This document shows, piece by piece, positions 1 through 64,000 of a stretch of 64,000 nt of DNA. How positions within the stretch are numbered: the first letter of the stretch is position 1; the number at the start of each line of letters is the position of its first letter. The notes under the pieces are model-generated. The model saw only the letters and a program-made list of their open reading frames with translations. It made no database searches and had not been told where the DNA came from. Source of the stretch: Bacteroides salyersiae WAL 10018 = DSM 18765 = JCM 12988. GTDB lineage: Bacteria > Bacteroidota > Bacteroidia > Bacteroidales > Bacteroidaceae. The position numbers and the translations under genes are program-made. Where the stretch lies: positions 1 through 64,000 of the forward strand of contig NZ_KB905466.1 of the NCBI RefSeq assembly GCF_000381365.1. The letters are read 5' to 3'.

Positions 1-147
1 ATAACCTTAAACATAACCTCCGTTTGATGCTGGAAATAGAATCTTACCAAATCTTCGCTGCTGTACATAATATGATGAAATGTTCAACTAAGAATGTATA
101 GCCATAAAATTTAAGCCCTGATTTAAGTACTAACCAAAAGTCTCCAA
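1..147 (-). mobile_element. IS66-type element end, left copy (cut by window edge)
   Basis: This stretch matches 11,526-11,672 at all but about two of 147 positions, in the same orientation. Leftward, positions 68 to 1 encode the start of the same IS66 accessory protein (TnpA-like, beginning MYSSEDLVRF) that is recognisable at 11,593. Positions 69-147 are the non-coding end of the element. The two copies diverge immediately after base 147, which suggests the element terminus is there. Whether the full element continues to the left cannot be seen. Confidence 0.75.
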
Positions 148-343
148 AAACAAAACAACCTATTGGTAACGAGCAAAAAGTACCAATTTAACTATCTGTG
201 CATCAACACGTTTACAATTAAGACATTCAATAACAGCAAGAAATACATCAACGCTTAAACACCCATATCCACACGTACTAAAAACAGTAAAGCATTAATA
301 CAACACACAATCACTTTCAAGACATCGTAATAATTATTTCTCA
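148..343. other. AT-rich gap between IS66 end and last capsule gene
   Basis: No ORF, strong promoter or hairpin terminator was seen. The capsule operon ends here at 344, and no further capsule gene is visible before the IS66 end, so the operon may have been cut by the insertion. Confidence 0.4.
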
Positions 344-1534
344 TTAATTTTTCTGAAGTAAATCGTTATATAATTCTATATATTTCTCAAAACACTTATC
401 CTTGTCGAAACACTCCTCCGCTCGCTTACGACAATCTTCGGAAGAAAGAGGATACTCTTTCATCTGGTGTATGGCATTAGCAAGAGACTCAACATTACCT
501 TGTTCGACGACAACACCAGTCTTCTCATCTATAGCTTCGGGAGAACCACCTGTACGATAGGTGATGACAGGCGTTCCACAAGCCAAGGCTTCAAGATTGA
601 CTGTCGGGAAAGTATCAGCATATGTAGGGTTGATTAGCACATCTGACTCAGAGTAGAGTTGGACCAATTCCTGCACATTCTGTGTACGCTGGATACCACA
701 GATACCAACAGGTAGGTTCTTCACCTGATCAATAGAGAGTCCCACCATCGTAATTTCAAACTCATCCAGTGGCAACATCTCACTCAATTTATAGATGTCC
801 AGTTCTCCCTTGTATGGCAACCACACATTTGATACAGCAATGATACGGAACTTACCCACTTTACTTTTTTTTACAGCGGTAACCGAATGCTTAAATACCG
901 TCAAGTCCACCCCGTTATGTATTACCTCCACGTGTTTCTCCTTCAAGAACGACTCCTTCACGAAGTTACCCATCCATTCTGAACAAGGCACAATGGTCAG
1001 GTTCTTACATCCATCAAAAAGCCCCTTCTTCAGGAGGAAGTTCTCGCGCGAACGATCCACAAACCTGTTCCGCTGCACACACTTGCCACACTCCTTTTTC
1101 CACTTCATGCAGTCCTGCTGCACAAAATGATAACAATGACCAGTAAATGCCCAACAGTCATGGAACGTCCATACTACCTGTATGTCCGTCTGGTTGAGAT
1201 ACTCGAACAAGATGCGATAATTCAGAAAGTGATCGTGAATGTTATGCAACTGCACCACATCGGGCTTTATCTCCACTATCTGGCGCACCAGAGTTTTGGT
1301 AGCACGAACCGAGCCACGTCCCTCCATATCCAGTAATCGGTTGTAGGCAAAGTGGATGTAACTATCCATCTTCTCTCCCACTTTAATCAGCTGACTCTCC
1401 GACGGATTCATCATTCGTCCGTAGGCGATATAACTCTTCCACCCCTTCTTCATGACCGACCGTCCGATAGCCTCCGCTATCTTTCCCGTCGAGCCCCAAT
1501 TGGCAGTTACATTAATCTGTATAAGTGTTGGCAT
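344..1534 (-). CDS. Glycosyltransferase family 4 protein
   Basis: A 396-residue GT-B glycosyltransferase, probably adding a sugar to the lipid-linked capsule repeat unit at the inner membrane. The C-terminal half carries the GT4 donor-site signature (PTVNLEALACGTPVITY, the E-x7-E region) followed by a GGSPEAI loop. Around residues 125-155 there is a cluster of Cys and His (HDCWAFTGHC, then DC, then CGKC). I associate this with a subgroup of capsule GT4 enzymes, and it may bind a metal. It starts at an ATG 6 nt after the GT2 stop and is the last visible gene of the leftward capsule operon. Donor and acceptor cannot be predicted. Confidence 0.88.
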   Translation of the reverse strand: MPTLIQINVTANWGSTGKIAEAIGRSVMKKGWKSYIAYGRMMNPSESQLIKVGEKMDSYIHFAYNRLLDMEGRGSVRATKTLVRQIVEIKPDVVQLHNIHDHFLNYRILFEYLNQTDIQVVWTFHDCWAFTGHCYHFVQQDCMKWKKECGKCVQRNRFVDRSRENFLLKKGLFDGCKNLTIVPCSEWMGNFVKESFLKEKHVEVIHNGVDLTVFKHSVTAVKKSKVGKFRIIAVSNVWLPYKGELDIYKLSEMLPLDEFEITMVGLSIDQVKNLPVGICGIQRTQNVQELVQLYSESDVLINPTYADTFPTVNLEALACGTPVITYRTGGSPEAIDEKTGVVVEQGNVESLANAIHQMKEYPLSSEDCRKRAEECFDKDKCFEKYIELYNDLLQKN

Positions 1535-1540
1535 GATTGT

Positions 1541-2413
1541 TTAATTAGAAGTCAAAATCTGTTTGAACGATTTATTATGTTTAATTAAAAAATACCGCTT
1601 AATCCTTGATAGAGTAAAAGATATCGCTCCTCTACTCTTAGAACATTTACAGAATGCATCCGAGGCTAATATTGACTCGCGTAATACTTGATATTCTGAA
1701 TCAGTCAAAACCCTATTGACGCCAAATAAATACTTTACATATCCGATTAACAGATTAATTTTTTGCTCGTCACGCTTCTGAACAGAGATATTACTCCCAT
1801 GTTTACGCAAACGAAGAAGACGCTTAGTACAAATATATACATTACCTAAAGACGAAATTTTGCACCACAAATCATAATCCTCAGCCACATACATATTTTT
1901 ATCATAGCCACCAACTACCTCAAAAGTTTTTTTCTTAAACAATACTACAGGATGAACAATTAAAGGAAACTCCAGTACTTTTGAAAGCATAATTCCTATT
2001 CTTGAAGTTAAAAATCTTGTTGTACCAATAGATATACCATCGCTATCAATAATAGAACATTGGGACGATACTAAAACGATATCTCTTTTTATTGCCTTAA
2101 CTTGTTCCTCGAAACGATATGGCTCAGCAATATCATCTCCATCCATACGGGCAATCCAATCATACTTAGCTGCTCTCACGCCAGTATTAAGTGAATCAAT
2201 CAAACCAGTATTGGGTTTATCAATGAGCACAATTCTGTCATCTTTAAATGACTTAATTATATTTAAAGTACTATCGGTAGATCCATCATTTACAATAATA
2301 AACTCGAAATAAGGATAAGTTTGATCAAGAATACTTTGAATAGCTTCTGCTATGTATTTTTCATCGTTGTACGTTGATAAAACAACAGACAAGAAAATAA
2401 TCTCTGTCTTCAT
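1541..2413 (-). CDS. Glycosyltransferase family 2 protein
   Basis: A 290-residue GT-A fold glycosyltransferase. The N-terminal 100 residues hold the family-2 pattern: SVVLSTYNDEKYI, VNDGSTD at 42-47 for nucleotide binding, and the metal-binding DGDD at 91-94. It probably transfers one sugar during repeat-unit assembly on the cytoplasmic face. It lies 9 nt after the fucosyltransferase stop and 6 nt before the next GT4 gene, so it is translated from the same transcript. Linkage and donor are unknown. Confidence 0.9.
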   Translation of the reverse strand: MKTEIIFLSVVLSTYNDEKYIAEAIQSILDQTYPYFEFIIVNDGSTDSTLNIIKSFKDDRIVLIDKPNTGLIDSLNTGVRAAKYDWIARMDGDDIAEPYRFEEQVKAIKRDIVLVSSQCSIIDSDGISIGTTRFLTSRIGIMLSKVLEFPLIVHPVVLFKKKTFEVVGGYDKNMYVAEDYDLWCKISSLGNVYICTKRLLRLRKHGSNISVQKRDEQKINLLIGYVKYLFGVNRVLTDSEYQVLRESILASDAFCKCSKSRGAISFTLSRIKRYFLIKHNKSFKQILTSN

Positions 2414-2422
2414 ATGATAATT

Positions 2423-3244
2423 CTATATGTGGTACCATTCTTCTAAACAAGGATTGAAGTCTCGTCCATTTATCCATACGGAAGGACAAACTACATTTTT
2501 ACCAGCATTGTTATTAAGCCAAGCCCCCCACCAACTAAAAGTACTATTAGCTATAATATTATGCTTGCATTGAGTCATCAGATACATATCCTTATAACTA
2601 TCTTTACCGAAGTTGTGTTGGATGATTTCATAATCAACATTGAATTTCTCCATAAAGTACTTGCACCATTCTGGATCGTCTGAAAAAATGAAAAACTTTG
2701 AATCCTCTACACGAGAAATGATATACTCAATCGCTGACTTGTAATAAGATTCGTTACATATATTATACATCGATTGGCTTAGATAGTCCCCACGACGAAT
2801 ATGTAGAGAAACTGAGTTACAAACTTTCATCATATTTGCAACCATAAGGTTTTTTTGATCAATATTATGGAATGAAAACTGCGATATTATCTTTTTCTTG
2901 ATGTTAAAAAAATATCTTTCGTCAATCCAGCACCCATCTATGTAGGGTTTATATGTTGTAAAGACATCATCGCAGAATCTGCTTTCGTCTTCTCTGAATA
3001 ACAAGAACGGGGCTCTGTTACTTCTTATTAATCGCGTCCATAATACGGAGTACTTATTTATCTTGTTGTGGGATATATTTAAACCAAACGCATAGTCTAA
3101 CATATAGCCGTTATGCATACGGTTAAATTCGTATAAACTAATGTCAATTTTTACTCGAATACCTTTCTCCCTCATAGAACAATACAAAGCATATTGAAAC
3201 ATCTGGTTCCCTAAACCGCCAGACATGATAATTGTTTGTTTCAT
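2423..3244 (-). CDS. Alpha-1,2-fucosyltransferase, GT11 family
   Basis: A 273-residue protein of the GT11 family, which transfers L-fucose from GDP-fucose, usually in alpha-1,2 linkage. The N-terminal GGLGNQMFQYA motif and the HIRRGDY motif at about residues 148-154 (donor binding) are both intact, as is the C-terminal NSTFSWWGAWLN block. The longer frame reaches 3286, but the family N-terminus begins at the ATG at 3244, which overlaps the upstream GT4 stop in an ATGA junction. The donor is made by the gmd-fcl pair at 20.2-22.4 kb, so the capsule repeat probably carries fucose. Confidence 0.92.
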   Translation of the reverse strand: MKQTIIMSGGLGNQMFQYALYCSMREKGIRVKIDISLYEFNRMHNGYMLDYAFGLNISHNKINKYSVLWTRLIRSNRAPFLLFREDESRFCDDVFTTYKPYIDGCWIDERYFFNIKKKIISQFSFHNIDQKNLMVANMMKVCNSVSLHIRRGDYLSQSMYNICNESYYKSAIEYIISRVEDSKFFIFSDDPEWCKYFMEKFNVDYEIIQHNFGKDSYKDMYLMTQCKHNIIANSTFSWWGAWLNNNAGKNVVCPSVWINGRDFNPCLEEWYHI

Positions 3245-4458
3245 TTTTTTAAGATTTCTATAAGTGTTTGTTTCCAACCATCCCAATCGGTCATCTTCCT
3301 GTAAAGTTGTTCAGCTCCTAGAGAGACTTTTTGATATAATGAATCGTTTTGGTTAAGTTCGTTAATCTGTATCCCCATAATTTCTGGAGTATCTGCTACA
3401 AATCCATTGATACCTGATTTTATAAGTTCCGGATGAATGCCTACATTGAAAGTTAAAATTGGTTTCTTAAGTCCTAAAACTTCAAGAAGTACAAATTCTG
3501 TTGTAGAAGGCCAAATAGAAAGATTGATAACACCACGGCTTGCAGCAATTATATCACCCAAGTTGGTTTTCCAAGTGCATTCGTTTCTCATTTCAAGGAT
3601 ACCATTATTGACATACGGCTGCAATCCGTAGTGTTGGAGCGCATAATCAATACTCTTCTGACTTGCATAAGCAGCCACAACCTTGATATCGGGATTGCAA
3701 TGAGACAAAACATCCTTCAATAGATGAATTCCTTTATCAATTCGATTCTGAGCAACAAAAACAAAATAGTCACCCATTGTTGGCACGTATTTATTCAATT
3801 TGTCCCCATTGAAATAGAGTGGAATAGTATAACAATGATCACGTGGTATCCCGTATCTCTCATAGAAGCCTACTTGTTGCTGAGAGGAAGTAATAACAGC
3901 GTCAGCTTTAATCAATTCTTTCTGCAGACGATATCGGTTGACCGTTGCATTCAGTTTCTTTAAAAAGCCAGAAATACCTCGGTTGGTATCTCGTACGCAA
4001 TGCTTGCATAAAGCATATTTGAACCCGTTGTCCAAACACTTGGTACAAAGTCCATTTTCATCATTAGCATAATAATTATAGCAGAAGAAATCCTGCATGA
4101 ATATTTTGGAAATGACCTTTATGCCTCTTTTGCGAGCTATTGACCAAAAGATAATATTCTTGTTGGTAACAGAACCCAGAGTATATACAACATCAGGTCG
4201 AAAGTCATCCAACACTGCCTGATAATTCTTTTTGTATTTCTTTTGAATCCAGTTTGCAAAAAATGGACACTTGTATCTGAAGTATATTGGTGTGCCATCT
4301 TCTTCCTTTTGATTTTCGGTTACCTCATCAGAGTATACTGCTACGGTACACCCAATCTCTATCAAAAGCTTCTTCGCAATTTGGGCAACATAAGCTCCTG
4401 AGAAATCTCCAAAATATGCATCAGATATGAGTAGAATCCTTTTGTTTACGTTATTCAT
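3241..4458 (-). CDS. Glycosyltransferase family 4 protein
   Basis: A 405-residue GT-B glycosyltransferase. The Rossmann-like N-terminus (RILLISDAYFGDFSGAYVAQIA), the mid-protein VFVAQNRIDKGIHLL and the C-terminal STTEFVLLEVLGLKKPIL region are typical of GT4. A Cys-rich segment at about residues 135-155 (CTKCLDNGF, CKHC) resembles the Cys cluster of the other GT4 protein in this locus. Its ATG overlaps the Wzx stop by 4 nt (ATGA), which implies translational coupling. Acceptor and donor are not predictable. Confidence 0.88.
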   Translation of the reverse strand: MNNVNKRILLISDAYFGDFSGAYVAQIAKKLLIEIGCTVAVYSDEVTENQKEEDGTPIYFRYKCPFFANWIQKKYKKNYQAVLDDFRPDVVYTLGSVTNKNIIFWSIARKRGIKVISKIFMQDFFCYNYYANDENGLCTKCLDNGFKYALCKHCVRDTNRGISGFLKKLNATVNRYRLQKELIKADAVITSSQQQVGFYERYGIPRDHCYTIPLYFNGDKLNKYVPTMGDYFVFVAQNRIDKGIHLLKDVLSHCNPDIKVVAAYASQKSIDYALQHYGLQPYVNNGILEMRNECTWKTNLGDIIAASRGVINLSIWPSTTEFVLLEVLGLKKPILTFNVGIHPELIKSGINGFVADTPEIMGIQINELNQNDSLYQKVSLGAEQLYRKMTDWDGWKQTLIEILKK

Positions 4459-5942
4459 TTCTTATGGAATTTCGACAATAATGATGTAAAAAATGTCTTA
4501 TTTGTAATATACAAAGCAGATACAAAAAATATTGAGAATAAGAAAAAATATACCCCATATTCGTAGAGATTGTGATAGTTCAGATTGAGGACGTAATGTA
4601 CTACCACAAACGGCAAAATAACAAACATAGATTTGACAAACTCTGCAACAAGCATCTTAACATCCAATGATAAGTACTTGCCCATGAGCTTTAAATACCA
4701 AGATATGAACAATAGACTGATAGCCAATGTTGCGAGAGGAATAGCATAAATCTGTGTAGACTGAATTATCGCCAATAATATACCAACATAAACGATGGCA
4801 CACAGTATATCCAATTTCGCAGATTTGTTGATCATACCACCCGTATATAGGATATTATTACAATAGACTCGAAACTGAAAAAGGATCTTTGCTAATACGA
4901 TAACAAAGAGTAACCATGTACCACCATACTTATCAAGACCAACCCAATAGTTCATGACCGGTTCAGTAAAACAGATGGAGTACAAACCTACGATAGCCAA
5001 AGTTATGGCAAAGAACTGGGTCGTTGTGTGAAATACGTTATTTATCTTTTGTTTGTCACCAGATGACAATGTCAATGAAAACAACGCAAAGAACGACCCA
5101 TTGGTTTGTGAAACGAACCCACATGCCACATAACACACTTTTGAGGTAAGATCATATACTGCCGCCAATGCTGGATTCATGAAGTGCGCGATGATAAAAC
5201 TTTGCGAATTACCCATTAGCACTCCAGACAACTTAGATAAAAACGGATAAATACAATCTTTTGCAAGTAATTTACTCTCTGAAATGGAATAAACAGGAGT
5301 AGGAATACTCTCTTTCTTCCATTTACGAACAATCCATAACCCTTGGAATACTAAATTTGCAATTGCACGAACCAAGTAGCTCAAGGCGATAGACACAACA
5401 CCAAAGCCTAAAAACAGAAAGGCAACAAGAAATGCTATTGCAATCAATCCTGTACATGTATTAATAACACCTACTGACTTAGTATCCTGCCAAACTTGAG
5501 GAAAAGCGCCAAATAGAGATACACATATAGCAACAGATGACGCTATCAATGCAATAATATATGCAACTCTTATCTCCGAAGATACACCGTCTTCTACATT
5601 AATCCAATCTGTAATAAAAGGTGATATACATAGTCCAAGAAAAATAATTAAAAGTGCAAGAACAATAGCAGTTACTATATTGGCACCCGCTAATCTTGCA
5701 TACTTTTCATTGTTATTCGATCCTATTACTACTGCCATTTTCTGAGTAATGACACTGGAAAAGCCACTCTCCAATAATCCCAACATCGCTACCATATTAC
5801 CAGTAGCAAGCCACGCTCCATAAGTAGATATCGACATATAACGAAAATATATCGGCACCATCACTATACCATTAATAATTACAATGATTGCATTGATGGA
5901 ATTGAACAAGTAATTATATATCGATGCTTTGTATGTATTCAT
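4455..5942 (-). CDS. wzx: Polysaccharide flippase, Wzx type
   Basis: A 495-residue integral membrane protein with about 12-14 hydrophobic segments and the N-terminal pattern of the polysaccharide-transport branch of the MOP superfamily (a YGAWLATGNMVAMLGLLESGF segment near residue 40). It would flip the undecaprenyl-linked capsule repeat unit to the periplasmic face. It sits between the Wzy candidate and the glycosyltransferases, as usual for Wzx/Wzy loci. Family assignment is firm; substrate is unknown. Confidence 0.9.
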   Translation of the reverse strand: MNTYKASIYNYLFNSINAIIVIINGIVMVPIYFRYMSISTYGAWLATGNMVAMLGLLESGFSSVITQKMAVVIGSNNNEKYARLAGANIVTAIVLALLIIFLGLCISPFITDWINVEDGVSSEIRVAYIIALIASSVAICVSLFGAFPQVWQDTKSVGVINTCTGLIAIAFLVAFLFLGFGVVSIALSYLVRAIANLVFQGLWIVRKWKKESIPTPVYSISESKLLAKDCIYPFLSKLSGVLMGNSQSFIIAHFMNPALAAVYDLTSKVCYVACGFVSQTNGSFFALFSLTLSSGDKQKINNVFHTTTQFFAITLAIVGLYSICFTEPVMNYWVGLDKYGGTWLLFVIVLAKILFQFRVYCNNILYTGGMINKSAKLDILCAIVYVGILLAIIQSTQIYAIPLATLAISLLFISWYLKLMGKYLSLDVKMLVAEFVKSMFVILPFVVVHYVLNLNYHNLYEYGVYFFLFSIFFVSALYITNKTFFTSLLSKFHKK

Positions 5943-5950
5943 TTTTTATA

Positions 5951-7291
5951 TTAACGCCATAAAGATGAAATACTCATGTTTCCCACAAATAACAGTAGAA
6001 TATTTAACAAAACAAGTATAGACAATGAATATCTAAAATACCTATTAAAAACATCGTTTACTTGCGAAAAAAACCAAGGGAGTGTAAATAGCAAACCTTC
6101 GGATACATAGCCAATATGTAATTGTTTTGTTAAAAATCCAGAAAACATAATACCTAATCCCATTACAGTCATCGCATCCAAATCCTTAAAAGATATTCTT
6201 TTCCAATTAAATATGATACAAAATAAAAATCCTAATTGGAATATGCCCATCAAGTAATCTTGAAGTTGCCATGCAAATGCAGGATTTCGTTCGACCAACG
6301 TAGGAAAAAGAGTCCAAGGAAATGGTCCAATCATTCCAAAAATGATTTTAATCGGTAAAGCTATAAAAGACATAGTATTTATGTATCCAGAATTATACTC
6401 TGCACTGTTAACTTCTGATGTTATTCCTGAAATGTAATAAAAAACAAATATCCCAACCACAAATAACAGAAGTTTCATCGATGTACCCTTGACACGATTA
6501 ATTTGCCCCCAAAAGGAGGATACACCAGCAATAAACAGATATACCGTGCGCTGAACAAATGCAAATGATCCATAGAGAATAAGTGAACCTACTTTTTCTA
6601 TCATGTTGCGACTTAACATAGTAAGCACCACACCAACAGATATCAACGCTATTCCAAAAGGGTCACGCCAAACAGTACCACTTAGCAGGAAAGACGGAAA
6701 AAAAGCTGTCCACAAGCGAATCTTTTTCTCCGCATCTTCATTTACAGGATAGAAATTAAGATATAAACAAACAAGATTCATTGATGTCAATAAGCAACAA
6801 AACACATTCAGTGCAGAATAGTTCAACCACTTATTTCCGAGGTAATAGAAAGGCCATGATATAATATGCCATATTTCTGGATGGGTAACTTGAAACTCAT
6901 CTGCTGTCATCCAATAGAAAACACCATAAGAATTTCTTGTATCATTCAACCGACTTACAGCATCATACACAGATAAATATTCATGCCAAAAGGCACCACT
7001 TGCATCACCATTAGTCGAGAAGTAAGTAGAGTCTACAAAATACAAATAATGTAACAAACCTATTAATATCTCAACAATAAAAACAATTGCATAAAAGCGA
7101 ACATAGCGATTTTCTCCTAATACTAACTTGGCACTAACAATCGTAATAATAAAGAAGCACAAGATTGACATCAGATAACTACCTATGGTTGAAGCGATTC
7201 CAAACGAGCCCAAAGCAATCGGCAGCAAGGCAAATAGTGCAAAAACAACAGTTAATTTGGTTAGATATTTACAAAATGAAGTATTGTACAT
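5951..7291 (-). CDS. Candidate capsule polymerase, Wzy-like membrane protein
   Basis: A 446-residue protein with about 10-11 transmembrane segments and one larger hydrophilic stretch near residues 85-160. This is the usual topology of O-antigen/capsule polymerases, whose sequences are too variable for motif recognition. No other Wzy candidate exists in the visible locus, and it lies next to Wzx. The frame can start at a TTG at 7303 overlapping the upstream stop, but the ATG at 7291 is preferred. It would join repeat units in the periplasm. The call rests on topology and position, not on a motif. Confidence 0.7.
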   Translation of the reverse strand: MYNTSFCKYLTKLTVVFALFALLPIALGSFGIASTIGSYLMSILCFFIITIVSAKLVLGENRYVRFYAIVFIVEILIGLLHYLYFVDSTYFSTNGDASGAFWHEYLSVYDAVSRLNDTRNSYGVFYWMTADEFQVTHPEIWHIISWPFYYLGNKWLNYSALNVFCCLLTSMNLVCLYLNFYPVNEDAEKKIRLWTAFFPSFLLSGTVWRDPFGIALISVGVVLTMLSRNMIEKVGSLILYGSFAFVQRTVYLFIAGVSSFWGQINRVKGTSMKLLLFVVGIFVFYYISGITSEVNSAEYNSGYINTMSFIALPIKIIFGMIGPFPWTLFPTLVERNPAFAWQLQDYLMGIFQLGFLFCIIFNWKRISFKDLDAMTVMGLGIMFSGFLTKQLHIGYVSEGLLFTLPWFFSQVNDVFNRYFRYSLSILVLLNILLLFVGNMSISSLWR

Positions 7292-7299
7292 ATTAAAAA

Positions 7300-8190
7300 T
7301 CAATACTGTGAAATAGCGTCAATTATGCTAAAAGAGGCCTCAAAGCCTATCGCTTCTCTTAACTTTTTGCCATCAAGTGCAAGATACTTCATACCTACGT
7401 CAGCACGCTGAACACTACCGAAGCAACCTTCCGGAACTTCTTTGCCCATGACATGATGAATAATGGTGACAATCTCCTTAACAGTAAGGGTTTCCTTGCC
7501 CTCAATGTTGTAGAGACCTGAAGGTAAGTTCTTCTCAAATGCCTCAGCCAACATACGAGGAACTTCGTTCACATGCACATATTGGCGAGTCTGATCTCCA
7601 GCAGTGAAACGGATTTCTTCACCATTGCGGATAGCATTGATAACATAAGGGATCAAGCGTTTAGGATTCTCACCTGTACCATAGATTGTTGGGATATAGA
7701 AGTGCCAATGGGTGAAGTTGTGCTTGTATGATGCTACGAACCTACTCAGCATACGCTTACTGACCGTATAATCATTAGGTACAGGACAAGTTGAGGTTAG
7801 TACGTCCTCTTCTGTAAACAAACGTTCCTCTTTGGTTTCTCCCATCTCAAACACACTACCAAAAGTCACAAAGCAACCCTTGTATTCAAGCTCCTTCAAC
7901 TTATTGCAGATAGCTATAGGAGCAGTTACATTCAAGTTGTAAATGAGATTGAAACCTTCTTTCAAATTAGCCTGAATACCTGCACCAATCGTATAAATGA
8001 TAATATCTGAGTTCATGAGACCAGAACAATCCAACTCAACATCCATAAGGTTTACCTTATAGAAATTATCATACTCGTGTCTTAAAGGTGCATCAAGACC
8101 ATACACATCAAGCTTCCACCCCACTTGATTTGCATATTTAGCGATAGTTGCTGAAAGGAAACCATTTGTTCCCAAAATTGATATTTTCAT
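7300..8190 (-). CDS. NAD(P)-dependent sugar-nucleotide reductase/epimerase (extended SDR)
   Basis: A 296-residue extended short-chain dehydrogenase. GTNGFLS at residues 7-13 is the dinucleotide-binding glycine motif, and Y141-x3-K145 is the catalytic pair. It follows rfbG (CDP-glucose 4,6-dehydratase) by about 50 nt, so it most likely reduces a CDP-4-keto-6-deoxyhexose at C4, as abequose- or 6-deoxygulose-forming reductases do. No rfbH (3-dehydratase) is visible, so a 3,6-dideoxy product is not supported. The start at 8190 was chosen over 8220 because it puts the glycine motif at the usual distance from the N-terminus. The exact product is inferred. Confidence 0.82.
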   Translation of the reverse strand: MKISILGTNGFLSATIAKYANQVGWKLDVYGLDAPLRHEYDNFYKVNLMDVELDCSGLMNSDIIIYTIGAGIQANLKEGFNLIYNLNVTAPIAICNKLKELEYKGCFVTFGSVFEMGETKEERLFTEEDVLTSTCPVPNDYTVSKRMLSRFVASYKHNFTHWHFYIPTIYGTGENPKRLIPYVINAIRNGEEIRFTAGDQTRQYVHVNEVPRMLAEAFEKNLPSGLYNIEGKETLTVKEIVTIIHHVMGKEVPEGCFGSVQRADVGMKYLALDGKKLREAIGFEASFSIIDAISQY

Positions 8191-8241
8191 TTTCTTATAT
8201 TTAATACCTATAAGATCCAACTAAAGTATACGCTCTTTCAT

Positions 8242-9318
8242 TTATCCTAAGAATTTCTCAATTTCCTCTACACAAAGATCATATACATTTTCTGTCTTAT
8301 AACGTTTGTACCAGTCAGTGGTCAGTATTGCTGTCTGCTTCGCATTGAGACGAGGATACCACCCGAGGCGAGTTTTGACCTTGTTGATATTAAGCATCAA
8401 GAGATTTGCCTCATGGAGTGCATTAGAATTCGACACATCCTTAAGTTCGCCAAAGCCGAAGTTCTCAATGATGGCAATTGCTACCTCCCATACGGTCAAC
8501 ACGCTCTCCTGCTCAGGACCGAAGTTCCAGCCTTCGCAATACTCGGTTGGGTTATTCCACATCTTCTGAGCAAGCAGCATGTAGCCAGAGAGAGGTTCCA
8601 AGACATGTTCCCAAGGACGTACAGCCTTTGGCGAACGAATATCGATAACCTTGGTGGTTTCAAGCGCACGAATACAGTCTGGAATGATACGATCCTTTGC
8701 CCAATCACCACCACCAATTACGTTTCCTGCACGAACAGAAGCGAGCGAAACAGTATGTTTCTTACCATAGTCTTCCGGATTAAAGAACGAACGACGCCAG
8801 CTCTGGATAGCTACCTCACAGGCACCCTTCGAAGAAGAGTAAGGATCGTAACCACCAAATGGATCTGTTTCCACATAACCCTCTAACTGTTCACAGTTAT
8901 CGTAACATTTGTCGGTAGTAACCATCACGCCAACCTTCACACTTTTAGTGGCACGAATGGCTTCCATGATGTGGACGGTGCCCATCACATTCACTTCATA
9001 AGTCTCCACAGGAATCTCGTACGAGAGACGAACAAGTGGTTGTGCTGCAAGATGGAATACAATCTCTGGCTGATACTCAACAAAGATCTGCTTCATCTTC
9101 TCACCATCGCGAATGTCGGCACGAATGTCAGCCTTGATTTTGTTGCCAATGCCAGAGAGCACAAAGTTATCGCGCTCAGAATATGGGTCAAGACCTACAC
9201 CTACTACTTCAGCTCCGAGTTCATGGAGCCAAATGCAAAGCCAAGAACCTTTGAAACCAGTATGACCAGTAACGAGCACTTTCTTGCCTTTGAATAAACC
9301 GTTATATATATCAATCAT
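8242..9318 (-). CDS. rfbG: CDP-glucose 4,6-dehydratase
   Basis: A 358-residue extended SDR that converts CDP-glucose to CDP-4-keto-6-deoxyglucose. The glycine motif GHTGFKG is at residues 18-24. MVTTDKCYDN around 132-141 and Y160-x3-K164 (DPYSSSK) form the active site. The TGHTGFKGSWL N-terminus is diagnostic of RfbG rather than RmlB or Gmd. It is preceded by rfbF, which supplies its substrate, and followed by a reductase, so the three form a CDP-sugar pathway feeding the capsule. Confidence 0.93.
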   Translation of the reverse strand: MIDIYNGLFKGKKVLVTGHTGFKGSWLCIWLHELGAEVVGVGLDPYSERDNFVLSGIGNKIKADIRADIRDGEKMKQIFVEYQPEIVFHLAAQPLVRLSYEIPVETYEVNVMGTVHIMEAIRATKSVKVGVMVTTDKCYDNCEQLEGYVETDPFGGYDPYSSSKGACEVAIQSWRRSFFNPEDYGKKHTVSLASVRAGNVIGGGDWAKDRIIPDCIRALETTKVIDIRSPKAVRPWEHVLEPLSGYMLLAQKMWNNPTEYCEGWNFGPEQESVLTVWEVAIAIIENFGFGELKDVSNSNALHEANLLMLNINKVKTRLGWYPRLNAKQTAILTTDWYKRYKTENVYDLCVEEIEKFLG

Positions 9319-9330
9319 AATTGTACTTTG

Positions 9331-9735
9331 TTATTCAATTGTGTATATTATTGTATCCTTTGGATCGTAGAGTTTATCAGTATAAGCCAAGAGGATAAAA
9401 TTTTTATCGCTATTGTTCACCACTACATGAGCCACATTATTAGGAATGAAAACTGTGATAGCCTTTTCCAAAGACATCTCAATATCCAATCGTTCGTGAG
9501 TCTCCATATCCTCCAATTTGAGGATAGCCACCCCCTCAATGATAGTGAACCACTCGACAGCCTCAGGATGGTAGTGACCACCCTTTGTCTGCTTTGGTTT
9601 ACCCATGGTGAGATAAACTTCTCCAGTGTGAGAAGGAATGCCTTCTTCTGTACCAGTGATGGCTTTCAAAAACCAACCTCTATCATCAGCTATCAATCGA
9701 CGTTGGATGACATGAACTTTATCAATCTGAGCCAT
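9331..9735 (-). CDS. Cupin sugar epimerase/isomerase-like protein
   Basis: A small cupin (134 residues from the ATG at 9735; a GTG at 9750 would overlap rfbF). The centre has the metal-binding pattern GGHYHPEAVEWFTIIEG, and DDRGWFLKAITG near the N-terminus resembles the C-terminal cupin of CapF and other WxcM/FdtA/RmlC-like sugar enzymes. It lies between rfbF and rfbG. It is therefore a good candidate for a C3 (or 3,5) epimerase or ketoisomerase acting on the CDP-4-keto-6-deoxy sugar, which would allow a CDP-6-deoxygulose-like product. Family membership is seen; the reaction is inferred. Confidence 0.72.
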   Translation of the reverse strand: MAQIDKVHVIQRRLIADDRGWFLKAITGTEEGIPSHTGEVYLTMGKPKQTKGGHYHPEAVEWFTIIEGVAILKLEDMETHERLDIEMSLEKAITVFIPNNVAHVVVNNSDKNFILLAYTDKLYDPKDTIIYTIE

Positions 9736-9739
9736 AGTA

Positions 9740-10564
9740 TTAGATATCACCTGTTACTTTACGAGCTTCAATTGAAGGCACCTGACGATCCCAACGCTTC
9801 CAAGGTGCTTTATCCTGAGCCAAGAGATTCTCAAGCATATTCTTCTCACGAATATTGTCCATACACTGCCAAAATCCTTCATGGATGTAAGACATCAACT
9901 CACCTTTATTTGCGAGTTCTACGAGAGCAGTCTTTTCAAATACACATAAATCCCTATCAAGGAAATCAAAAACCTCAGGTTGGAGTACCATGTAACCAGC
10001 ATTAATAGGAGCTCCATCGGAAGCGCTCTTCTCTCGGAAAGAACGTACAGAGTTGTTCTCACTAATATCCAACACACCTTTATCTTGAGCCATCTTGACT
10101 GCTGTCAGAGTTGCCAGTTTGCCATGACTCTTATGGAACTCAATGAGCTTGTCAATCTCCACATCGCAAACGCCATCGCCATAGGTCATGAGGAAAGGTT
10201 CATTACCTACATACTTCTGTATGCGTTTAATGCGACTACCTGTCATCGTGTTGTAGCCAGTATCAACTACCGTTACCTTCCAAGGTTCCATGTTCGTTTG
10301 GTGAACAGCCATCTCGTTCTTACCATTGCGGTAATCAAAGGTAACATCTGAGTTGTGCAGAAAGTAGTTAGCAAACCACTCCTTGATATACTCCTGCTTA
10401 TAACCAGCGCAGATGATAAACTCTGTATGACCATAGTAGGCATACTCTTTCATGATGTGCCATAGGATAGGCATTCCGCCAATTTCAATCATTGGCTTTG
10501 GTTTAAACTGAGATTCCTCAGAGATACGGGAACCGAAGCCTCCAGCGAGAAGAACGACTTTCAT
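9740..10564 (-). CDS. rfbF: Glucose-1-phosphate cytidylyltransferase
   Basis: A 274-residue nucleotidyltransferase that makes CDP-glucose from CTP and glucose-1-phosphate. The N-terminal LAGGFGSRISEES, the KPKPMIEIGG motif and the central MTYGDGVCDV active-site block are characteristic of RfbF rather than RmlA. The ATG at 10,564 is used because the longer frame from 10,597 adds residues not seen in the family. It is the first gene after the IS66 remnant. The cupin gene starts 5 nt before its stop position in this orientation, so translation is probably coupled. Confidence 0.93.
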   Translation of the reverse strand: MKVVLLAGGFGSRISEESQFKPKPMIEIGGMPILWHIMKEYAYYGHTEFIICAGYKQEYIKEWFANYFLHNSDVTFDYRNGKNEMAVHQTNMEPWKVTVVDTGYNTMTGSRIKRIQKYVGNEPFLMTYGDGVCDVEIDKLIEFHKSHGKLATLTAVKMAQDKGVLDISENNSVRSFREKSASDGAPINAGYMVLQPEVFDFLDRDLCVFEKTALVELANKGELMSYIHEGFWQCMDNIREKNMLENLLAQDKAPWKRWDRQVPSIEARKVTGDI

Positions 10565-10865
10565 ATTGTTGAGTTTTGAATTATCCTTAAAAAACATGTA
10601 TCACAACGAATGGAGTTATATCATGTGCGGAACAATCATTGAACCAAATATCCGCACGCTTTATGGAAATTGTTAACTATTTACTCGTATTGATTTTAAA
10701 TGGAGAAGCATGTATGGTATCGAACCATAAGCATTAGCTCCGCCCGTGCACTAAGTACTCAATTTAGAGTATCTCCTTTGTATAGACATTTTTACGAGTG
10801 CCTATATATTGAGTTGTTAAAGATTTGACCTATTTGTTAACCATTGGCATATTGCCAATCCGATT
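10565..10865. other. Gap between rfbF and IS66 remnant
   Basis: About 300 bp with no convincing ORF and no -33/-7 promoter facing rfbF. Transcription of the sugar genes therefore probably comes through from the invertible promoter upstream of upxY. I searched for an inverted copy of the IS66 terminus seen at 11,650-11,672 and did not find it, so the other end of the element seems lost. Confidence 0.4.
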
Positions 10866-11237
10866 TTATCTAAATACAGGCTGAAAAAAATCTCCGCAAC
10901 TATTAAATATTTTAGTAAAAAACTTACCTAAATACTCCCAGACAGACCGTCCTTGCATCTTCACCGTACTGACGATACTGTGGTAGGTAACCGCCATCTC
11001 CCCCTCCCTTTCGTACCGCCGAAGAGAAGCATCGCGTTGCTCTGGGTAATCAAAGGGCGAGTATGTAAAAAGTCGTATTATATGACGGCCACGAAACATT
11101 ACGATGAACAAGTTACCGTCATTCGGCTAACGATGAAGCTGCTCACGGATGACGGACAACACATGACTGTGCTTGCAACACATATCGGTAAACTCACGTA
11201 AGTAATAGAAACGATTTATTCTTGTGACACTCAACAT
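10866..11237 (-). pseudogene. Degenerate IS66 tnpB fused to transposase C-terminus
   Basis: From the ATG at 11,237 the frame reads like IS66 TnpB (FYYLREFTDM, VLSVIREQLHR). It then meets an in-frame TAG at 11,127-11,129 and continues in the same frame as TnpB-like sequence (LFIVMFRGRHIIRLFTYS). It passes into a segment typical of the extreme C-terminus of IS66 transposases (VTYHSIVSTVKMQGRSVWEYL). Most of tnpC is missing, so an internal deletion has joined tnpB to the tail of tnpC. Not functional. Confidence 0.75.
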
Positions 11238-11269
11238 AAGCTCTCCAACTTCTCTATCAGAGCCTTCAG

Positions 11270-11593
11270 CTACTGATAGCTTACATTCTTCCGGATTATA
11301 TGAAGACCATTGGTCACGCGCAACTCCACGAGTATACGAACGGAAGAAGTCTTTGCTTCCGTCGATGATGGTTCTTGTGAATGCCTTTCCTCCTTCGGCT
11401 TTTCTTGAGACGAGGATGGAAAGCCATCCACCTTTATTTCCACTAGCTTGTTGCGCATATCCTTGTACCATTTGTAGAAGATGTTGTAAAGTACTTTGTT
11501 ACGTGAACAGAACTGTTCTACAGAGATAACCTTAAACATAACCTCCGTTTGATGCTGGAAATAGAATCTTACCAAATCTTCGCTGCTGTACAT
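11270..11593 (-). pseudogene. IS66 accessory protein TnpA-like, truncated
   Basis: A 107-residue frame beginning MYSSEDLVRF with the IS66 accessory HTH-like pattern (SVEQFCSRNKVLYNIFYKWY) and ending NGLHIIRKNVSYQ. Full-length relatives normally continue for about 20 more residues after this point, so the end is probably truncated. The first 68 bases of the window contain the start of the same gene. Confidence 0.7.
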
Positions 11594-11715
11594 AATATGA
11601 TAAAATGTTCAACTGAGAATGTATAGCCATAAAATTTAAGCCCTGATTTAAGTACTAACCAAAAGTCTCCAATTTCCACCTGCAATATAAAAAGTATGTC
11701 GCAAACATTCAGTTC

Positions 11716-14172
11716 TCATGAGCATTTCAAAAAACGGGAGAAAAGATTCTTCAAGCTTTTACGCTTTCTGTTATGGTTATGACTCTCGTTTCCATAACCA
11801 TAGCCATAACCGTAACCATAACCATAACCATAGCCATAACCATAACCATAGCCTTTATGGTCTGAAGGAACACCATTCAATATCACAGACATATTACGAA
11901 GTTGCTCCTGACGATACATATTCTCCAATTCCGGCAACTGACGACGATCCATCACACCCGAACGGACTACGAAAATGGTAAGATCGGCTACACGATTGAC
12001 AATAGAAGCATCGGCAACCATACCGGCAGGAACATTGTCAACAATAATATAATCATAACGTTTACGAAGTTCTGCTATCAGACGATCAAAACGTTCGCTC
12101 AACAACAATTCGGCTGGATTGGGAGGAACAGGACCGGAGAAGATGACATCCAATTTATCATACTCCTCACTCCTACCAACGATATCGTCTAACTTATCCG
12201 TACCTCCCGAAAGATAATGCGTCAATCCCATACGGTTGGAGGAATTAGAAAAAATACCGCTCAAGGTACCTTTACGGATATCAACATCAACCAAAACAAC
12301 CTTTTTGTTCGTTTGGGCAATACTCATAGCGAGGTTACTTGAAACAAAAGTCTTACCTGCCCCAGGATTCGCAGAAGTAAACATGACCACCTGTAACTTT
12401 TCAGACTTCACACGCATAAAGTCCATGTTTGTACGGATGATACGGAAAGCCTCGGAGACAGAATCACGACTGTTCTCACGGACAACAATACCATCCGAAT
12501 CCTCACCCTTATTATTACCGTGACGGGGAATATTGCCTAAGAAAGGAATAGTTAAAACTTCATCCAACTCCTTACGGGTACGGACTTTGGTATCCGTCAC
12601 ATTCAACAACCAAAATACACCTATAGGAATAGCTAATCCTAAAACAATGGAAGCCAAGAAAATTGCCATTGTTTTAGGCGCTACCGGAGCACTGCTACCC
12701 GAGGCGGAATCTATGATACGGCCATTACTCTCCGTAATGGCCTGTGTCAAGGCATTCTCCTCACGCTTATTCAACAAGTAAAGATAAAGCTCCTCCTTGA
12801 TCTTCTGCTGACGTTCCACTGTAAGCACATATTTTTGCTGGGCAGGCACGGCCTCAATGCGCTTCGTGGTCTGTACTTCCTGTTCACGAATGTTTTTCAA
12901 TTGAATATTCAACCCGACAATCAGATTATCCACCGAACGGATAATCGTCTGCTTCATAGCACCTAAAGAATTGTTCAAATCCATCACAATCGGATTTTTA
13001 CTGCTACTGCCTACCACCAGTTTATCACGTTTCAAAAGAATATCATTGTATTCCTTGATCTGGGATTCGACACTGTTATCCGATATACCGGTATTGGCAG
13101 GAATCAGATCCGAACTCTTTTGAGGATCCGTCAAATACTCTTTAATATATTTGGCAATACTCAACTGGTTCTCCAGACTAAGTCCCTCCTGCTGATAACG
13201 ACTCGTATTGGCAAGATACATACCCGTCTCGGAAGTGATGTCCGTCAACAGATTCTCGCGTTTAAAACTTTCAATATTGGCATCCACACTACCCAATTCA
13301 CGTTCGATGATAATCAGACGTTCATTAATGAATTTGGAGGTATTTACCGCTATCTGGTTCTTGTCATTGATCACATCCTCATTATAGACGGCAATAAGCA
13401 TGTTCAGAATATCTTCTGCACGGGCAGTGGATACATCATCCAAAACCAAGTTGATAATAGTTGTTGTTTTACCGGCAAGAGAAACTTTCAACCTGCCGCG
13501 ATACCCTTCGATGACACCCTCCAAATTGGATTTGACCACATTTACGGGCTTACCATAAAAGACATCCGTATAATATAACGTAGGAGTGATAACCATCGGA
13601 CCGATCGGAGTAGAAACCGTATCATTCAGATGTACATCCAAAACTTCTTCCGAACGGACTCCCCCACCGCCTACAGCCAAAGAAAAGTCAGAAAGACGTA
13701 CCGTAACAGAATCGACAGGGGTAACTACTACTTTTATAACCTGACGCTCCTCCGCCTCAGGAAAAGAAACCGTTACCGGAGCATGGGTGTAAAGTTCATC
13801 ATTACGCAGGCCATTCTTCACCTTATAACTCATATCCAAATGCAAACGGCGGGCAACTTCTTCCATCAAATGACGGGATTGAAAGACAAGTACTTCATTA
13901 TCCACATTACGCTTACCACCCAAAAGAGAAAGGTCAGAAAAAGCCGCCGACTCACTCATACCACCACCTTTGGAATCATCGCGGATAAGAACGGATGCCA
14001 TACGGCTGTATACCTTGGAAGAAGATTTTAAATAAAAGAAAGCTACCCCACCACAGACCAGAACAGAAAGTACAAACCAGTACCAGTTAGCCAATACAAG
14101 ATGGAAGATATCGCTGATATTAATTTCAGACTCCTGCTTACGGGCATCGTTGTTTTTATATTCAGTATTCAT
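11716..14172 (-). CDS. wzc: Capsule chain-length regulator and BY-kinase, Wzc type
   Basis: An 818-residue inner-membrane co-polymerase and bacterial tyrosine kinase controlling capsule chain length and export. Residues about 20-130 form the Wzz-like domain after a first transmembrane segment near 35-50. A second membrane segment lies near 505-525. The cytoplasmic kinase has Walker A (SANPGAGKTFVSSN, near 605), Walker A' (VVLVDVDIRKG, near 635) and Walker B (YIIVDNVP, near 700). The C-terminus is a tract of ten Tyr-Gly/Gly-Tyr units followed by a basic tail, the autophosphorylation cluster. It follows wza by 19 nt. Confidence 0.95.
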   Translation of the reverse strand: MNTEYKNNDARKQESEINISDIFHLVLANWYWFVLSVLVCGGVAFFYLKSSSKVYSRMASVLIRDDSKGGGMSESAAFSDLSLLGGKRNVDNEVLVFQSRHLMEEVARRLHLDMSYKVKNGLRNDELYTHAPVTVSFPEAEERQVIKVVVTPVDSVTVRLSDFSLAVGGGGVRSEEVLDVHLNDTVSTPIGPMVITPTLYYTDVFYGKPVNVVKSNLEGVIEGYRGRLKVSLAGKTTTIINLVLDDVSTARAEDILNMLIAVYNEDVINDKNQIAVNTSKFINERLIIIERELGSVDANIESFKRENLLTDITSETGMYLANTSRYQQEGLSLENQLSIAKYIKEYLTDPQKSSDLIPANTGISDNSVESQIKEYNDILLKRDKLVVGSSSKNPIVMDLNNSLGAMKQTIIRSVDNLIVGLNIQLKNIREQEVQTTKRIEAVPAQQKYVLTVERQQKIKEELYLYLLNKREENALTQAITESNGRIIDSASGSSAPVAPKTMAIFLASIVLGLAIPIGVFWLLNVTDTKVRTRKELDEVLTIPFLGNIPRHGNNKGEDSDGIVVRENSRDSVSEAFRIIRTNMDFMRVKSEKLQVVMFTSANPGAGKTFVSSNLAMSIAQTNKKVVLVDVDIRKGTLSGIFSNSSNRMGLTHYLSGGTDKLDDIVGRSEEYDKLDVIFSGPVPPNPAELLLSERFDRLIAELRKRYDYIIVDNVPAGMVADASIVNRVADLTIFVVRSGVMDRRQLPELENMYRQEQLRNMSVILNGVPSDHKGYGYGYGYGYGYGYGYGYGYGNESHNHNRKRKSLKNLFSRFLKCS
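11794..11853 (-). repeat. Hexanucleotide repeat encoding Tyr-Gly tail of Wzc
   Basis: Ten tandem hexamers, variants of GGTTAT/GGCTAT on the coding strand, encode ten alternating Gly-Tyr units. Because the unit is a multiple of three, slippage would change the number of phosphorylatable tyrosines without breaking the frame. Confidence 0.9.
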
Positions 14173-14191
14173 TGTTCTTTTTATATCCGGA

Positions 14192-14983
14192 TTATTTAAA
14201 CATGGTTACCATTAAAGAAGCTACGGAAGCCAATACCGAAACAGCAGACAGCCAAACACCTACAGAATTATTGGAGTTAATACGACTCTGTCCTGTCTTC
14301 GCCTTGTTAGGTTCTACATACACGATATCATTCTGCTGCAAATAGTAACAGGGAGACTGAAAAATATCAGAAGAACGAAGATCATGATAAAGAATACGAC
14401 GTTTACCGTCTTTTTCACGAATAACAGCCACACGGTCACGACGGCCATAAATAGTCAAATCACCTGCCATACTCAAAGCTTCCAATAGCGTTATTCTATC
14501 ACCGGAAATATCAAATGTACCCGGACGAGCCACTTCACCCATTACAGAAACTTTAAAATTCAGAAACTGAACGGTGACAATAGGATCCTTTATCAAATCC
14601 TCATTCATTAATTTCTGTTTTATCAATTCCGTCACCTGCATGCGCGTCAGTCCTTCTACATGAAGCCTGCCTAAGATGGGAAAATCAATATCACCATTCT
14701 GGTCGACAAGATAACCTAATACACGCTGTTGTCCCAAATTTTGATTTCCAATTTGGAAACTTATCAACGGCATATTAAACGGCAACGCCAGTTCCGGATC
14801 TTTACTGTTCACTAAAATAGCCAATAAATCATCCTTATGAATGATTACCTCATAATTCTTATCGATAGTTTCTTCTTTCAAAGAAGTAATATCCTGCAAG
14901 TAAAGTACCTCTTTCGGAGCAGAACAAGATGCCAACAAAGCGGTCAATCCTAACAATAAATAATATTTTAATTGCATATTCAT
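14192..14983 (-). CDS. wza: Outer-membrane polysaccharide export lipoprotein, Wza type
   Basis: A 263-residue exporter. The signal peptide ends in a lipobox (LLASC, Cys20). Next come the polysaccharide export domain (about 40-130, with IHKDDLLAILVNSKDPELA) and an SLBB-like domain (about 135-230, with VSVMGEVARPGTFDI). A C-terminal hydrophobic helix (about 238-258) would cross the outer membrane. It lies between upxZ and wzc, forming the export machinery of the capsule operon. Confidence 0.92.
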   Translation of the reverse strand: MNMQLKYYLLLGLTALLASCSAPKEVLYLQDITSLKEETIDKNYEVIIHKDDLLAILVNSKDPELALPFNMPLISFQIGNQNLGQQRVLGYLVDQNGDIDFPILGRLHVEGLTRMQVTELIKQKLMNEDLIKDPIVTVQFLNFKVSVMGEVARPGTFDISGDRITLLEALSMAGDLTIYGRRDRVAVIREKDGKRRILYHDLRSSDIFQSPCYYLQQNDIVYVEPNKAKTGQSRINSNNSVGVWLSAVSVLASVASLMVTMFK

Positions 14984-15033
14984 TAAATTACTTTTTTTAT
15001 TTTCCTTTGTTTTAATTAATCACCTTATCCCAG

Positions 15034-15528
15034 TTATTCCTCTATCTCTTCCCACGGATAGGGATTTGCCTCCATACTATCCAGTAAACCGGCTATTTCC
15101 TGCTCTTCAGTAGTCAACTCTCTCCCACCCCAACTTTTCAGAATATCATGGGCTTCACGAGACAAAGCGTCATCATACACTTCCCCATAACAATAAGTCA
15201 GCAGGCGAAGCTTCTGTAAAGAAACAGGCAGATGCGGCAGAACCTTCCAACAACAATCAAGGACCTGCTGAATATGTTCCTGCTTATTGCTATCACCGTA
15301 TATAGTGGCATTATACCCCATTAATAGAGCCAGACAAACTTCCGCATCCTCTTCCGGCATAAGAGAGCCTGCTGTATTCCAAAGAGAATACAAGGTATCG
15401 CTAAGAGTGAGAACCGTACGATTTTGTCTGCAAAAATCATCAGAATAGAGAGATGCGTCTTCCTCAAAAAACAGTAATTGGTGGGCCAAACGCTGAAGCT
15501 CCAAAGCTTTCGTTGTGAATGATTCCAT
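15034..15528 (-). CDS. upxZ: UpxZ family transcription inhibitor
   Basis: A 164-residue protein of the UpxZ family, always second in Bacteroides capsule loci. Known members act in trans on the UpxY antiterminators of other loci, so that one capsule is expressed at a time. The sequence is mostly helical and acidic with the family pattern ALELQRLAHQLLFFE at the N-terminus and a LLTYCYGEVYDDALS segment near 125. It starts 18 nt downstream of the upxY stop. Confidence 0.9.
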   Translation of the reverse strand: MESFTTKALELQRLAHQLLFFEEDASLYSDDFCRQNRTVLTLSDTLYSLWNTAGSLMPEEDAEVCLALLMGYNATIYGDSNKQEHIQQVLDCCWKVLPHLPVSLQKLRLLTYCYGEVYDDALSREAHDILKSWGGRELTTEEQEIAGLLDSMEANPYPWEEIEE

Positions 15529-15546
15529 TATAATAATTTGATATTT

Positions 15547-16080
15547 TTATTCGATTGGTTTCAAATAACTTTTGGGTATTTTGATATTGGCGGTCAAAAC
15601 ACCCTGAATATGAATAATGACATAAGTTTTATTGGCTTCAATACCGACCTTACCTTCGATACCAGCAAATTCACCTTTCACGACTTTTACTTTACTGCCG
15701 ACAACAAGAGCGCTATTATCAAAACTGACGCCGTCGGGAGAAAGATCCAATACAAAACGGAAGTCATCCATCTGCTTGTCCGGAACAACAAGCATGTTGC
15801 CGGTAAAGAGATCTTTCATATAAAAAAGCGGGATACTATACTGATTAGCCAGATCAATAGCTGTCTGCTTGGTACACTGTATAAAGATTAAATTTTTAAT
15901 AAGAGGTATTTCTACCTTTTTTCGGCGATATTTCAGCTGCCTGACTACAATTCGAGTGGGAAGATAGTATTCTACATCAAGCACATTTTCTGTCCTCAAT
16001 TTTTCAATCCAACTGCGAACTAAAAATTCTTGTTTATCTCTAACACGAGCAGCAAACCATTTCTTTTGTATATCAGACAC
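15547..16080 (-). CDS. upxY: UpxY family NusG-like antiterminator
   Basis: A 177-residue NusG paralogue with an N-terminal NGN domain (KKWFAARVRDKQE at 6-18) and a C-terminal KOW motif (VVKGEFAGIEGKVG, near 134-147). UpxY proteins prevent premature termination in the leader of their own capsule operon. The start is a GTG at 16,080, directly preceded in frame by TAA, so no upstream ATG is possible. It is the first gene after the invertible promoter, about 130 nt downstream of the nearer inverted repeat. Confidence 0.94.
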   Translation of the reverse strand: MSDIQKKWFAARVRDKQEFLVRSWIEKLRTENVLDVEYYLPTRIVVRQLKYRRKKVEIPLIKNLIFIQCTKQTAIDLANQYSIPLFYMKDLFTGNMLVVPDKQMDDFRFVLDLSPDGVSFDNSALVVGSKVKVVKGEFAGIEGKVGIEANKTYVIIHIQGVLTANIKIPKSYLKPIE

Positions 16081-16101
16081 TTATTATAGTTTAGTAAAAG
16101 A

Positions 16102-16146
16102 TTAAAACCAGGATTTTGGGTGCGCTTCGCAGTTTGAACGAGACAT
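16102..16146 (-). CDS. Possible 14-codon leader ORF before upxY
   Basis: In the leader between the inverted repeat and upxY, an ATG at 16,146 opens a 14-codon frame (MSRSNCEAHPKSWF) that stops 21 nt before the upxY GTG. It overlaps a small hairpin (TGCG-CTT-CGCA). It could be a leader peptide or simply chance; there is no ribosome-binding evidence. Confidence 0.25.
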   Translation of the reverse strand: MSRSNCEAHPKSWF

Positions 16147-16211
16147 TTTTCTCTATCAAACCGTAACTAATTCCGAAATATTTTTTATTGAACGAAACAA
16201 TGATAAAACTG

Positions 16212-16456
16212 AAAAAGTGTTTCAATAGACGTTCGTTTAATTGAACACCTTTTTTGAAGGTATTTTATAAATAGGTATTTGTTAAATATATACATTGAAA
16301 ATCTCAGTTCTATTTTCTTAATATACGTCTATTTAACAGTCGGATAAAAATAACATAGCACACAAATTATCAATTTATACAATAATGAATTTCTCCTTAT
16401 TATAATACCTTTTAAAATTGTGTTCAATTAAACGAACGTCTATTGAAACACTTTTT
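16212..16456. promoter_or_regulatory. Invertible capsule promoter with 37-bp inverted repeats
   Basis: Bases 16,212-16,248 and 16,420-16,456 are perfect 37-bp inverted repeats around a 171-bp AT-rich segment. Each repeat contains AGACGTTCGT, which fits the ARACGTWCGT core of sites inverted by the Mpi serine recombinase in Bacteroides fragilis. The segment should carry the promoter for the leftward capsule operon. In the sequenced orientation the best -33-like box (TTTTTTG at 16,250) is followed by TATTTG near 16,276 and points rightward, away from upxY. This weakly suggests the OFF state. No invertase gene is in the window. Confidence 0.88.
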
Positions 16457-16611
16457 TATTTCATCATATCACATTGTACTTCAATTGAATACTACTCCAA
16501 ACATTATCTTTTCATTATATTCTCCCCCATTCATTTATCTTTATTCAAATTACTTTATTACTTTTGACGTTTTTAAATATTTTAACCATTAACAAAACAA
16601 GAACAGAGATC

Positions 16612-16979
16612 ATGAACAAAAAAGAAAGACAAAAGGATGTAATGAAAACACTTCTGAAAGCAAGTCAACAAAACCGTTAAACACTAATAACCAAATTATT
16701 AATGAGCACAAACAGAAAGATAACAAAGAAGAGATAAAAGGTATTATTTCCAACCACGAAGACGTCATCAGATATTTAATTTCCATTTATCATCAAGGAA
16801 GTATGGGTAGAAATATCAAGACATCGCAAGCCTCACTTGCACGATTTATAGCAAAGACGGAAATACTGGGATACATTGTGGACGGGAAGTACAAGCCACT
16901 AAATATCAGCTCCATTACAAACTACATCTCCACCATCATAAACGAAGACAGGAAAGTTAAAAAAAAGGCAAAGGAATAA
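16612..16979 (+). pseudogene. Small hypothetical gene, apparently frameshifted
   Basis: An ATG at 16,612 opens a 22-codon frame (begins MNKKERQKDVMKTL) that stops at 16,680. Over the same bases another frame stays open, has no early start, and runs to a TAA at 16,977. It encodes a plausible helical domain (EDVIRYLISIYHQG, ASLARFIAKTEILGY, SITNYISTIINEDRK). Together they read as one protein of about 120 residues broken by a shift in the A-rich stretch near 16,670. A sequencing error or programmed shift is also possible. Function unknown. Confidence 0.45.
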
Positions 16980-17040
16980 AGAAAAAAACGAATGAAAAAA
17001 GACAGGCATTTTCTTAATCCGTTTCAGAGACGGACAGACG

Positions 17041-17048
17041 TATCTTTG
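17041..17048 (+). promoter_or_regulatory. Bacteroides -7 box TATCTTTG
   Basis: Perfect TAnnTTTG box 56 nt before the ATG at 17,104. The nearest -33-like element (TTTC at 17,022) is spaced by only 16 nt, so that half is weak. Confidence 0.55.
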
Positions 17049-17103
17049 CCACCGCCTAAAGCTGCATAGACGCAGCAAGGTATTCATCATTAAAAATTAT
17101 ATC

Positions 17104-17451
17104 ATGAAAAATTTAACAAGGACGGTATCAGAGAGCGAAGCCATGAAACGGAAATGGGAAAAACGTATTATGCAGGAAAAGAACTATTCCGAAAATACCG
17201 CCAAATGGATGGCACAACATCTGGAAGCCCTATTGGACTACATGCAATACGGACATGCCGTCATCGCATTCTACAAACAAAACGGGAAGTTCAAATTCGT
17301 GAAAGCTACGCTAAGGTATTATGAAGCGGAATTTCACAAAAAATATAATCCCGCAAACGTGGAAGCCGCAGTAGTCTATTGGGATATAGATGAACAGGGA
17401 TGGAGAACATTTCAAATGGAGAATTTTCTGGAATGGAGGGTAATGGGATAA
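17104..17451 (+). CDS. Small SH3-barrel (WYL_2-like) hypothetical protein
   Basis: A 115-residue protein. The C-terminal half (HAVIAFYKQNGKFKFVKATL ... VVYWDIDEQGWRTF) resembles the WYL_2/Sm-like SH3 beta-barrel family of small Bacteroidetes proteins. The N-terminal half is helical and charged. The gene ends 6 nt before the DUF4373 gene, so the two are probably co-transcribed. Such pairs are common beside capsule loci and on mobile DNA; the role is not known. Confidence 0.6.
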   Translation: MKNLTRTVSESEAMKRKWEKRIMQEKNYSENTAKWMAQHLEALLDYMQYGHAVIAFYKQNGKFKFVKATLRYYEAEFHKKYNPANVEAAVVYWDIDEQGWRTFQMENFLEWRVMG

Positions 17452-17457
17452 GATGTT

Positions 17458-18336
17458 ATGGCAATAGAATATATCGGAATCAATTACTTTCCGTTACTGA
17501 CGGGATTTTTCCATTGCGACAAAATAGAACTGCTCACAGCAATATTCGGGATAAAAGGGCCGTATGCGGTGATCATGTTATTGTGCAAGATTTATACGGA
17601 CGGATATTATATCCCTTGGGGAAAAGAACAGTGCATGATTTTTGCAAGAAAATTAGGACCGGAATACGACAAGGAAACTATGGGAGATATCGTAAATATG
17701 CTTGTGGAAAAAGAATTTTTCGACAAGGAGAGTTACGAAAAATATGAAATTCTGACTTCAACGGAAATCCAGAAGGTGTGGATGGAAGCTACAAGCCGGA
17801 GAAAGAGGGATTTAGCCAAGCTCCCGTACCTACTGATAGAGTGTACAGACAGCAAAAGCAACAACAAAAACAACAGCAAAAATGAATGCAAAAAACAGGA
17901 CGATGCAGACAATATGCAAACAGAAATGAAGCTGAACACGGAAAATGCAGACAGTGTGCAGACAGAAACGGAGTTGAATGCAGAAAATGCAGACATTTTC
18001 CGACAAAGTAAAGTAAAGCAAAGTAAAGCAGAGAAAAGTAAAGAACTTCCCCCCTCTAATCCCCCCACGGGGGAGAAGGATGGATATGAGGATAATTATG
18101 CACTCCTGCCCTTGCCCCCGGACTATACACTCGATGAACATACGCACAACTACTACGGACTGTTAGAGAACCTCAAATTGCACAAAGTGAAGGAGATCGC
18201 AGAAATTACAGCCATACTGAGACTGTCCGATTACGGCAGGAAAGGAACAGCCATATGGAAACTATTGGCAAAAACACACTGGAACAAAATTGAAGCACCG
18301 GGAAAATATATCATAAAAGTGCTTAGAAGTTCCTGA
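17458..18336 (+). CDS. DUF4373 (Lin1244/Lin1753-like) domain protein
   Basis: A 292-residue protein. Residues 1-125 match the Lin1244/Lin1753-like N-terminal domain (YFPLLTGFFHCDKIELL, KGPYAVIMLLCKIYTDGYYI), a winged-helix-like fold found in phage and plasmid replication-type proteins. Residues 130-205 are low complexity with a duplicated Asn/Glu/Gln-rich unit and a Lys/Ser-rich stretch encoded by pentanucleotide repeats. A conserved helical segment follows at the C-terminus. It may be of phage or plasmid origin, but no function is established here. Confidence 0.7.
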   Translation: MAIEYIGINYFPLLTGFFHCDKIELLTAIFGIKGPYAVIMLLCKIYTDGYYIPWGKEQCMIFARKLGPEYDKETMGDIVNMLVEKEFFDKESYEKYEILTSTEIQKVWMEATSRRKRDLAKLPYLLIECTDSKSNNKNNSKNECKKQDDADNMQTEMKLNTENADSVQTETELNAENADIFRQSKVKQSKAEKSKELPPSNPPTGEKDGYEDNYALLPLPPDYTLDEHTHNYYGLLENLKLHKVKEIAEITAILRLSDYGRKGTAIWKLLAKTHWNKIEAPGKYIIKVLRSS

Positions 18337-18365
18337 TGGTCAAAAGCACAAAAATACCGGAAAAA

Positions 18366-18423
18366 GGCGTGCCGGAAAAAGAACAAACGGGACACAACCG
18401 ATAATCGGCTATTCCGGCACGCC
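18366..18423 (+). terminator. Stem-loop after DUF4373 gene
   Basis: A perfect 12-bp stem (18,366-18,377 with 18,412-18,423, GGCGTGCCGGAA and its complement) encloses a loop with a smaller CCGAT/ATCGG hairpin. There is no strong U-run, so it may be a processing or stabilising hairpin instead of a classical terminator. Confidence 0.5.
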
Positions 18424-18519
18424 CATTTAAGTTGCCAAATCAGCAAGTATCAGTCAAGACTCCTTGTCATCCCGGCAAAACACATTGTTTTACCATCAGT
18501 TATCAGAAAACACATAAAC

Positions 18520-18720
18520 CACTGTATATCAACGTATCATATAAAAGAAATCAGAAGTAAGAAAAGCAATATTTCTCTTGACAAGAAATTAATATTAACA
18601 TCCTGTTAAATACTATCTTTTGTGATCAAAGAATGCATTCTTTTATACTCAAGATATGTATATCTTACACAGCAAAGACATACATCACGAAATCTTCATT
18701 AACATTGTTAAATTTACTAA
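18520..18720 (+). repeat. Dispersed ~190-bp non-coding element, copy 1
   Basis: Shares an ordered set of blocks with 47,878-48,075: ACTGTATATCAA, then about 90 nt later TGTTAAATACTATCTTTT, then an AAGAA...TTCTT dyad, then ATTAACAwTGTTAAA. This copy has the perfect palindrome AAAGAATGCATTCTTT. No ORF is shared. Confidence 0.6.
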
Positions 18721-18751
18721 CGGGGGAAAAGCCTATCTTCTCATATATCCC

Positions 18752-20020
18752 CTACAGCATTTCCGCCAACTTCCAGGCTTGTATATGGCGTATACCTTCT
18801 TTTGACGGCAGCATCGTTTTGTCAAGAGATACCACCCACTTTTCATAATTATCCTGTATCGACTCCAGCGAAGCATACGAAGCCTGCATAGCTACCTCAT
18901 TCTCCAAAGTAGAAACACACTGAATATAGATAATGCGATCGTCCTTGCGAGCCATAAAATCAATCACCTTATTGCGGTGTACACCTACATTAACCCGATA
19001 TCCGGCGTGCTTCAATTCAAGACAGACATGATTCCTGAACTTCACCTCCCGTTCGCGGACAAAGAAAGGATAAAGATAATGCATAAAAGCCCAATCGTTG
19101 ATATAGTAACGACAAGTGCCTAATACCACCTCTTTCGTGCGAACCTGGCAACGCTCCACGCGGTGGATAAGAAAAACATCTTCCAGATAACTGATATAAT
19201 TGGCAATGGTATCGTAACTCGTCTTCCGTTTCTGCGCAGTGAAATGAGAAACGAGATTGGTGACCGATACCAACCCGGACAAATGCTCCACCAGATAAAT
19301 AAGCGTATCTTCAAAAAGACGGGGATCTTTAATGCGGTAGCGCTTTACGACATCACGAAACAACGCGGTATCTTTGAGAGAGGAAACATAATTCCACTTT
19401 GACTCTTCCGACGGAAAAGCTGAAAGACGGGGCAAACCTCCCTGTTCCATATATGAAGCATAACTCTTATCCGAAACTTCTTCCGACTCCTTTTCGATAT
19501 ATTCGGCATAACTGAAAGGAAAGACCTCAAAACTGACATAGTGCCGGTCCGGGATTCCTTCGGTATCGCAAGGAATCATTCTTCTGTTCGAACCACTGAT
19601 AAACAGTTCGCAACTATTGACGTAATCTTGTGAATGTGCACGGACAAACTCCTCCCAACCATCGATATTCTGTATTTCTTCAATGAATATATAGATCTTC
19701 CCCACGGGATGAAGCCGCTCACGATAGACGGAAAGAAGTTCTTCAAGCCCTTCACGTCCGGAAATGAACCCGGAATCGGTAAACGACCGGCTGATATACA
19801 ACACGTTTCGCGCCGATACTCCTTCATCCAGCAAATGTACCATAATCTGACGCAACAAATAAGACTTGCCTGCACCACGCTGTCCGAACAACACCTTTAT
19901 CAACTTGTTACCTATGTAGCCAAAGATACGGTTGGTATAGCTCTTACGGGCAAATCCTGTATCCGGAAACCGTCCGTCCCAATAATTGGAAAGAGTCAAT
20001 TCATTAAAAGAATCATTCAT
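18752..20020 (-). CDS. AAA_14/DUF4143 family ATPase
   Basis: A 422-residue ATP-binding protein. Walker A is GQRGAGKS at 46-53, Walker B IYIFIEEIQNI is near 110-120, and a sensor motif SGSNRRMI follows near 142. The C-terminal part (about 200-400) is the DUF4143 region with a DFMARKD nuclease-like segment. Members of this family are widespread in Bacteroides, often next to variable loci, and are not functionally defined. It is convergent with the DUF4373 gene and divergent from gmd. Confidence 0.85.
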   Translation of the reverse strand: MNDSFNELTLSNYWDGRFPDTGFARKSYTNRIFGYIGNKLIKVLFGQRGAGKSYLLRQIMVHLLDEGVSARNVLYISRSFTDSGFISGREGLEELLSVYRERLHPVGKIYIFIEEIQNIDGWEEFVRAHSQDYVNSCELFISGSNRRMIPCDTEGIPDRHYVSFEVFPFSYAEYIEKESEEVSDKSYASYMEQGGLPRLSAFPSEESKWNYVSSLKDTALFRDVVKRYRIKDPRLFEDTLIYLVEHLSGLVSVTNLVSHFTAQKRKTSYDTIANYISYLEDVFLIHRVERCQVRTKEVVLGTCRYYINDWAFMHYLYPFFVREREVKFRNHVCLELKHAGYRVNVGVHRNKVIDFMARKDDRIIYIQCVSTLENEVAMQASYASLESIQDNYEKWVVSLDKTMLPSKEGIRHIQAWKLAEML

Positions 20021-20117
20021 ATCAGAAAATATCTATATTAACAAATAATTATTCAAATAAAAATAAATATTACGAATTGTATAATAGAATATTCATTTAT
20101 ATCCGAATAATATTCAG

Positions 20118-20125
20118 CAAATATA
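20118..20125 (-). promoter_or_regulatory. -7 box TATATTTG for the AAA ATPase gene
   Basis: Reads TATATTTG leftward about 95 nt before the ATPase start, inside a very AT-rich 217-bp divergent region. No well-spaced -33 box was found, and no clear promoter for gmd was identified in this region. Confidence 0.4.
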
Positions 20126-20237
20126 TATTTTTTCTATCAAATCTAAAAGATTAATCTTAAAATTAATTTTCTATCCGAAAGAAAAGCCCGAATATTGCAT
20201 CGGAATAATATCACAAATCAATAAACAATTATCTATC

Positions 20238-21311
20238 ATGAAGAAAGCTCTTATTTCGGGAATCACCGGACAGGACGGTTCATTCCTCGCGGAATTTTTA
20301 TTGCAAAAAGGTTATGAAGTACACGGAATCCTCCGCCGTTCTTCTTCATTCAATACCGGACGTATCGAACATCTCTATTTTGACGAATGGGTGCGCGACA
20401 TGAAACAGAAACGTACGATCAATCTGCATTATGCCGATATGACGGATTCAAGTTCACTGATACGCGTGATTCAGATGGTGCAGCCCGATGAAATATACAA
20501 CCTCGCCGCCCAAAGTCACGTAAAAGTTTCTTTCGATGTTCCTGAATATACGGCAGAAGCGGATGCCATCGGTACACTGCGTATGCTCGAAGCGGTGCGT
20601 ATTTTAGGTTTGGAAAAGAAAACGCGTATCTATCAGGCTTCTACATCCGAGCTATATGGCAAGGTACAGGAAGTACCCCAGAGCGAAACGACTCCTTTCT
20701 ATCCGCGCAGCCCTTATGCAGTGGCCAAACAGTACGGTTTCTGGATTACCAAGAACTATCGTGAAAGCTACGGTATGTTTGCCGTAAACGGTATCCTCTT
20801 CAATCATGAAAGCGAACGCCGTGGTGAAACATTCGTAACCCGTAAAATCACATTTGCCGCCGCACGCATCGTGCAAGGCGAGCAAGACAAGCTTTATTTA
20901 GGAAACCTGGATGCCCGCCGCGACTGGGGATATGCCAAGGACTATGTGGAGTGCATGTGGCTCATCCTGCAACACGACGTTCCGGAAGATTTCGTTATCG
21001 CTACCGGAGAGATGCATACCGTACGTGAATTCTGTACGCTTGCTTTCGCCGAAGCCGGCATCAACCTGCGCTGGGAAGGCAAAGGACTGGACGAAAAAGG
21101 AATCGACACAGCTACCGGAAAGGTATTGGTAGAGGTTGATCCGAAATATTTCCGTCCGGCAGAAGTAGAACAGTTGTTGGGAAACCCCACCAAAGCAAAA
21201 ACCGTATTGGGATGGGATCCTTGCAAAACTCCATTCCCGGAATTGGTGAAAATCATGGTGCGCCACGATATGAAGAAAGTACAAAAAATGATTGCAACTA
21301 AACAGGAATAA
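20238..21311 (+). CDS. gmd: GDP-mannose 4,6-dehydratase
   Basis: A 357-residue extended SDR that converts GDP-mannose to GDP-4-keto-6-deoxymannose, the first step to GDP-L-fucose. It has GITGQDGS at 8-15, [15 protein letters not shown] near 135-149, catalytic Y160-x3-K164 (SPYAVAK), and the [16 protein letters not shown] block typical of Gmd. Fcl follows after 5 nt, so the two form an operon. The product feeds the GT11 fucosyltransferase of the capsule locus and, in Bacteroides generally, surface fucosylation. Confidence 0.97.
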
Positions 21312-21316
21312 AACCG

Positions 21317-22390
21317 ATGGATAAAAATGCAAAGATATATATAGCAGGACATCGCGGCCTCGTGGGTTCTGCTATCTGGAAAAACCTGCAAGAGAAAGGA
21401 TACACCAACCTTGTAGGCCGTACTCACAAAGAGCTCGATCTGCTGGACGGAGCAGCCGTTCGCCGCTTCTTTGATGAAGAACAACCGGAATATGTATTTC
21501 TGGCTGCTGCTTTCGTAGGCGGTATCATGGCCAATAGCATCTATCGTGCCGATTTTATCTACAAAAACTTGCAAATACAGCAGAACGTGATCGGCGAAAG
21601 CTTCCGTCACCAAGTGAAAAAACTGCTTTTCTTAGGAAGCACCTGCATCTATCCGCGCGATGCGGAACAACCGATGAAAGAGGATGTGTTGCTGACTTCG
21701 CCATTGGAATATACCAATGAACCGTATGCCATCGCCAAGATCGCAGGACTGAAAATGTGTGAAAGCTTCAACCTGCAATACGGAACAAACTATATTGCCG
21801 TAATGCCCACCAACTTATACGGCCCGAACGATAACTTCGATCTGGAACGCAGCCACGTATTGCCCGCTATGATTCGCAAAATACATCTGGCTCACTGCCT
21901 GAAAGAAGATAACTGGGAGGCTGTCCGGAAAGACATGAATCTGCGCCCCGTAGAGGGTATCAGCGGAGAAAACTCCAAAGAAGAGATACTAACGATTCTG
22001 AAAAAGTACGGTATCAGCAATACGGAAGTATTATTGTGGGGAACCGGAACACCGCTACGCGAATTTCTTTGGAGCGAAGAAATGGCAGATGCCAGCGTAT
22101 TCGTGATGGAACATATAGACTTCAAAGATACCTATCAGGAAGGAAGCAAAGATATCCGTAACTGCCACATCAACATCGGTACCGGCAAAGAAATAAGTAT
22201 CCGTAACCTTGCCGAACTGATCGTAGAAACCGTAGGCTACAAAGGGAAACTCACCTTTGACAGTACTAAACCCGACGGAACCATGCGTAAACTTACCGAC
22301 CCTTCCAAGCTGCACCAATTAGGGTGGCACCATAAAATAGAAATAGAGGAAGGGGTACGGAGGATGTATGAATGGTACTTGTTTAGTTGA
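21317..22390 (+). CDS. fcl: GDP-L-fucose synthase
   Basis: A 357-residue bifunctional 3,5-epimerase/4-reductase that completes GDP-L-fucose synthesis. The glycine motif [10 protein letters not shown] begins at residue 11, [17 protein letters not shown] carries the active-site Cys, and Y137-x3-K141 (EPYAIAK) is the catalytic pair. It is longer than the ~320-residue enterobacterial enzyme because of an insert near residues 195-230 ([15 protein letters not shown]), as seen in Bacteroidetes forms. It is transcribed with gmd. Confidence 0.96.
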
Positions 22391-22620
22391 AAATTGAAAG
22401 TCTTAATTTAGTTGAAAGGTGAAAGTTGAAAGTTGAAAATTAAAAGGCCTGTTTAGTTGAAAAATGAAAGTCTTAATTTAAAAGTTGATAGGCTGCATAC
22501 AACGTTACAACAAATAGCGCAGCCCAACTTTCAACTCTCAACTTTCAACTTTCAACTAAATCAAGACTTTCAACTAAATCAAGACTTTCAATTTTCACCT
22601 TTCAACTAAATAAGTTTTCT
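22391..22620. repeat. Long imperfect dyad made of GTTGAAA-type units
   Basis: The left arm (about 22,380-22,490) repeats units such as TTTAGTTGAAAGTCTT, and the right arm (about 22,525-22,612) is made of their complements, giving a long imperfect hairpin. The apex contains GGCTGC (near 22,490) paired with GCAGCC (near 22,520). It lies between fcl and the ligase gene and could terminate the gmd-fcl transcript. Confidence 0.8.
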
Positions 22621-22637
22621 ATTCTCAATATAATAGC

Positions 22638-22645
22638 TATATTTG
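22638..22645 (+). promoter_or_regulatory. -7 box TATATTTG for acyl-CoA ligase
   Basis: Perfect -7 box 31 nt before the ATG at 22,676. TTTT/TTTC at 22,615-22,619 sits at about the -33 spacing. Confidence 0.6.
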
Positions 22646-22675
22646 CACAATTTAATCTCAAATGTGCAATAAACA

Positions 22676-24334
22676 ATGGAACAAAGTTTTATAGCTTACA
22701 TTGAAAACAGTATCAAGAATAACTGGGATCTGGATGCCTTGACAGACTACAAAGGAGCCACCCTACAGTATAAAGACGTAGCCCGCAAAATCGAAAAGTT
22801 GCATATCATTTTCGAAGAAAGCGGCATTCGTAAAGGAGATAAAATAGCCGTCTGCGGGCGGAACAGTTCCCATTGGGGAGTCACCTTTCTTGCTACTTTG
22901 ACTTACGGCGCAGTAATTGTCCCCATCTTACATGAGTTCAAAGCCGATAATGTACACAACATCGTCAATCACTCCGAAGCCAGATTACTCTTTGTCGGCG
23001 ACATGGTATGGGAGAATCTGAACGAATCGGCCATGCCACTGTTAGAGGGTATTCTGATGATGAACGATTTCACCTTATTGGTGTCGCGCAGCCAAAAACT
23101 GACACATGCCCGTGAGCATCTCAATGAACTGTTCGGAAAGAAATATCCGAAAAATTTCCGGAAAGAACACGTGGAATACCGGAAAGACCAGCCCGAAGAG
23201 TTGGCAGTCATCAACTATACATCGGGGACTACAAGTTATTCGAAAGGGGTAATGCTCCCCTACCGCAGCCTGTGGTCGAATACAAAATTCGGTTTTGAAG
23301 TATTATCCCTGAAACCGGGTGACAGAATCGTTTCTATGTTGCCTATGGCACATATGTACGGACTGGCGTTCGAATTCTTATACGAGTTCGCCGTGGGTTG
23401 CCAGATTTACTTCCTTACCCGCATGCCGAGCCCCAAAATAATTTTCCAGGCTTTTGCCGAAGTAAAACCCAACTTAGTGGTAGCCGTACCGCTTATCATT
23501 GAAAAAATCATCAAGAAAAATATCCTGCCGAAACTGGAAACCCCGACCATGAAACTGTTGTTGAAAGTACCTATCATCAATGACAAGATCAAAGCAACCG
23601 TACGCGAGCAAATGATACAGGCTTTCGGTGGAAATTTCGAAGAGATAATCGTAGGTGGCGCCGCTTTCAATCAGGAAGTGGAGCAATTCCTCAAAATGAT
23701 CGATTTCCCCTACACCGTGGGATATGGTATGACGGAATGCGGCCCGATCATCTGCTACGAAGATTGGAAACGTTTCAAGCCGGGATCATGCGGTAAAGCC
23801 GCACCACGCATGGACGTACAGGTTCTCTCATCAGACCCGGAAAATATACCGGGAGAGATTGTCTGCAAAGGACCGAACGTAATGTTGGGATATTATAAGA
23901 ATGAAGAGGCTACGGAACAGGTTGTCGACAAAGACGGCTGGCTGCACACAGGTGACCTTGCCTTGAAAGATGCCGAAGGAAATATCACGATCAAAGGACG
24001 CAGCAAGAACATGCTATTAGGGCCGAGTGGTCAGAACATCTATCCGGAAGAAATTGAAGATAAGTTGAATAACCTGCCTTATGTATCGGAAAGTATCATC
24101 GTGCAGCAAAACGACAAACTCGTCGGACTGGTTTATCCGGACTTTGACGAAGCCTTTGCGCATGGATTGAAGAACGAAGACATGGAGCGTGTGATGGAAG
24201 AAAACCGGGTGGCGCTGAACGCGATGCTGCCGGCTTACAGTCAGATTTCAAAAATGAAAATATATCCGGAAGAGTTCGAAAAAACTCCGAAGAAATCGAT
24301 CAAGAGATTCCTGTACCAAGAGGCTAAAGGATAA
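22676..24334 (+). CDS. AMP-dependent acyl-CoA synthetase (long-chain fatty acid ligase type)
   Basis: A 552-residue member of the ANL superfamily that adenylates a carboxylic acid and, in most relatives, transfers it to CoA. The P-loop-like motif YTSGTTSYSKGVML is near residue 180, the YGMTECGPII motif near 350, and the TGDLALKDAEG motif near 420. The GRSKNMLLGPSGQNIYPEEIE hinge and C-terminal Lys (KTPKKSIKRF) are also present. The substrate is probably a fatty acid, but the sequence cannot fix chain length. It is a single gene bounded by two dyad repeats. Confidence 0.9.
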   Translation: MEQSFIAYIENSIKNNWDLDALTDYKGATLQYKDVARKIEKLHIIFEESGIRKGDKIAVCGRNSSHWGVTFLATLTYGAVIVPILHEFKADNVHNIVNHSEARLLFVGDMVWENLNESAMPLLEGILMMNDFTLLVSRSQKLTHAREHLNELFGKKYPKNFRKEHVEYRKDQPEELAVINYTSGTTSYSKGVMLPYRSLWSNTKFGFEVLSLKPGDRIVSMLPMAHMYGLAFEFLYEFAVGCQIYFLTRMPSPKIIFQAFAEVKPNLVVAVPLIIEKIIKKNILPKLETPTMKLLLKVPIINDKIKATVREQMIQAFGGNFEEIIVGGAAFNQEVEQFLKMIDFPYTVGYGMTECGPIICYEDWKRFKPGSCGKAAPRMDVQVLSSDPENIPGEIVCKGPNVMLGYYKNEEATEQVVDKDGWLHTGDLALKDAEGNITIKGRSKNMLLGPSGQNIYPEEIEDKLNNLPYVSESIIVQQNDKLVGLVYPDFDEAFAHGLKNEDMERVMEENRVALNAMLPAYSQISKMKIYPEEFEKTPKKSIKRFLYQEAKG

Positions 24335-24340
24335 ATAATT

Positions 24341-24545
24341 GATCAATGTGCCAATGTGCTAATGTGCCAATTAAAGAATGTGCTAATTAAATAATGGAGG
24401 GAATTGAATAATGTGTTAATGCGCTGATTACCATTCAGAATAATAGCACAGTTAATTGGCACATTGATATATTGGTGCATCGACGCATTGGCACATTGAT
24501 GCATTACCTCATTGGCACATTGGCATATTGGCACATTGAAACATT
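24341..24545. repeat. Long imperfect dyad made of AATGTGCC-type units
   Basis: The left half repeats units such as AATGTGCCAATGTGC and TGCTAATTAAA. The right half is made of the complementary GCACATTGGCACATT units, giving a hairpin-forming region of about 200 bp between the ligase and the sulfatase. It ends 8 nt before the sulfatase ATG, so it is likely to lie in that gene's 5' leader. Confidence 0.8.
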
Positions 24546-24552
24546 ATTAATT

Positions 24553-26085
24553 ATGAGAAACAAACTGTTATTATCGGCGGCCATACTCCCGATATGTGGC
24601 ATAACGGGTGAAGCCCAAGCGGCAGAAACTCAGAAACATCCCAATATCATTATGTTTCTGGTAGACGATATGGGGTGGCAAGACACCTCTCTGCCCTTTT
24701 GGACGCAACGTACACATTACAATGACATTTATGAGACGCCCAATATGGAGCGCCTGGCGGCACAAGGCATGATGTTTACGCAAGCGTATGCCTGTAGTGT
24801 AAGTTCGCCAAGCCGCGTCAGCCTGTTTACCGGAATGAATGCGGCACGACACCGGGTGACCAGTTGGACACTGCATAAAAACAAGACACACGAACAACCG
24901 GACTCTGTGCTGATATATCCGGAATGGAATGTAAACGGCATATGCCAGGAACCGGGAATAGAGCGCACCACTCAAGTGACGACATTGGCGCAAGTATTGA
25001 AAGAAAACGGCTATCACACCATACATTGTGGAAAGGCTCATTTCGGAGCCATAGATACCCCGGGAGAAGACCCGTTGAGAATGGGGTTCGAAGTGAATAT
25101 AGCCGGGCATGCGGCCGGCTCTCCTGCCAGCTATTACGGAAAAGAGAATTTCGGGAATAAAACCGATAGAAAGAATCCGCCGGCTGCCGTACCGGGATTG
25201 GAGAAATATCACGGCACAGATACATTCCTTAGCGAAGCACTCACGCTGGAAGCGGAAAAGGCATTGGATGATGCACAAAAAAGCGACAAACCATTTTTTC
25301 TGTATATGGCTCATTATGCCGTACATACACCGATACAACCGGACATGCGCTTCTATCAGAAGTACATCGACAAAGGGCTGCCGCCGGTAGAAGCCGCTTA
25401 TGCCACTCTTGTGGAAGGGATGGATAAAAGCTTAGGCGACCTTATGGACTATCTGGAAGAGAAGAACCTACAGGAAAACACCGTCATTCTATTTATGTCG
25501 GACAACGGCGGACTGGCCGCACATACGCGTGCCGGACAGCTCCATACACAGAACTACCCACTCAACAGTGGTAAAGGTTCTGCCTATGAAGGAGGCGTAC
25601 GGGAACCGATGATCGTAAGCTGGCCGGGTACAGTAAAACCCGGAAGCAAATGCGACCGTTATCTGATGATAGAAGATTTCTTCCCTTCCATATTGGAGAT
25701 AGCAGGAATATCGGACTACCAAACAATACAACAACGGGACGGCATCAGCTTTATGCCGCTACTCACCGGAAAAGGCAAGATGAAAGATAGAGATATCTAC
25801 TGGCACTATCCGCATAGCTGGGGGCCTTCGGGACCGGGAATCGGCGCAACCTGTGCCATCCGTTCGGGAGACTGGAAACTGGTGTATTACTTTGATTCCG
25901 GTAAAAGGGAACTATTCAATATTCCCAACGATATCAGCGAGAAACATGATCTGGCAGCTCAAAAGCCACGCATCGTAAAACAACTGGCAGGAAAATTAAG
26001 TAACTATCTTCGTTCGGTGAACGCTCAACGACCTACATTGCGTGCAACACAACAACCTGCACCATGGCCGGACGAAATTAAATAA
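24553..26085 (+). CDS. Secreted S-type sulfatase (family S1)
   Basis: A 510-residue sulfatase with a signal peptide (residues 1-24, ending EAQA). The catalytic signature is S84-S-P-S-R, so the formylglycine precursor is serine and needs an anaerobic sulfatase-maturing enzyme, as in other Bacteroides. Metal-binding residues are visible in FLVDDMGWQD and FMSDNGG. Earlier in-frame starts lie inside the upstream repeat and lack a signal peptide, so 24,553 was chosen. It probably desulfates host or dietary glycans or other sulfate esters in the periplasm. It overlaps the operon with the following gene (8-nt gap). Confidence 0.93.
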   Translation: MRNKLLLSAAILPICGITGEAQAAETQKHPNIIMFLVDDMGWQDTSLPFWTQRTHYNDIYETPNMERLAAQGMMFTQAYACSVSSPSRVSLFTGMNAARHRVTSWTLHKNKTHEQPDSVLIYPEWNVNGICQEPGIERTTQVTTLAQVLKENGYHTIHCGKAHFGAIDTPGEDPLRMGFEVNIAGHAAGSPASYYGKENFGNKTDRKNPPAAVPGLEKYHGTDTFLSEALTLEAEKALDDAQKSDKPFFLYMAHYAVHTPIQPDMRFYQKYIDKGLPPVEAAYATLVEGMDKSLGDLMDYLEEKNLQENTVILFMSDNGGLAAHTRAGQLHTQNYPLNSGKGSAYEGGVREPMIVSWPGTVKPGSKCDRYLMIEDFFPSILEIAGISDYQTIQQRDGISFMPLLTGKGKMKDRDIYWHYPHSWGPSGPGIGATCAIRSGDWKLVYYFDSGKRELFNIPNDISEKHDLAAQKPRIVKQLAGKLSNYLRSVNAQRPTLRATQQPAPWPDEIK

Positions 26086-26093
26086 AAAGAAGA

Positions 26094-27245
26094 ATGAATA
26101 AAAGAAAACTATTTCTATCCCTTGCATTGTTTTTGATGGCAGGCAGTACATTGTCTGCACAAAACAAGAGTGCAGGTATCAATCTGTCCATATGGAAGGG
26201 AGTCAGCACACAACCCGCAGACAGTGCCCAGACTACCTATTTCAATTTGGGTATCCTGTCGGCTATGAACCGGCTAAACGGTGCAGGCTTCAATGCATTC
26301 GGAAGTGTTATCAGCCACAACATGAACGGCATACAGGCATCGGGACTTGCCAATATGGTGGGTGGAAGCATGCGCGGCCTGCAACTCTCTGCAATCAGCA
26401 ACATTAACGGCAACAACATGGTAGGATTCTCGGCTACGGGACTTGTCAACATCGCCGGTAACGAAAGCAAAGGAGTGTTGTTCTCCGGGCTGACCAATAT
26501 CAGCGGTGACCATACTTACGGTATAATGGCAAGCGGTGTGATGAACATATCGGGCGATAAAGCCGGTGGTGCACAGCTATCCGGACTCGCCAATATCACA
26601 GGTTCTACTTTTAATGGAATAATGGCCGGAGGATTATTGAACGTAGTAGGCGAGAATCTGAACGGCGTGCAACTGACAGGGCTTGCCAATATAGTGGCTT
26701 CGCGCATGAACGGTGTGCAGATAGGTTTAGGTAACTACGCGACGAAAGTGAAAGGATTGCAAATCGGTTTGGTGAATTACTATAAAGAAGAGATGAAGGG
26801 GTTTCAGTTGGGACTTGTCAACGCCAACCCCGACACAAGAGTACAAATGATGGTCTTTGGCGGAAATGCCACCAAAATCAACATAGGTGCCCGGTTCAAG
26901 AATAAATTATTCTACACCATCGTAGGTGCCGGTACGCATTATCTCGACTTTAGCGATAAATTCTCCGCTTCATTGTTTTATCGCGGCGGTATCTGGCTGC
27001 CTTTATGGAAAGACCTGACCATCAGCGGCGATTTGGGATACCAACACATCGAAACCTTTAAAAATAAAGATTACGGTATTCCGGCGCGCCTATACGGCTT
27101 GCAGGCACGCCTGAATCTGGAATATCAGATTACAAAGAAGTTCGGTATTTTTGCAACCGGAGGTTATGGAGGAAGCCGCTATTACAACAGAGATGTCACT
27201 TATGACAAAGGAGTAATCGCAGAAGCAGGAGTCGTACTGTTTTAG
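26094..27245 (+). CDS. Secreted LA_2272-like surface repeat protein
   Basis: A 383-residue exported protein (signal peptide 1-22, ending LSAQ). Residues about 75-245 consist of roughly nine 20-24-residue repeats with the pattern GxxxSGLxNIxG, likely a right-handed coil or short beta-barrel elements. A C-terminal beta-rich domain (about 260-383) follows. It resembles the LA_2272 surface-repeat family. Its start lies 8 nt after the sulfatase stop, so the two are co-expressed. Its role is unknown; it could be an outer-membrane or surface accessory of the sulfatase. Confidence 0.65.
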   Translation: MNKRKLFLSLALFLMAGSTLSAQNKSAGINLSIWKGVSTQPADSAQTTYFNLGILSAMNRLNGAGFNAFGSVISHNMNGIQASGLANMVGGSMRGLQLSAISNINGNNMVGFSATGLVNIAGNESKGVLFSGLTNISGDHTYGIMASGVMNISGDKAGGAQLSGLANITGSTFNGIMAGGLLNVVGENLNGVQLTGLANIVASRMNGVQIGLGNYATKVKGLQIGLVNYYKEEMKGFQLGLVNANPDTRVQMMVFGGNATKINIGARFKNKLFYTIVGAGTHYLDFSDKFSASLFYRGGIWLPLWKDLTISGDLGYQHIETFKNKDYGIPARLYGLQARLNLEYQITKKFGIFATGGYGGSRYYNRDVTYDKGVIAEAGVVLF

Positions 27246-27247
27246 AA

Positions 27248-27362
27248 GCCTCTCCCCAACCCTCTCCGTAGGAGAGGGAGCTGAGTCAGCTTCAGCAATC
27301 AATTAACAAATAAATAGTAGCATTTCTTCCTCCCTCTCCCACGGAGAGGGCTGGGGAGAGGC
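27248..27362. repeat. 33-bp inverted repeat between convergent genes
   Basis: Bases 27,248-27,280 and 27,330-27,362 are complementary at 31 of 33 positions, each arm containing a nested smaller dyad (CCTCTCC...GGAGAGG). This GC-rich REP-like element lies between the convergent repeat-protein and fbp genes and probably terminates both. Confidence 0.85.
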
Positions 27363-27371
27363 TTTCCCTTT

Positions 27372-29366
27372 TTACTGCTTTTCCTTTATCAACCCCGTCC
27401 TATACGCCACCAGCAATTTTTTCAAATCCTGGATTTGCGTTACCAATTCTTTTCCCTTATCCGTATCTTTCACCATCATACGTTGAGAATTAAACTCGAT
27501 TACAAAAGTGGTCGATTTGATATCCTGCCCCTCTTCTATGGCTTTCTGTGTAGACTGAAACGGTTCATGCTGCACTAATTGCAGGCCGTGGGAGTGATAA
27601 ACCAATGTATATCCGGCAATACCGGTTTCCGGTTGATAGGCTTTCGAGAACCCGCCATCGATCACAAGCAGCTTGCCTCCCGCTTTCATCGGCTGTTCGC
27701 CTTTGATCGTTTTTACGGGTACATGCCCGTTGATAATATGAGTATGCACACCGGTAACTCCAAATTCTTCTAAAATCCGGTCGCATATTTTTTCATTATC
27801 ACGCAGCGTATAATAATATCCCTTCTTCTCTTTATGCAGTGCCTTGTCCGCAATGAAATAACGCTCAAAGGTTGCCATCTTGTCTTTATCGAACGACGGG
27901 GCATCCGGCCCACACCACATATACCAGATATAATCCATGGCGAAAAGTTTTTCTTCATCGCCGTCTTCGTCAAAATAAGCAGTACGGATCAGCTGGTCGA
28001 TCTTGTCCATCAGTTTCTTACCCCAATATTCCTTTCCTCGGATATTGACACGCTTGAAACTGCCATCCTCGTTCAAAGGCACGGAAGCATGATACAAAAG
28101 GTTAGAATTACATACCAGATACATGCCGCCATAGGTAAACAGACAACGCATGTGCTTTTTCAGCTTTTCACTATTCATGAACGAATAGTGCAACTTATCT
28201 ACCAGTTCTTTTTCTTCATCCGTCAGGCGATACGGATCTTTCGGATCTACTGTCGGGAAGTTCGTATCACGCATCTCGTACTCCTTACCTTCATAAACAA
28301 AAACACCGCGCTCAAAATCGATCTTCTCCAACAGCTTCCGGTTCTCCATGCCAAATTCCGGACGGCGGTTGATGATATCCGCTTCCAGTTTAAACTGAAT
28401 AATCGTAATCGCCTTGTGCATCTGCGTGATGAGCCGCAAAGTCTTTTCGTTATAAGCAGAATCCGCAAAGTTCATTTTAGGAGCGAAAATAGTACAAGGA
28501 TCATCGGCATAAGTATCCATGGCAAATGTAGCCAAGGGAAGAAGATTGATGCCGTATCCGTCTTCGAGCGTACCTAAGTTTCCATAACGCATGGACATAC
28601 GGATGACATTTGCCATACAACTCGTATTGCCGGATGCAGCACCCATCCAGAGGATGTCGTGATTCCCCCATTGAATATCGAAATTGTGATAATCGCACAA
28701 GGTATCCATAATGATATGTGCACCGGGACCACGGTCATAGATATCTCCCACAATGTGTAGTGAGTCGATCGTGAGGCGCTGAATCAAATTGCACATGGCA
28801 ATAATAAAGGCATCTGCCCGCTTGGTGGTAATGATCGTACTGATAATTACATTGATATAGGCATGCTTGTTGGGTTCGATGCTCGATTCGTGCAACAGTT
28901 CCTGGATGATATATGAGAACTCTTTAGGCAAGGACTTACGCACTTTGGAACGGGTGTACTTGGAAGATACGTTCTGGCATACCTTCACCAATTGGTTAAG
29001 GGTGATCAGATACCAATCGTCAAGGTCTTTCTCCCGCGCCTTGACCAGTTGCAGTTTCTCTTCGGGATAATAAATCAGCGTACTGATCTCTTTCTTCTCC
29101 GACTCACGGAGCGTATTGCCGAAAATTTCGTTGACTTTTCGCTTCACCGCGCCGGAAGCATTCTTCAATACATGCTGAAACGCTTCATATTCACCGTGAA
29201 TGTCTGTCAGAAAATGCTCGGTGCCTTTGGGAAGATTCAAAATTGCTTCAAGGTTAATGATTTCCGTGCTGGCATCAGCAATGGTGGGAAAACTACGCGA
29301 CAGCAATTGCAGGTAACGCAAGTCACTAATAATGCTTTCAGGGGTTATATTACTTTGGGCAGTCAT
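27372..29366 (-). CDS. fbp: Fructose-1,6-bisphosphatase class III
   Basis: A 664-residue class III FBPase, the Firmicutes/Bacteroidetes type, which hydrolyses fructose-1,6-bisphosphate to fructose-6-phosphate in gluconeogenesis. Metallophosphatase signatures are visible: TDIHGEYEAF near 60, HIVGDIYDRGPGAH near 200, and WGNHDILWMGA near 235. A C-terminal segment includes HIINGHVPVKTIKGEQPMKAGGKLLVIDGGFS. Its length matches the family. Single gene; no clear -33/-7 pair was found upstream. Confidence 0.96.
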   Translation of the reverse strand: MTAQSNITPESIISDLRYLQLLSRSFPTIADASTEIINLEAILNLPKGTEHFLTDIHGEYEAFQHVLKNASGAVKRKVNEIFGNTLRESEKKEISTLIYYPEEKLQLVKAREKDLDDWYLITLNQLVKVCQNVSSKYTRSKVRKSLPKEFSYIIQELLHESSIEPNKHAYINVIISTIITTKRADAFIIAMCNLIQRLTIDSLHIVGDIYDRGPGAHIIMDTLCDYHNFDIQWGNHDILWMGAASGNTSCMANVIRMSMRYGNLGTLEDGYGINLLPLATFAMDTYADDPCTIFAPKMNFADSAYNEKTLRLITQMHKAITIIQFKLEADIINRRPEFGMENRKLLEKIDFERGVFVYEGKEYEMRDTNFPTVDPKDPYRLTDEEKELVDKLHYSFMNSEKLKKHMRCLFTYGGMYLVCNSNLLYHASVPLNEDGSFKRVNIRGKEYWGKKLMDKIDQLIRTAYFDEDGDEEKLFAMDYIWYMWCGPDAPSFDKDKMATFERYFIADKALHKEKKGYYYTLRDNEKICDRILEEFGVTGVHTHIINGHVPVKTIKGEQPMKAGGKLLVIDGGFSKAYQPETGIAGYTLVYHSHGLQLVQHEPFQSTQKAIEEGQDIKSTTFVIEFNSQRMMVKDTDKGKELVTQIQDLKKLLVAYRTGLIKEKQ

Positions 29367-29480
29367 TATATTTACGATTGAACGATTTACTATTTACAAT
29401 TGAAATTACTTCTATATGGTTCTTGTTTTTCCGTTTTTTTATTCTTTCGCCATTACAGTGCGGCAATTATCAACACGGTT

Positions 29481-31145
29481 TCAGCCCAACAGGAACATGA
29501 GCAATATCTGGGCGATTATTACACGCAAAAACATGCACAACGGATACACTGTGGCATAAGCAACCGAGGGATTATCTCCCGGAATGGTATCATTCACATA
29601 ATTCAAAGCCATCGGATTGGCCATGCTTCCACATAGCATACCGGAAACCGAGCCGAAATCTATTTTCATTATCTTAAAGGCAACGGCTCCCACGATTACC
29701 GTAGGAATAATAGTCAATCCGGCACCAAGACCAATCCATAACAGCCCTTCGGGACGAAATACAGTATCGAAGAAATGCGCTCCTGCGTCCAGTCCAAGAC
29801 AAGCCAGATACATGGATAATCCTAATGCACGAAGCATCAGATTGGCACTGCGAGTGGTATAGGTAATCATATGCATACGCGGCCCGAATGTACCGATAAG
29901 GATACCTACAATAATAGGACCACCCGCCAAACCTAACTTCACCGGAGCACTGACGCCCGGAATGGAGATCGGAATGGCTCCAAGGGCCAATCCTAAAATG
30001 ATACCGATAAATACAGCGACCAGATTCGGTTCTTTCAAACTCTTCACTGCATTACCCAAAACCTTTTCTACATTTTGGATAGCGGCCGCCTCTCCTACCA
30101 CGGTCAACCGGTCGCCTAATTGCAGCGTCAGTTCCGGAGTAGCAAGCAATTGTACGCCCGACCGATAGACACGGCTGATATTAATGCCGTAATGGTTGCG
30201 CAAACGGAGCGCACCTAATTTTTTACCATTCAGTTCGGGGCGAGTCACTACGATACGTTGTGAGATGAGCTGACTGTCGATGGCATTCCAATCGATGTCT
30301 TCCTTATTCCAATCCGTATTTTCCTGTTCGCCGAAGAGGACGGTCAGTGCCAGTGCATCTTTCTCGGAAGTAACGACCAGCAAGCGGTCTCCCTCTTTTA
30401 AAATCTTTTCAGAGGTGGGAATACTTACATTGCCATCCCGCCACAAACGGGAAATCACAAACTTGGGATAGCTCATGTGAGCAATATCTTTAATGCTCTT
30501 ATTAAAAATGGCCGGATTGTGCACTTGAAAAGCAGCAATATATGTTTTATTGTTATCGTCTTTCTCCTTGACTTCCAGATCTTGCTTACGCACCAGCGCT
30601 TTGCGAATAAGCAATACGGCAAGAATCACCCCGATCACCCCTAACGGATAAGCCACTGCACACCCCAAAGCGGGAGTACTGCTTTCCATGCCCATCTGCT
30701 TCAAGGTTTGTTGCGCCGCACCCAAGGCAGGGGTGTTGGTAGTGGCACCGCAAAGAATGCCCACCATATTCGGCAGAGAAACGCCGGTCGTATAGCTACA
30801 TATCACCGTAAGCAATGTGCCCAGCAGCACTACTGCAAGCGCCAGCATATTCAACGTTACTCCACCTTTACGAAAAGAACTGAAGAAACCCGGACCGACC
30901 TGCAACCCCAAAGCATAAACAAAGATGATAAGGCCGAAACTTTCTGCATAGTTCAGCATCTGTGCATCTACCGAAAGACCGAAATGACCGGCAAGAATGC
31001 CGGCAAAAAACACGAAAGTCACTCCAAGGGATATACCGCAGATATGTATTTTGCCCAACCCCAACCCGATGGCGGATATTAGTGAAAGTACGACTACGGC
31101 CTGCAAAGCAGAATGCTCGATGAATAGACTATATAACCATTCCAT
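29481..31145 (-). CDS. YidE/AspT-type transporter with RCK_C domains
   Basis: A 554-residue integral membrane protein of the aspartate:alanine exchanger family (YidE/YbjL duplication). Two blocks of about five helices (residues about 5-185 and 380-554) flank two cytosolic TrkA-C (RCK_C) domains at about 200-280 and 290-370, usually ligand-regulatory. The substrate in Bacteroides is not established. A perfect promoter lies upstream inside the end of the MATE gene. Confidence 0.88.
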   Translation of the reverse strand: MEWLYSLFIEHSALQAVVVLSLISAIGLGLGKIHICGISLGVTFVFFAGILAGHFGLSVDAQMLNYAESFGLIIFVYALGLQVGPGFFSSFRKGGVTLNMLALAVVLLGTLLTVICSYTTGVSLPNMVGILCGATTNTPALGAAQQTLKQMGMESSTPALGCAVAYPLGVIGVILAVLLIRKALVRKQDLEVKEKDDNNKTYIAAFQVHNPAIFNKSIKDIAHMSYPKFVISRLWRDGNVSIPTSEKILKEGDRLLVVTSEKDALALTVLFGEQENTDWNKEDIDWNAIDSQLISQRIVVTRPELNGKKLGALRLRNHYGINISRVYRSGVQLLATPELTLQLGDRLTVVGEAAAIQNVEKVLGNAVKSLKEPNLVAVFIGIILGLALGAIPISIPGVSAPVKLGLAGGPIIVGILIGTFGPRMHMITYTTRSANLMLRALGLSMYLACLGLDAGAHFFDTVFRPEGLLWIGLGAGLTIIPTVIVGAVAFKIMKIDFGSVSGMLCGSMANPMALNYVNDTIPGDNPSVAYATVYPLCMFLRVIIAQILLMFLLG

Positions 31146-31199
31146 AAATAATAATTATTCGACGCGTACCGATTGGCAGACGGACGCGCTATTTCGCTG

Positions 31200-31230
31200 C
31201 AAAGATAGGAACATTTTATGCCTGTACAAA
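31200..31230 (-). promoter_or_regulatory. Perfect -33/-7 promoter for the YidE-type transporter
   Basis: Leftward TTTG (31,230-31,227), 19 nt, then TATCTTTG (31,207-31,200), about 55 nt before the transporter start. It overlaps the 3' end of the MATE gene. Confidence 0.8.
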
Positions 31231-32568
31231 ACTTTTATGTACCCATTTCATGCTATACCAACGACGGACAAAAATAATTCCCCGGATGTTTTCGTCCAGT
31301 AAAAAAGCAACCCACATTCCACACAATCCCCAAGCCCAGTGAACACCAAACAGATAACCTCCGCCTACTGCCACGCTCCACATTACGATCAACCCCACAT
31401 AGAAAGGGTAATTCACATCGCCTGCCGCCCGTAGCGCATTAGTGGCAAAAATGTTGATGGGGCGCCCTATCTCGAGAACGGTATCTATGATAAGCACAAT
31501 AACTCCCATACGGATAATATCGGGATTAACAGTCAGCCAACTCAGAATGGTATGTCCGAAAACGGCAAGGATACAAGAGAGAATAAAAGTAATCATCACC
31601 GATTTTTTCATGACATACTTTCCTAACAGAAAAGCGGCACGGGGCTTCTTCTCCCCTATCAAATGGCCGATGCAGATAGCCCCTCCCTGAGCCATCGAAA
31701 TACTAAACAGATAGACAAACATTATAATATTGACGCAATAGGTACGGGTGGCCAACGCTTCAACTCCCAACATATTAATAAAAAAAGTGATTACCACTTG
31801 CGAAGAGCTATAAGAAAGCTGTTCGCCGGCCGAGGGTAACCCGACCTTCATCAGATTTCTCAGTTCTATCCAGGGAAAAGGCCGGAAATAGGCCAACGGA
31901 AAGCGATGGATATGTTTGCGGAAAAGGATTATAAATAAAATCACCATCGATACTCCCCGACTGAATGCCGTCGAGATAGCAGCCCCTTCTACTCCAAGTT
32001 CGGGAAAACCGAACTTACCGAAAATCAATGAATAATTTCCTATGATATTGAGAATATTGACGACCACCGTCACAAGCATCGGATAAATGGCCTTGTTCGC
32101 ACTGCGGAGGGATGCAGACAAAGTGAGAGATATCGCCTGAAAGAAAGCAAAAGCACCAACAATACGCATATAATCGGCTCCATCGGACATCAATTCCGGG
32201 CCAAGCCCCATCCATCCGAGTATAGTAGTATTCATTAAACAGAGGAAAAGGCTGATAACTCCCCCTACAACCAGATTCACCAGCAATGAGACACCTACTA
32301 CCTGCACTACCTTCTTCTGGAGTTTGGCACCCAAATACTGGGAACATAAAACGGACGTCCCCAAATTGATTACCTCAAACACCAGGAATGTCAACATGAT
32401 AATCTGATTGACAACTCCAACCGCAGCAACGCTGCTATCGGAATGACGGCTCAACATGATGGTATCCACCGCACCAAGCATCATTATCAGCAATGTCTCT
32501 ACAAAGATAGGAGCAGCCAGCTTGACCAGCCTTCTCTTTACGCTCTCCTGTTGTATTCTGTGTGTCAC
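31216..32568 (-). CDS. MATE family efflux transporter
   Basis: A 450-residue, 12-helix MATE transporter, probably a cation-coupled drug or metabolite exporter. The N-terminus (KLAAPIFVETLLIMMLGAVDTIMLSRHSD) and the duplicated second half (PSAGEQLSYSSSQVVITFFI) are typical. Translation starts at a GTG at 32,568, since the promoter lies directly upstream. A Crp/Fnr-like palindrome centred about 41.5 nt upstream of the likely transcription start suggests control by a Crp/Fnr-type regulator such as the one at 34,567. Confidence 0.92.
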   Translation of the reverse strand: MTHRIQQESVKRRLVKLAAPIFVETLLIMMLGAVDTIMLSRHSDSSVAAVGVVNQIIMLTFLVFEVINLGTSVLCSQYLGAKLQKKVVQVVGVSLLVNLVVGGVISLFLCLMNTTILGWMGLGPELMSDGADYMRIVGAFAFFQAISLTLSASLRSANKAIYPMLVTVVVNILNIIGNYSLIFGKFGFPELGVEGAAISTAFSRGVSMVILFIILFRKHIHRFPLAYFRPFPWIELRNLMKVGLPSAGEQLSYSSSQVVITFFINMLGVEALATRTYCVNIIMFVYLFSISMAQGGAICIGHLIGEKKPRAAFLLGKYVMKKSVMITFILSCILAVFGHTILSWLTVNPDIIRMGVIVLIIDTVLEIGRPINIFATNALRAAGDVNYPFYVGLIVMWSVAVGGGYLFGVHWAWGLCGMWVAFLLDENIRGIIFVRRWYSMKWVHKSFVQA

Positions 32569-32591
32569 CTTTACCCTTTATTTTCGGGGTG

Positions 32592-32636
32592 CAAAGGTAT
32601 TCAAAATCAATGGAACCGTAAATTGATTTACGTCAA
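32592..32636 (-). promoter_or_regulatory. MATE promoter with Crp/Fnr-like palindrome
   Basis: Leftward -7 box TACCTTTG (32,599-32,592). The near-palindrome TTGATTTACGTCAA (32,623-32,636) lies upstream, centred near -41.5 from the expected start, the class II activator position. The same 14-mer occurs at 34,500-34,513. Confidence 0.6.
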
Positions 32637-32647
32637 ATAAACAACGG

Positions 32648-33091
32648 TCATCTCCCCCTGAATACCACATAATTATCCCAACCATCCCAATAGCCTGTCA
32701 ATTGATCCCCCCAGATTCTTACTTCATCCAGATAGGAAATATCATTCGGAGCATACATCATGCGAAGAGATGATTGTGACGAGTCTTCCCAATTCCATCT
32801 GAAACGGTATTCATTTTCAGATATTCCACCATTGGGATATTGTACACGAATATAATCGATCCCGGTCCTGTCCAGATAAAAATCGATCTCCTGACGGCAG
32901 TAGTAACCATCTATATTATAATAAGATCTTACCCAAGTACGACTGCACAACTCACGCGACTTGTTGTAATAACCGCCACCTATGTTATCATCGTCATAAA
33001 AGCCATCGATTGCCACTTCACAAGCAGCCAGACTTACCATAGCCAAAACCAATAGTACCGATTTAAAATATTTCATAGTTTTTGTTTTCAT
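32648..33091 (-). CDS. Small hypothetical lipoprotein
   Basis: A 147-residue protein (or 142 from the second ATG at 33,076) with a lipoprotein signal ending SLAAC. The mature part is acidic and aromatic-rich with many Tyr, Trp and Asp residues and alternating beta-strand pattern, compatible with a small lipocalin-like barrel. No family could be named. A -7 box TACTTTTG lies at 33,130-33,123. It is the last gene before a 1.4-kb RNA-rich region. Confidence 0.7.
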   Translation of the reverse strand: MKTKTMKYFKSVLLVLAMVSLAACEVAIDGFYDDDNIGGGYYNKSRELCSRTWVRSYYNIDGYYCRQEIDFYLDRTGIDYIRVQYPNGGISENEYRFRWNWEDSSQSSLRMMYAPNDISYLDEVRIWGDQLTGYWDGWDNYVVFRGR

Positions 33092-33286
33092 AATCTTTCT
33101 TTTTAAAGTGTTTCGTATAAAACAAAAGTAGGTAAAGGTTTGATCTCTGAAAAAAGAAAAATCCTACTTTTAGCGGGGGAATAACCTAATCTTAAGCGGG
33201 AATTCTCCCTTTTCTGCTACAAAGAGTTAAGAAGACCGTATAAAATCTTAATTTATATTATAATACAATGATTTACAGTCCGATTA

Positions 33287-33317
33287 TTTGCTATTCTATA
33301 GAAAGTACGTATATTTG
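33287..33317 (+). promoter_or_regulatory. Perfect promoter for a small RNA
   Basis: TTTG at 33,287-33,290, 19 nt, TATATTTG at 33,310-33,317. There is no coding sequence downstream before a terminator at 33,363-33,390. Confidence 0.8.
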
Positions 33318-33323
33318 CAATGT

Positions 33324-33390
33324 GTTTTTCATAGTATTAGATTTAAGGTTAACAAAAAGATTGGCTGTCTGGGATAGATAGCCTTTTTTT
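33324..33390 (+). ncRNA. Candidate ~67-nt small RNA
   Basis: Lies between a perfect promoter and a strong intrinsic terminator: stem GGCTGTCT/AGATAGCC at 33,363-33,383, then seven T. There is no ORF. The body contains TATTAGATTTAAGGT (33,335-33,349), also present in the RNA candidate at 48.2-48.4 kb. I have the impression this is a recurrent Bacteroides RNA but cannot name it. Confidence 0.7.
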
Positions 33391-33671
33391 ATGCCTGTAA
33401 AGTACTTATTTTTTAGATGAGTATAGCAATTATAAAGACAGAGCAGAGTACCCATCGCTTATAAACACCATTACTAAAAGAAGAAAATAGATAGTTTACA
33501 ACTCCAACCTATAAATTATTTTTTCTTTAAACAGTCTTTCTTCTCATATTATCAATAAGCTCCTCCCACCCATCATAAAAAACAACTAAAAAAAATTCAC
33601 TGTTTAACATTTGAAACATAGACAATTAACGATAATCAGAAAAAATAGTAGAAAAAAATCTTTCAAAAAGT
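33391..33671. other. AT-rich intergenic stretch
   Basis: No ORF, promoter or hairpin of note was found between the small RNA terminator and the tRNA promoter. Confidence 0.4.
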
Positions 33672-33703
33672 TTTGCATAGTCCAAAACTTCCCCCTATAT
33701 TTG
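33672..33703 (+). promoter_or_regulatory. tRNA operon promoter
   Basis: TTTG at 33,672-33,675, 20 nt, TATATTTG at 33,696-33,703. The likely transcription start is about 25 nt before tRNA-Ser. Confidence 0.8.
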
Positions 33704-33733
33704 CACCGCATTTGAGAGAGAATGCGGGTTCAA

Positions 33734-33820
33734 GGAAGTTTGGGTGAGTGGCTGAAACCACCAGTTTGCTAAACTGACGTACGGGTAACCGTACCGGGGG
33801 TTCGAATCCCCCAGCTTCCG
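33734..33820 (+). tRNA. tRNA-Ser(GCT)
   Basis: An 87-nt cloverleaf with a long variable arm. The acceptor stem GGAAGTT pairs with AGCTTCC, the anticodon loop carries GCT at 33,768-33,770, and the T arm is GGGGG-TTCGAAT-CCCCC. The CCA end is not encoded. It reads AGC/AGU serine codons. Confidence 0.96.
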
Positions 33821-33841
33821 CAAAATTCTCAAAAGAACAAA

Positions 33842-33873
33842 AAAGAGCTAAGTTATAAAACTTGGCTCTTTTT
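33842..33873 (+). terminator. Stem-loop between the two tRNAs
   Basis: AAAGAGC plus TAAGTT pairs with AACTTGGCTCTTT, followed by a T-run. It may terminate part of the transcripts or act in processing, because tRNA-Glu has no obvious promoter of its own. Confidence 0.65.
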
Positions 33874-33885
33874 AAATCTCAAATC

Positions 33886-33957
33886 GGTGGGTTCGTCTAA
33901 CGGTTAGGACACATGCCTCTCACGCATGTAATACGAGTTCGATTCTCGTACCCACTA
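33886..33957 (+). tRNA. tRNA-Glu(CTC)
   Basis: A 72-nt cloverleaf: acceptor GGTGGGT with ACCCACT, anticodon stem CATGC/GCATG with CTC in the loop, T arm ACGAG-TTCGATT-CTCGT. The CCA end is not encoded. Confidence 0.95.
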
Positions 33958-33970
33958 CAAAATGAAAATC

Positions 33971-34000
33971 AGCTCTTTAGTTAAACTAAGGGGCTTTTTT
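33971..34000 (+). terminator. Intrinsic terminator of the tRNA operon
   Basis: AGCTCTTTAG pairs with CTAAGGGGCT (with G-T wobbles), followed by six T. Confidence 0.8.
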
Positions 34001-34090
34001 ATTTATTTTCCAATATATCACTCGTATTCTATTGTATTCCGGTTTACTCTATTAAATTTGATAGCAAATAAAATCTTACGATAATCACTA

Positions 34091-34130
34091 AACAAAAAGA
34101 GGAGCCATTATTAAAAACAGCCCCTCTTTA
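34091..34130 (-). terminator. Leftward terminator of the micro-operon
   Basis: Leftward, AAAGAGG pairs with CCTCTTT (34,129-34,123 with 34,102-34,096) and is followed by TTTTTGTTT. It closes the leftward unit that contains the two 25-codon frames. Confidence 0.65.
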
Positions 34131-34178
34131 ACGATAATTTCAATCAAGTCCTAATTAAAAACAAGTATGGGGATAGCT

Positions 34179-34256
34179 TTAAAAGCCCCATACACTGCCG
34201 GCATTGTTATTTGTCCGTTCAATAAACCAGACAAATGCACTTTTTACCTTTTTCAT
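34179..34256 (-). CDS. 25-codon small ORF, second unit
   Basis: ATG at 34,256, preceded by ATTAGTT, encodes a 25-residue peptide starting MKKVKSAFVW and ending VWGF. The end and stop codon lie in a hairpin (TATGGGG...CCCCATA, 34,167-34,193). Length, start context and hairpin at the stop match the neighbouring unit. It could be a peptide or the body of a structured small RNA. No family is known to me. Confidence 0.4.
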   Translation of the reverse strand: MKKVKSAFVWFIERTNNNAGSVWGF

Positions 34257-34313
34257 AACTAATAATTTAACTAATACCTAAAACTAACTGTTTTTAATCA
34301 AAAAGGGGAACAA

Positions 34314-34391
34314 TCAATGTAACATTACATATCCCCAAATCATCGGATCAGCTTGTCCGATTTTACCTAACAATCTAATTACCTTTTTCAT
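34314..34391 (-). CDS. 25-codon small ORF, first unit
   Basis: ATG at 34,391, preceded by ATTAGTT, encodes a 25-residue peptide starting MKKVIRLLGK and ending WGYVMLH. The end is inside a hairpin (GGGGA...TCCCC, 34,305-34,336, with an inner ATGTAA/TTACAT dyad) followed by five T. It is the promoter-proximal member of the tandem pair. Coding status is unproven. Confidence 0.4.
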   Translation of the reverse strand: MKKVIRLLGKIGQADPMIWGYVMLH

Positions 34392-34430
34392 AACTAATCT
34401 TATATTTGTGTGTACCTTTTGAAAACGATG

Positions 34431-34438
34431 CAAATGTA
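34431..34438 (-). promoter_or_regulatory. -7 box TACATTTG for the micro-operon
   Basis: A leftward TACATTTG lies 40 nt before the first 25-codon frame. Only a poor -33 match (TTCG) is at the right distance. Confidence 0.5.
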
Positions 34439-34499
34439 ACCGGTCTGAAAATAAAACGAATTGATCTAAAGCAAAAACAAATCTTTTTATCCCTATTTA

Positions 34500-34530
34500 T
34501 TGATTTACGTCAAGCGTTTTTGTACTTTTG
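34500..34530 (+). promoter_or_regulatory. Promoter and Crp/Fnr-like site of the regulator gene
   Basis: TTGATTTACGTCAA (34,500-34,513) lies just upstream of the -7 box TACTTTTG (34,523-34,530), overlapping the -33 region (ATTG at 34,499-34,502). A regulator bound here would block the promoter, which suggests autorepression. Confidence 0.6.
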
Positions 34531-34566
34531 CAAACACAACCCAATAATAAGATATCAGAAGACGCT

Positions 34567-35148
34567 ATGGACATATTAAAAGAAACAGTAGACGCTGTAG
34601 TTAATTCCAGATTTCCAGAAATGAGTAAAGAAGGACGCCAGCAACTGGCAGAAGTCTTGATACGCAAAAACGTAAATAAAGGTGAGATTATCCTGAACGA
34701 GGGACAAATAGCACACGATCTGATATTTGTAGGGAAAGGTATGGTTCGCCAATTCTATTATAAAAATGGTAAAGACGTAACCGAACACTTTTCTTATGAA
34801 GGTTGTATAGTGATGTGCATCGAAAGTCTTCTCAAGCAAGAGCCCACCCGGCTGATGGTGGAAGCATTGGAACAATCGGTTATATATCTTTTTCCTTATA
34901 CAGTATTGCAAAAATTACTGGAAACATGCCCGGAGATCAATCTGTTCTACAGAAAGGTGCTGGAATATTCATTGATCGTTTCACAAGTAAAAGCGGACTC
35001 CTGGCGTTTTGAAACGGCAAGAGAACGCTATAATTTATTGCTTGAACATCATCCGGAAATTATCAAGCGTGCACCTCTGTCACACATTGCTTCGTACCTG
35101 CTGATGACTCCGGAAACATTGAGCCGGGTTCGTTCGGGAGTATTATAA
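34567..35148 (+). CDS. Crp/Fnr family transcriptional regulator
   Basis: A 193-residue regulator with an N-terminal cyclic-nucleotide-binding-like beta-barrel (KGEIILNEGQIAHDLIFVGKGMVRQFYY) and a C-terminal HTH (APLSHIASYLLMTPETLSRVRSG). No Cys cluster for an FeS centre is present, so it is not a classical Fnr. The ATG at 34,567 was chosen because the promoter -7 box overlaps the earlier TTG frame start. The 14-bp palindrome in its own promoter and in front of the MATE gene may be its operator. The effector is unknown. Confidence 0.88.
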   Translation: MDILKETVDAVVNSRFPEMSKEGRQQLAEVLIRKNVNKGEIILNEGQIAHDLIFVGKGMVRQFYYKNGKDVTEHFSYEGCIVMCIESLLKQEPTRLMVEALEQSVIYLFPYTVLQKLLETCPEINLFYRKVLEYSLIVSQVKADSWRFETARERYNLLLEHHPEIIKRAPLSHIASYLLMTPETLSRVRSGVL

Positions 35149-35154
35149 GCTTGC

Positions 35155-36036
35155 TTAGCTCCGCCTGTATTCTTTAGGAGACATACCTACATAATGCTTG
35201 AAGTATTTACCAAAGAAAGACTGATTGGCAAAATGGAGGTATTCGGCTATTTCCTGTACACTCATTTCAGAGGACTTCAATAAGGCACGAGCTTCCAAAA
35301 TTACAAAATTATCAATCCACTCACCGGCCGTCTTGCCACTCACCTCTTTCACCACACCCGAAAGATGTTTAGGAGTAAGACACAGTTTATTGGCATAAAA
35401 CGTCACCGAACGATCTATTTTATAATTGGCGGAAACTTCACGCATAAATTTCTCAAAAAGTTCTTCCTTCCGGCTCTTAGGGCGAATCTCATTCGCAGGC
35501 ATGTGCTTGCGGCAGAAATTATAGATATCATAGAACATAGCAGCAATAATACCTTTCGCTATCTCCTTACGGAATGCATTATCTCTCATCTTTACTTTTT
35601 TCCATAAAAAAGAGTGATATTCCATCATACACTCCTGCTCCTCTTTGTTCAGAGGGATACAAGGGTGTTCTTTGATATAAAACATAAAGGAGAGCAGTTC
35701 TTTCATTTGTGTAAAAGTCCGGTCGATAAACTGTGGTGAGACAGCAATAAAAACACCGGAAAAGTCATCGCTTCTACCTAAACTTTGAATAATCTGCTCA
35801 GGAAGGGTCATCAATAAATTGCCGGCAGTCAGTTTGTATTCCTGCAAATTTATGCAAACGGTACCTTCACCGGCAAGACAAACCGCTATTACGGCCGCAT
35901 TAATACGGTTTGGATATTCATCCATAGGAATATCCCAAGCATCGTTGAATATAGCAAAATCATTGTCTATAAAATCTATCTTCCGCAGTCCGTGCTCAGA
36001 AGAGATGTTCACTTGTGGGATTACTTCATTATCCAT
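35155..36036 (-). CDS. AraC family transcriptional regulator
   Basis: A 293-residue regulator with an N-terminal cupin-like sensing domain (about 30-140) and a C-terminal AraC HTH pair (about 190-293, ending SVQEIAEYLHFANQSFFGKYFKHYVGMSPKEYRR). It starts at the ATG at 36,036, since the -7 box TATATTTG sits at 36,061-36,054 and excludes the longer frame. It is convergent with the Crp/Fnr gene, which ends 6 nt away. Target genes are not known; the MATE and TonB genes are nearby candidates. Confidence 0.9.
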   Translation of the reverse strand: MDNEVIPQVNISSEHGLRKIDFIDNDFAIFNDAWDIPMDEYPNRINAAVIAVCLAGEGTVCINLQEYKLTAGNLLMTLPEQIIQSLGRSDDFSGVFIAVSPQFIDRTFTQMKELLSFMFYIKEHPCIPLNKEEQECMMEYHSFLWKKVKMRDNAFRKEIAKGIIAAMFYDIYNFCRKHMPANEIRPKSRKEELFEKFMREVSANYKIDRSVTFYANKLCLTPKHLSGVVKEVSGKTAGEWIDNFVILEARALLKSSEMSVQEIAEYLHFANQSFFGKYFKHYVGMSPKEYRRS

Positions 36037-36053
36037 TTTATCGTATTTTTTCG

Positions 36054-36061
36054 CAAATATA
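36054..36061 (-). promoter_or_regulatory. -7 box TATATTTG of the AraC-family gene
   Basis: A perfect leftward -7 box about 18 nt before the ATG, implying a very short leader and ruling out the upstream start. Confidence 0.6.
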
Positions 36062-36177
36062 TATATAAATTCCATTAATACTATCCCATTTCTCCATTTA
36101 TTAGGAAATCTGAACAATCCTAAAGATAAATTCTTTATTATCCTCTATACAATGTTCATTTTCTGATTCTTAAATAA

Positions 36178-36218
36178 AAAAGTGCGATGCATTCACAAGA
36201 GAATGACATCGCACTTTT
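36178..36218 (-). terminator. Terminator after the TonB receptor gene
   Basis: A 12-bp perfect stem (AAAAGTGCGATG with CATCGCACTTTT), followed leftward by a T-rich run, about 58 nt after the receptor stop. Confidence 0.85.
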
Positions 36219-36275
36219 CACTGGCCTGCATTACCTTTTTTGAGAATCATGCAGAAAATATCCTATCGGCATAAA

Positions 36276-38609
36276 TCAATTCGTTATCTTAACGCCGATA
36301 AAATAAGTCCTCGGTTGCGTGGGGCCATAAAAATAGCCGGAATCACGAAATTCACCCTTATCCAGATCTTTCTGGAAACTATTAAAGATATTCTGTACCC
36401 CTGCATTCAGTTGTAATTTGATGTGGTCATGCAATATAAAGGTATAATTCAGTTTCAGATTAAGATCAAAGAACTGGGGAGTATTTTCCATACGGTCTTC
36501 ATCAATATAACCGGCCATATGAGGCACAATCATTTTCCCGGTATAAGTACCCGACAAAGAAAAATCAAAATGATTCGTCGGTGCAGAAGTAAACGTGAAA
36601 TATCCGTAATAATCCGGAGTACGAGGCATACGGCGGGTAGTCAGATTGGGAAGCCCCTCCTCAGTTTCCTCACGCCACACTACATCCCGGGTATAGCGGC
36701 TACGTTGTGCCGTAAATCCTAACTGGAATTGCGCTTCACGTCCGTGGGCAATCTTTGCATCGAGGTTTGCACCATACACACGGGCACCATGTGCGTTACG
36801 GCGTTCTTTAATAATATCTCCGTTTTCATCCTCACCGATATTAGTAAGCATGAATACATGACGCAAATCCGTATAAAATCCTTCAAGCAGAATATTCGCC
36901 TGCCAGTGCCCGATTGGTAAAGTCCAGTCTACAGAGCCACTATAACTGTTAGAACGTTCTTCACGAAGGTTATCGGCCAGTTTTATCTGAATGCCCTCAC
37001 CTCCTACGGCTGTAACATGCAGGTCCTCGTCATAAGCCTGCGGAGCACGGAAACCGGTAGAATAAGTCAGACGTGCCTGAAATTTATCAGTAGGCTTATA
37101 AAGCAAGTTCACACGCGGACTAAAAATAAGCTTGTCAATCAGATTATGTTTATCCATACGCAATCCGACGAGCATTGCCAACTGATTCATACGCCACTCG
37201 TTTTGGATGAAAGTTCCTGCCACACGGACGTTCTGTTTCATATCACGGTGATAGCCGGTCATAACATCGTGTAACGAGTTGTCTTGATATTCGAAACCAC
37301 CGGTAAAGGTTGCAGGAGCAAAGAAACAATTATCCATCTGACCTACATACATGCCACCCAACACCCAAGTCAGATCTTTTGTCTTACCATAGGCCTGGGT
37401 ATTCTGTTGCGCACCGTAATAACTGTTACGATCCGTATGTTGAATAGAGCCATATAAAGACATTTTGTGTTTTGCCTCGTTCCAATAATGATCGTAACTC
37501 AAACCACCGCTATTGATAATGTGTTTGGTCTGTTCGGTAATATCCGTTTCATGCGGTTGCAAGTCAAACTTATTCCCACCACGACGGAACTCGTTGGTGG
37601 TGTGGTATTCTATATTAATACGGCTATTGTAAGACGGACGGTAGTAAGCACGCATCCCGAAAGTATTCATATTCAGTTTTCCCAATTCGGAAAAGCCGTC
37701 TCCATCAGCATCATACGGATTACGGTTGCGATATGTCTCATAAAGAGCAATACCGTAACTATTATCCTTGGCTACCAGCGAGACATTCCCCCCCATGTAT
37801 TGTTCCCAAGACTTACCGTTCATGTTCGACATCATACTGGATACCTGAAAAGAGTTGCTGACAGGATCTTTTGTGATAATATTAATCGTTCCTCCCACGG
37901 CATTGGCACCAAACAAAGCCGACCCGCCGCCACGCACGACTTCTACCCGCTCGATCATATTTACCGGAATCTGTTCCAGTCCATACACCCCGGAAAGGGC
38001 ACTGATAATCGGACGGCTATTTATCAATATCTGAGAATAAGGTCCCTCCAGACCATTGATACGCACTTGCGGAAAGCCACAGTTCTGACAGTTGTTTTCC
38101 ACGCGAAGCCCGGACTGAAAATTCAACGACTTTGCAAGATCAGTAGAATTTACCGCCTCAAAAAGTTTGGCGCTCATCACATTGACCACTACGGGAGCCT
38201 CACGACGGTTCACTTCATTGCGATTGGCCGATACAACAACTTCATCAGTCATAAAACTTTCCTCTTCCATCTGAAAATGGAGAACGGCCGTAAAATCCTT
38301 GCTGACTGTCACACTCTTTTGCTGGGTCTTATACCCCATCGCCTGCACTTGCAAAGTATATTCACCCGGGGTAAGATGACGAAATTCAAATTGCCCCTCA
38401 TCATTAGACACGGCACCCGATGCACGGTATTTATCGGGGACACTTCCTCCGTTATAACTGATAATGCGTATCGTAGCATAAGGGATATTCTCTTCGGTTC
38501 CTTTCACAATAACGTGGCCGGAAATCATATTGCCTTCCTTAATAGGATTGACGGCATAAGTAATCATGCTCAGGCACAAAAGCATGAGCAGGATGATAGA
38601 TTTCTTCAT
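36276..38609 (-). CDS. TonB-dependent outer-membrane receptor
   Basis: A 777-residue receptor with a signal peptide (1-19), a carboxypeptidase-like beta-sandwich (about 28-115, GHVIVKGTEENIPYATIRI), a plug domain (about 130-240, with VVVNVMSAKLFEAVNSTDL and GSALFGANAVGGTINIITK) and a 22-strand barrel ending VGVKITN-like. A Cys pair (NNCQNCGFPQVRING) sits in the plug. A SusD partner is absent, so this is a siderophore/metal/cobalamin-type receptor, not a glycan one. It lies 52 nt after a His-rich gene, which hints at a metal-related substrate. Confidence 0.93.
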   Translation of the reverse strand: MKKSIILLMLLCLSMITYAVNPIKEGNMISGHVIVKGTEENIPYATIRIISYNGGSVPDKYRASGAVSNDEGQFEFRHLTPGEYTLQVQAMGYKTQQKSVTVSKDFTAVLHFQMEEESFMTDEVVVSANRNEVNRREAPVVVNVMSAKLFEAVNSTDLAKSLNFQSGLRVENNCQNCGFPQVRINGLEGPYSQILINSRPIISALSGVYGLEQIPVNMIERVEVVRGGGSALFGANAVGGTINIITKDPVSNSFQVSSMMSNMNGKSWEQYMGGNVSLVAKDNSYGIALYETYRNRNPYDADGDGFSELGKLNMNTFGMRAYYRPSYNSRINIEYHTTNEFRRGGNKFDLQPHETDITEQTKHIINSGGLSYDHYWNEAKHKMSLYGSIQHTDRNSYYGAQQNTQAYGKTKDLTWVLGGMYVGQMDNCFFAPATFTGGFEYQDNSLHDVMTGYHRDMKQNVRVAGTFIQNEWRMNQLAMLVGLRMDKHNLIDKLIFSPRVNLLYKPTDKFQARLTYSTGFRAPQAYDEDLHVTAVGGEGIQIKLADNLREERSNSYSGSVDWTLPIGHWQANILLEGFYTDLRHVFMLTNIGEDENGDIIKERRNAHGARVYGANLDAKIAHGREAQFQLGFTAQRSRYTRDVVWREETEEGLPNLTTRRMPRTPDYYGYFTFTSAPTNHFDFSLSGTYTGKMIVPHMAGYIDEDRMENTPQFFDLNLKLNYTFILHDHIKLQLNAGVQNIFNSFQKDLDKGEFRDSGYFYGPTQPRTYFIGVKITN

Positions 38610-38661
38610 TCTGATATAAAAAATAGATATGTATAATGTATAAGTAAGAAAAAATGAATAT

Positions 38662-39003
38662 TTATCCTATTCTTACTACCGGCGGAGCACGAAGAGACAC
38701 TACACGCATGTGTGTCTCCGGCATAACAGGAATATCCGTTTGCTGCTGCAAGCAGTAAAGCAACGGACGTATCGCTTCTATATGGATAGGCGCATCTGCC
38801 TCCAATGAATGAAATGAGGACAGACGGGCAATGATTACAACTTCAATTTTAGAGTGGGTATGTTTGCCATGACTGGGGTGAGAATGTACTACCATGACTC
38901 CATTTACATAGTGTACATGGGTAAACATCGTAATGCTCACCTGATATACAATAAATAGCGTCAGCAACAGAAGGGATGATAGAACTCTTTTTACACGTCT
39001 CAC
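38662..39003 (-). CDS. Small His-rich membrane-anchored protein
   Basis: A 113-residue protein with an N-terminal hydrophobic helix (about 9-27) followed by a His-rich stretch (HVHYVNGVMVVHSHP then HGKHTHS), seven or more His within 25 residues. The rest is a short soluble tail. The His pattern suggests binding of a transition metal such as zinc, copper or nickel in the periplasm. A -7 box TATCTTTG at 39,044-39,037 probably starts a transcript covering this gene and the TonB receptor. No named family. Confidence 0.6.
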   Translation of the reverse strand: MRRVKRVLSSLLLLTLFIVYQVSITMFTHVHYVNGVMVVHSHPSHGKHTHSKIEVVIIARLSSFHSLEADAPIHIEAIRPLLYCLQQQTDIPVMPETHMRVVSLRAPPVVRIG

Positions 39004-39095
39004 CTGTTATACTCTCTTTGTTTAAAATTGAAAGTGCAAAGATAAGTATTATTTGGAAGGATTTTAAATAAAAAATGACTATTTTAACAATAGAT

Positions 39096-39563
39096 TCATA
39101 AATAGCCGCAAAGTTGTTCAAGATATTCTTTATCAATCTCATCGAACATACCCAATAACTCACTATCGATATCCAAAACTCCCCACACTTCACCTTCTTT
39201 CATCAAAGGCACTACAATCTCTGATCGTGAAAGAGAACTGCAAGCAATATGTCCCGGAAACGCATCGACATCCGGTATTACCAAAGTCCTCTTTTCCCGC
39301 CAAGCCGTCCCGCACACCCCTTTTCCTTTTCGGATACGCGTGCAAGCTATCGGCCCCTGAAAAGGTGCAAGCACCAACTCATCCTCTTTCACCAGATAAA
39401 AACCCACCCAAAAGAAATGAAAAGTTTCTTTCAAAGCCGCAGTCACATTAGCCAAATTAGCGATCAGATCTGTCTCTCCCTCAATAAGAGACTTTATCTG
39501 GGGTAATAAAGAAGCATACTGTTCTTCCTTGCTACCGGATATAATATTCAAATTCTCAGCCAC
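39096..39563 (-). CDS. msrC: Free methionine-(R)-sulfoxide reductase, GAF domain
   Basis: A 155-residue single-GAF protein of the fRMsr type, reducing free methionine-R-sulfoxide in the cytoplasm. The family's three cysteines are visible (ACTRIRKGKGVCGTAW and HIACSSLSRSEIVVPL). The N-terminal part (LANVTAALKETFHFFWVGFYL) and the IDSELLGMFDEID end also match. Translation starts at a GTG at 39,563; no upstream ATG is in frame. Confidence 0.9.
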   Translation of the reverse strand: MAENLNIISGSKEEQYASLLPQIKSLIEGETDLIANLANVTAALKETFHFFWVGFYLVKEDELVLAPFQGPIACTRIRKGKGVCGTAWREKRTLVIPDVDAFPGHIACSSLSRSEIVVPLMKEGEVWGVLDIDSELLGMFDEIDKEYLEQLCGYL

Positions 39564-39564
39564 G

Positions 39565-39700
39565 CAGTTAGTGATTAATAATTTAGTGATAAGCGATAAA
39601 TGATTAGTGACAAACGGTTAGTGATAAGTGATTGGCAGGCTGCGTTATGATGCCGAATGACACTAATCACTTATCACAAAATCACTAATCACTAAATAAG
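39565..39700. repeat. Long dyad made of TTAGTGATAAGTGAT-type units
   Basis: The left arm repeats units such as TTAGTGATAAGTGAT, and the right arm (about 39,659-39,697) holds the complementary ATCACTTATCACTAAT units. The apex has GGCA...TGCC with GGCTGC. It lies between the nucleotidase and fRMsr genes, both leftward. Confidence 0.8.
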
Positions 39701-41421
39701 TATTTATAGTCTCTTTTTGCCGCCGGCCCCGTCCAGTCTTCAGGAATAAATTTCCATTGATTCAATGCACGGGGATCGAGTGTCCCTTTCTTCTCAATAT
39801 AATTCATCAGATAGAAACGGAGATCTTTGTCCGTGGAAAAGATAATACGGTCTTTTAATTGTTCTTGGGGGATACCGGCACCTTTAGTCAAAAGTTCTCC
39901 TCCCCCATTGCCACGATATGAATTCAAAGCAACTTTATATACTTTATTCAAATCGAACGGTGCGCCATCCGCCATGCTGACAACCGTGATCTTCGCTCCT
40001 TTCGGTTTGGTCACATCTACCGTATAGATTATTCCTGCTGCCGAATCAAAATTAAAACTGAAATTTTGAAACGATGCCCGATCTTCCGCTCCTTCGCGGC
40101 GTTTTTCCTTAAACCACAACAAATGATCTTGCGGAGATTTCATCTGATTGGTCCACATATAATAAGAGTCTTCAAGAATATCCTTGATTTCTTTTCCCGA
40201 GAGTGTCATCACATAGAGCATATTCTCATATTTATAAAGATTGAACATATCGCTCACATGAATATCCCCTTTCTTAATCTCCGCATCAAATGATAAAGGA
40301 GCAACCAGCGAGATGTCTGCACCGGAAATATCGAGTTGCAGCGAGTGAATGAAATCAACGAAAGCCGACGGACCGAAAAAAGCCGGGCGGGTAGAGATGT
40401 CTTCGGTAAAAGTCCCTATCTTTTTGGATACGAACTGTTCCACTGTATTGTACTGAGGAGCGAATTTCTGCATGAATTCTTCGCTGACACCATAATTCTT
40501 CGTAGCAGAAAGAACCCCTTTTATCTCTTTACTCTGCACTTTCCCGTCTTTCAGCTTTATCGTCACATCAACATTAGACACCACCGCCGCATTGCTTGCC
40601 GGATCGATAATCAATACAGAATCTCCTGCCACATTCGCAATCTTTTTGCATTCGCGCGCATGATCATGCCCCATCAATACCATATCAAATCCGGGAACAT
40701 TCTTCGCAACGCTCAACGATGCATTTTCATTATATTTACCCGACATTAAAAAAGCATCCTGCCCGGCATGAAACAATCCGATAACAAGATCCGGTTTTTC
40801 CTTTTCACGGATAATTTTCATCCACTTTTTTGCAGTCTGCTCCATATCATCGAAACGCAGTCCTTTCCATAAATTCTCTGACAGCCATGCAGGAATGGCA
40901 GGCGTAATCATGCCCAATACGACTATCTTCACTCCGTCGCGTTCCATCACCTTATAAGGCTTTAAATGAGTTTCACCGGTAGCCGTATCAATAATATTGG
41001 CTCCTAATACCGGAAAGTTACATTCACTGATCCAACGGTCGAACACCCGGCGGCCGGTTTCCACATCATGATTCCCCATATTGCCCGCATCATAGCCCAT
41101 GTAGTTCATCATTTCGGCACAAAGATGAGGCGAAACCGTATCTATATAATTATAATAATAAGCAGTGGGCTGCCCCTGCAAAATATCACCATTGTCCAGC
41201 AAAATAAGGTTATCTTTATAAATTTCCCGTTTTTTCCGTACAAAAGCATGAACACGCGCCAAGCTGCCGGCCCAGTCCTTTTGAGTTATAAAATTATAAG
41301 GATAATAATTACCGTGTACATCACTGGTCTGTACGATTTTCAGTTTTACTTCACGTTCCTGCGCTGTCAACGACAGAGCAAAGCCAAACAATACGACAAA
41401 AATAAAAGCAAACTTTTTCAT
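39685..41421 (-). CDS. Secreted 5'-nucleotidase/metallophosphatase (UshA family)
   Basis: A 578-residue periplasmic enzyme. The signal peptide (1-20, ending SLTAQ) is followed by a calcineurin-like domain with the two-metal motifs TSDVHGNYYPY, LLDNGDILQGQ, GNHDVETG and GHDHARECK. A C-terminal 5'-nucleotidase substrate-binding domain (about 350-540, with NSYRGNGGGELLTKG) follows. It would hydrolyse extracellular nucleotides or related 2',3'-cyclic phosphates. The start was set at 41,421 because the longer frame overlaps the kinase gene and lacks a signal peptide. Confidence 0.92.
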   Translation of the reverse strand: MKKFAFIFVVLFGFALSLTAQEREVKLKIVQTSDVHGNYYPYNFITQKDWAGSLARVHAFVRKKREIYKDNLILLDNGDILQGQPTAYYYNYIDTVSPHLCAEMMNYMGYDAGNMGNHDVETGRRVFDRWISECNFPVLGANIIDTATGETHLKPYKVMERDGVKIVVLGMITPAIPAWLSENLWKGLRFDDMEQTAKKWMKIIREKEKPDLVIGLFHAGQDAFLMSGKYNENASLSVAKNVPGFDMVLMGHDHARECKKIANVAGDSVLIIDPASNAAVVSNVDVTIKLKDGKVQSKEIKGVLSATKNYGVSEEFMQKFAPQYNTVEQFVSKKIGTFTEDISTRPAFFGPSAFVDFIHSLQLDISGADISLVAPLSFDAEIKKGDIHVSDMFNLYKYENMLYVMTLSGKEIKDILEDSYYMWTNQMKSPQDHLLWFKEKRREGAEDRASFQNFSFNFDSAAGIIYTVDVTKPKGAKITVVSMADGAPFDLNKVYKVALNSYRGNGGGELLTKGAGIPQEQLKDRIIFSTDKDLRFYLMNYIEKKGTLDPRALNQWKFIPEDWTGPAAKRDYKYLFSD

Positions 41422-41455
41422 AAAAATATCATTCAAATTCCAATATGCAACAAAA

Positions 41456-43372
41456 CTACTCCGACACGGGCATTGAGAACACAAAGCGGGCACCTCCGGT
41501 ATAATCCGGATCAACCCATATCTCTCCTCCCCATTTTTCAACGGTAAGTTTACAAATGGAAAGCCCTAATCCTGTGCCCTGTGCATATTCATTCAATTTT
41601 TCAAAACGCTCGAATACCAGTTTCTGCTTCTCTTTCGGGATTCCACAACCGGTATCGGTTACGGAAAAGAGTGCAAACTTCTGTTCCCCGTCCACCGAAA
41701 AGCCCAATGTTATAACCCCGTCTTGAGTAAACTTAGCCGCATTGGATAATAAATTAATTATAACTTGCTGCAAACGCTGCACATCCGTAGTCAATACAAA
41801 ACTCTCATAATCGCTGGCAAATACAAATTTATTATTCGATTTACGGGAAAAGTCAACGGAAGTCAGCACTTGCCGGCACACTTGAATCACATCACACGCC
41901 TCACAAGTCATTTGTACTCTATCAGCTTCCAGACGAGAGAGATCGAGTATGTCATTAATCAACCGCAGCAATAAACTGGAGTTGGATTTTATAATCTCCG
42001 AATAAGATTCTCTTTCTTCATTGGAAATACCTTCGTCGGTCAACACATCAGAGAAACCTACGATAGCATTCAGAGGTGTACGGATTTCATGACTCATATT
42101 GGCCAAAAAAGCACTTTTAAGACGATTAGACTCTTCTGCACGGTCTTTTGCATCACGCAAATCGACTTCCGACCTCTCCAAGTCATCCTTCAAACGCTTG
42201 GTTCTGAAATAAAAGAAAAGAGAAACCACAAGTCCGCCTATCAAAATCATCAGGATTGCAAAAACAGCCCATATCTGATAAGTATATTGTTGATAGAACG
42301 AAACCGGCTGGTTGATAATTTCCATATCGGCAGGAAAAGACTTTACGTCCAGTTTCAGTTCTTTTACTTTCTTATAATCAAGTACGTTTTTACTGCCTAT
42401 CACTTCCACATGACAAGCCGTATCATTGGGATTGGCAAATTTGCGGATAGCCTCACGAGCCATATCACGTCCCAATGGACGATAAGCAGGAATCACTCCG
42501 CCAATGGTCCAATACCCCAACCCTACCGATGCCGGAGCGAAAGCCGGAACATTAGGATTAGCTTCCATCATCATATAAGTGGCATTCCTCATAAAGTAAC
42601 TCTCATTCATATCCACCCGCCAGGTTCCTACCATCACCGCCGTATGCTCCGGCAAATGGTGAAACTTATCCATAATGCTATAAATCGTATTGGAACGCCC
42701 GTCCAATAATATCAGATCGAGTCCGGGAAATTTCTTCATTTCCTCCCTGACAAGTGCCTGCATGGCAACTCCGCCATAACTGTTATCCGAAATGAAAGCG
42801 ATATGACGTGTATCAGGATAAAAATGCAAAATCATACGAATATTACCTTCAATGTCATAGTCATATATAAAACCGGACTTTACCCTTCGATGCCCCAAAT
42901 GATCCGAAAAGAAATCCACCGTTTCGGGCATCCATTCCTTTAAGTCAGTAGTATCTTCCGGCAGAATAACCGCATTGCGACTTGTCAGACTACACATGAC
43001 AGGTATGTTTGCCACCAGCGAGTCTTCTTGTGACAAATATGCCGCCCAAGCTTCCTGCCCTAATAAAATAATGAGTTCCGGACGTTCATTTCCTTTATAT
43101 CTGGAAAGTATCTGCTGCATCATCCCTTTCCATTTGGGAGATTCAGAGAAACTCTTGCAGTTCATATTCTCAATTTCTATATTGTATTTCCCGCCACATT
43201 TGGTATATTCATCCATGAAATCGGAGATGGTGACGGAAGTTTGATGAGCGGCCGGATTATAAGAGCAAATGATCAGAATAGACTGTGCATCCTGAGCTGC
43301 ATAAGCCACCGCCGGCAAAAAAAAGACGATGGTAAAGAGACAGGAGAAAACATATCTGGTAAATGACAGCAT
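41456..43372 (-). CDS. Membrane sensor histidine kinase with periplasmic binding-protein-like domain
   Basis: A 638-residue kinase. After a signal anchor (1-25) there is a periplasmic domain of about 320 residues resembling ABC sugar-binding proteins (ILIICSYNPAAHQTS, IAFISDNSYGGVAM). A transmembrane helix (about 365-388), a short coiled coil, HisKA (FLANMSHEIRTPLNAIVGF, His near 426) and HATPase_c (NLLSNAAKF, DTGCGIP, GTGLGLSICK) follow. No receiver or partner regulator is nearby, so its target is unknown. It is upstream of the nucleotidase gene, separated by 34 nt, so the two are probably co-transcribed. Confidence 0.92.
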   Translation of the reverse strand: MLSFTRYVFSCLFTIVFFLPAVAYAAQDAQSILIICSYNPAAHQTSVTISDFMDEYTKCGGKYNIEIENMNCKSFSESPKWKGMMQQILSRYKGNERPELIILLGQEAWAAYLSQEDSLVANIPVMCSLTSRNAVILPEDTTDLKEWMPETVDFFSDHLGHRRVKSGFIYDYDIEGNIRMILHFYPDTRHIAFISDNSYGGVAMQALVREEMKKFPGLDLILLDGRSNTIYSIMDKFHHLPEHTAVMVGTWRVDMNESYFMRNATYMMMEANPNVPAFAPASVGLGYWTIGGVIPAYRPLGRDMAREAIRKFANPNDTACHVEVIGSKNVLDYKKVKELKLDVKSFPADMEIINQPVSFYQQYTYQIWAVFAILMILIGGLVVSLFFYFRTKRLKDDLERSEVDLRDAKDRAEESNRLKSAFLANMSHEIRTPLNAIVGFSDVLTDEGISNEERESYSEIIKSNSSLLLRLINDILDLSRLEADRVQMTCEACDVIQVCRQVLTSVDFSRKSNNKFVFASDYESFVLTTDVQRLQQVIINLLSNAAKFTQDGVITLGFSVDGEQKFALFSVTDTGCGIPKEKQKLVFERFEKLNEYAQGTGLGLSICKLTVEKWGGEIWVDPDYTGGARFVFSMPVSE

Positions 43373-43400
43373 AATTCTTATTGCATGTATTTTGTTGCCG

Positions 43401-43449
43401 CAAATATACTAAAAATTAGTATCCAATAGAAGATTAATACGTACATTTG
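43401..43449. promoter_or_regulatory. Divergent -7 boxes between kinase and tex
   Basis: Leftward TATATTTG (43,408-43,401) faces the kinase, and rightward TACATTTG (43,442-43,449) faces tex, 25 nt before its ATG. Confidence 0.6.
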
Positions 43450-43474
43450 TCAGCAAATCATTATAAAAGCAATT

Positions 43475-45607
43475 ATGGAATTATTTCACAAAATGATTTC
43501 TGCCGCCCTGAATATATCGGAAAAGCAGATCAACAACACTCTGAATTTACTAAAAGACGGCGCTACCATCCCTTTTATCAGCCGTTACCGTAAAGAGGTA
43601 ACGGGAGGCCTGGACGAAGTACAGATAGAAAATATTAAAAACCAATACGATAAACTTTGCGAAACGGCCAAACGTAAAGAAACCATCCTCAGCACGATCA
43701 GCGAGCAGGGCAAATTAACCGCCGAGCTGCAAAAACGTATCGACGATACTTGGGATACCACTGAATTGGAAGACATTTACCTGCCGTACAAACCCAAACG
43801 AAAAACCAGAGCGGAAGCTGCCCGGCAAAAAGGCCTCGAACCACTTGCCGTAACACTGATGCTGCAACGTGAAAACAACCTCGAAGCCAAAGTCGGCTCC
43901 TTCGTGAAAGGAGACGTGAAAACAATAGAAGATGCCTTGAAGGGTGCACGTGATATTATAGCCGAACAGGTGAATGAAGACGAACGAGCCCGTAACGCCA
44001 TACGCAATCAGTTCAGCCGGCAAGCCGTAATCAGCGCCAAAGTAGTGAAGGGCAAAGAAGAAGAGGCAGCTAAATACCGCGATTATTTTGAGTTCTCCGA
44101 ACCTCTGAAACGTTGCACTTCCCACCGCCTGCTGGCCATTCGTCGTGCAGAGTCCGAAGGAATGTTGAAAGTATCCATCAGTCCGGATGACGAGGAATGT
44201 ATCGAAAGGCTCGAACGCCAGTTTGTTCGCAGCAACAACGAATGCGGCCGCCAAGTAGCAGAAGCCGTACAGGATGCATATAAGCGTTTACTCAAACCAT
44301 CCATTGAAACAGAATTTGCCGCCATCACGAAAGAAAAAGCCGATGAAGAAGCCATTCGCGTGTTTGTAGAAAACCTGCGCCAACTGCTGCTCGCCCCTCC
44401 ATTGGGACAAAAACGGGTATTGGCCATAGACCCCGGTTTTCGTACAGGTTGCAAGATCGTTTGCCTAGACGCACAAGGCAATCTGCTACACAATGAAAAC
44501 ATTTATCCGCATCCACCGGTAGAAAAGAAAAAAGAAGCAGCCGCCAAACTCCGCAAGATGGTGGAAGCTTATCAGATAGAAGCAATTGCCATCGGTAATG
44601 GTACGGCCAGCCGGGAAACGGAATATTTCGTTACCACCCAGCAGTTCGACCGTCCTTTACAGGTATTCGTTGTCAGCGAACAAGGGGCATCGATCTATTC
44701 TGCCTCCAAAATAGCACGTGATGAATTTCCGGAATATGATGTAACCGTACGCGGTGCCGTATCCATCGGACGCCGCCTTATGGACCCACTTGCCGAATTG
44801 GTAAAAATCGATCCGAAATCAATCGGTGTAGGACAATACCAACACGATGTGGACCAGAGTAAACTTAAGAAAGCACTCGACCAGACAGTGGAAAATTGCG
44901 TAAACCTGGTAGGTGTAAATCTGAATACAGCCAGCAGCCACTTGTTGACGTATATTTCGGGGCTCGGTCCGCAGTTGGCACAGAATATCGTAAACTATCG
45001 TGCGGAAAACGGTGCTTTCGGTTCACGCAAGGAGTTGATGAAAGTCCCGCGTATGGGCGCAAAGGCTTTCGAACAATGTGCCGGATTCCTCCGCATTCCA
45101 CAAGCCGTGAATCCGTTGGACAATACTGCTGTACATCCCGAAAGCTATTGCATCGTAGAGCAGATGGCAAAAGATTTGAAATGCAGTGTTGCAGAATTGA
45201 TCGGTAATAAAGAATTACGTACAAAAATTAATATATCGGCATACGTGACTTCCACAGTAGGCATGCCGACCTTGCAAGACATCATGCAGGAACTTGAGAA
45301 GCCGGGACGTGACCCGCGTCAGACAATCAAAGCTTTTGAATTTGATAAAAACGTGCGTACAATCGATGACCTGCGCGAGGGGATGATACTTCCCGGTATC
45401 GTAGGCAACATTACTAACTTCGGTGCCTTTGTAGACATAGGTATTAAAGAGAACGGATTGGTGCATCTCTCACAGCTTGCCGAACGTTTCATCTCTGACC
45501 CGACGGAAGTGGTGTCCATTCACCAGCATGTAATGGTAAAAATCCTAAGTGTAGATTATGCCCGAAAACGGATACAATTGACCATGATCGGTGTAGAACA
45601 AAACTAA
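43475..45607 (+). CDS. tex: Tex family transcription accessory protein
   Basis: A 710-residue Tex protein, a cytoplasmic nucleic-acid-binding factor with an N-terminal helical region (TIPFISRYRKEVTGGLDEVQI), a YqgF/RNase H-like domain (about 315-440, VLAIDPGFRTGCKIV), helix-hairpin-helix motifs (about 480-560, YRAENGAFGSRKELMKVPRMG) and a C-terminal S1 domain (about 640-708). Its length is near 710-780 in the family. Single gene with its own promoter, convergent with the CPBP protease gene. Confidence 0.95.
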   Translation: MELFHKMISAALNISEKQINNTLNLLKDGATIPFISRYRKEVTGGLDEVQIENIKNQYDKLCETAKRKETILSTISEQGKLTAELQKRIDDTWDTTELEDIYLPYKPKRKTRAEAARQKGLEPLAVTLMLQRENNLEAKVGSFVKGDVKTIEDALKGARDIIAEQVNEDERARNAIRNQFSRQAVISAKVVKGKEEEAAKYRDYFEFSEPLKRCTSHRLLAIRRAESEGMLKVSISPDDEECIERLERQFVRSNNECGRQVAEAVQDAYKRLLKPSIETEFAAITKEKADEEAIRVFVENLRQLLLAPPLGQKRVLAIDPGFRTGCKIVCLDAQGNLLHNENIYPHPPVEKKKEAAAKLRKMVEAYQIEAIAIGNGTASRETEYFVTTQQFDRPLQVFVVSEQGASIYSASKIARDEFPEYDVTVRGAVSIGRRLMDPLAELVKIDPKSIGVGQYQHDVDQSKLKKALDQTVENCVNLVGVNLNTASSHLLTYISGLGPQLAQNIVNYRAENGAFGSRKELMKVPRMGAKAFEQCAGFLRIPQAVNPLDNTAVHPESYCIVEQMAKDLKCSVAELIGNKELRTKINISAYVTSTVGMPTLQDIMQELEKPGRDPRQTIKAFEFDKNVRTIDDLREGMILPGIVGNITNFGAFVDIGIKENGLVHLSQLAERFISDPTEVVSIHQHVMVKILSVDYARKRIQLTMIGVEQN

Positions 45608-45649
45608 ACACGATTTCTCCATACATCAGGTAACGTCCTATATTTTTTT

Positions 45650-45710
45650 AGACAGAAGAACAGGAGAACAAAAAAAATGAAATCAAATATGTTCTTCTGT
45701 TCTTTTGTCT
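45650..45710. terminator. Bidirectional terminator between tex and CPBP gene
   Basis: Arms 45,650-45,670 and 45,690-45,710 pair at 19 of 21 positions (AGAAGAACAGGAGAAC type units). T-rich flanks lie on both sides, fitting termination of both convergent genes. Confidence 0.85.
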
Positions 45711-45715
45711 AAAAA

Positions 45716-46585
45716 CTAAAAAGACATCTGTTTTTTTCTTTCAAAATACCAAATGATGCATCCCGTCATCAGAATCATTAATACCGTACAGATAATAGAA
45801 CCTTCGAATCCAAAATCCCCCCCATTCAAAATGTTATTATCCGGAAATTGCAACTGCAACAAAGAAGAACATAGTATAGTACCGCTTACTTTATACCCCA
45901 AAACCGGCCCCTGCAGCCAATTCCAAAACAGATGCAATGAAATGGGAAACCATAAATTACGTGTATAAAGAAAAGTAACTCCTAACAGGCATCCCGCCAA
46001 CACCAAATTCAATAAAGGCAAAAAGGCAACATTCGGATTGAAGAAATGCATCAAAGAGAACAAGACAGAAGAAATTCCCAAAGAAAGAAATTTATTAAGC
46101 CGTGTCCGTAATAAACGTCCCAAAATATATCCACGTACCATTATCTCTTCCGTTAAAGCAACCAGAATAAAAACACCAAAGCTACCGGCCAAATCAACCA
46201 CACTCAACTGTACTCCCGTCACTTTCACCTCTCCCGATAACAACGAAAGCCCAAAACCGACACCATATAAAACCACAGCAGCCAATAATCCATACAGGAT
46301 ATCTCTTCCACGCCCTTTGATGCTGAGCCCCAAGTCCGATAACGGCCGATGATCAAAATACTTAAGAATAAAATATGCTGGAAGAACCGCCGCCAATAAT
46401 GTGGCCGACTGAATAATCGCATACTGGGAAAGAGTAAGCGAACTCGTTCCGGGAAGTCCGATGACGATATACCCCAACATCGAAAAAACCACGGAAAGAA
46501 ATAAAAATGCCACCACATAGACAGATAAGCTTACAAGCACGTGAGCCCCTTTAGATTCTTTTTTCTGAATATCTTCTTGTTCCAT
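45716..46585 (-). CDS. CPBP family intramembrane metalloprotease
   Basis: A 289-residue membrane protein with about eight hydrophobic segments and the CPBP/Abi motifs: EEIMVRGYILGRL (motif 1, EExxxR) near 142-155, FSLMHFFNP (FxxxH) near 175, and HLFWNWLQG near 220. It starts at the ATG at 46,585, since the -7 box TATTTTTG (46,616-46,609) lies directly upstream. The substrate is unknown; relatives process prenylated or small membrane peptides. Confidence 0.88.
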   Translation of the reverse strand: MEQEDIQKKESKGAHVLVSLSVYVVAFLFLSVVFSMLGYIVIGLPGTSSLTLSQYAIIQSATLLAAVLPAYFILKYFDHRPLSDLGLSIKGRGRDILYGLLAAVVLYGVGFGLSLLSGEVKVTGVQLSVVDLAGSFGVFILVALTEEIMVRGYILGRLLRTRLNKFLSLGISSVLFSLMHFFNPNVAFLPLLNLVLAGCLLGVTFLYTRNLWFPISLHLFWNWLQGPVLGYKVSGTILCSSLLQLQFPDNNILNGGDFGFEGSIICTVLMILMTGCIIWYFERKKQMSF

Positions 46586-46608
46586 TTTATAAATTGTTAA
46601 TCCGAAAG

Positions 46609-46667
46609 CAAAAATAACTATAAAAATCAAAAAGGCCGGTTCAATCTCTCTTTTTTCTGTATATTTG
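46609..46667. promoter_or_regulatory. Divergent -7 boxes between CPBP and LRR genes
   Basis: Leftward TATTTTTG (46,616-46,609) faces the protease gene and rightward TATATTTG (46,660-46,667) faces the LRR gene, 20 nt before its ATG. Confidence 0.6.
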
Positions 46668-46686
46668 TCTGAATAAAACTTCAATC

Positions 46687-47736
46687 ATGAAAATAAAACA
46701 TTTATTTATAGGTATATTATTAGCTACAACAGCGCTGAACGTAGCGGCACAACCAGTTAGTAAACAATATTTTGTTCCCAAAGCAGGAACATTGATTTCT
46801 CTAATGACAGAAGACGAGGCCAATAGCATTACTCACCTCACCCTGACAGGAAAAATCAATGCAGAAGACTTCAAACACCTCCGCGACGAGTTTCAAAACT
46901 TAGAAGTACTGGATATCTCTAATGCGGAAATCAAAATGTATACCGGTAAGGGCGGAACATACCCCGATAAAATCTATGTATATATGCCCAACTTTATCCC
47001 TGCTTATGCTTTTTGCCGGGTAGAAAACGGACAAGCCAAAGGAAAGCTCTCATTGAGGAAAGTCATTCTTTCGGAAAAGACTAAAAACATAGAAGACGCC
47101 GCTTTCAAAGGTTGTGACAATCTTGCCATCTGCCAGATTAAAAAGAAAACACCGCCCAACTTGTTGCCGGAAGGATTAGCAGACAGTATTACTGCCATTT
47201 TCGTACCCTTAGGTAGTAGCGATGAATATCGTTTGAAAAACAATTGGAAATCATTCGCCTTTATTGAAGGAGAGCCACAGGAGGTCACCCTGCAAGTAGG
47301 AGCAATGGGCACATTAGAAAGTGAAATCCAAAGAGCAGGATTGCAACCCAGAGACATAAACTTCCTCACAGTAGAAGGGAAGCTGGACAATAACGACTTT
47401 AAATTGATAAGAGACTATATGCCCAATCTGGTTGCCGTAGATATATCAAAGACCAATGCCGTATCCATACCCGACTTCACCTTCTCCCAAAAAAAATATC
47501 TGCTACGGATAAAGTTACCTCACGGACTGAAAGTAATCGGACAGCGCGTATTCAGTAACTGCGGCAGATTATGCGGTACTGTAGAATTACCTCCCAGTGT
47601 GACAGCTATCGAGTTCGGTGCATTTATGGGATGTGACAATCTTCGCTACGTAGTGGCCACAGGGGACCAAATCACTACATTGGGCGACAGTCTCTTTGGC
47701 GAAGGAGGGGGTAACAAACTGATATACAAGAAATAG
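46687..47736 (+). CDS. Secreted leucine-rich repeat protein (BspA/LRR_5 type)
   Basis: A 349-residue exported protein with a signal peptide (1-21, ending NVAAQ). Two similar halves each begin with a segment such as GTLISLMTEDEANSITHLTLTG or GTLESEIQRAG...FLTVEGKL. LRR_5-type repeats follow (LRKVILSEKTKNIEDAAFKGCDNL; IKLPHGLKVIGQRVFSNC). BspA-like proteins are typically surface-exposed and may bind host proteins. No sorting domain is visible. Single gene ending in a perfect hairpin. Confidence 0.85.
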   Translation: MKIKHLFIGILLATTALNVAAQPVSKQYFVPKAGTLISLMTEDEANSITHLTLTGKINAEDFKHLRDEFQNLEVLDISNAEIKMYTGKGGTYPDKIYVYMPNFIPAYAFCRVENGQAKGKLSLRKVILSEKTKNIEDAAFKGCDNLAICQIKKKTPPNLLPEGLADSITAIFVPLGSSDEYRLKNNWKSFAFIEGEPQEVTLQVGAMGTLESEIQRAGLQPRDINFLTVEGKLDNNDFKLIRDYMPNLVAVDISKTNAVSIPDFTFSQKKYLLRIKLPHGLKVIGQRVFSNCGRLCGTVELPPSVTAIEFGAFMGCDNLRYVVATGDQITTLGDSLFGEGGGNKLIYKK

Positions 47737-47758
47737 AATAAAGGGAGAGAAATAAAGG

Positions 47759-47788
47759 GAGATGGGAGAATTGAAATTCTCCCATCTC
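47759..47788 (+). terminator. Perfect 14-bp hairpin after LRR gene
   Basis: GAGATGGGAGAATT and its exact complement are separated by only two bases. There is no long U-run after it, so termination strength is uncertain. Confidence 0.65.
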
Positions 47789-47877
47789 AAGTTGCTAATT
47801 TGATAAATATAAGCAGAGACCGTTTTTTGAACCGATGAGGAACCTTTGATGCGGAAAGATGATTGCAAACGACATTA

Positions 47878-48075
47878 ATCACTGTATATCAAAGAATTAA
47901 TCATTCATTTATCTAACAAATGAACTGATATTCTTTACCTGCAAGAATACGTATTTAAGACTGTGTTAAATACTATCTTTTACCATTAAGAATACGCTTC
48001 TTTATAAACAAGAAATTAATCTTCTGTGAAAGGAGAAACAATATGCCGGAAACCGGATTAACAATGTTAAAATCA
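47878..48075 (+). repeat. Dispersed ~190-bp non-coding element, copy 2
   Basis: Same ordered blocks as 18,520-18,720. The AAGAA...TTCTT dyad is kept, although the bases between the arms differ (TACGC instead of TGCA). No ORF is shared. Confidence 0.6.
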
Positions 48076-48150
48076 GATGTGCGATTTTCCCACTGAATTC
48101 ATAAGAAAATGACCGAAATACTATCGGATGAACCGGAATAATTAAAAAAT

Positions 48151-48404
48151 AAAAAAACGAGCAAATTCTTTTTTAAGAATCCCTCGCCTCCCATAAGAAA
48201 AGCCAATAGGCTTTTCTTTTTTTGTTACCTCTTTTTTCCTGAATACTAATCTTTTCTTTACCTAAAAAACTTCAACTACCTATTATTGTTATCCTTTTCA
48301 AATCCTTTACCTCTATTTACCTATTGAAGTTCTTATTTAATACCTTAAATCTAATACCTTAAATTTTCTTTTTTACCTTTTAAACTAATAGCAATTTCCC
48401 AATT
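48151..48404 (-). ncRNA. Candidate ~254-nt non-coding RNA
   Basis: Leftward transcript from a perfect promoter (48,441-48,411) to an intrinsic terminator (48,186-48,151, stem with CGAG/CTCG and ATTCTT/AAGAAT, then seven T). A second strong hairpin (48,195-48,218, AAGAAAAGCC stem) precedes the terminator. The body is purine-rich with many AGGTA motifs. It contains AACTTCAA...TTGAAGTT pairing across about 60 nt and the 15-mer TATTAGATTTAAGGT shared with the RNA at 33.3 kb. No credible ORF. Not identified as tmRNA, 6S, SRP or RNase P RNA. Confidence 0.65.
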
Positions 48405-48410
48405 GCACTG

Positions 48411-48441
48411 CAAAGATACAGCTTTTTTCCGTGTCCGCAAA
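48411..48441 (-). promoter_or_regulatory. Perfect promoter of the 48-kb RNA
   Basis: Leftward TTTG (48,441-48,438), 19 nt, TATCTTTG (48,418-48,411). It lies downstream of the LuxR-type gene stop, so it does not serve that gene. Confidence 0.8.
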
Positions 48442-48472
48442 CGGTTTTATATTTTATAACACAATTTTACGG

Positions 48473-49081
48473 TTATAAATCTTTCACATCGCTCAACTCA
48501 ACCAGCTTATTCACAATAGCATAGATCGTTAAGCCGGCAGCACTGTGTATTTGCAATTTCTTGCTGATATTCCTACGATGAGTAATGACCGTATGTATAG
48601 ATAAAAACAATTTCTCTGCTATCTCCTTATTTGTCATTCCCTTCACTACGCAAATTACGATTTCTTTCTCCCGCTGGCTAAGAGTTTCCTGTCCGTCTCC
48701 TTCATCATCGGGTGCAATATTCTGCAAACGGATAATCTTATTGGAGAGCGTTTCCAAATCATCAAAAATAGAGATGGAATCATCGTATTTACTCAATAGC
48801 GTGGCATCGATAAACGAGCTTACCAATGCCACAACCCGGATACCTTTTCCAGTTGTTTCTTCACGGAAACGAGCTACATCAAAATAATCACCGAATGTGG
48901 GATTCACTACCAATATATCGGGATATTGCGTACGCAAACAATCATGCAGGGCTTCGACGGACAAAAGCTCTACCGGCTGAATTTTCAAATTGGGCAAACG
49001 TTTCAACGCTAAAGTAAGCCCGCTACGGATAATCACAGAATTCTCGGCAACAGCTACCCGGATTGTCTCATTATTTTTCAT
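48473..49081 (-). CDS. LuxR-type regulator with degenerate receiver domain
   Basis: A 202-residue protein with a receiver-like N-terminal domain (about 5-125) and a GerE/LuxR HTH (about 130-195, LSQREKEIVICVVKGMTNKEIAEKLFLSIHTVITH). The expected phospho-acceptor Asp is Asn60 (ILVVNP) and the N-terminal acidic pair is reduced to one Glu (AEN), so classical phosphorylation is unlikely. It overlaps the hemerythrin gene by 11 nt and is co-transcribed with it. A signal from the di-iron protein, or another ligand, may replace phosphorylation. Confidence 0.88.
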   Translation of the reverse strand: MKNNETIRVAVAENSVIIRSGLTLALKRLPNLKIQPVELLSVEALHDCLRTQYPDILVVNPTFGDYFDVARFREETTGKGIRVVALVSSFIDATLLSKYDDSISIFDDLETLSNKIIRLQNIAPDDEGDGQETLSQREKEIVICVVKGMTNKEIAEKLFLSIHTVITHRRNISKKLQIHSAAGLTIYAIVNKLVELSDVKDL

Positions 49082-49775
49082 GATCCATCATCCTCCTTTC
49101 CAAATTCAGAATAGCAGGAACAAATATATAATCCTCTACCTTGCAATGCGATTCGAGTCCCTCCTCACAAGCATAGATATCAAACAAGGCAGCATTAAGC
49201 AAATTCGTATTCGCTTTGGCCGGACAATATTTAATAATGATGTTCTTCAACTCCGTCAACTTCTCTCCCACCTGATCGTGATGTTTCGAGAAAGTGCTGA
49301 TCTGATAATTTTTCGGCGCATTGTTCTGAAGCAAAGCATCTACATACTTAAATACGGTTTTTTCTTCGTATTCCATATGTTTGCGTACTTCACGCATATA
49401 TTCGTCGAAAAATTTCAATATAAGAAAAGAGACATCATTTTCCGAACAATCGATGGCTTCCAGCAGCTTACGCCGAATGGCAGGCAGACAAAAATCAAGG
49501 AAATAGATGTGGGCTTGGCGCAAATAGTCTACCAATGCCGGGATAGATAACTCATCCGTTTCTCCATCCATGCGTGAAAAGCCTTCGGCCATAAAATTCA
49601 CCACGACAAGAAAAGTACGGCAATCCACCCCGTTCATTTCACAAACCTCCTTCACGGTTTTATCACCGAACCCCAACGAAAGCCCAAAACGACTCATAAC
49701 CTGCAATAAAGAGTAATTATCACTGATAAGATCAATCATTTTATCAGAGGGCTTGTATTTTTGTAATCTATCCAT
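49071..49775 (-). CDS. Hemerythrin-like di-iron protein (RIC/ScdA-related)
   Basis: A 234-residue protein. The N-terminal part (VMSRFGLSLGFGDKTVKEVCEMNGVDCRTFLVVVNFM, about 24-60) resembles the ScdA N-terminal domain. The C-terminal part has hemerythrin-type ligands spread over four helices (YLRQAHIYFLDFCLP, RKHMEYEEKTVF, KHHDQVGEKL, ESHCKVEDYIFVP). RIC/YtfE proteins repair iron centres after oxidative or nitrosative damage. It starts at the ATG at 49,775. A shared operator-like motif lies at its promoter. Confidence 0.85.
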   Translation of the reverse strand: MDRLQKYKPSDKMIDLISDNYSLLQVMSRFGLSLGFGDKTVKEVCEMNGVDCRTFLVVVNFMAEGFSRMDGETDELSIPALVDYLRQAHIYFLDFCLPAIRRKLLEAIDCSENDVSFLILKFFDEYMREVRKHMEYEEKTVFKYVDALLQNNAPKNYQISTFSKHHDQVGEKLTELKNIIIKYCPAKANTNLLNAALFDIYACEEGLESHCKVEDYIFVPAILNLERRMMDHEK

Positions 49776-49800
49776 ATTATACCTATTATATATTACGAGT

Positions 49801-49850
49801 GCAAAGAAACGGATAATTTCGCGCGCGCGCAATCCCCATTTATAGGTATT
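49801..49850 (-). promoter_or_regulatory. Hemerythrin promoter with shared operator and CG run
   Basis: Leftward, TATAAATGGGGATTG ends at the -33 position (ATTG, 49,834-49,831 region). A 20-nt spacer contains an alternating CG run (49,820-49,830), and then comes TTTCTTTG (49,808-49,801), a near -7 box. AATCCCCATTTATAGGTATT (49,831-49,850) is an AATnCC/GGnATT dyad. Confidence 0.55.
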
Positions 49851-49857
49851 TTGGAGA

Positions 49858-49978
49858 TTTATGAATTACGAATTCTGATTTATGAATTATTATTTACTGA
49901 TAAGTATAGTCCGCCAATCACCATTTTTTAGTAATTTTGCGTTCAACTGACAAATCATAATTTATAAATCATAATTCA
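49858..49978. repeat. Dyad of TTATGAATTA-type units around the purH-like promoter
   Basis: The left arm (49,858-49,893) repeats TTTATGAATTA units, and the right arm (49,953-49,978) has complementary TCATAATTTATAAATCAT units. A -7 box TAATTTTG (49,932-49,939) lies between the arms, so the right arm falls in the 5' leader of the next gene. Confidence 0.65.
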
Positions 49979-49989
49979 AATTCATTCTC

Positions 49990-51165
49990 ATGGCAAACGA
50001 ATTAGCATTGAAATACGGCTGCAATCCCAATCAAAAACCGGCCCGTATCTTCATGAAAGAAGGCGAACTGCCTATCGAAGTATTAAACGGACGCCCCGGA
50101 TACATTAATCTGCTGGATGCATTCAATAGCTGGCAGTTAGTACAAGAACTGAAAGAAGCTACCGGACTTCCGGCAGCCGCATCTTTCAAGCACGTCAGTC
50201 CTGCAGGCGCCGCCGTAGCAATAGAGATGAGCGAAACACTTAAAAAGATTTATTTTGTAGACGATCTTCCGCTTTCACCTTTGGCTACTGCCTATGCCCG
50301 TGCCCGTGGTGCGGACCGTATGTCGTCTTATGGTGATTTCATCGCTTTATCCGATACCTGCGATGTAGAAACAGCCCGCCTTATCAACCGGGAAGTATCC
50401 GATGGAGTCATTGCTCCCGATTATACGCCTGAAGCATTGGAAATTTTACGCAATAAACGGAAAGGGACTTACAATATCATCAAAATAGATCTTGCATATC
50501 GCCCCGCTCCCATCGAGCATAAAGACGTTTTCGGTATTACTTTCGAACAGGGACGTAACGAACTCAAAATTGACGAAACTCTGCTGCAAGAGATGCCTAC
50601 CCGGAATCAGGAAATTCCTGCTGAAGCCAAACGCGATCTGCTTATTGCCCTTATCACGCTAAAGTATACACAATCCAATTCGGTATGTTATGCAAAAGAC
50701 GGACAGGCAATAGGTATCGGTGCCGGACAGCAATCACGCATTCATTGTACCCGCCTTGCCGGCAATAAAGCCGATATCTGGTATCTGCGCCAACATCCCA
50801 AAGTGATGAATCTCCCTTGGAAAGAGAAGATCCGCCGCGCCGACCGCGATAATACGATCGATATTTATATCTCCGATGACTACATGGACGTATTGACAGA
50901 CGGCACATGGGAACAGTTCTTCACAGAAAAGCCAAAAGTGCTGACCCGTGAAGAAAAACGTGAATGGCTGGATACACTGACCGGTGTAGCTTTAGGTTCG
51001 GATGCGTTCTTCCCCTTTGGCGATAATATCGAACGTGCACATAAGAGCGGAGTAAACTACATAGCACAACCGGGTGGTTCCGTACGCGACGACCATGTCA
51101 TCGAAACATGTGATAAATATAATATTGCCATGGCATTTACGGGTATCCGCCTGTTCCACCATTAA
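49990..51165 (+). CDS. Stand-alone AICAR formyltransferase (PurH C-terminal type)
   Basis: A 391-residue protein covering only the AICAR transformylase half of PurH. The catalytic Lys-His pair is present in FKHVSPAGAAVA (near 66-77), as are GIGAGQQSRIHCTRLA (near 245-260) and GSDAFFPFGDNIERAHKSGVNYI near the C-terminus. The N-terminal IMP cyclohydrolase (MGS-like) domain is absent. Either a separate IMP cyclohydrolase exists elsewhere or this is a second formyltransferase alongside a full PurH. Single gene. Confidence 0.88.
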   Translation: MANELALKYGCNPNQKPARIFMKEGELPIEVLNGRPGYINLLDAFNSWQLVQELKEATGLPAAASFKHVSPAGAAVAIEMSETLKKIYFVDDLPLSPLATAYARARGADRMSSYGDFIALSDTCDVETARLINREVSDGVIAPDYTPEALEILRNKRKGTYNIIKIDLAYRPAPIEHKDVFGITFEQGRNELKIDETLLQEMPTRNQEIPAEAKRDLLIALITLKYTQSNSVCYAKDGQAIGIGAGQQSRIHCTRLAGNKADIWYLRQHPKVMNLPWKEKIRRADRDNTIDIYISDDYMDVLTDGTWEQFFTEKPKVLTREEKREWLDTLTGVALGSDAFFPFGDNIERAHKSGVNYIAQPGGSVRDDHVIETCDKYNIAMAFTGIRLFHH

Positions 51166-51219
51166 TTGCATATATAAATAAGGTGTCGGTTTTTCATCAT
51201 GCCGACACAGTCTCATCAT

Positions 51220-51299
51220 ATCCCCATTTATAATGATAACGTACGTGTTATTCCATTATAAATGGGGATTTCACATTTCATCCTTCGCCCTTATCTTTG
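51220..51299 (+). promoter_or_regulatory. Flavodoxin promoter with 50-bp operator dyad
   Basis: A perfect 16-bp inverted repeat (51,220-51,235 with 51,254-51,269, ATCCCCATTTATAATG type) surrounds a smaller dyad (ATAAC-GTACGT-GTTAT). The right half runs into the -33 box (TTTC, 51,269-51,272). After 19 nt comes TATCTTTG (51,292-51,299). Confidence 0.8.
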
Positions 51300-51326
51300 C
51301 ATTATCATAAAAAAAAGAAATTGAAA

Positions 51327-51833
51327 ATGAGTAAGATTGGTGTTTTTTACGGTTCAACAACAGGAACCACAGAGGATGTAGCTCGCAAAATTGCAGAAAA
51401 GCTGAATGTTCCTCAAGGAGATATCCACGATGCTTCGACATTGACCGATGCATTGGTTAAAGAATACGATGTGCTGGTGCTGGGCACTTCAACTTGGGGC
51501 GCCGGTGAATTGCAGGACGACTGGTATGATGGTGTCAAGGTTCTGAAAAAGGCAGATCTTTCCCATAAATTCGTTGCTCTGTTCGGTTGCGGAGATTCCG
51601 ACTCATACAGCGACACATTTTGTGACGGCATCGGTATTCTGTATGAAGATTTAAAAGATACCGGCTGTACATTTATCGGAATAACAGATACGGCCGGATA
51701 TACTTTTGATGCGTCTGTAGCGGTAGTAAACGGTAAATTCGTCGGACTCCCCATTGATGAAGTGAACGAAGACAGCCAGACCGACCAACGTATCGAGCAA
51801 TGGGTAGAAGGACTTAAAAAAGAAATCAACTAA
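51327..51833 (+). CDS. fldA: Flavodoxin
   Basis: A 168-residue long-chain flavodoxin, an FMN electron carrier that replaces ferredoxin when iron is scarce. The FMN phosphate loop GSTTGTTEDVA (about 8-18), the LGTSTWGAGELQDDW loop (near 56-70) and FALFGCGDSDSYSDTFCDGIG-like isoalloxazine loop (near 88-108) are intact. It starts at the ATG at 51,327, 28 nt after the -7 box. It is followed by DUF2023 in one transcript. Confidence 0.95.
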   Translation: MSKIGVFYGSTTGTTEDVARKIAEKLNVPQGDIHDASTLTDALVKEYDVLVLGTSTWGAGELQDDWYDGVKVLKKADLSHKFVALFGCGDSDSYSDTFCDGIGILYEDLKDTGCTFIGITDTAGYTFDASVAVVNGKFVGLPIDEVNEDSQTDQRIEQWVEGLKKEIN

Positions 51834-51902
51834 AGCCAGCCTGATTTTCCCAAAAATCATGCAGGCCCAATAAACTCTAATATTTTATCACAATCTTGCA
51901 TT

Positions 51903-52265
51903 ATGGCTACCGAAAGAATCATTCCCGGCGAAGTACGGATTTTCCTAAATCATATTTACGAGTTTAAAAAAGGAGTTCGCAACATGGTGCTCTACACAAT
52001 GAACCGTGAATATACAGAATTTGCCATACGCCGTCTGGAAAATCAGAATATCAGCTATACGATACAAGAAGTAGGAACGAACAAAATCAATTTGTTCTTC
52101 GGCAAACCGGAGTGTATGGAGGCCATACGCCACATTATCACTCGTCCGCTGAACCAACTGACACCTGAAGAGGATTTCATTTTGGGAGCTATGTTAGGAT
52201 ACGATATCTGCCAGCAATGTAAGCGATATTGTGGGAAAAAAGAAAGTATTAAGATTGCTGTTTAG
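51903..52265 (+). CDS. DUF2023 protein, flavodoxin-linked
   Basis: A 120-residue DUF2023 family protein. It has an alpha/beta pattern (RNMVLYTMNREYTEFAIRRLE) and a C-terminal Cys cluster (YDICQQCKRYC) that could bind a metal or be redox-active. DUF2023 genes often follow flavodoxin genes, as here (69-nt gap). No function has been established; an accessory to flavodoxin redox or metal handling is inferred from position. Confidence 0.82.
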   Translation: MATERIIPGEVRIFLNHIYEFKKGVRNMVLYTMNREYTEFAIRRLENQNISYTIQEVGTNKINLFFGKPECMEAIRHIITRPLNQLTPEEDFILGAMLGYDICQQCKRYCGKKESIKIAV

Positions 52266-52310
52266 CGTAGTTTTGTATGTGTTAGCTTTGTTGTATGTCT
52301 TTTTTAGCGT

Positions 52311-52348
52311 AGAAGCCGTTTCATTAGGGGGAACGGCTTCTTTTTTTT
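52311..52348 (+). terminator. Intrinsic terminator after DUF2023
   Basis: A 10-bp perfect stem AGAAGCCGTT/AACGGCTTCT followed by eight T. It separates the flavodoxin unit from the porin operon. Confidence 0.9.
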
Positions 52349-52367
52349 CATATATATTCAGTTTTAT

Positions 52368-52448
52368 AATTACCTATTAATACTGAGACTCGTGTCAATA
52401 TTCATTATTTATAGGTATTGTCCGCCTTTCCATTCGCTTCTATCTTTG
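52368..52448 (+). promoter_or_regulatory. Porin operon promoter with shared operator dyad
   Basis: AATTACCTATTAATA (52,368-52,382) and TATTTATAGGTATTG (52,406-52,420) are imperfect inverted halves spanning 53 bp. The right half contains the -33 box (ATTG, 52,417-52,420). After 20 nt comes TATCTTTG (52,441-52,448). The arrangement parallels the flavodoxin promoter. Confidence 0.75.
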
Positions 52449-52472
52449 CAGCCATAAAAAATTATATAAAAC

Positions 52473-53774
52473 ATGAGAAAATTAACAAGCTTATTTATTC
52501 TCTGCTTCCTGTTATCATTCGGTAAAGTCACCGCACAGGAAAAAAGCTCAGTACAAGAAGAAAAGAGCTCTTATACAGAAGAATACGACAAATTCCGTTT
52601 TGGCGGATACGGTGAAATGGCGGCAAGCTATAAAGATTATGATTTTAACCGTTTTAAACATTCCAGCGGTTCTCCGAAAAGAAACAGAGGTGAAATCTCC
52701 ATTCCTCGTTTTGTATTGGCCTTTGACTACAAGTTTTCTCCCAAATGGATACTCGGTTCAGAAATTGAATTCGAATATGGAGGTACAGGAGTAGCCCGTG
52801 AAATTGAATGGTTCGAAGAAAACGGAGAATACGAAACCGAAATTGAAAAAGGCGGAGAGGTAGCTCTCGAACAGTTCCACATTACACGTCTCATCAACAA
52901 ATATATCAATGTTCGTTTCGGACATATGATTTTACCGGTAGGACTAACAAATACACATCACGAACCTATCAATTTCTTCGGAGTATACCGTCCGGAAGGC
53001 GAAACAACCATCTTACCGTCAACCTGGCATGAAACCGGTGTGGCTATTTTCGGAGAAGTGGGAAAATTCGACTATGAGTTTCAAGTAGTAAACGGTCTCG
53101 ATCCACAAGGATTTCGAAGTGAAGACTGGATCTCCAATGGAAAACAAGGAGCTTTTGAAATCAGTAATTTCACGAGTCCGGCTTTCGTAGGACGTATTAA
53201 TTACAATGGAGTAAAAGGCTTACGTGTAGGCGTTTCGGCCTATTATAATAAAACAGCGAAAAACGGAACAAAACCGGATCGTAACAATGAATATGATTTT
53301 CCGGTAACCATATTTACCGCCGACATGCAATACAAAAGTCCGAAAAACAATCTCATCGTACGTGCCAATGCCGTATACGGGCAATTGGGAGCAAGTGCGG
53401 CACTTAGCACAATCAACAATAGTTCCTCCGGTGCTTCCGGTTATCCCAATACAACAGTTGCTAAAAACGCAGTCAGCTATGCAGCCGAAGCCGGATACAA
53501 TATAGGCGCTTTCTGGGGCTCCAAAGCACCCCGAATCTATCCTTTCATGCGCTATGAATACTATAATCCGATGGAAAAAGTAGAATCAAGCAGCCAATTG
53601 GCCGACAAGCGTTTCCAATCTTCGGTTATTACTGCAGGACTAAACTATTATGCACTCCCTAATCTTGTTATAAAAGCCGATTATTCCAATCGCCGGATCG
53701 CATGGGGGAAATATAATAATGAAAATACAGTATCAGTAGGCATTGCTTACATCGGCTGGTTCATCAAGAAATAA
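52473..53774 (+). CDS. Outer-membrane porin
   Basis: A 433-residue beta-barrel protein with a signal peptide (1-21, ending KVTAQ), a short linker, and alternating amphipathic strands throughout, ending in an aromatic residue-rich strand (VSVGIAYIGWFIKK). FRFGGYGEMAASY near the N-terminus and ALEQFHITRLINKYINVRFGHMILPVG are typical of phosphate-selective (OprO/P-like) or related porins. It is the first gene of a seven-gene operon and probably admits a small substrate, perhaps an iron or heme complex. Confidence 0.85.
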   Translation: MRKLTSLFILCFLLSFGKVTAQEKSSVQEEKSSYTEEYDKFRFGGYGEMAASYKDYDFNRFKHSSGSPKRNRGEISIPRFVLAFDYKFSPKWILGSEIEFEYGGTGVAREIEWFEENGEYETEIEKGGEVALEQFHITRLINKYINVRFGHMILPVGLTNTHHEPINFFGVYRPEGETTILPSTWHETGVAIFGEVGKFDYEFQVVNGLDPQGFRSEDWISNGKQGAFEISNFTSPAFVGRINYNGVKGLRVGVSAYYNKTAKNGTKPDRNNEYDFPVTIFTADMQYKSPKNNLIVRANAVYGQLGASAALSTINNSSSGASGYPNTTVAKNAVSYAAEAGYNIGAFWGSKAPRIYPFMRYEYYNPMEKVESSSQLADKRFQSSVITAGLNYYALPNLVIKADYSNRRIAWGKYNNENTVSVGIAYIGWFIKK

Positions 53775-53808
53775 GAGTATAATATCAAATCACAAAATTT
53801 AAAATAAA

Positions 53809-54990
53809 ATGAAAAAGAGAAGTTTATTTCCAATCCTGTTGATAGGATTCACTTTAGGATTAACATCCTGTAATGAAGATTCTAAGAAAGAAGACATCAC
53901 CACCAATCCGTTTGCCAATCTTCCGGCAGATAGTGGACAAAAACCTACCACTGAACAAATGGATGCAGCGATAGCCAATTTTGTCGATAATGTCGCAATA
54001 CCGACTTATGCCGAATTAGTAAACAAAATGACTCTCTTAAAAAATGCAGTCGACAAATTCATTGCAAGTGGAACTAAAACCGACCTTGAAAATGCTTGTG
54101 ATGCCTGGAGAGATGCCCGTAAGCCTTGGGAAGAAAGCGAAGCATTTCTGTTTGGAGCTGCCGACAAAAAAAGCTATGACCCAAGCTTGGATAGCTGGCC
54201 TCTCGACAAAGAAGGTATAGACCAAATTCTGGAAACAGGTAACTGGGACGCCATCGAAGGAGATGTAAATGAAGATGAAAGTGCTGTAAATCCTCCACAA
54301 AATTTACGTGGTTTCCATACTGCCGAATATCTGCTTTTCAATGAAGGTGATGCACGCGATATCGCCGACTACACCAACAACATGAAAATTTATCTACAGA
54401 AAGTAGTAACCCGTATGCTCTCTGACGTCACCAATATGCACAAAGGCTGGACAACCGGACTTCCCGGAGATGAAGATCTTCCTACGGCATACGGAGCTGC
54501 CTTGAAAGAACATAACGGCACATACGGTATCAGCAGTATTTATGTAGCTATCGAAACGATGTTGAATGACAACAACGGAATGGCTGCAATCGCCAATGAA
54601 GTAGGTACCGCCAAGATCGCCGATCCTGTAAACGCATGGAATAGCGGTGATAAAGAAGGTGGCGTACTTGCTGTGGAATCATGGTACAGCTGGAACTCAC
54701 TGACAGATTATGTAGACAACATCGTCAGCATCAAAAACTGTTACTTAGGCGGACGCAATGGTGAATACAACGAAGCAGAAAGCCTTTCAGCACTCGTCAA
54801 AATCATAAATCCGACACTTGACCAATTAATTCGTCAGCAGATAGAAGATACAATGGATGCTATCAATGATATTCCCAAACCCTTCCGTAACAATCTGGGC
54901 GCAAGTGTAGAAATCAAAAAAGCACAAAATGCATGCGCTTATCTAAACACTGGTCTGGGACTCGTAAGAGGTAAACTGGCATCCAATTAA
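53809..54990 (+). CDS. Imelysin family lipoprotein (M75, iron-related)
   Basis: A 393-residue lipoprotein (lipobox LGLTSC, Cys21) with two imelysin-type helical bundles. The signature GxHxxE is visible as G168-F-H170-T-A-E173 (LRGFHTAEYLLF). In family members such as IrpA, ICMP and EfeO-like proteins this domain binds iron or heme and is induced by iron limitation. It lies between a porin and a di-heme oxidoreductase, as imelysin genes often do. The exact ligand is not predictable. Confidence 0.92.
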   Translation: MKKRSLFPILLIGFTLGLTSCNEDSKKEDITTNPFANLPADSGQKPTTEQMDAAIANFVDNVAIPTYAELVNKMTLLKNAVDKFIASGTKTDLENACDAWRDARKPWEESEAFLFGAADKKSYDPSLDSWPLDKEGIDQILETGNWDAIEGDVNEDESAVNPPQNLRGFHTAEYLLFNEGDARDIADYTNNMKIYLQKVVTRMLSDVTNMHKGWTTGLPGDEDLPTAYGAALKEHNGTYGISSIYVAIETMLNDNNGMAAIANEVGTAKIADPVNAWNSGDKEGGVLAVESWYSWNSLTDYVDNIVSIKNCYLGGRNGEYNEAESLSALVKIINPTLDQLIRQQIEDTMDAINDIPKPFRNNLGASVEIKKAQNACAYLNTGLGLVRGKLASN

Positions 54991-55014
54991 TGAAATGAAC
55001 GAAATACATACAAT

Positions 55015-56484
55015 ATGAAAATTAGCTTATTCATTCCCCTAAAGAATAGAGCTATCAGCACCATATGGGGATGCAGGAGCCTTACCGGAGCTTGTATCCT
55101 CTTTGGTACGTTGATAAGTTATACACTACAGAGTTGTGACAATCAACTTGATGATAAGCTTATACTGAAACCTAACGGTGAACCGGCACTCCCTGCCGAA
55201 CTGTCTGCCGGATATTCTACCATATTCTCTTCATCACCAGATGCATACGACACGAATGCAGACTGGGTTACCGGAGAACTTCTGACACGCTTTAACAGAG
55301 GAGACGGCCTGTATGACGGTTCACGCGGAACAGGAAGCAACACAGGCGGAGGATTGGGACCAGTATATGCTGGATATTCCTGCGGAAGTTGCCATAAAAG
55401 TACCGGTCGTACCAAACCGGCCCTTGCCGACGGCGGTTCGGGCAACGGATTTTCGTCCATGTTAGTGTATATCAGCCGCAAAACCGGAGGATACTTCCCG
55501 GAGTACGGACGTGTATTGCACGATCAATCCATCTATGGTGTAAAAGCAGAAGGAAAAGTAAAAATAACCACTACAACACAAAAATTCCGTTTTCCGGATG
55601 GCGAAGAATACGAACTGATGACTCCGCATTACGAGATCTATCAATGGTATGCCGACAGCATTCGCCCGGAGGATTTGCGTATCAGTGTACGCCAGCCCCT
55701 ACGTCATGTAGGGTTAGGCCAAATGATGGCGCTCGATCTCGACGAGTTGCAAAAAGTGGCAGCCAAAAGTAATTATCCCGAATACGGTATCAGTGGACGC
55801 CTGAATTATATCACTGAAAAGGGCGTAAAACAGATCGGATTATCGGGTAATAAAGCACAACATGCCGACCTCACCGTAGAACTCGGATTCTCATCGGATT
55901 TGGGGGTAACCAACGACCGTTATCCTCACGAAGTCTGTGAAGGTCAAAGTCAGATGATGGGATTTTCCAACTACGGGATTCAGATATCCACTGAAGACAT
56001 GGAAAATGTAGATCTTTATATGCAGGCTTTGGGCGTACCCGCACGGCGCAATGTAACAGATGAAACTGTACAAAAAGGAGAGAAACTCTTCCACCAGGCA
56101 AAATGCCATTTATGTCATGTCACTACATTACACACCCGTCCAAGAGGTTCCAAACTTCTGAACAACACCCAGTTACCCTGGTTGGGCAGCCAAACGATTC
56201 ATCCCTATTCCGATTTCTTATTGCACGACATGGGAACAGAACTGAATGACGATTATACCAGTGGCCTGGCTACCGGATACGAGTGGAGAACTACTCCTTT
56301 ATGGGGAATCGGACTGCAGGAGACAGTTAACGGACATACTTATTTCCTGCACGACGGACGCGCCCGCAATCTAACAGAAGCTATCATGTGGCATGGCGGC
56401 GAAGGTTCTGCCTCACGCACTCTTTTCTCACGGATGAGCAAAGAAGAACGTGCTGCACTCATCACTTTTCTTGAAAGTTTATAA
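55015..56484 (+). CDS. Di-heme oxidoreductase lipoprotein (DUF1111, thiol oxidoreductase-like)
   Basis: A 489-residue exported protein with an N-terminal signal and lipobox-like TLQSC (Cys41) and two c-type heme motifs, C123-G-S-C-H127 and C364-H-L-C-H368. It belongs to the DHOR/DUF1111 family, which accompanies imelysins in other bacteria and is thought to act in extracytoplasmic redox reactions linked to iron uptake. The C-terminal YFLHDGRARNLTEAIMWHGGEG motif is a family hallmark. Heme attachment probably depends on the CcsBA protein encoded at the end of this operon. Confidence 0.93.
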   Translation: MKISLFIPLKNRAISTIWGCRSLTGACILFGTLISYTLQSCDNQLDDKLILKPNGEPALPAELSAGYSTIFSSSPDAYDTNADWVTGELLTRFNRGDGLYDGSRGTGSNTGGGLGPVYAGYSCGSCHKSTGRTKPALADGGSGNGFSSMLVYISRKTGGYFPEYGRVLHDQSIYGVKAEGKVKITTTTQKFRFPDGEEYELMTPHYEIYQWYADSIRPEDLRISVRQPLRHVGLGQMMALDLDELQKVAAKSNYPEYGISGRLNYITEKGVKQIGLSGNKAQHADLTVELGFSSDLGVTNDRYPHEVCEGQSQMMGFSNYGIQISTEDMENVDLYMQALGVPARRNVTDETVQKGEKLFHQAKCHLCHVTTLHTRPRGSKLLNNTQLPWLGSQTIHPYSDFLLHDMGTELNDDYTSGLATGYEWRTTPLWGIGLQETVNGHTYFLHDGRARNLTEAIMWHGGEGSASRTLFSRMSKEERAALITFLESL

Positions 56485-56505
56485 TCAGATAAAAAACAAC
56501 AACAA

Positions 56506-57735
56506 ATGAAAAAGCATACATTTGCAGCCGCTTTATGCGGATTGCTAACCTTGACATCCACTCACCTGTCAGCACAGGAGGTAGACGATAAATATGTAGA
56601 AAACGATGTGGTATCCCTGGCAGGGAAGAAAGGATTTTCTTTCAGCACTAAAGCCGGTGATTTCCTCTTCAAACCTTATGCATTGGTACAGGCCAGTGCC
56701 TGTCTCAACCGATATGATGATCTCGGACTCGAAACTCCTTATGCCGATAACATCGCCAATACCGGTTTTGCCATTCCAAACGCCATATTGGGATTTACCG
56801 GAAAAGCATTCGGAAAAGTGACTTTCAACCTTTCCATAAATGCAGCTAAAAGCGGCGGAGCCCTGTTACAACAAGCTTGGTTTGATATTGCAATGAAAGA
56901 GTCTCTCCGAATCCGTGTAGGTAAATTCAAAACACCTTTTATGCATGCATACCTCAGCACATTGGGCGAAACCCTGTTCCCGGTACTTCCTACCTCCAGT
57001 ACGGCAACAGTCGTTCTTCCCTACGATCTTCCCTATGTCAACCCCAATTTTGCCACAGGTTTCGATTTGGGTATACAGTTACATGGGTTGATCCATGGTA
57101 AATGGAATTATCAAGTAGGCATTTTCAATGGTACGGGTGCAGATGTAAACGTTGCCTCCAAAACCATGTGTGATGATCACAAATGGTTGCCAGCTTTACT
57201 CTATTCCGGACGTTTTGCCTACATGCCCAAAGGTGAAATGCCCGCTTCACAGGGTGACCCCAATAATCTGAAAAGCGATAAAATGCTAATAGGCGTATCA
57301 GCATCCTATAATGCTGAAGCAGAATCCAAGAGTAGTAGCGATCTGCGGGTCGGAGCAGAATTTGCCATGATGAAAAATCGCTTCTATCTGGCAGCCGAAG
57401 CTTATTACATGAACATGCATTTCACTAAAATCCAGAACAAATCAGATGACATGAATTTCTGGGGCGGATATGTACAGGCCGGATATTTTATCACCTCCAA
57501 ACTGCAAGGTGCATTACGCTATGATTTCATGGATCGTAACGGATTAGATACCGGTGGACTGCTAAACATGCCCGCTATAGGTGTAAACTATTATTTCTTC
57601 GGAAACAATCTGAAATTACAAGTGATGTACCAATACATGGGACGTACGGGAGACAATTCTCAGAATGACCGTGATGAAGCCGGTATCGGTCTTGCCCGCC
57701 ATAACGCTACTGCTATGTTGCAATTTACTTTCTAA
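56506..57735 (+). CDS. Second outer-membrane porin (OprO/P-like)
   Basis: A 409-residue beta-barrel protein with a signal peptide (1-24, ending LSAQE). FKPYALVQASACLNRYDD begins the barrel, SLRIRVGKFKTPFMHAYLST and a central TGFDLGIQLHGLIHGKWNYQVGIFNGTGADVN block are typical of phosphate-selective porin O/P relatives, and the last strand ends in Phe. It differs strongly from the first porin, so it is not a recent duplicate. It lies 21 nt after the di-heme gene. Confidence 0.88.
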   Translation: MKKHTFAAALCGLLTLTSTHLSAQEVDDKYVENDVVSLAGKKGFSFSTKAGDFLFKPYALVQASACLNRYDDLGLETPYADNIANTGFAIPNAILGFTGKAFGKVTFNLSINAAKSGGALLQQAWFDIAMKESLRIRVGKFKTPFMHAYLSTLGETLFPVLPTSSTATVVLPYDLPYVNPNFATGFDLGIQLHGLIHGKWNYQVGIFNGTGADVNVASKTMCDDHKWLPALLYSGRFAYMPKGEMPASQGDPNNLKSDKMLIGVSASYNAEAESKSSSDLRVGAEFAMMKNRFYLAAEAYYMNMHFTKIQNKSDDMNFWGGYVQAGYFITSKLQGALRYDFMDRNGLDTGGLLNMPAIGVNYYFFGNNLKLQVMYQYMGRTGDNSQNDRDEAGIGLARHNATAMLQFTF

Positions 57736-57744
57736 ACAAGAACA

Positions 57745-58458
57745 ATGAATTCTATTTTAAATATAAAAAACGGTTTATATATCCTTGCCGCATTATTCAT
57801 TATTTCTTGCGACGAAGGAAAAATATATCCTGATGACACAGTGGATTCAGGCCGGACAGCCACTGTTACCCTCACCTTCGACGGACTGGGAGCATGGCCT
57901 AAAAAGAATTATCTTTCACTGGCTGCCATCGGAGAAGACGGCTCAACAATCACACTGACCAAACGAATCAACAAACCGTCTAAAAGTGATCAAAAGGTAA
58001 CCATCCGACTGAACAATCTAAAAGAGAATACCAAAAGCATAGATATAGCTGTTATCAGTAACGGACAAAGCTTAATCTATTCATATTACTCTTTTCCGAT
58101 TGACAACTCAATGGAGACAATAACGCTTCCTATCGAAAACTTAAATCTGGCAAGTTTCGATCGGATACAAAAGCAGGTTTTCGAAACCAGTTGCATAGCA
58201 TGCCATGGAGGAAGTACCCATATTTCGGGCAACCTCAACTTGACCGAAGATAAAGCTTACGCAGCATTAGTTAATGTAGAAGCTCCTTTATCTCCCGAAA
58301 AAAAGAAATATGTATCTCCCGGAAATGCAGAAGAAAGCTACTTAATAGACATTCTGGAAGACAACGAATATCATAAGGATATGTTCAACAGCACCGGTAA
58401 ACAAGAAATATTAGGACTGATAAAAACCTGGATAGATGCCGGGGCTGAAAATAATTAA
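57745..58458 (+). CDS. Mono-heme c-type cytochrome lipoprotein
   Basis: A 237-residue lipoprotein (lipobox FIISC, near Cys22) with a beta-sandwich-like N-terminal domain (about 35-135) and a C-terminal c-type cytochrome segment with C150-I-A-C-H154. Residues SPGNAEESYLIDIL and a final helix (LGLIKTWIDAGA) match the usual cytochrome C-terminus. No Met ligand is obvious. It starts 9 nt after the porin. It may pass electrons to or from the di-heme enzyme. Confidence 0.85.
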   Translation: MNSILNIKNGLYILAALFIISCDEGKIYPDDTVDSGRTATVTLTFDGLGAWPKKNYLSLAAIGEDGSTITLTKRINKPSKSDQKVTIRLNNLKENTKSIDIAVISNGQSLIYSYYSFPIDNSMETITLPIENLNLASFDRIQKQVFETSCIACHGGSTHISGNLNLTEDKAYAALVNVEAPLSPEKKKYVSPGNAEESYLIDILEDNEYHKDMFNSTGKQEILGLIKTWIDAGAENN

Positions 58459-58464
58459 AACCAT

Positions 58465-59616
58465 ATGGACTATAAAAAGTATATAAACGAAGATAATAAT
58501 ACCATAACAGATTTATCGGAATTTATTTGTGATAACGGAGTTTCGGAATACCAGGTAATGATACACATCACCCAGCCGAACCTCACCTATCAAGAACAAC
58601 TCGCCGGTATATTAAATACTTTCACCAACTTACTGACAGGTGAATTGAAAGGTGCCACTGCCGTATTCAAACGTTATTTCCTCAGCGATGCCGCCAATCA
58701 AGCGGATACGCTGCTGGCATTGACAACCGAATATTCCGATTGTGCCCTCTCCGTTGTGGAACAACCTCCTCTCAACGGTACCAAAATCGCACTGTGGGCC
58801 TATCTGCAAACCAACGTACAAACGCGTGTACTGCCCAATGGACTATTTGAATCGGTGCATGGCAATTACCGGCATTTCTGGAACGGCAGCGCTTTCAATC
58901 GTGCAGCGAACTCCGAATATCAAACGCGGCTATTGCTCAACGACTATGTAATGCAACTCATGGAACAGCAATGTACACTGGCAAACAATTGCATTCGTAC
59001 TTGGTTTTTCGTACAAAATGTAGACGTAAATTACGCCGGAGTAGTAAAAGCCCGCAATGAAGTATTTGTCACACAAAATCTGACAGAACATACTCACTAT
59101 ATCGCCAGCACTGGTATCGGCGGCCGGCATGCCGACCCTAAGGTAACCGTGCAAATGGATAGTTATGCAGTAAAGGGTATTTCTTCCGAACAAATACAAT
59201 ACCTTTATGCTCCCGATCATCTTAACCCGACCTACGAATACGGAGTCAGTTTTGAAAGAGGAACTTGTGTAAAATACGGTGACCGCCGCCAAGTATTCAT
59301 TTCCGGCACGGCAAGCATTAACAACAAAGGAGAGGTGGTATATCCCGGAGACATTCGTAAACAAACTCACCGGATGTGGGAAAATATAGAAGCTCTTCTA
59401 AATGAAGCCGAATGTTCATTTGATGATGTGGCACAAGCGATTGTCTATTTACGCGATCCGGCGGACCATCAAGTTGTAAAAGAAATGTTCGAACAGCATT
59501 TCCCGTGTCTACCCAAAGTTATCCTCCTTGCTCCTGTTTGCCGTCCGGGATGGCTTATAGAGATGGAGTGTATAGCAGTAAAAGCCGATCAAAATGAAAA
59601 CTTCGCAAACTACTAA
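58465..59616 (+). CDS. Two-domain Rid/YjgF family protein
   Basis: A 383-residue cytoplasmic-type protein with no signal peptide. The C-terminal third (about 270-375) is a clear Rid domain (QVFISGTASINNKGE, AIVYLRDPADHQ, and the conserved Arg in APVCRPGWLIEMECIAV). The N-terminal part (about 25-200) looks like a diverged Rid fold. Tandem-Rid proteins include chorismatase-like enzymes (FkbO/Hyg5) and deaminases. Its place between a cytochrome and CcsBA is unusual. Its stop overlaps the ccsBA ATG by one base. Reaction unknown. Confidence 0.78.
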   Translation: MDYKKYINEDNNTITDLSEFICDNGVSEYQVMIHITQPNLTYQEQLAGILNTFTNLLTGELKGATAVFKRYFLSDAANQADTLLALTTEYSDCALSVVEQPPLNGTKIALWAYLQTNVQTRVLPNGLFESVHGNYRHFWNGSAFNRAANSEYQTRLLLNDYVMQLMEQQCTLANNCIRTWFFVQNVDVNYAGVVKARNEVFVTQNLTEHTHYIASTGIGGRHADPKVTVQMDSYAVKGISSEQIQYLYAPDHLNPTYEYGVSFERGTCVKYGDRRQVFISGTASINNKGEVVYPGDIRKQTHRMWENIEALLNEAECSFDDVAQAIVYLRDPADHQVVKEMFEQHFPCLPKVILLAPVCRPGWLIEMECIAVKADQNENFANY

Positions 59617-61631
59617 TGAAACAATTCATAGTTAGCTGTTACTTGTTGATTATTGTATGTTTGGCTGCAACTACTTTTGTAGAGAAGGCTCAAGGAACCC
59701 CATTCGTCAATGAACATATTTATCATTCTTTCTGGTTCATTGCCCTATGGGGCATTCTGAGTTTATCGGCCTGCTGGTATCTGATCAAACAAAAGGTGTA
59801 CAAACGAAAAGAGATTTTCTTACTCCACGTATCTTTTATTGTCATTCTTACAGGTGCTTGTCTCACCTATTTCACCGGACAGCAAGGCGTCATACATCTC
59901 CGCCAAGACAAGGTAACCACACAGACATTCAAAAATACGGATACACAAATGGAATATCCTCTCCCATTTGCCATAGGGTTAGACACATTCTATGTCAGTT
60001 ATTATCCTGGTACGGAAGCTCCGGCAGACTATGTCAGCCGAATTTATACCGATGAAATTCCTTGCCGGAAAGCAGAAGTTTCCATGAACCGTATCTTCTC
60101 ACATCACGGATACCGGTTTTATCAAAGTTCATTCGATGAAGATTTCCAGGGCACATGGCTCAGTGTCAACCATGATCCATGGGGAATTCCCGTAACCTAT
60201 AGCGGATATGCCTTATTATTTATTTCAGCTTTATGGATACTCCTTTCCCCGAAAAGTAATTTTCGTCGGTTACTGAAGCATCCGTTGCTACAACGAATGG
60301 GGGTCGTTTTCCTCTTATGTTGCTGGGCCATTACAACCCAATCCAAGCCTATAAAACGAGAGGATGCAGATGTATACCGCACCAAACAAGTGATGTACAA
60401 CGACCGGGTGGTACCTTTTAATACACTTGCCCGAGACTTCGTTATCAAGCTGACCGGAAAAGACAATTACCAGGGATTAAGTCCCGAACAGGTTTTGCTG
60501 GGTTGGCTCCTGTATCCGGATGAATGGCAGAACGAACCGATGATACAGATCAAGAATAAAGAGCTGCAACAACGCTTAGGATGTGGTTCTTATGCCCGCC
60601 TTACAGATTTCTTCGACCGGGAGAAAGGATATCGTTTACAGGAATACTGGAACCGCCTGCATCAAAGCGGCAAACAAGATGCATTATTAAAAGCAATCAC
60701 CGAAACCGATGAAAAAATATCCCTTATCGCCATGCTGCGACAGGGGACATTGGTTCGACCGGTTCCTGATACCGGAGTCCAACGCTTGTCTGACAGAAAA
60801 ATACAAGCCGAATTACTTTATAATCAGATTCCTTTTTCAGTCATTCTATATAGGATAAATCTTATGGGAGGAATATTGCTACTCCTTTGCCAATGGAGTA
60901 AGCGCCCCTTATTCCGCTTTCGAAGTTTTCGGAGAATTACTTTCTGCCTTTTATTAACCTCTTTCCTATTCCATACCTTCGGAATGATATTACGGACGTA
61001 TATCAGTGGCCGCTTACCGATGAGCAACGGATACGAAACGATGCAATTTATGGCATGGATTATCATGTTGATAGCCTTGTGTCTGCAACACCGCTTTTCA
61101 CTAATGGCATGTTTTGGTTTCCTTCTCTCCGGATTTACATTATTAGTGGCAAGCATCGGGCAAATGAATCCACAGATAACCCCGTTAATACCGGTACTCT
61201 CTTCACCACTGCTCAGTCTGCATGTTTCACTAATCATGATGTCGTACGCTTTACTCGGCTTTATAATGTTAAATGGCATTGCTGCCATCATCTATTTCCG
61301 GAAGAACGAAGAAGAACAGGTAGAACGCCTTACTTTACTCAGTCGTATTCTACTTTATCCTGCCACACTGATTCTGGCTCTCGGTATCTTTATCGGTGCC
61401 GTCTGGGCAAATATATCTTGGGGACGTTATTGGGCATGGGACCCTAAAGAAGTATGGGCACTAATCACACTATTGATATACGGTATCGCGTTTCATACTC
61501 AAAGCATCAAGGTTTTCCGTAAACCTATATTCTTTCATATCTTCCTGATAGCAGCTTTCACAACTGTATTGATGACCTATTTTGGAGTAAACTACTTTTT
61601 AGGAGGAATGCACAGCTACGCCAACAATTAG
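59616..61631 (+). CDS. ccsBA: Fused cytochrome c biogenesis protein CcsBA (ResB-ResC)
   Basis: A 671-residue system II cytochrome c synthase with CcsB/ResB in the N-terminal half (about 1-260, with a large periplasmic part) and CcsA/ResC in the C-terminal half (about 410-671). The heme-handling WWD-type motif WGRYWAWDPKEVW is near residue 600. It would export heme and attach it to CxxCH motifs. The two cytochromes encoded just upstream are the obvious clients. The operon ends here with a terminator. Confidence 0.95.
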   Translation: MKQFIVSCYLLIIVCLAATTFVEKAQGTPFVNEHIYHSFWFIALWGILSLSACWYLIKQKVYKRKEIFLLHVSFIVILTGACLTYFTGQQGVIHLRQDKVTTQTFKNTDTQMEYPLPFAIGLDTFYVSYYPGTEAPADYVSRIYTDEIPCRKAEVSMNRIFSHHGYRFYQSSFDEDFQGTWLSVNHDPWGIPVTYSGYALLFISALWILLSPKSNFRRLLKHPLLQRMGVVFLLCCWAITTQSKPIKREDADVYRTKQVMYNDRVVPFNTLARDFVIKLTGKDNYQGLSPEQVLLGWLLYPDEWQNEPMIQIKNKELQQRLGCGSYARLTDFFDREKGYRLQEYWNRLHQSGKQDALLKAITETDEKISLIAMLRQGTLVRPVPDTGVQRLSDRKIQAELLYNQIPFSVILYRINLMGGILLLLCQWSKRPLFRFRSFRRITFCLLLTSFLFHTFGMILRTYISGRLPMSNGYETMQFMAWIIMLIALCLQHRFSLMACFGFLLSGFTLLVASIGQMNPQITPLIPVLSSPLLSLHVSLIMMSYALLGFIMLNGIAAIIYFRKNEEEQVERLTLLSRILLYPATLILALGIFIGAVWANISWGRYWAWDPKEVWALITLLIYGIAFHTQSIKVFRKPIFFHIFLIAAFTTVLMTYFGVNYFLGGMHSYANN

Positions 61632-61755
61632 CCTTCAATATCCAGTATACAGGCATCCTCATCAGCTACCGTGTCAACCAGCCCCATACACTTCCGTAAC
61701 AACTCCTGCCCGCTTGAAAAGATATAGCCTCTTTTCCAAAGGAGCTTAATTAAAA

Positions 61756-61795
61756 AAGGATGAGTAATCAACCGTATCACTCATCCTTCTTTATT
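61756..61795 (+). terminator. Operon terminator after ccsBA
   Basis: A 10-bp perfect stem AAGGATGAGT/ACTCATCCTT, followed by CTTTATTTT. The flanking T/A-rich tracts suit both strands, so it may also end the convergent DUF6383 gene. Confidence 0.85.
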
Positions 61796-61822
61796 TTACT
61801 TTATAAACATAAAAAGTAACTT

Positions 61823-63691
61823 TTAATATACCGCCACTTTCCTATCATTTACAATATACAGCCCGGCCGGCAAACTCTTTGTCGTACGACCCTCAGGAGC
61901 TTCAAACGAAAGAATCGCCCGTCCGTCAATACCATACACCTGTACCTGACAAGCAGAAAGCGTTTCAACTATCAATTCACCTTTTCCTGCATAGGCACGA
62001 AAACCGGTATCTGCTGCCGGAGCCGAAACTATACCCGTAGACAATGATGAAATATCATGTCCTGTAAAGACACATGCGCGATAATTGTTATCACCGTTAT
62101 TTATCACATTCAGCGTCCAGTCACATCCCGGGAAAGTGGCTGTCCGGTTGGCATTCATTGCCGAAACAAGCAAATCACCGACCACTACGCCCCCTTGGGT
62201 CGCAGTACTGATCGAGTTTTTCAAGGGATAAGTTTTCAGGCTATTGCTTGTAAGATCCGTATCGAGTGTATAAAGATAAGAAGCGGCATACAGATCGTAT
62301 CCCGGAGCCAATAGATTACCATCTTTCGGAATAATATTCTCTACCTCAGTCAGTGCGCCGTCTATCATAATACCGGCTTGTACAGCACCATTTTCTGCGT
62401 TACACTTCAAAATAAAGGCACGAAGTCCGTTGGTCTGTTTATTCGGATTTTCCAGACAAACATTCTCACCATCCATAACATTACCGTAAAAGCTACCCCC
62501 CATGTACAGTTCATTACCGGAAGCAGCCAGACACATCGGCTTCATGCGTGCCCCATCCTGTGTCACCGGATGTTCTACTGTCTGCAACAGACGCGCCCAC
62601 TTTACACTTCCGTCTGCCGGAGCAATGCAAGCATAGAACAAGCAATCCTTTATACTGGGTGTCAAGCGATCGTTACCCAACATCACGGCAGACTCGCCAT
62701 CCCCTTTCATATAGCCGCTAACGTACAAATTTCCATTATCAAGAACGATATTTTTGGGAATCTCGCAACTTATCACCTGTCCTTTTGTCACTACATTCCA
62801 CTGTGCCGTACCTGCTTTATCCAATTTAACTACAAAAAGATCACCGCATGTTTTCTGTACATCACCATCCCAGCCCTCGGCATTACGGGGAGATGAAAGA
62901 TTGGCATTCCGTCCGAAATTGATGGAAGTACGATAAGTACCCGTCAGATAGATATTATCCTCTCCATCCGCTACCATATCACGCAGATCAAAATTATCAT
63001 AAAGTTTTTTCTGAGTACCACTGACGGTTACCGTTTTATAACCTACATCGATACGCTTCGTCCACTCCACTTTTCCGTCCTTACTGATCTTTGCCAACAC
63101 AGGTTGATATACACCACCATACGTCTCATAATCAGGAGCATCCCATTTGACGGAAGTCTCTACCCCATCAGCATCAACCAACTGACAAACGATGTCACTT
63201 TTATAAGTCGAACGGCTCGAATGTCTCATTTTGAGAGCAATCACTACCCCGCCATCCGAAGTAGCAGCCATCGCACCATCTGAGAATTCTCCCACATTGG
63301 TATGAATCCCCCATAGCAGATGTCCGTCTGTTCCGACTTTATAAAGTGTCATGTTATAATTACCGTTTGTCTGCAGTACATCGGGTACCCCCGTACTGGT
63401 TTTCTCCGAAGCCTTTGTGCCATCAGCAATGTTATAGAAAAAATAATCCGTTGTCAGAGAGTATCCTTTACTTACACTCCCATCCGGATCATAAGAAGTT
63501 TCTTTATCACTGGAAGCAAAGTTATTCATAAGAAACACATATCCGTCTGACGATGCTTTAATTGCCTGGGGAATCTCAAGCCCCATACCATCTTGCGAAG
63601 TTACCCATTTCAATTGGGGTTCCTGTGCAGACAGGCCGGCTACAGACAACAGACCGGCCACAGCCATTGTTAGTAATTTTCTATTCATCAT
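61823..63691 (-). CDS. Secreted beta-propeller-like protein with DUF6383 C-terminal domain
   Basis: A 622-residue exported protein (signal peptide 1-22, ending LSAQ). The middle (about 110-480) has repeated segments such as LYKVGTDGHLLWGI, LAKISKDGKVEWTKR and VVKLDKAGTAQWNV, like PQQ/SBBP-type propeller blades. The last 60 residues (YAGKGELIVETLSACQVQVY, then AGLYIVNDRKVAVY) form a DUF6383/T9SS type A-like C-terminal domain common in surface proteins of Bacteroides. Its role is unknown. It is co-oriented with the partial gene upstream (gap of 25 nt). Confidence 0.8.
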   Translation of the reverse strand: MMNRKLLTMAVAGLLSVAGLSAQEPQLKWVTSQDGMGLEIPQAIKASSDGYVFLMNNFASSDKETSYDPDGSVSKGYSLTTDYFFYNIADGTKASEKTSTGVPDVLQTNGNYNMTLYKVGTDGHLLWGIHTNVGEFSDGAMAATSDGGVVIALKMRHSSRSTYKSDIVCQLVDADGVETSVKWDAPDYETYGGVYQPVLAKISKDGKVEWTKRIDVGYKTVTVSGTQKKLYDNFDLRDMVADGEDNIYLTGTYRTSINFGRNANLSSPRNAEGWDGDVQKTCGDLFVVKLDKAGTAQWNVVTKGQVISCEIPKNIVLDNGNLYVSGYMKGDGESAVMLGNDRLTPSIKDCLFYACIAPADGSVKWARLLQTVEHPVTQDGARMKPMCLAASGNELYMGGSFYGNVMDGENVCLENPNKQTNGLRAFILKCNAENGAVQAGIMIDGALTEVENIIPKDGNLLAPGYDLYAASYLYTLDTDLTSNSLKTYPLKNSISTATQGGVVVGDLLVSAMNANRTATFPGCDWTLNVINNGDNNYRACVFTGHDISSLSTGIVSAPAADTGFRAYAGKGELIVETLSACQVQVYGIDGRAILSFEAPEGRTTKSLPAGLYIVNDRKVAVY

Positions 63692-63716
63692 ATTTCATAA
63701 TTAAAGGATTTATAAA

Positions 63717-64000
63717 CTAAAAGCGCGGTATCACATATTTATCCGTACCGGAAGTAAACGACAAACGTAATGGAAATACATATTTACCAATTTTCTCTGC
63801 CGCAGAAAGCTCTTCTGCAGGAAGTTCCATTGATTTAATCAACGAATAATCATCAGCATTCACTGCATAGTAAACTTCGACTTCAGGACGCGTCACACGC
63901 AATGTCCAATCGAACATATTGCCAAAAACAGCCAACGCCTCTTTCTCCGGATCAAAGGAAGGAATACCAACCTTTACTACCTCATAAGTCTTATTCCTAA
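63717..64000 (-). CDS. 3' part of a hypothetical gene, cut by window edge
   Basis: The frame is open from the right edge of the window to a TAG at 63,717, giving the last 93 or so residues (including PSFDPEKEALAVFGNMFDW and ending SGTDKYVIPRF). The true start lies outside the window; an internal TTG at 63,935 is not a credible start. No family was recognised. It is followed at 25 nt by the DUF6383 gene, so both probably belong to one operon of surface proteins. Confidence 0.65.
   Translation of the reverse strand, partial: RNKTYEVVKVGIPSFDPEKEALAVFGNMFDWTLRVTRPEVEVYYAVNADDYSLIKSMELPAEELSAAEKIGKYVFPLRLSFTSGTDKYVIPRF

Follow-up and report, generated by a model that had tools for sequence, protein, structure and literature searches.

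A seven-gene operon in the 64-kb window (the whole stretch of DNA analysed) may well encode an outer-membrane iron-acquisition system of iron-starved cells, one that has its own system II cytochrome c synthase, CcsBA, and uses a chorismate-derived small molecule; we give this reading about even weight. The predicted products that the sequence carries are an imelysin, a di-heme oxidoreductase (DHOR) and a mono-heme protein (CytL), all with lipoprotein signals, together with two porin-like proteins, CcsBA and a protein of chorismatase fold. A good deal more tentatively, iron-starved Bacteroidota would make the hydroxybenzoate of this operon and mobilise iron with it extracellularly, helped by dedicated cytochromes and imelysin at the surface and by a glutamate-rich pore, and across the order a number of otherwise unrelated c-type cytochrome clusters would have a chorismatase-like enzyme as their common partner. 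If true, such partnerships would define a new class of systems in which a small molecule carries electrons or acts as a ligand. Should the iron-acquisition reading hold, gut Bacteroides would possess an iron route apart from Hmu and Xus uptake that matures its own cytochromes, as well as a small aromatic product that had not been suspected. In a model gut symbiont, the counterpart locus is one of those strongly induced by iron depletion and in colitis.

Organisation and conservation of the operon

The original prediction placed seven tightly spaced ORFs at 52473-61631 between a single promoter and a single terminator, and this layout was recovered in full. The genes are co-directional and run in the order porA, imelysin, DHOR, porB, cytL, the chorismatase-like gene (at first annotated as "Rid") and ccsBA, with intergenic gaps of 34, 24, 21, 9, 6 and -1 bases, and their promoter lies downstream of the terminator of a flavodoxin-DUF2023 unit. 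The features are listed below.

48473..49081, - strand, LuxR/GerE (CdhR-like) regulator, context (PF00196, 64 bits)
49071..49832, - strand, hemerythrin-domain partner of CdhR-type regulator, context (PF01814, 53 bits)
51327..51833, + strand, flavodoxin, separate upstream unit, context; start at second Met of the ORF (NF006738, 213 bits)
51903..52265, + strand, DUF2023 protein, context (PF09633, 161 bits)
52311..52341, + strand, intrinsic terminator closing the flavodoxin-DUF2023 unit (consensus scan; fold z -4.9)
52414..52448, + strand, Bacteroides-type promoter, GGTATTG (-33)-N20-TATCTTTG (-7)
52473..53774, + strand, porA, porin-like protein of the outer membrane whose residues 97-133 form a glutamate-rich signature (PF07396, OprO/P porin, 17.2 bits, below the cut-off of 20.9)
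53809..54990, + strand, imelysin lipoprotein, canonical (not permuted), GFHTAE at residues 168-173 (PF09375, IrpA family, 206.4 bits, cut-off 23.5)
55015..56484, + strand, DHOR/DUF1111 di-heme oxidoreductase, lipoprotein Cys41 (PF06537, 210 bits against 22)
56506..57735, + strand, porB, OprO/P-type porin (PF07396, 153 bits, above the cut-off)
57745..58458, + strand, cytL, mono-heme lipoprotein, CIACH at residues 150-154 (PSCyt1, 20.3 bits, below the cut-off of 22)
58465..59616, + strand, chorismatase-like protein, earlier read as two-domain Rid (fold and residues)
59616..61631, + strand, ccsBA, system II cytochrome c synthase (PF01578, 119 bits; PF05140, 52 bits)
61756..61788, + strand, end terminator of the operon, 10-bp stem (fold z -5.7)

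The consensus terminator scan does not report the end terminator, which probably has too long a loop for the 8-base limit of that scan. On this layout, assignment of the seven genes to one operon is supported.

Gene order and gene presence were tallied from six-frame profile searches in two sets of loci. The first comprises 55 loci picked by DHOR match, one per genome, from 55 of 58 other genomes with a match (G038, G042, G046 and the second DHOR locus of G043 were left out), so that DHOR is present throughout by construction; the second comprises the best 80 loci among the matches listed, three of which repeat loci of the first and were removed to give 132. Genes of L067 and L075 are split over frames. 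The exact seven-gene order recurs in 30 of the 55 loci, as the neighbourhood check named in the original prediction would have it, and this recurrence is more than chance. A core of porA, imelysin and DHOR, often with ccsBA, is found alone or with a porB-cytL-"Rid" block that is nearly all-or-none: 90 of the 132 loci (best 80 of the matches listed included) have all three genes, 31 have none and 11 have one or two. DHOR length was rejected as a marker of this block: 13 loci with frames of at least 543 aa all lack it, yet L164, L166, L169 and L175 (546-588 aa) have it.

The imelysin and its DHOR partner

The GxHxxE of the imelysin, the two CxxCH of DHOR and the one of CytL are all present as originally read. 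By sequence the closest solved structure to the imelysin is 4ecg (E 3e-131); membership of EfeO/EfeUOB was not obtained (NF041757, 25 against 270 bits), and no permease family was found among the operon proteins in Pfam. DHOR belongs to the DHOR/DUF1111 family by its PF06537 score and its CxxCH sites at 123-127 and 364-368, and Cys41, Cys123/Cys126/His127 and Cys364/Cys367/His368 are kept in 52 of 52 rows (these rows, like the imelysin permutation rows, the CytL CxxCH rows, the CcsBA residue rows and the CxxCH comparison below, derive from greedy ORF calls, in which some genes are lost to antisense ORFs). A viral scan with DHOR returned one relative at 31%.

The imelysin gene occurs together with DHOR in 55 of 55 loci and in 75 of the 80 that are best among the matches listed. 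In all 27 canonical imelysins compared, the lipoprotein Cys21 and six aromatic residues (Trp107, Trp130, Trp214, Tyr67, Tyr174 and Tyr195) are unchanged. The pairing and the aromatic residues would suit a cofactor-building module, in which a MauG/MbnH-like DHOR oxidises imelysin Trp or Tyr to create a metal site, with porins and chorismatase as accessories; MbnH/MbnP is what we take to be the analogy. We regard this as unlikely, since DHOR has no MauG or MbnH match in NCBIfam and a PDB search by sequence gave chance matches only (its structure model, pLDDT 52, is too poor for a fold search). Crystallised imelysins are, moreover, not described as modified in the available part of the published account, where co-production with DHOR is left unstated.

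Iron starvation, cytochrome maturation and regulation

The iron-acquisition reading draws on expression data from B. thetaiotaomicron, in which the locus BT2473-BT2482 is induced 63-324-fold by iron depletion (69.4-323.7 in the running text of the paper) and has values of 14-33 in colitis for eight genes of Table 7 (PMC10434189). The correspondence of this locus to the operon, chorismatase included, is judged from the listed products and the gene order; granted that match, the response to iron limitation that had been foreseen is borne out. The neighbours of the operon (flavodoxin, DUF2023, hemerythrin/LuxR) correspond in kind to BT0516-17, up 326- and 598-fold without iron (326-fold for the flavodoxin BT0517), and BT0519-20, up 16-20-fold (PMC10434189).

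Induction in colitis, together with the Pfam name of DHOR, putative di-haem peroxidase, is also consistent with a surface peroxidase that clears envelope peroxide in inflammation, with iron starvation merely the cue. This is distinctly unlikely: iron depletion in culture is enough for induction (PMC10434189), and such a role leaves the imelysin, the glutamate-rich PorA and the chorismatase-like enzyme unexplained.

CytL has its CxxCH in 35 of 35 rows, with Cys22, Cys150, Cys153, His154 and His210 invariant in 16 rows. Genome-wide CxxCH counts (230 and 215 against 166 and 169 in controls) are too noisy for a cytochrome list. CcsBA is assigned to system II by ResB and CcsA domains (PF05140, PF01578) above cut-off, by its histidines and by WxWD, and its nearest structures by sequence are 25vk_A (E 9.5e-102) and 7s9y_A (E 5.3e-100); it falls under the cut-off of TIGR03144 (142.6 against 187.6). 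His71 and His536 are present in 41 of 41 rows and His627, His666, Trp606, Trp608 and Asp609 in 40 of 41, and we presume the heme-binding residues to be among these histidines. The idea of a dedicated synthase survives in part. The gene is linked to the operon, and in B. thetaiotaomicron BT2473-82 with its ccsA goes up without iron, whereas the nrfAH-linked ccsAB goes down 30-36-fold (PMC10434189); it is not exclusive, since a second CcsBA is encoded in the genome of the studied operon. In all nine relatives tested that lack a neighbouring ccsBA, a Cytochrom_C_asm (CcsA-type) gene lies elsewhere in the genome. CcsBA would mature DHOR and CytL while the nitrite-reductase-linked synthase is shut down.

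Matches to the hemerythrin profile occur in 34 of the 55 loci and to the LuxR/GerE profile in 25. A TACY-N8-RGTA palindrome stands upstream of 42 of 114 porA genes against 1.5 in shuffles (the palindrome sets retain three repeats and close relatives, so that the counts are not independent events), only 0-3 times per set upstream of five internal operon genes (the set without cytL), upstream of just 5 of 67 hemerythrin genes (shuffles 1.6) and of none of 33 luxR genes. The half-site RGGTATTK is also found upstream of 5 of 16 fld genes against 0.1 in shuffles. Since the promoter profile took GTATT together with the -7 box as its anchors (83 of 124 sequences), these columns are invariant by design, and its control consists of the palindrome counts against single-base shuffles only. 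At the promoter of the studied operon the left arm of the palindrome is degenerate, and exact TACC-N8-GGTA is absent from the 64-kb window; over the whole genome the box pattern has seven sites, the operon promoter among them, from which no regulon is claimed. The hemerythrin/CdhR-type regulator or another iron-responsive factor would act at the GGTATTG box.

The chorismatase-like protein

The sixth product had been taken for a two-domain Rid protein, an identity that did not survive structural comparison. Its model (pLDDT 89, pTM 0.91) has the full-length chorismatase fold, with Z of 30.4-30.8 over 299-301 residues and rmsd of 2.6-2.8 to 5a3k, 5ag3 and 4bps, whereas single Rid chains reach no more than 16.8; the 50 fold matches listed comprise, by title, chorismatases, Rid-fold proteins and FBOX22. 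PF01042, the Rid Pfam domain, is matched over residues 274-372. The protein fails as Rid/RidA by TIGR00004 (47.4 against 106.25) and has no catalytic arginine: the position of the RidA arginine, which we take to be Arg105 of the E. coli protein, aligns with residue 353, which is Phe, Ile or Tyr in the rows. Gly217, Gly281, Cys359 and Glu366 align with Gly173, Gly240, Cys327 and Glu334 of Hyg5 (Nat-hyg5 numbers were converted to those of Hyg5 with a fixed shift of 9). All 18 rows share the four residues, and in a wider set of 36 they are kept in 36, 36, 36 and 35. In Hyg5-type enzymes these are the catalytic Glu and the Gly, Gly and Cys of CH-II (PMC7170507). The protein scores far under the TIGR04444 cut-off (43.1 against 325 bits) and has no match to PF21168, which its paralogue in L092 does match, and is therefore classed as chorismatase-like only. 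No signal peptide was seen. Its product would be a hydroxybenzoate; the residues point to 3-hydroxybenzoate as the likeliest, a compound that binds iron only weakly by itself. The corrected identity makes the iron-acquisition reading testable by one enzyme assay.

The family also adjoins c-type cytochromes elsewhere, among them DUF6057/PD40 cytochromes and a hydrazine-synthase-like cluster of the same genome. CxxCH occurs in 19 of 199 ORFs (of at least 200 aa) at 20 other chorismatase-like loci, against 1 of 485 in the flanks of operon loci, a comparison in which the 20 loci were chosen for the chorismatase-like protein, both denominators include antisense ORFs and the dhor and cytL rows are left out of the background. 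We know of no iron link for the DUF6057/PD40 or hydrazine-synthase-like clusters, and 5 of the 20 loci are without a CxxCH protein, so that the role of the chorismatase-like protein may not be iron.

Proposed surface location and porins

Positions +3 to +5 of the imelysin are acidic in 60, 76 and 61% of 109 sequences (porA and imelysin residue sets likewise keep the three repeats and close relatives), resembling the S(D/E)3 surface-export signal (PMC6222051). Fewer acidic residues follow the lipoprotein cysteines of the studied operon (CNEDS, CDNQ, CDEG). The motif on the imelysins of relatives makes a surface assembly likelier than the purely periplasmic heme/iron redox chain first proposed, in which the imelysin binds metal or heme and Rid detoxifies. 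The cytochromes, CcsBA and iron induction all fit that chain, which we nevertheless consider improbable: "Rid" is chorismatase-like, without the RidA arginine, and a related, permuted imelysin from Bacteroides failed to bind either heme or ferric ion (PMC3143127), so that a heme-binding role lacks support.

In PorA, 11 glutamate positions are kept at 95% or more across 121 sequences. PorB matches ExtI, which is a porin from a selenite/tellurite reduction operon, only weakly in NCBIfam (24 bits, cut-off 150). That match and the adjacency of cytochrome and porin genes would suit a conduit in which PorB and CytL deliver electrons through the outer membrane, with ferric minerals or heme as acceptors. 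This is very improbable: the whole operon holds only three CxxCH sites, fewer than any known porin-cytochrome wire would need, and no multiheme partner.

Proposed mechanism

Under the iron-acquisition reading, the imelysin, and probably DHOR too, would sit on the cell surface. Among the least certain steps, DHOR, fed through CytL, would oxidise or reduce iron or an iron ligand, and iron would pass from the imelysin to PorA, a glutamate-rich, metal-selective pore. Equally uncertain, the "Rid" enzyme would turn chorismate into hydroxybenzoate, likeliest the 3-isomer, which would cross the anion-type porin PorB and serve the cytochromes as a ligand, a reductant or a carrier of electrons. According to PMC13142918, siderophore production is not known from Bacteroidota.

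Comparison with known systems

The closest published counterpart, BT2473-BT2482, shares CcsA, a porin, a thiol oxidoreductase (DHOR), peptidase M75 (imelysin), hypothetical proteins and iron control; it differs in being an expression result, in leaving the chorismatase unnamed in the available part of the source, and in also listing a fimbrillin and an HTH regulator (PMC10434189). The original view that this exact module is undescribed therefore stands only for function: iron and colitis induction are published, no function is proposed in the part of that paper available, and none was found in openly licensed PMC papers. A text search of the same literature returned none on a Bacteroides chorismatase of this kind, as judged from titles and abstract openings. 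The regulator genes that adjoin the operon and, split or fused, many of its relatives are of the same kind as the CdhR hemerythrin/LuxR regulators described in Bacteroidales (PMC10434189).

Imelysin-DUF1111 operons, such as P. aeruginosa PA4370-73 and EfeUOB-like systems, share an imelysin beside a di-heme DUF1111 protein, iron regulation and, in the outer-membrane type, the absence of EfeU; what sets the present operon apart is the addition of two porins, of a mono-heme lipoprotein, of a chorismatase-like enzyme and of CcsBA, and the lack of a second imelysin (PMC3143127). With the FkbO/Hyg5 chorismatases (5ag3, 5a3k, 4bps; PMC7170507) the operon protein shares the full-length fold and the Hyg5-type residues, whereas its identity to them is 15-19% in structural alignment, under the family cut-off, and its setting is a cytochrome operon instead of a polyketide cluster.

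Organisation and conservation of the operon

As originally predicted, seven co-directional genes lie at 52473-61631 behind one promoter and ahead of one terminator, in the order porA, imelysin, DHOR, porB, cytL, rid and ccsBA, with intergenic gaps of 34, 24, 21, 9, 6 and -1 bases. The flanking signals are as follows.

52311-52341, + strand: terminator, setting the operon apart from the upstream flavodoxin and DUF2023 genes
52414-52448, + strand: Bacteroides-type promoter, GGTATTG-N20-TATCTTTG, by pattern match
61756-61788, + strand: 10-bp stem at the end of the unit (z -5.7)

We take the promoter pattern to be the Bacteroides consensus. Pfam and NCBIfam assign the products, in order, to OprO/P (weakly), imelysin, DHOR/DUF1111, OprO/P, a mono-heme lipoprotein, a "Rid" protein and CcsBA. 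By sequence, 4ecg is the closest solved structure to the imelysin, and 25vk and 7s9y match CcsBA along its whole length. A large ORF convergent with the operon (61823-63691, - strand) matches the SBBP beta-propeller family only weakly, at 22.8 bits against a cut-off of 400.

DHOR is matched in 59 of 148 genomes, including the genome under study, and 55 loci were fetched around these matches, one per genome, which covers all but three of the 58 other genomes; genes were called by six-frame profile search. The predicted conservation of gene order is borne out: 30 of the 55 have the exact seven-gene order, seven have it without an adjacent ccsBA, one has ccsBA ahead of rid and one, on a 4.2-kb contig, has imelysin-DHOR-porB-cytL. 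Another 13 comprise porA-imelysin-DHOR-ccsBA, one further such locus carries a rid-type match upstream, and two hold porA-imelysin-DHOR alone. Among named loci, the best 80 of the DHOR matches listed (profile gene calls), the cluster is found in Bacteroides cellulosilyticus, finegoldii, xylanisolvens and reticulotermitis, in bins labelled Prevotella, Alistipes and Parabacteroides, and in further Bacteroidota, for example Plebeiobacterium and Saccharicrinis. The end of DHOR in two genomes of the window's genus is shared with B. finegoldii and B. reticulotermitis, which makes Bacteroides the probable genus. The order is DHOR-rid-porB at L159, L168, L180, L181, L184 and L189. The two Poribacteria loci and several other distant loci match porA, imelysin and DHOR only. 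L189, from a Myxococcales bin, reads porA-imelysin-DHOR-rid-porB with a DHOR identity of 50%, through transfer or mis-binning. A DoxD-DoxA protein lies between DUF2023 and porA at L058, L068, L077 and L151 (Pfam for the L068 copy, profile for the other three).

Across 132 loci (the 55 plus the best 80 of the matches listed, minus three repeats), porB, cytL and rid are all present in 90 and all missing from 31; one or two occur in 11, seven of them on contigs shorter than 11 kb. There is thus a core, porA-imelysin-DHOR and often ccsBA, and a porB-cytL-rid block moving nearly as a unit.

A chorismatase-like enzyme linked to c-type cytochromes

The sixth gene was originally taken to encode a Rid protein, an identity that its fold and residues do not uphold. 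A profile of 18 relatives has the chorismatase Hyg5 (5ag3) as its best PDB match (E 2.2e-20). The predicted structure is good (pLDDT 89, pTM 0.91) and in a fold search gave Z 30.4-30.8 over 299-301 residues with the chorismatase structures 5a3k, 5ag3 and 4bps, against 16.8 with the best single Rid chain. In the profile-PDB alignment Gly217, Gly281, Cys359 and Glu366 pair with Hyg5 Gly173, Gly240, Cys327 and Glu334; all are invariant in the 18 rows, and in a wider set they occur in 36, 36, 36 and 35 of 36. Glu334 is reported to be catalytic in Hyg5, and the Gly, Gly and Cys present in Nat-hyg5 to mark the subfamily that forms 3-hydroxybenzoate (PMC7170507). The position of the RidA arginine holds Phe, Ile or Tyr. 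The window protein does not reach the curated chorismatase models of Pfam and NCBIfam, and is therefore named chorismatase-like only. No signal peptide is visible in its sequence, as an enzyme acting on chorismate would need. A chorismate-derived small molecule is a candidate product of the operon, the most novel of the possible readings.

The profile of this protein matches in 69 of 148 genomes, the studied genome counted, and 20 further loci were fetched around such matches. L110 and L119 are remnants or contig ends of the same operon, with cytL, and L115 (7540-8070) retains rid-ccsBA downstream of flavodoxin and DUF2023, the first five operon genes being without a match. Near the chorismatase-like gene, 12 loci (L108, L109, L111-L114, L116-L118, L122, L123, L125) together encode 18 proteins, 486-534 aa long, in which a CxNCH motif is conserved; all eight tested match PD40 propeller repeats, and some have DUF6057 membrane proteins as neighbours. 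No CxxCH protein was found among the called ORFs of L120, L121, L124, L126 and L127. Overall, 19 of 199 ORFs of at least 200 aa contain CxxCH at these loci, against 1 of 485 in control flanks (those of the operon loci).

Another chorismatase-like protein lies in a second cluster of the same genome.

L092:2906-13227 (C1 of the genome, about 1970900-1981200): hydrazine-synthase-like cluster, by profile matches

The chorismatase-like protein lies there with a CcsBA of the cluster's own and proteins like hydrazine synthase subunits: one with an HZS_alpha domain (126 bits against a cut-off of 26.6) together with CxxCH and FGE-sulfatase domains, and a propeller/di-heme protein resembling hydrazine synthase beta-gamma, below cut-off. 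Of 148 genomes, 22 have HZS_alpha, the studied genome among them, and of 14 control genomes none does. Collectively, the operon, the CxNCH/PD40 loci and this cluster are three distinct contexts tying the chorismatase-like enzyme to c-type cytochromes, the most surprising result of the analysis. We know of no iron link for the latter two.

These two CcsBA proteins are the only Cytochrom_C_asm matches in the genome, with none near the NrfA gene within the 12 kb fetched. In each of nine tested relatives that lack a neighbouring ccsBA, a Cytochrom_C_asm gene is present elsewhere in the genome. All nine could thus probably attach heme covalently, though not necessarily with a synthase encoded in the operon. 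The predicted system II synthase is present, but is not exclusive.

Response to iron and candidate operator

The inference that the operon serves under iron limitation was right, and published expression already supports it (PMC10434189). From the fit of gene names, porA, imelysin, DHOR and porB would be BT2480, BT2479, BT2478 and BT2477 of B. thetaiotaomicron. The same source reports that without iron expression increases 37-598-fold for the quinol oxidase/DUF2023/flavodoxin genes BT0515-17 and 16-20-fold for the hemerythrin/CdhR pair BT0519-20, and that the nitrite-reductase operon including ccsAB (BT1414-18) falls 30-36-fold (PMC10434189). The window operon likewise has flavodoxin and DUF2023 genes as neighbours, together with a hemerythrin/LuxR pair (PF01814, 53 bits; PF00196, 64 bits). 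Hemerythrin and LuxR are matched in 34 and 25 of the 55 loci, and in 28 and 8 of 77 additional named loci from the best 80 of the matches listed; at L053 the two domains are fused.

Upstream of porA, the palindrome TACY-N8-RGTA occurs in 42 of 114 sequences (1.5 in shuffles) and RGGTATTK in 63 of 114 (2.4). The palindrome is at chance level (0-3 per set of 85-123) ahead of imelysin, DHOR, porB, rid and ccsBA, the five internal genes compared. It precedes 5 of 67 hemerythrin genes (shuffles 1.6) and none of 33 luxR genes. RGGTATTK precedes imelysin in 9 of 118 (2.0), rid in 7 of 96 (1.7), flavodoxin genes in 5 of 16 (0.1) and purH genes in 7 of 7 (0.3). The spacing of the palindrome, whose left arm is degenerate in the window promoter, resembles NarL/LuxR-type 7-2-7 sites, and the hemerythrin/LuxR pair may bind the porA promoter.

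Location, imelysin and relation to known systems

The periplasmic location first proposed needs changing, because surface-type acidic residues follow the imelysin lipoprotein Cys. Among 109 imelysin lipoproteins (12 of 121 rows without a recognised lipobox left out), +3, +4 and +5 are acidic in 60, 76 and 61%, and the commonest residues following the Cys, position by position, are Ser-Asp-Asp-Asp. S(D/E)3 is described as a mark of vesicle-enriched, surface-type lipoproteins of B. thetaiotaomicron (PMC6222051). For DHOR the share of acidic residues at +2 to +4 is 46-58% (100 rows, 25 of 125 left out), in a set that may contain false lipoboxes, the script having picked Cys27 instead of Cys41 in the window protein; cytL is acidic in 81% at +2 (68 rows, 32 of 100 left out). 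Within PorA residues 97-133, 11 glutamates are each kept by 95% or more of the 121 sequences, which suggests a path for cations; most of this stretch is absent from the distant PorA of L197 and L203.

The window imelysin is canonical and related to a permuted imelysin of Bacteroides ovatus, which is reported to be stabilised by neither heme nor ferric ion (PMC3143127); the role of heme binder proposed for the window protein is accordingly not supported. Permuted imelysins occupy the same operon slot in 21 of 48 rows. Among the 55 loci they show two cut points, the GxHxxE motif lying some 18 residues before the C-terminus in L045, L049 and L051 and some 80 before it in L039, L048, L055 and L056, perhaps reflecting more than one permutation event in this slot. 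Set beside imelysin-DUF1111 systems, the operon is of the same kind, as a variant.
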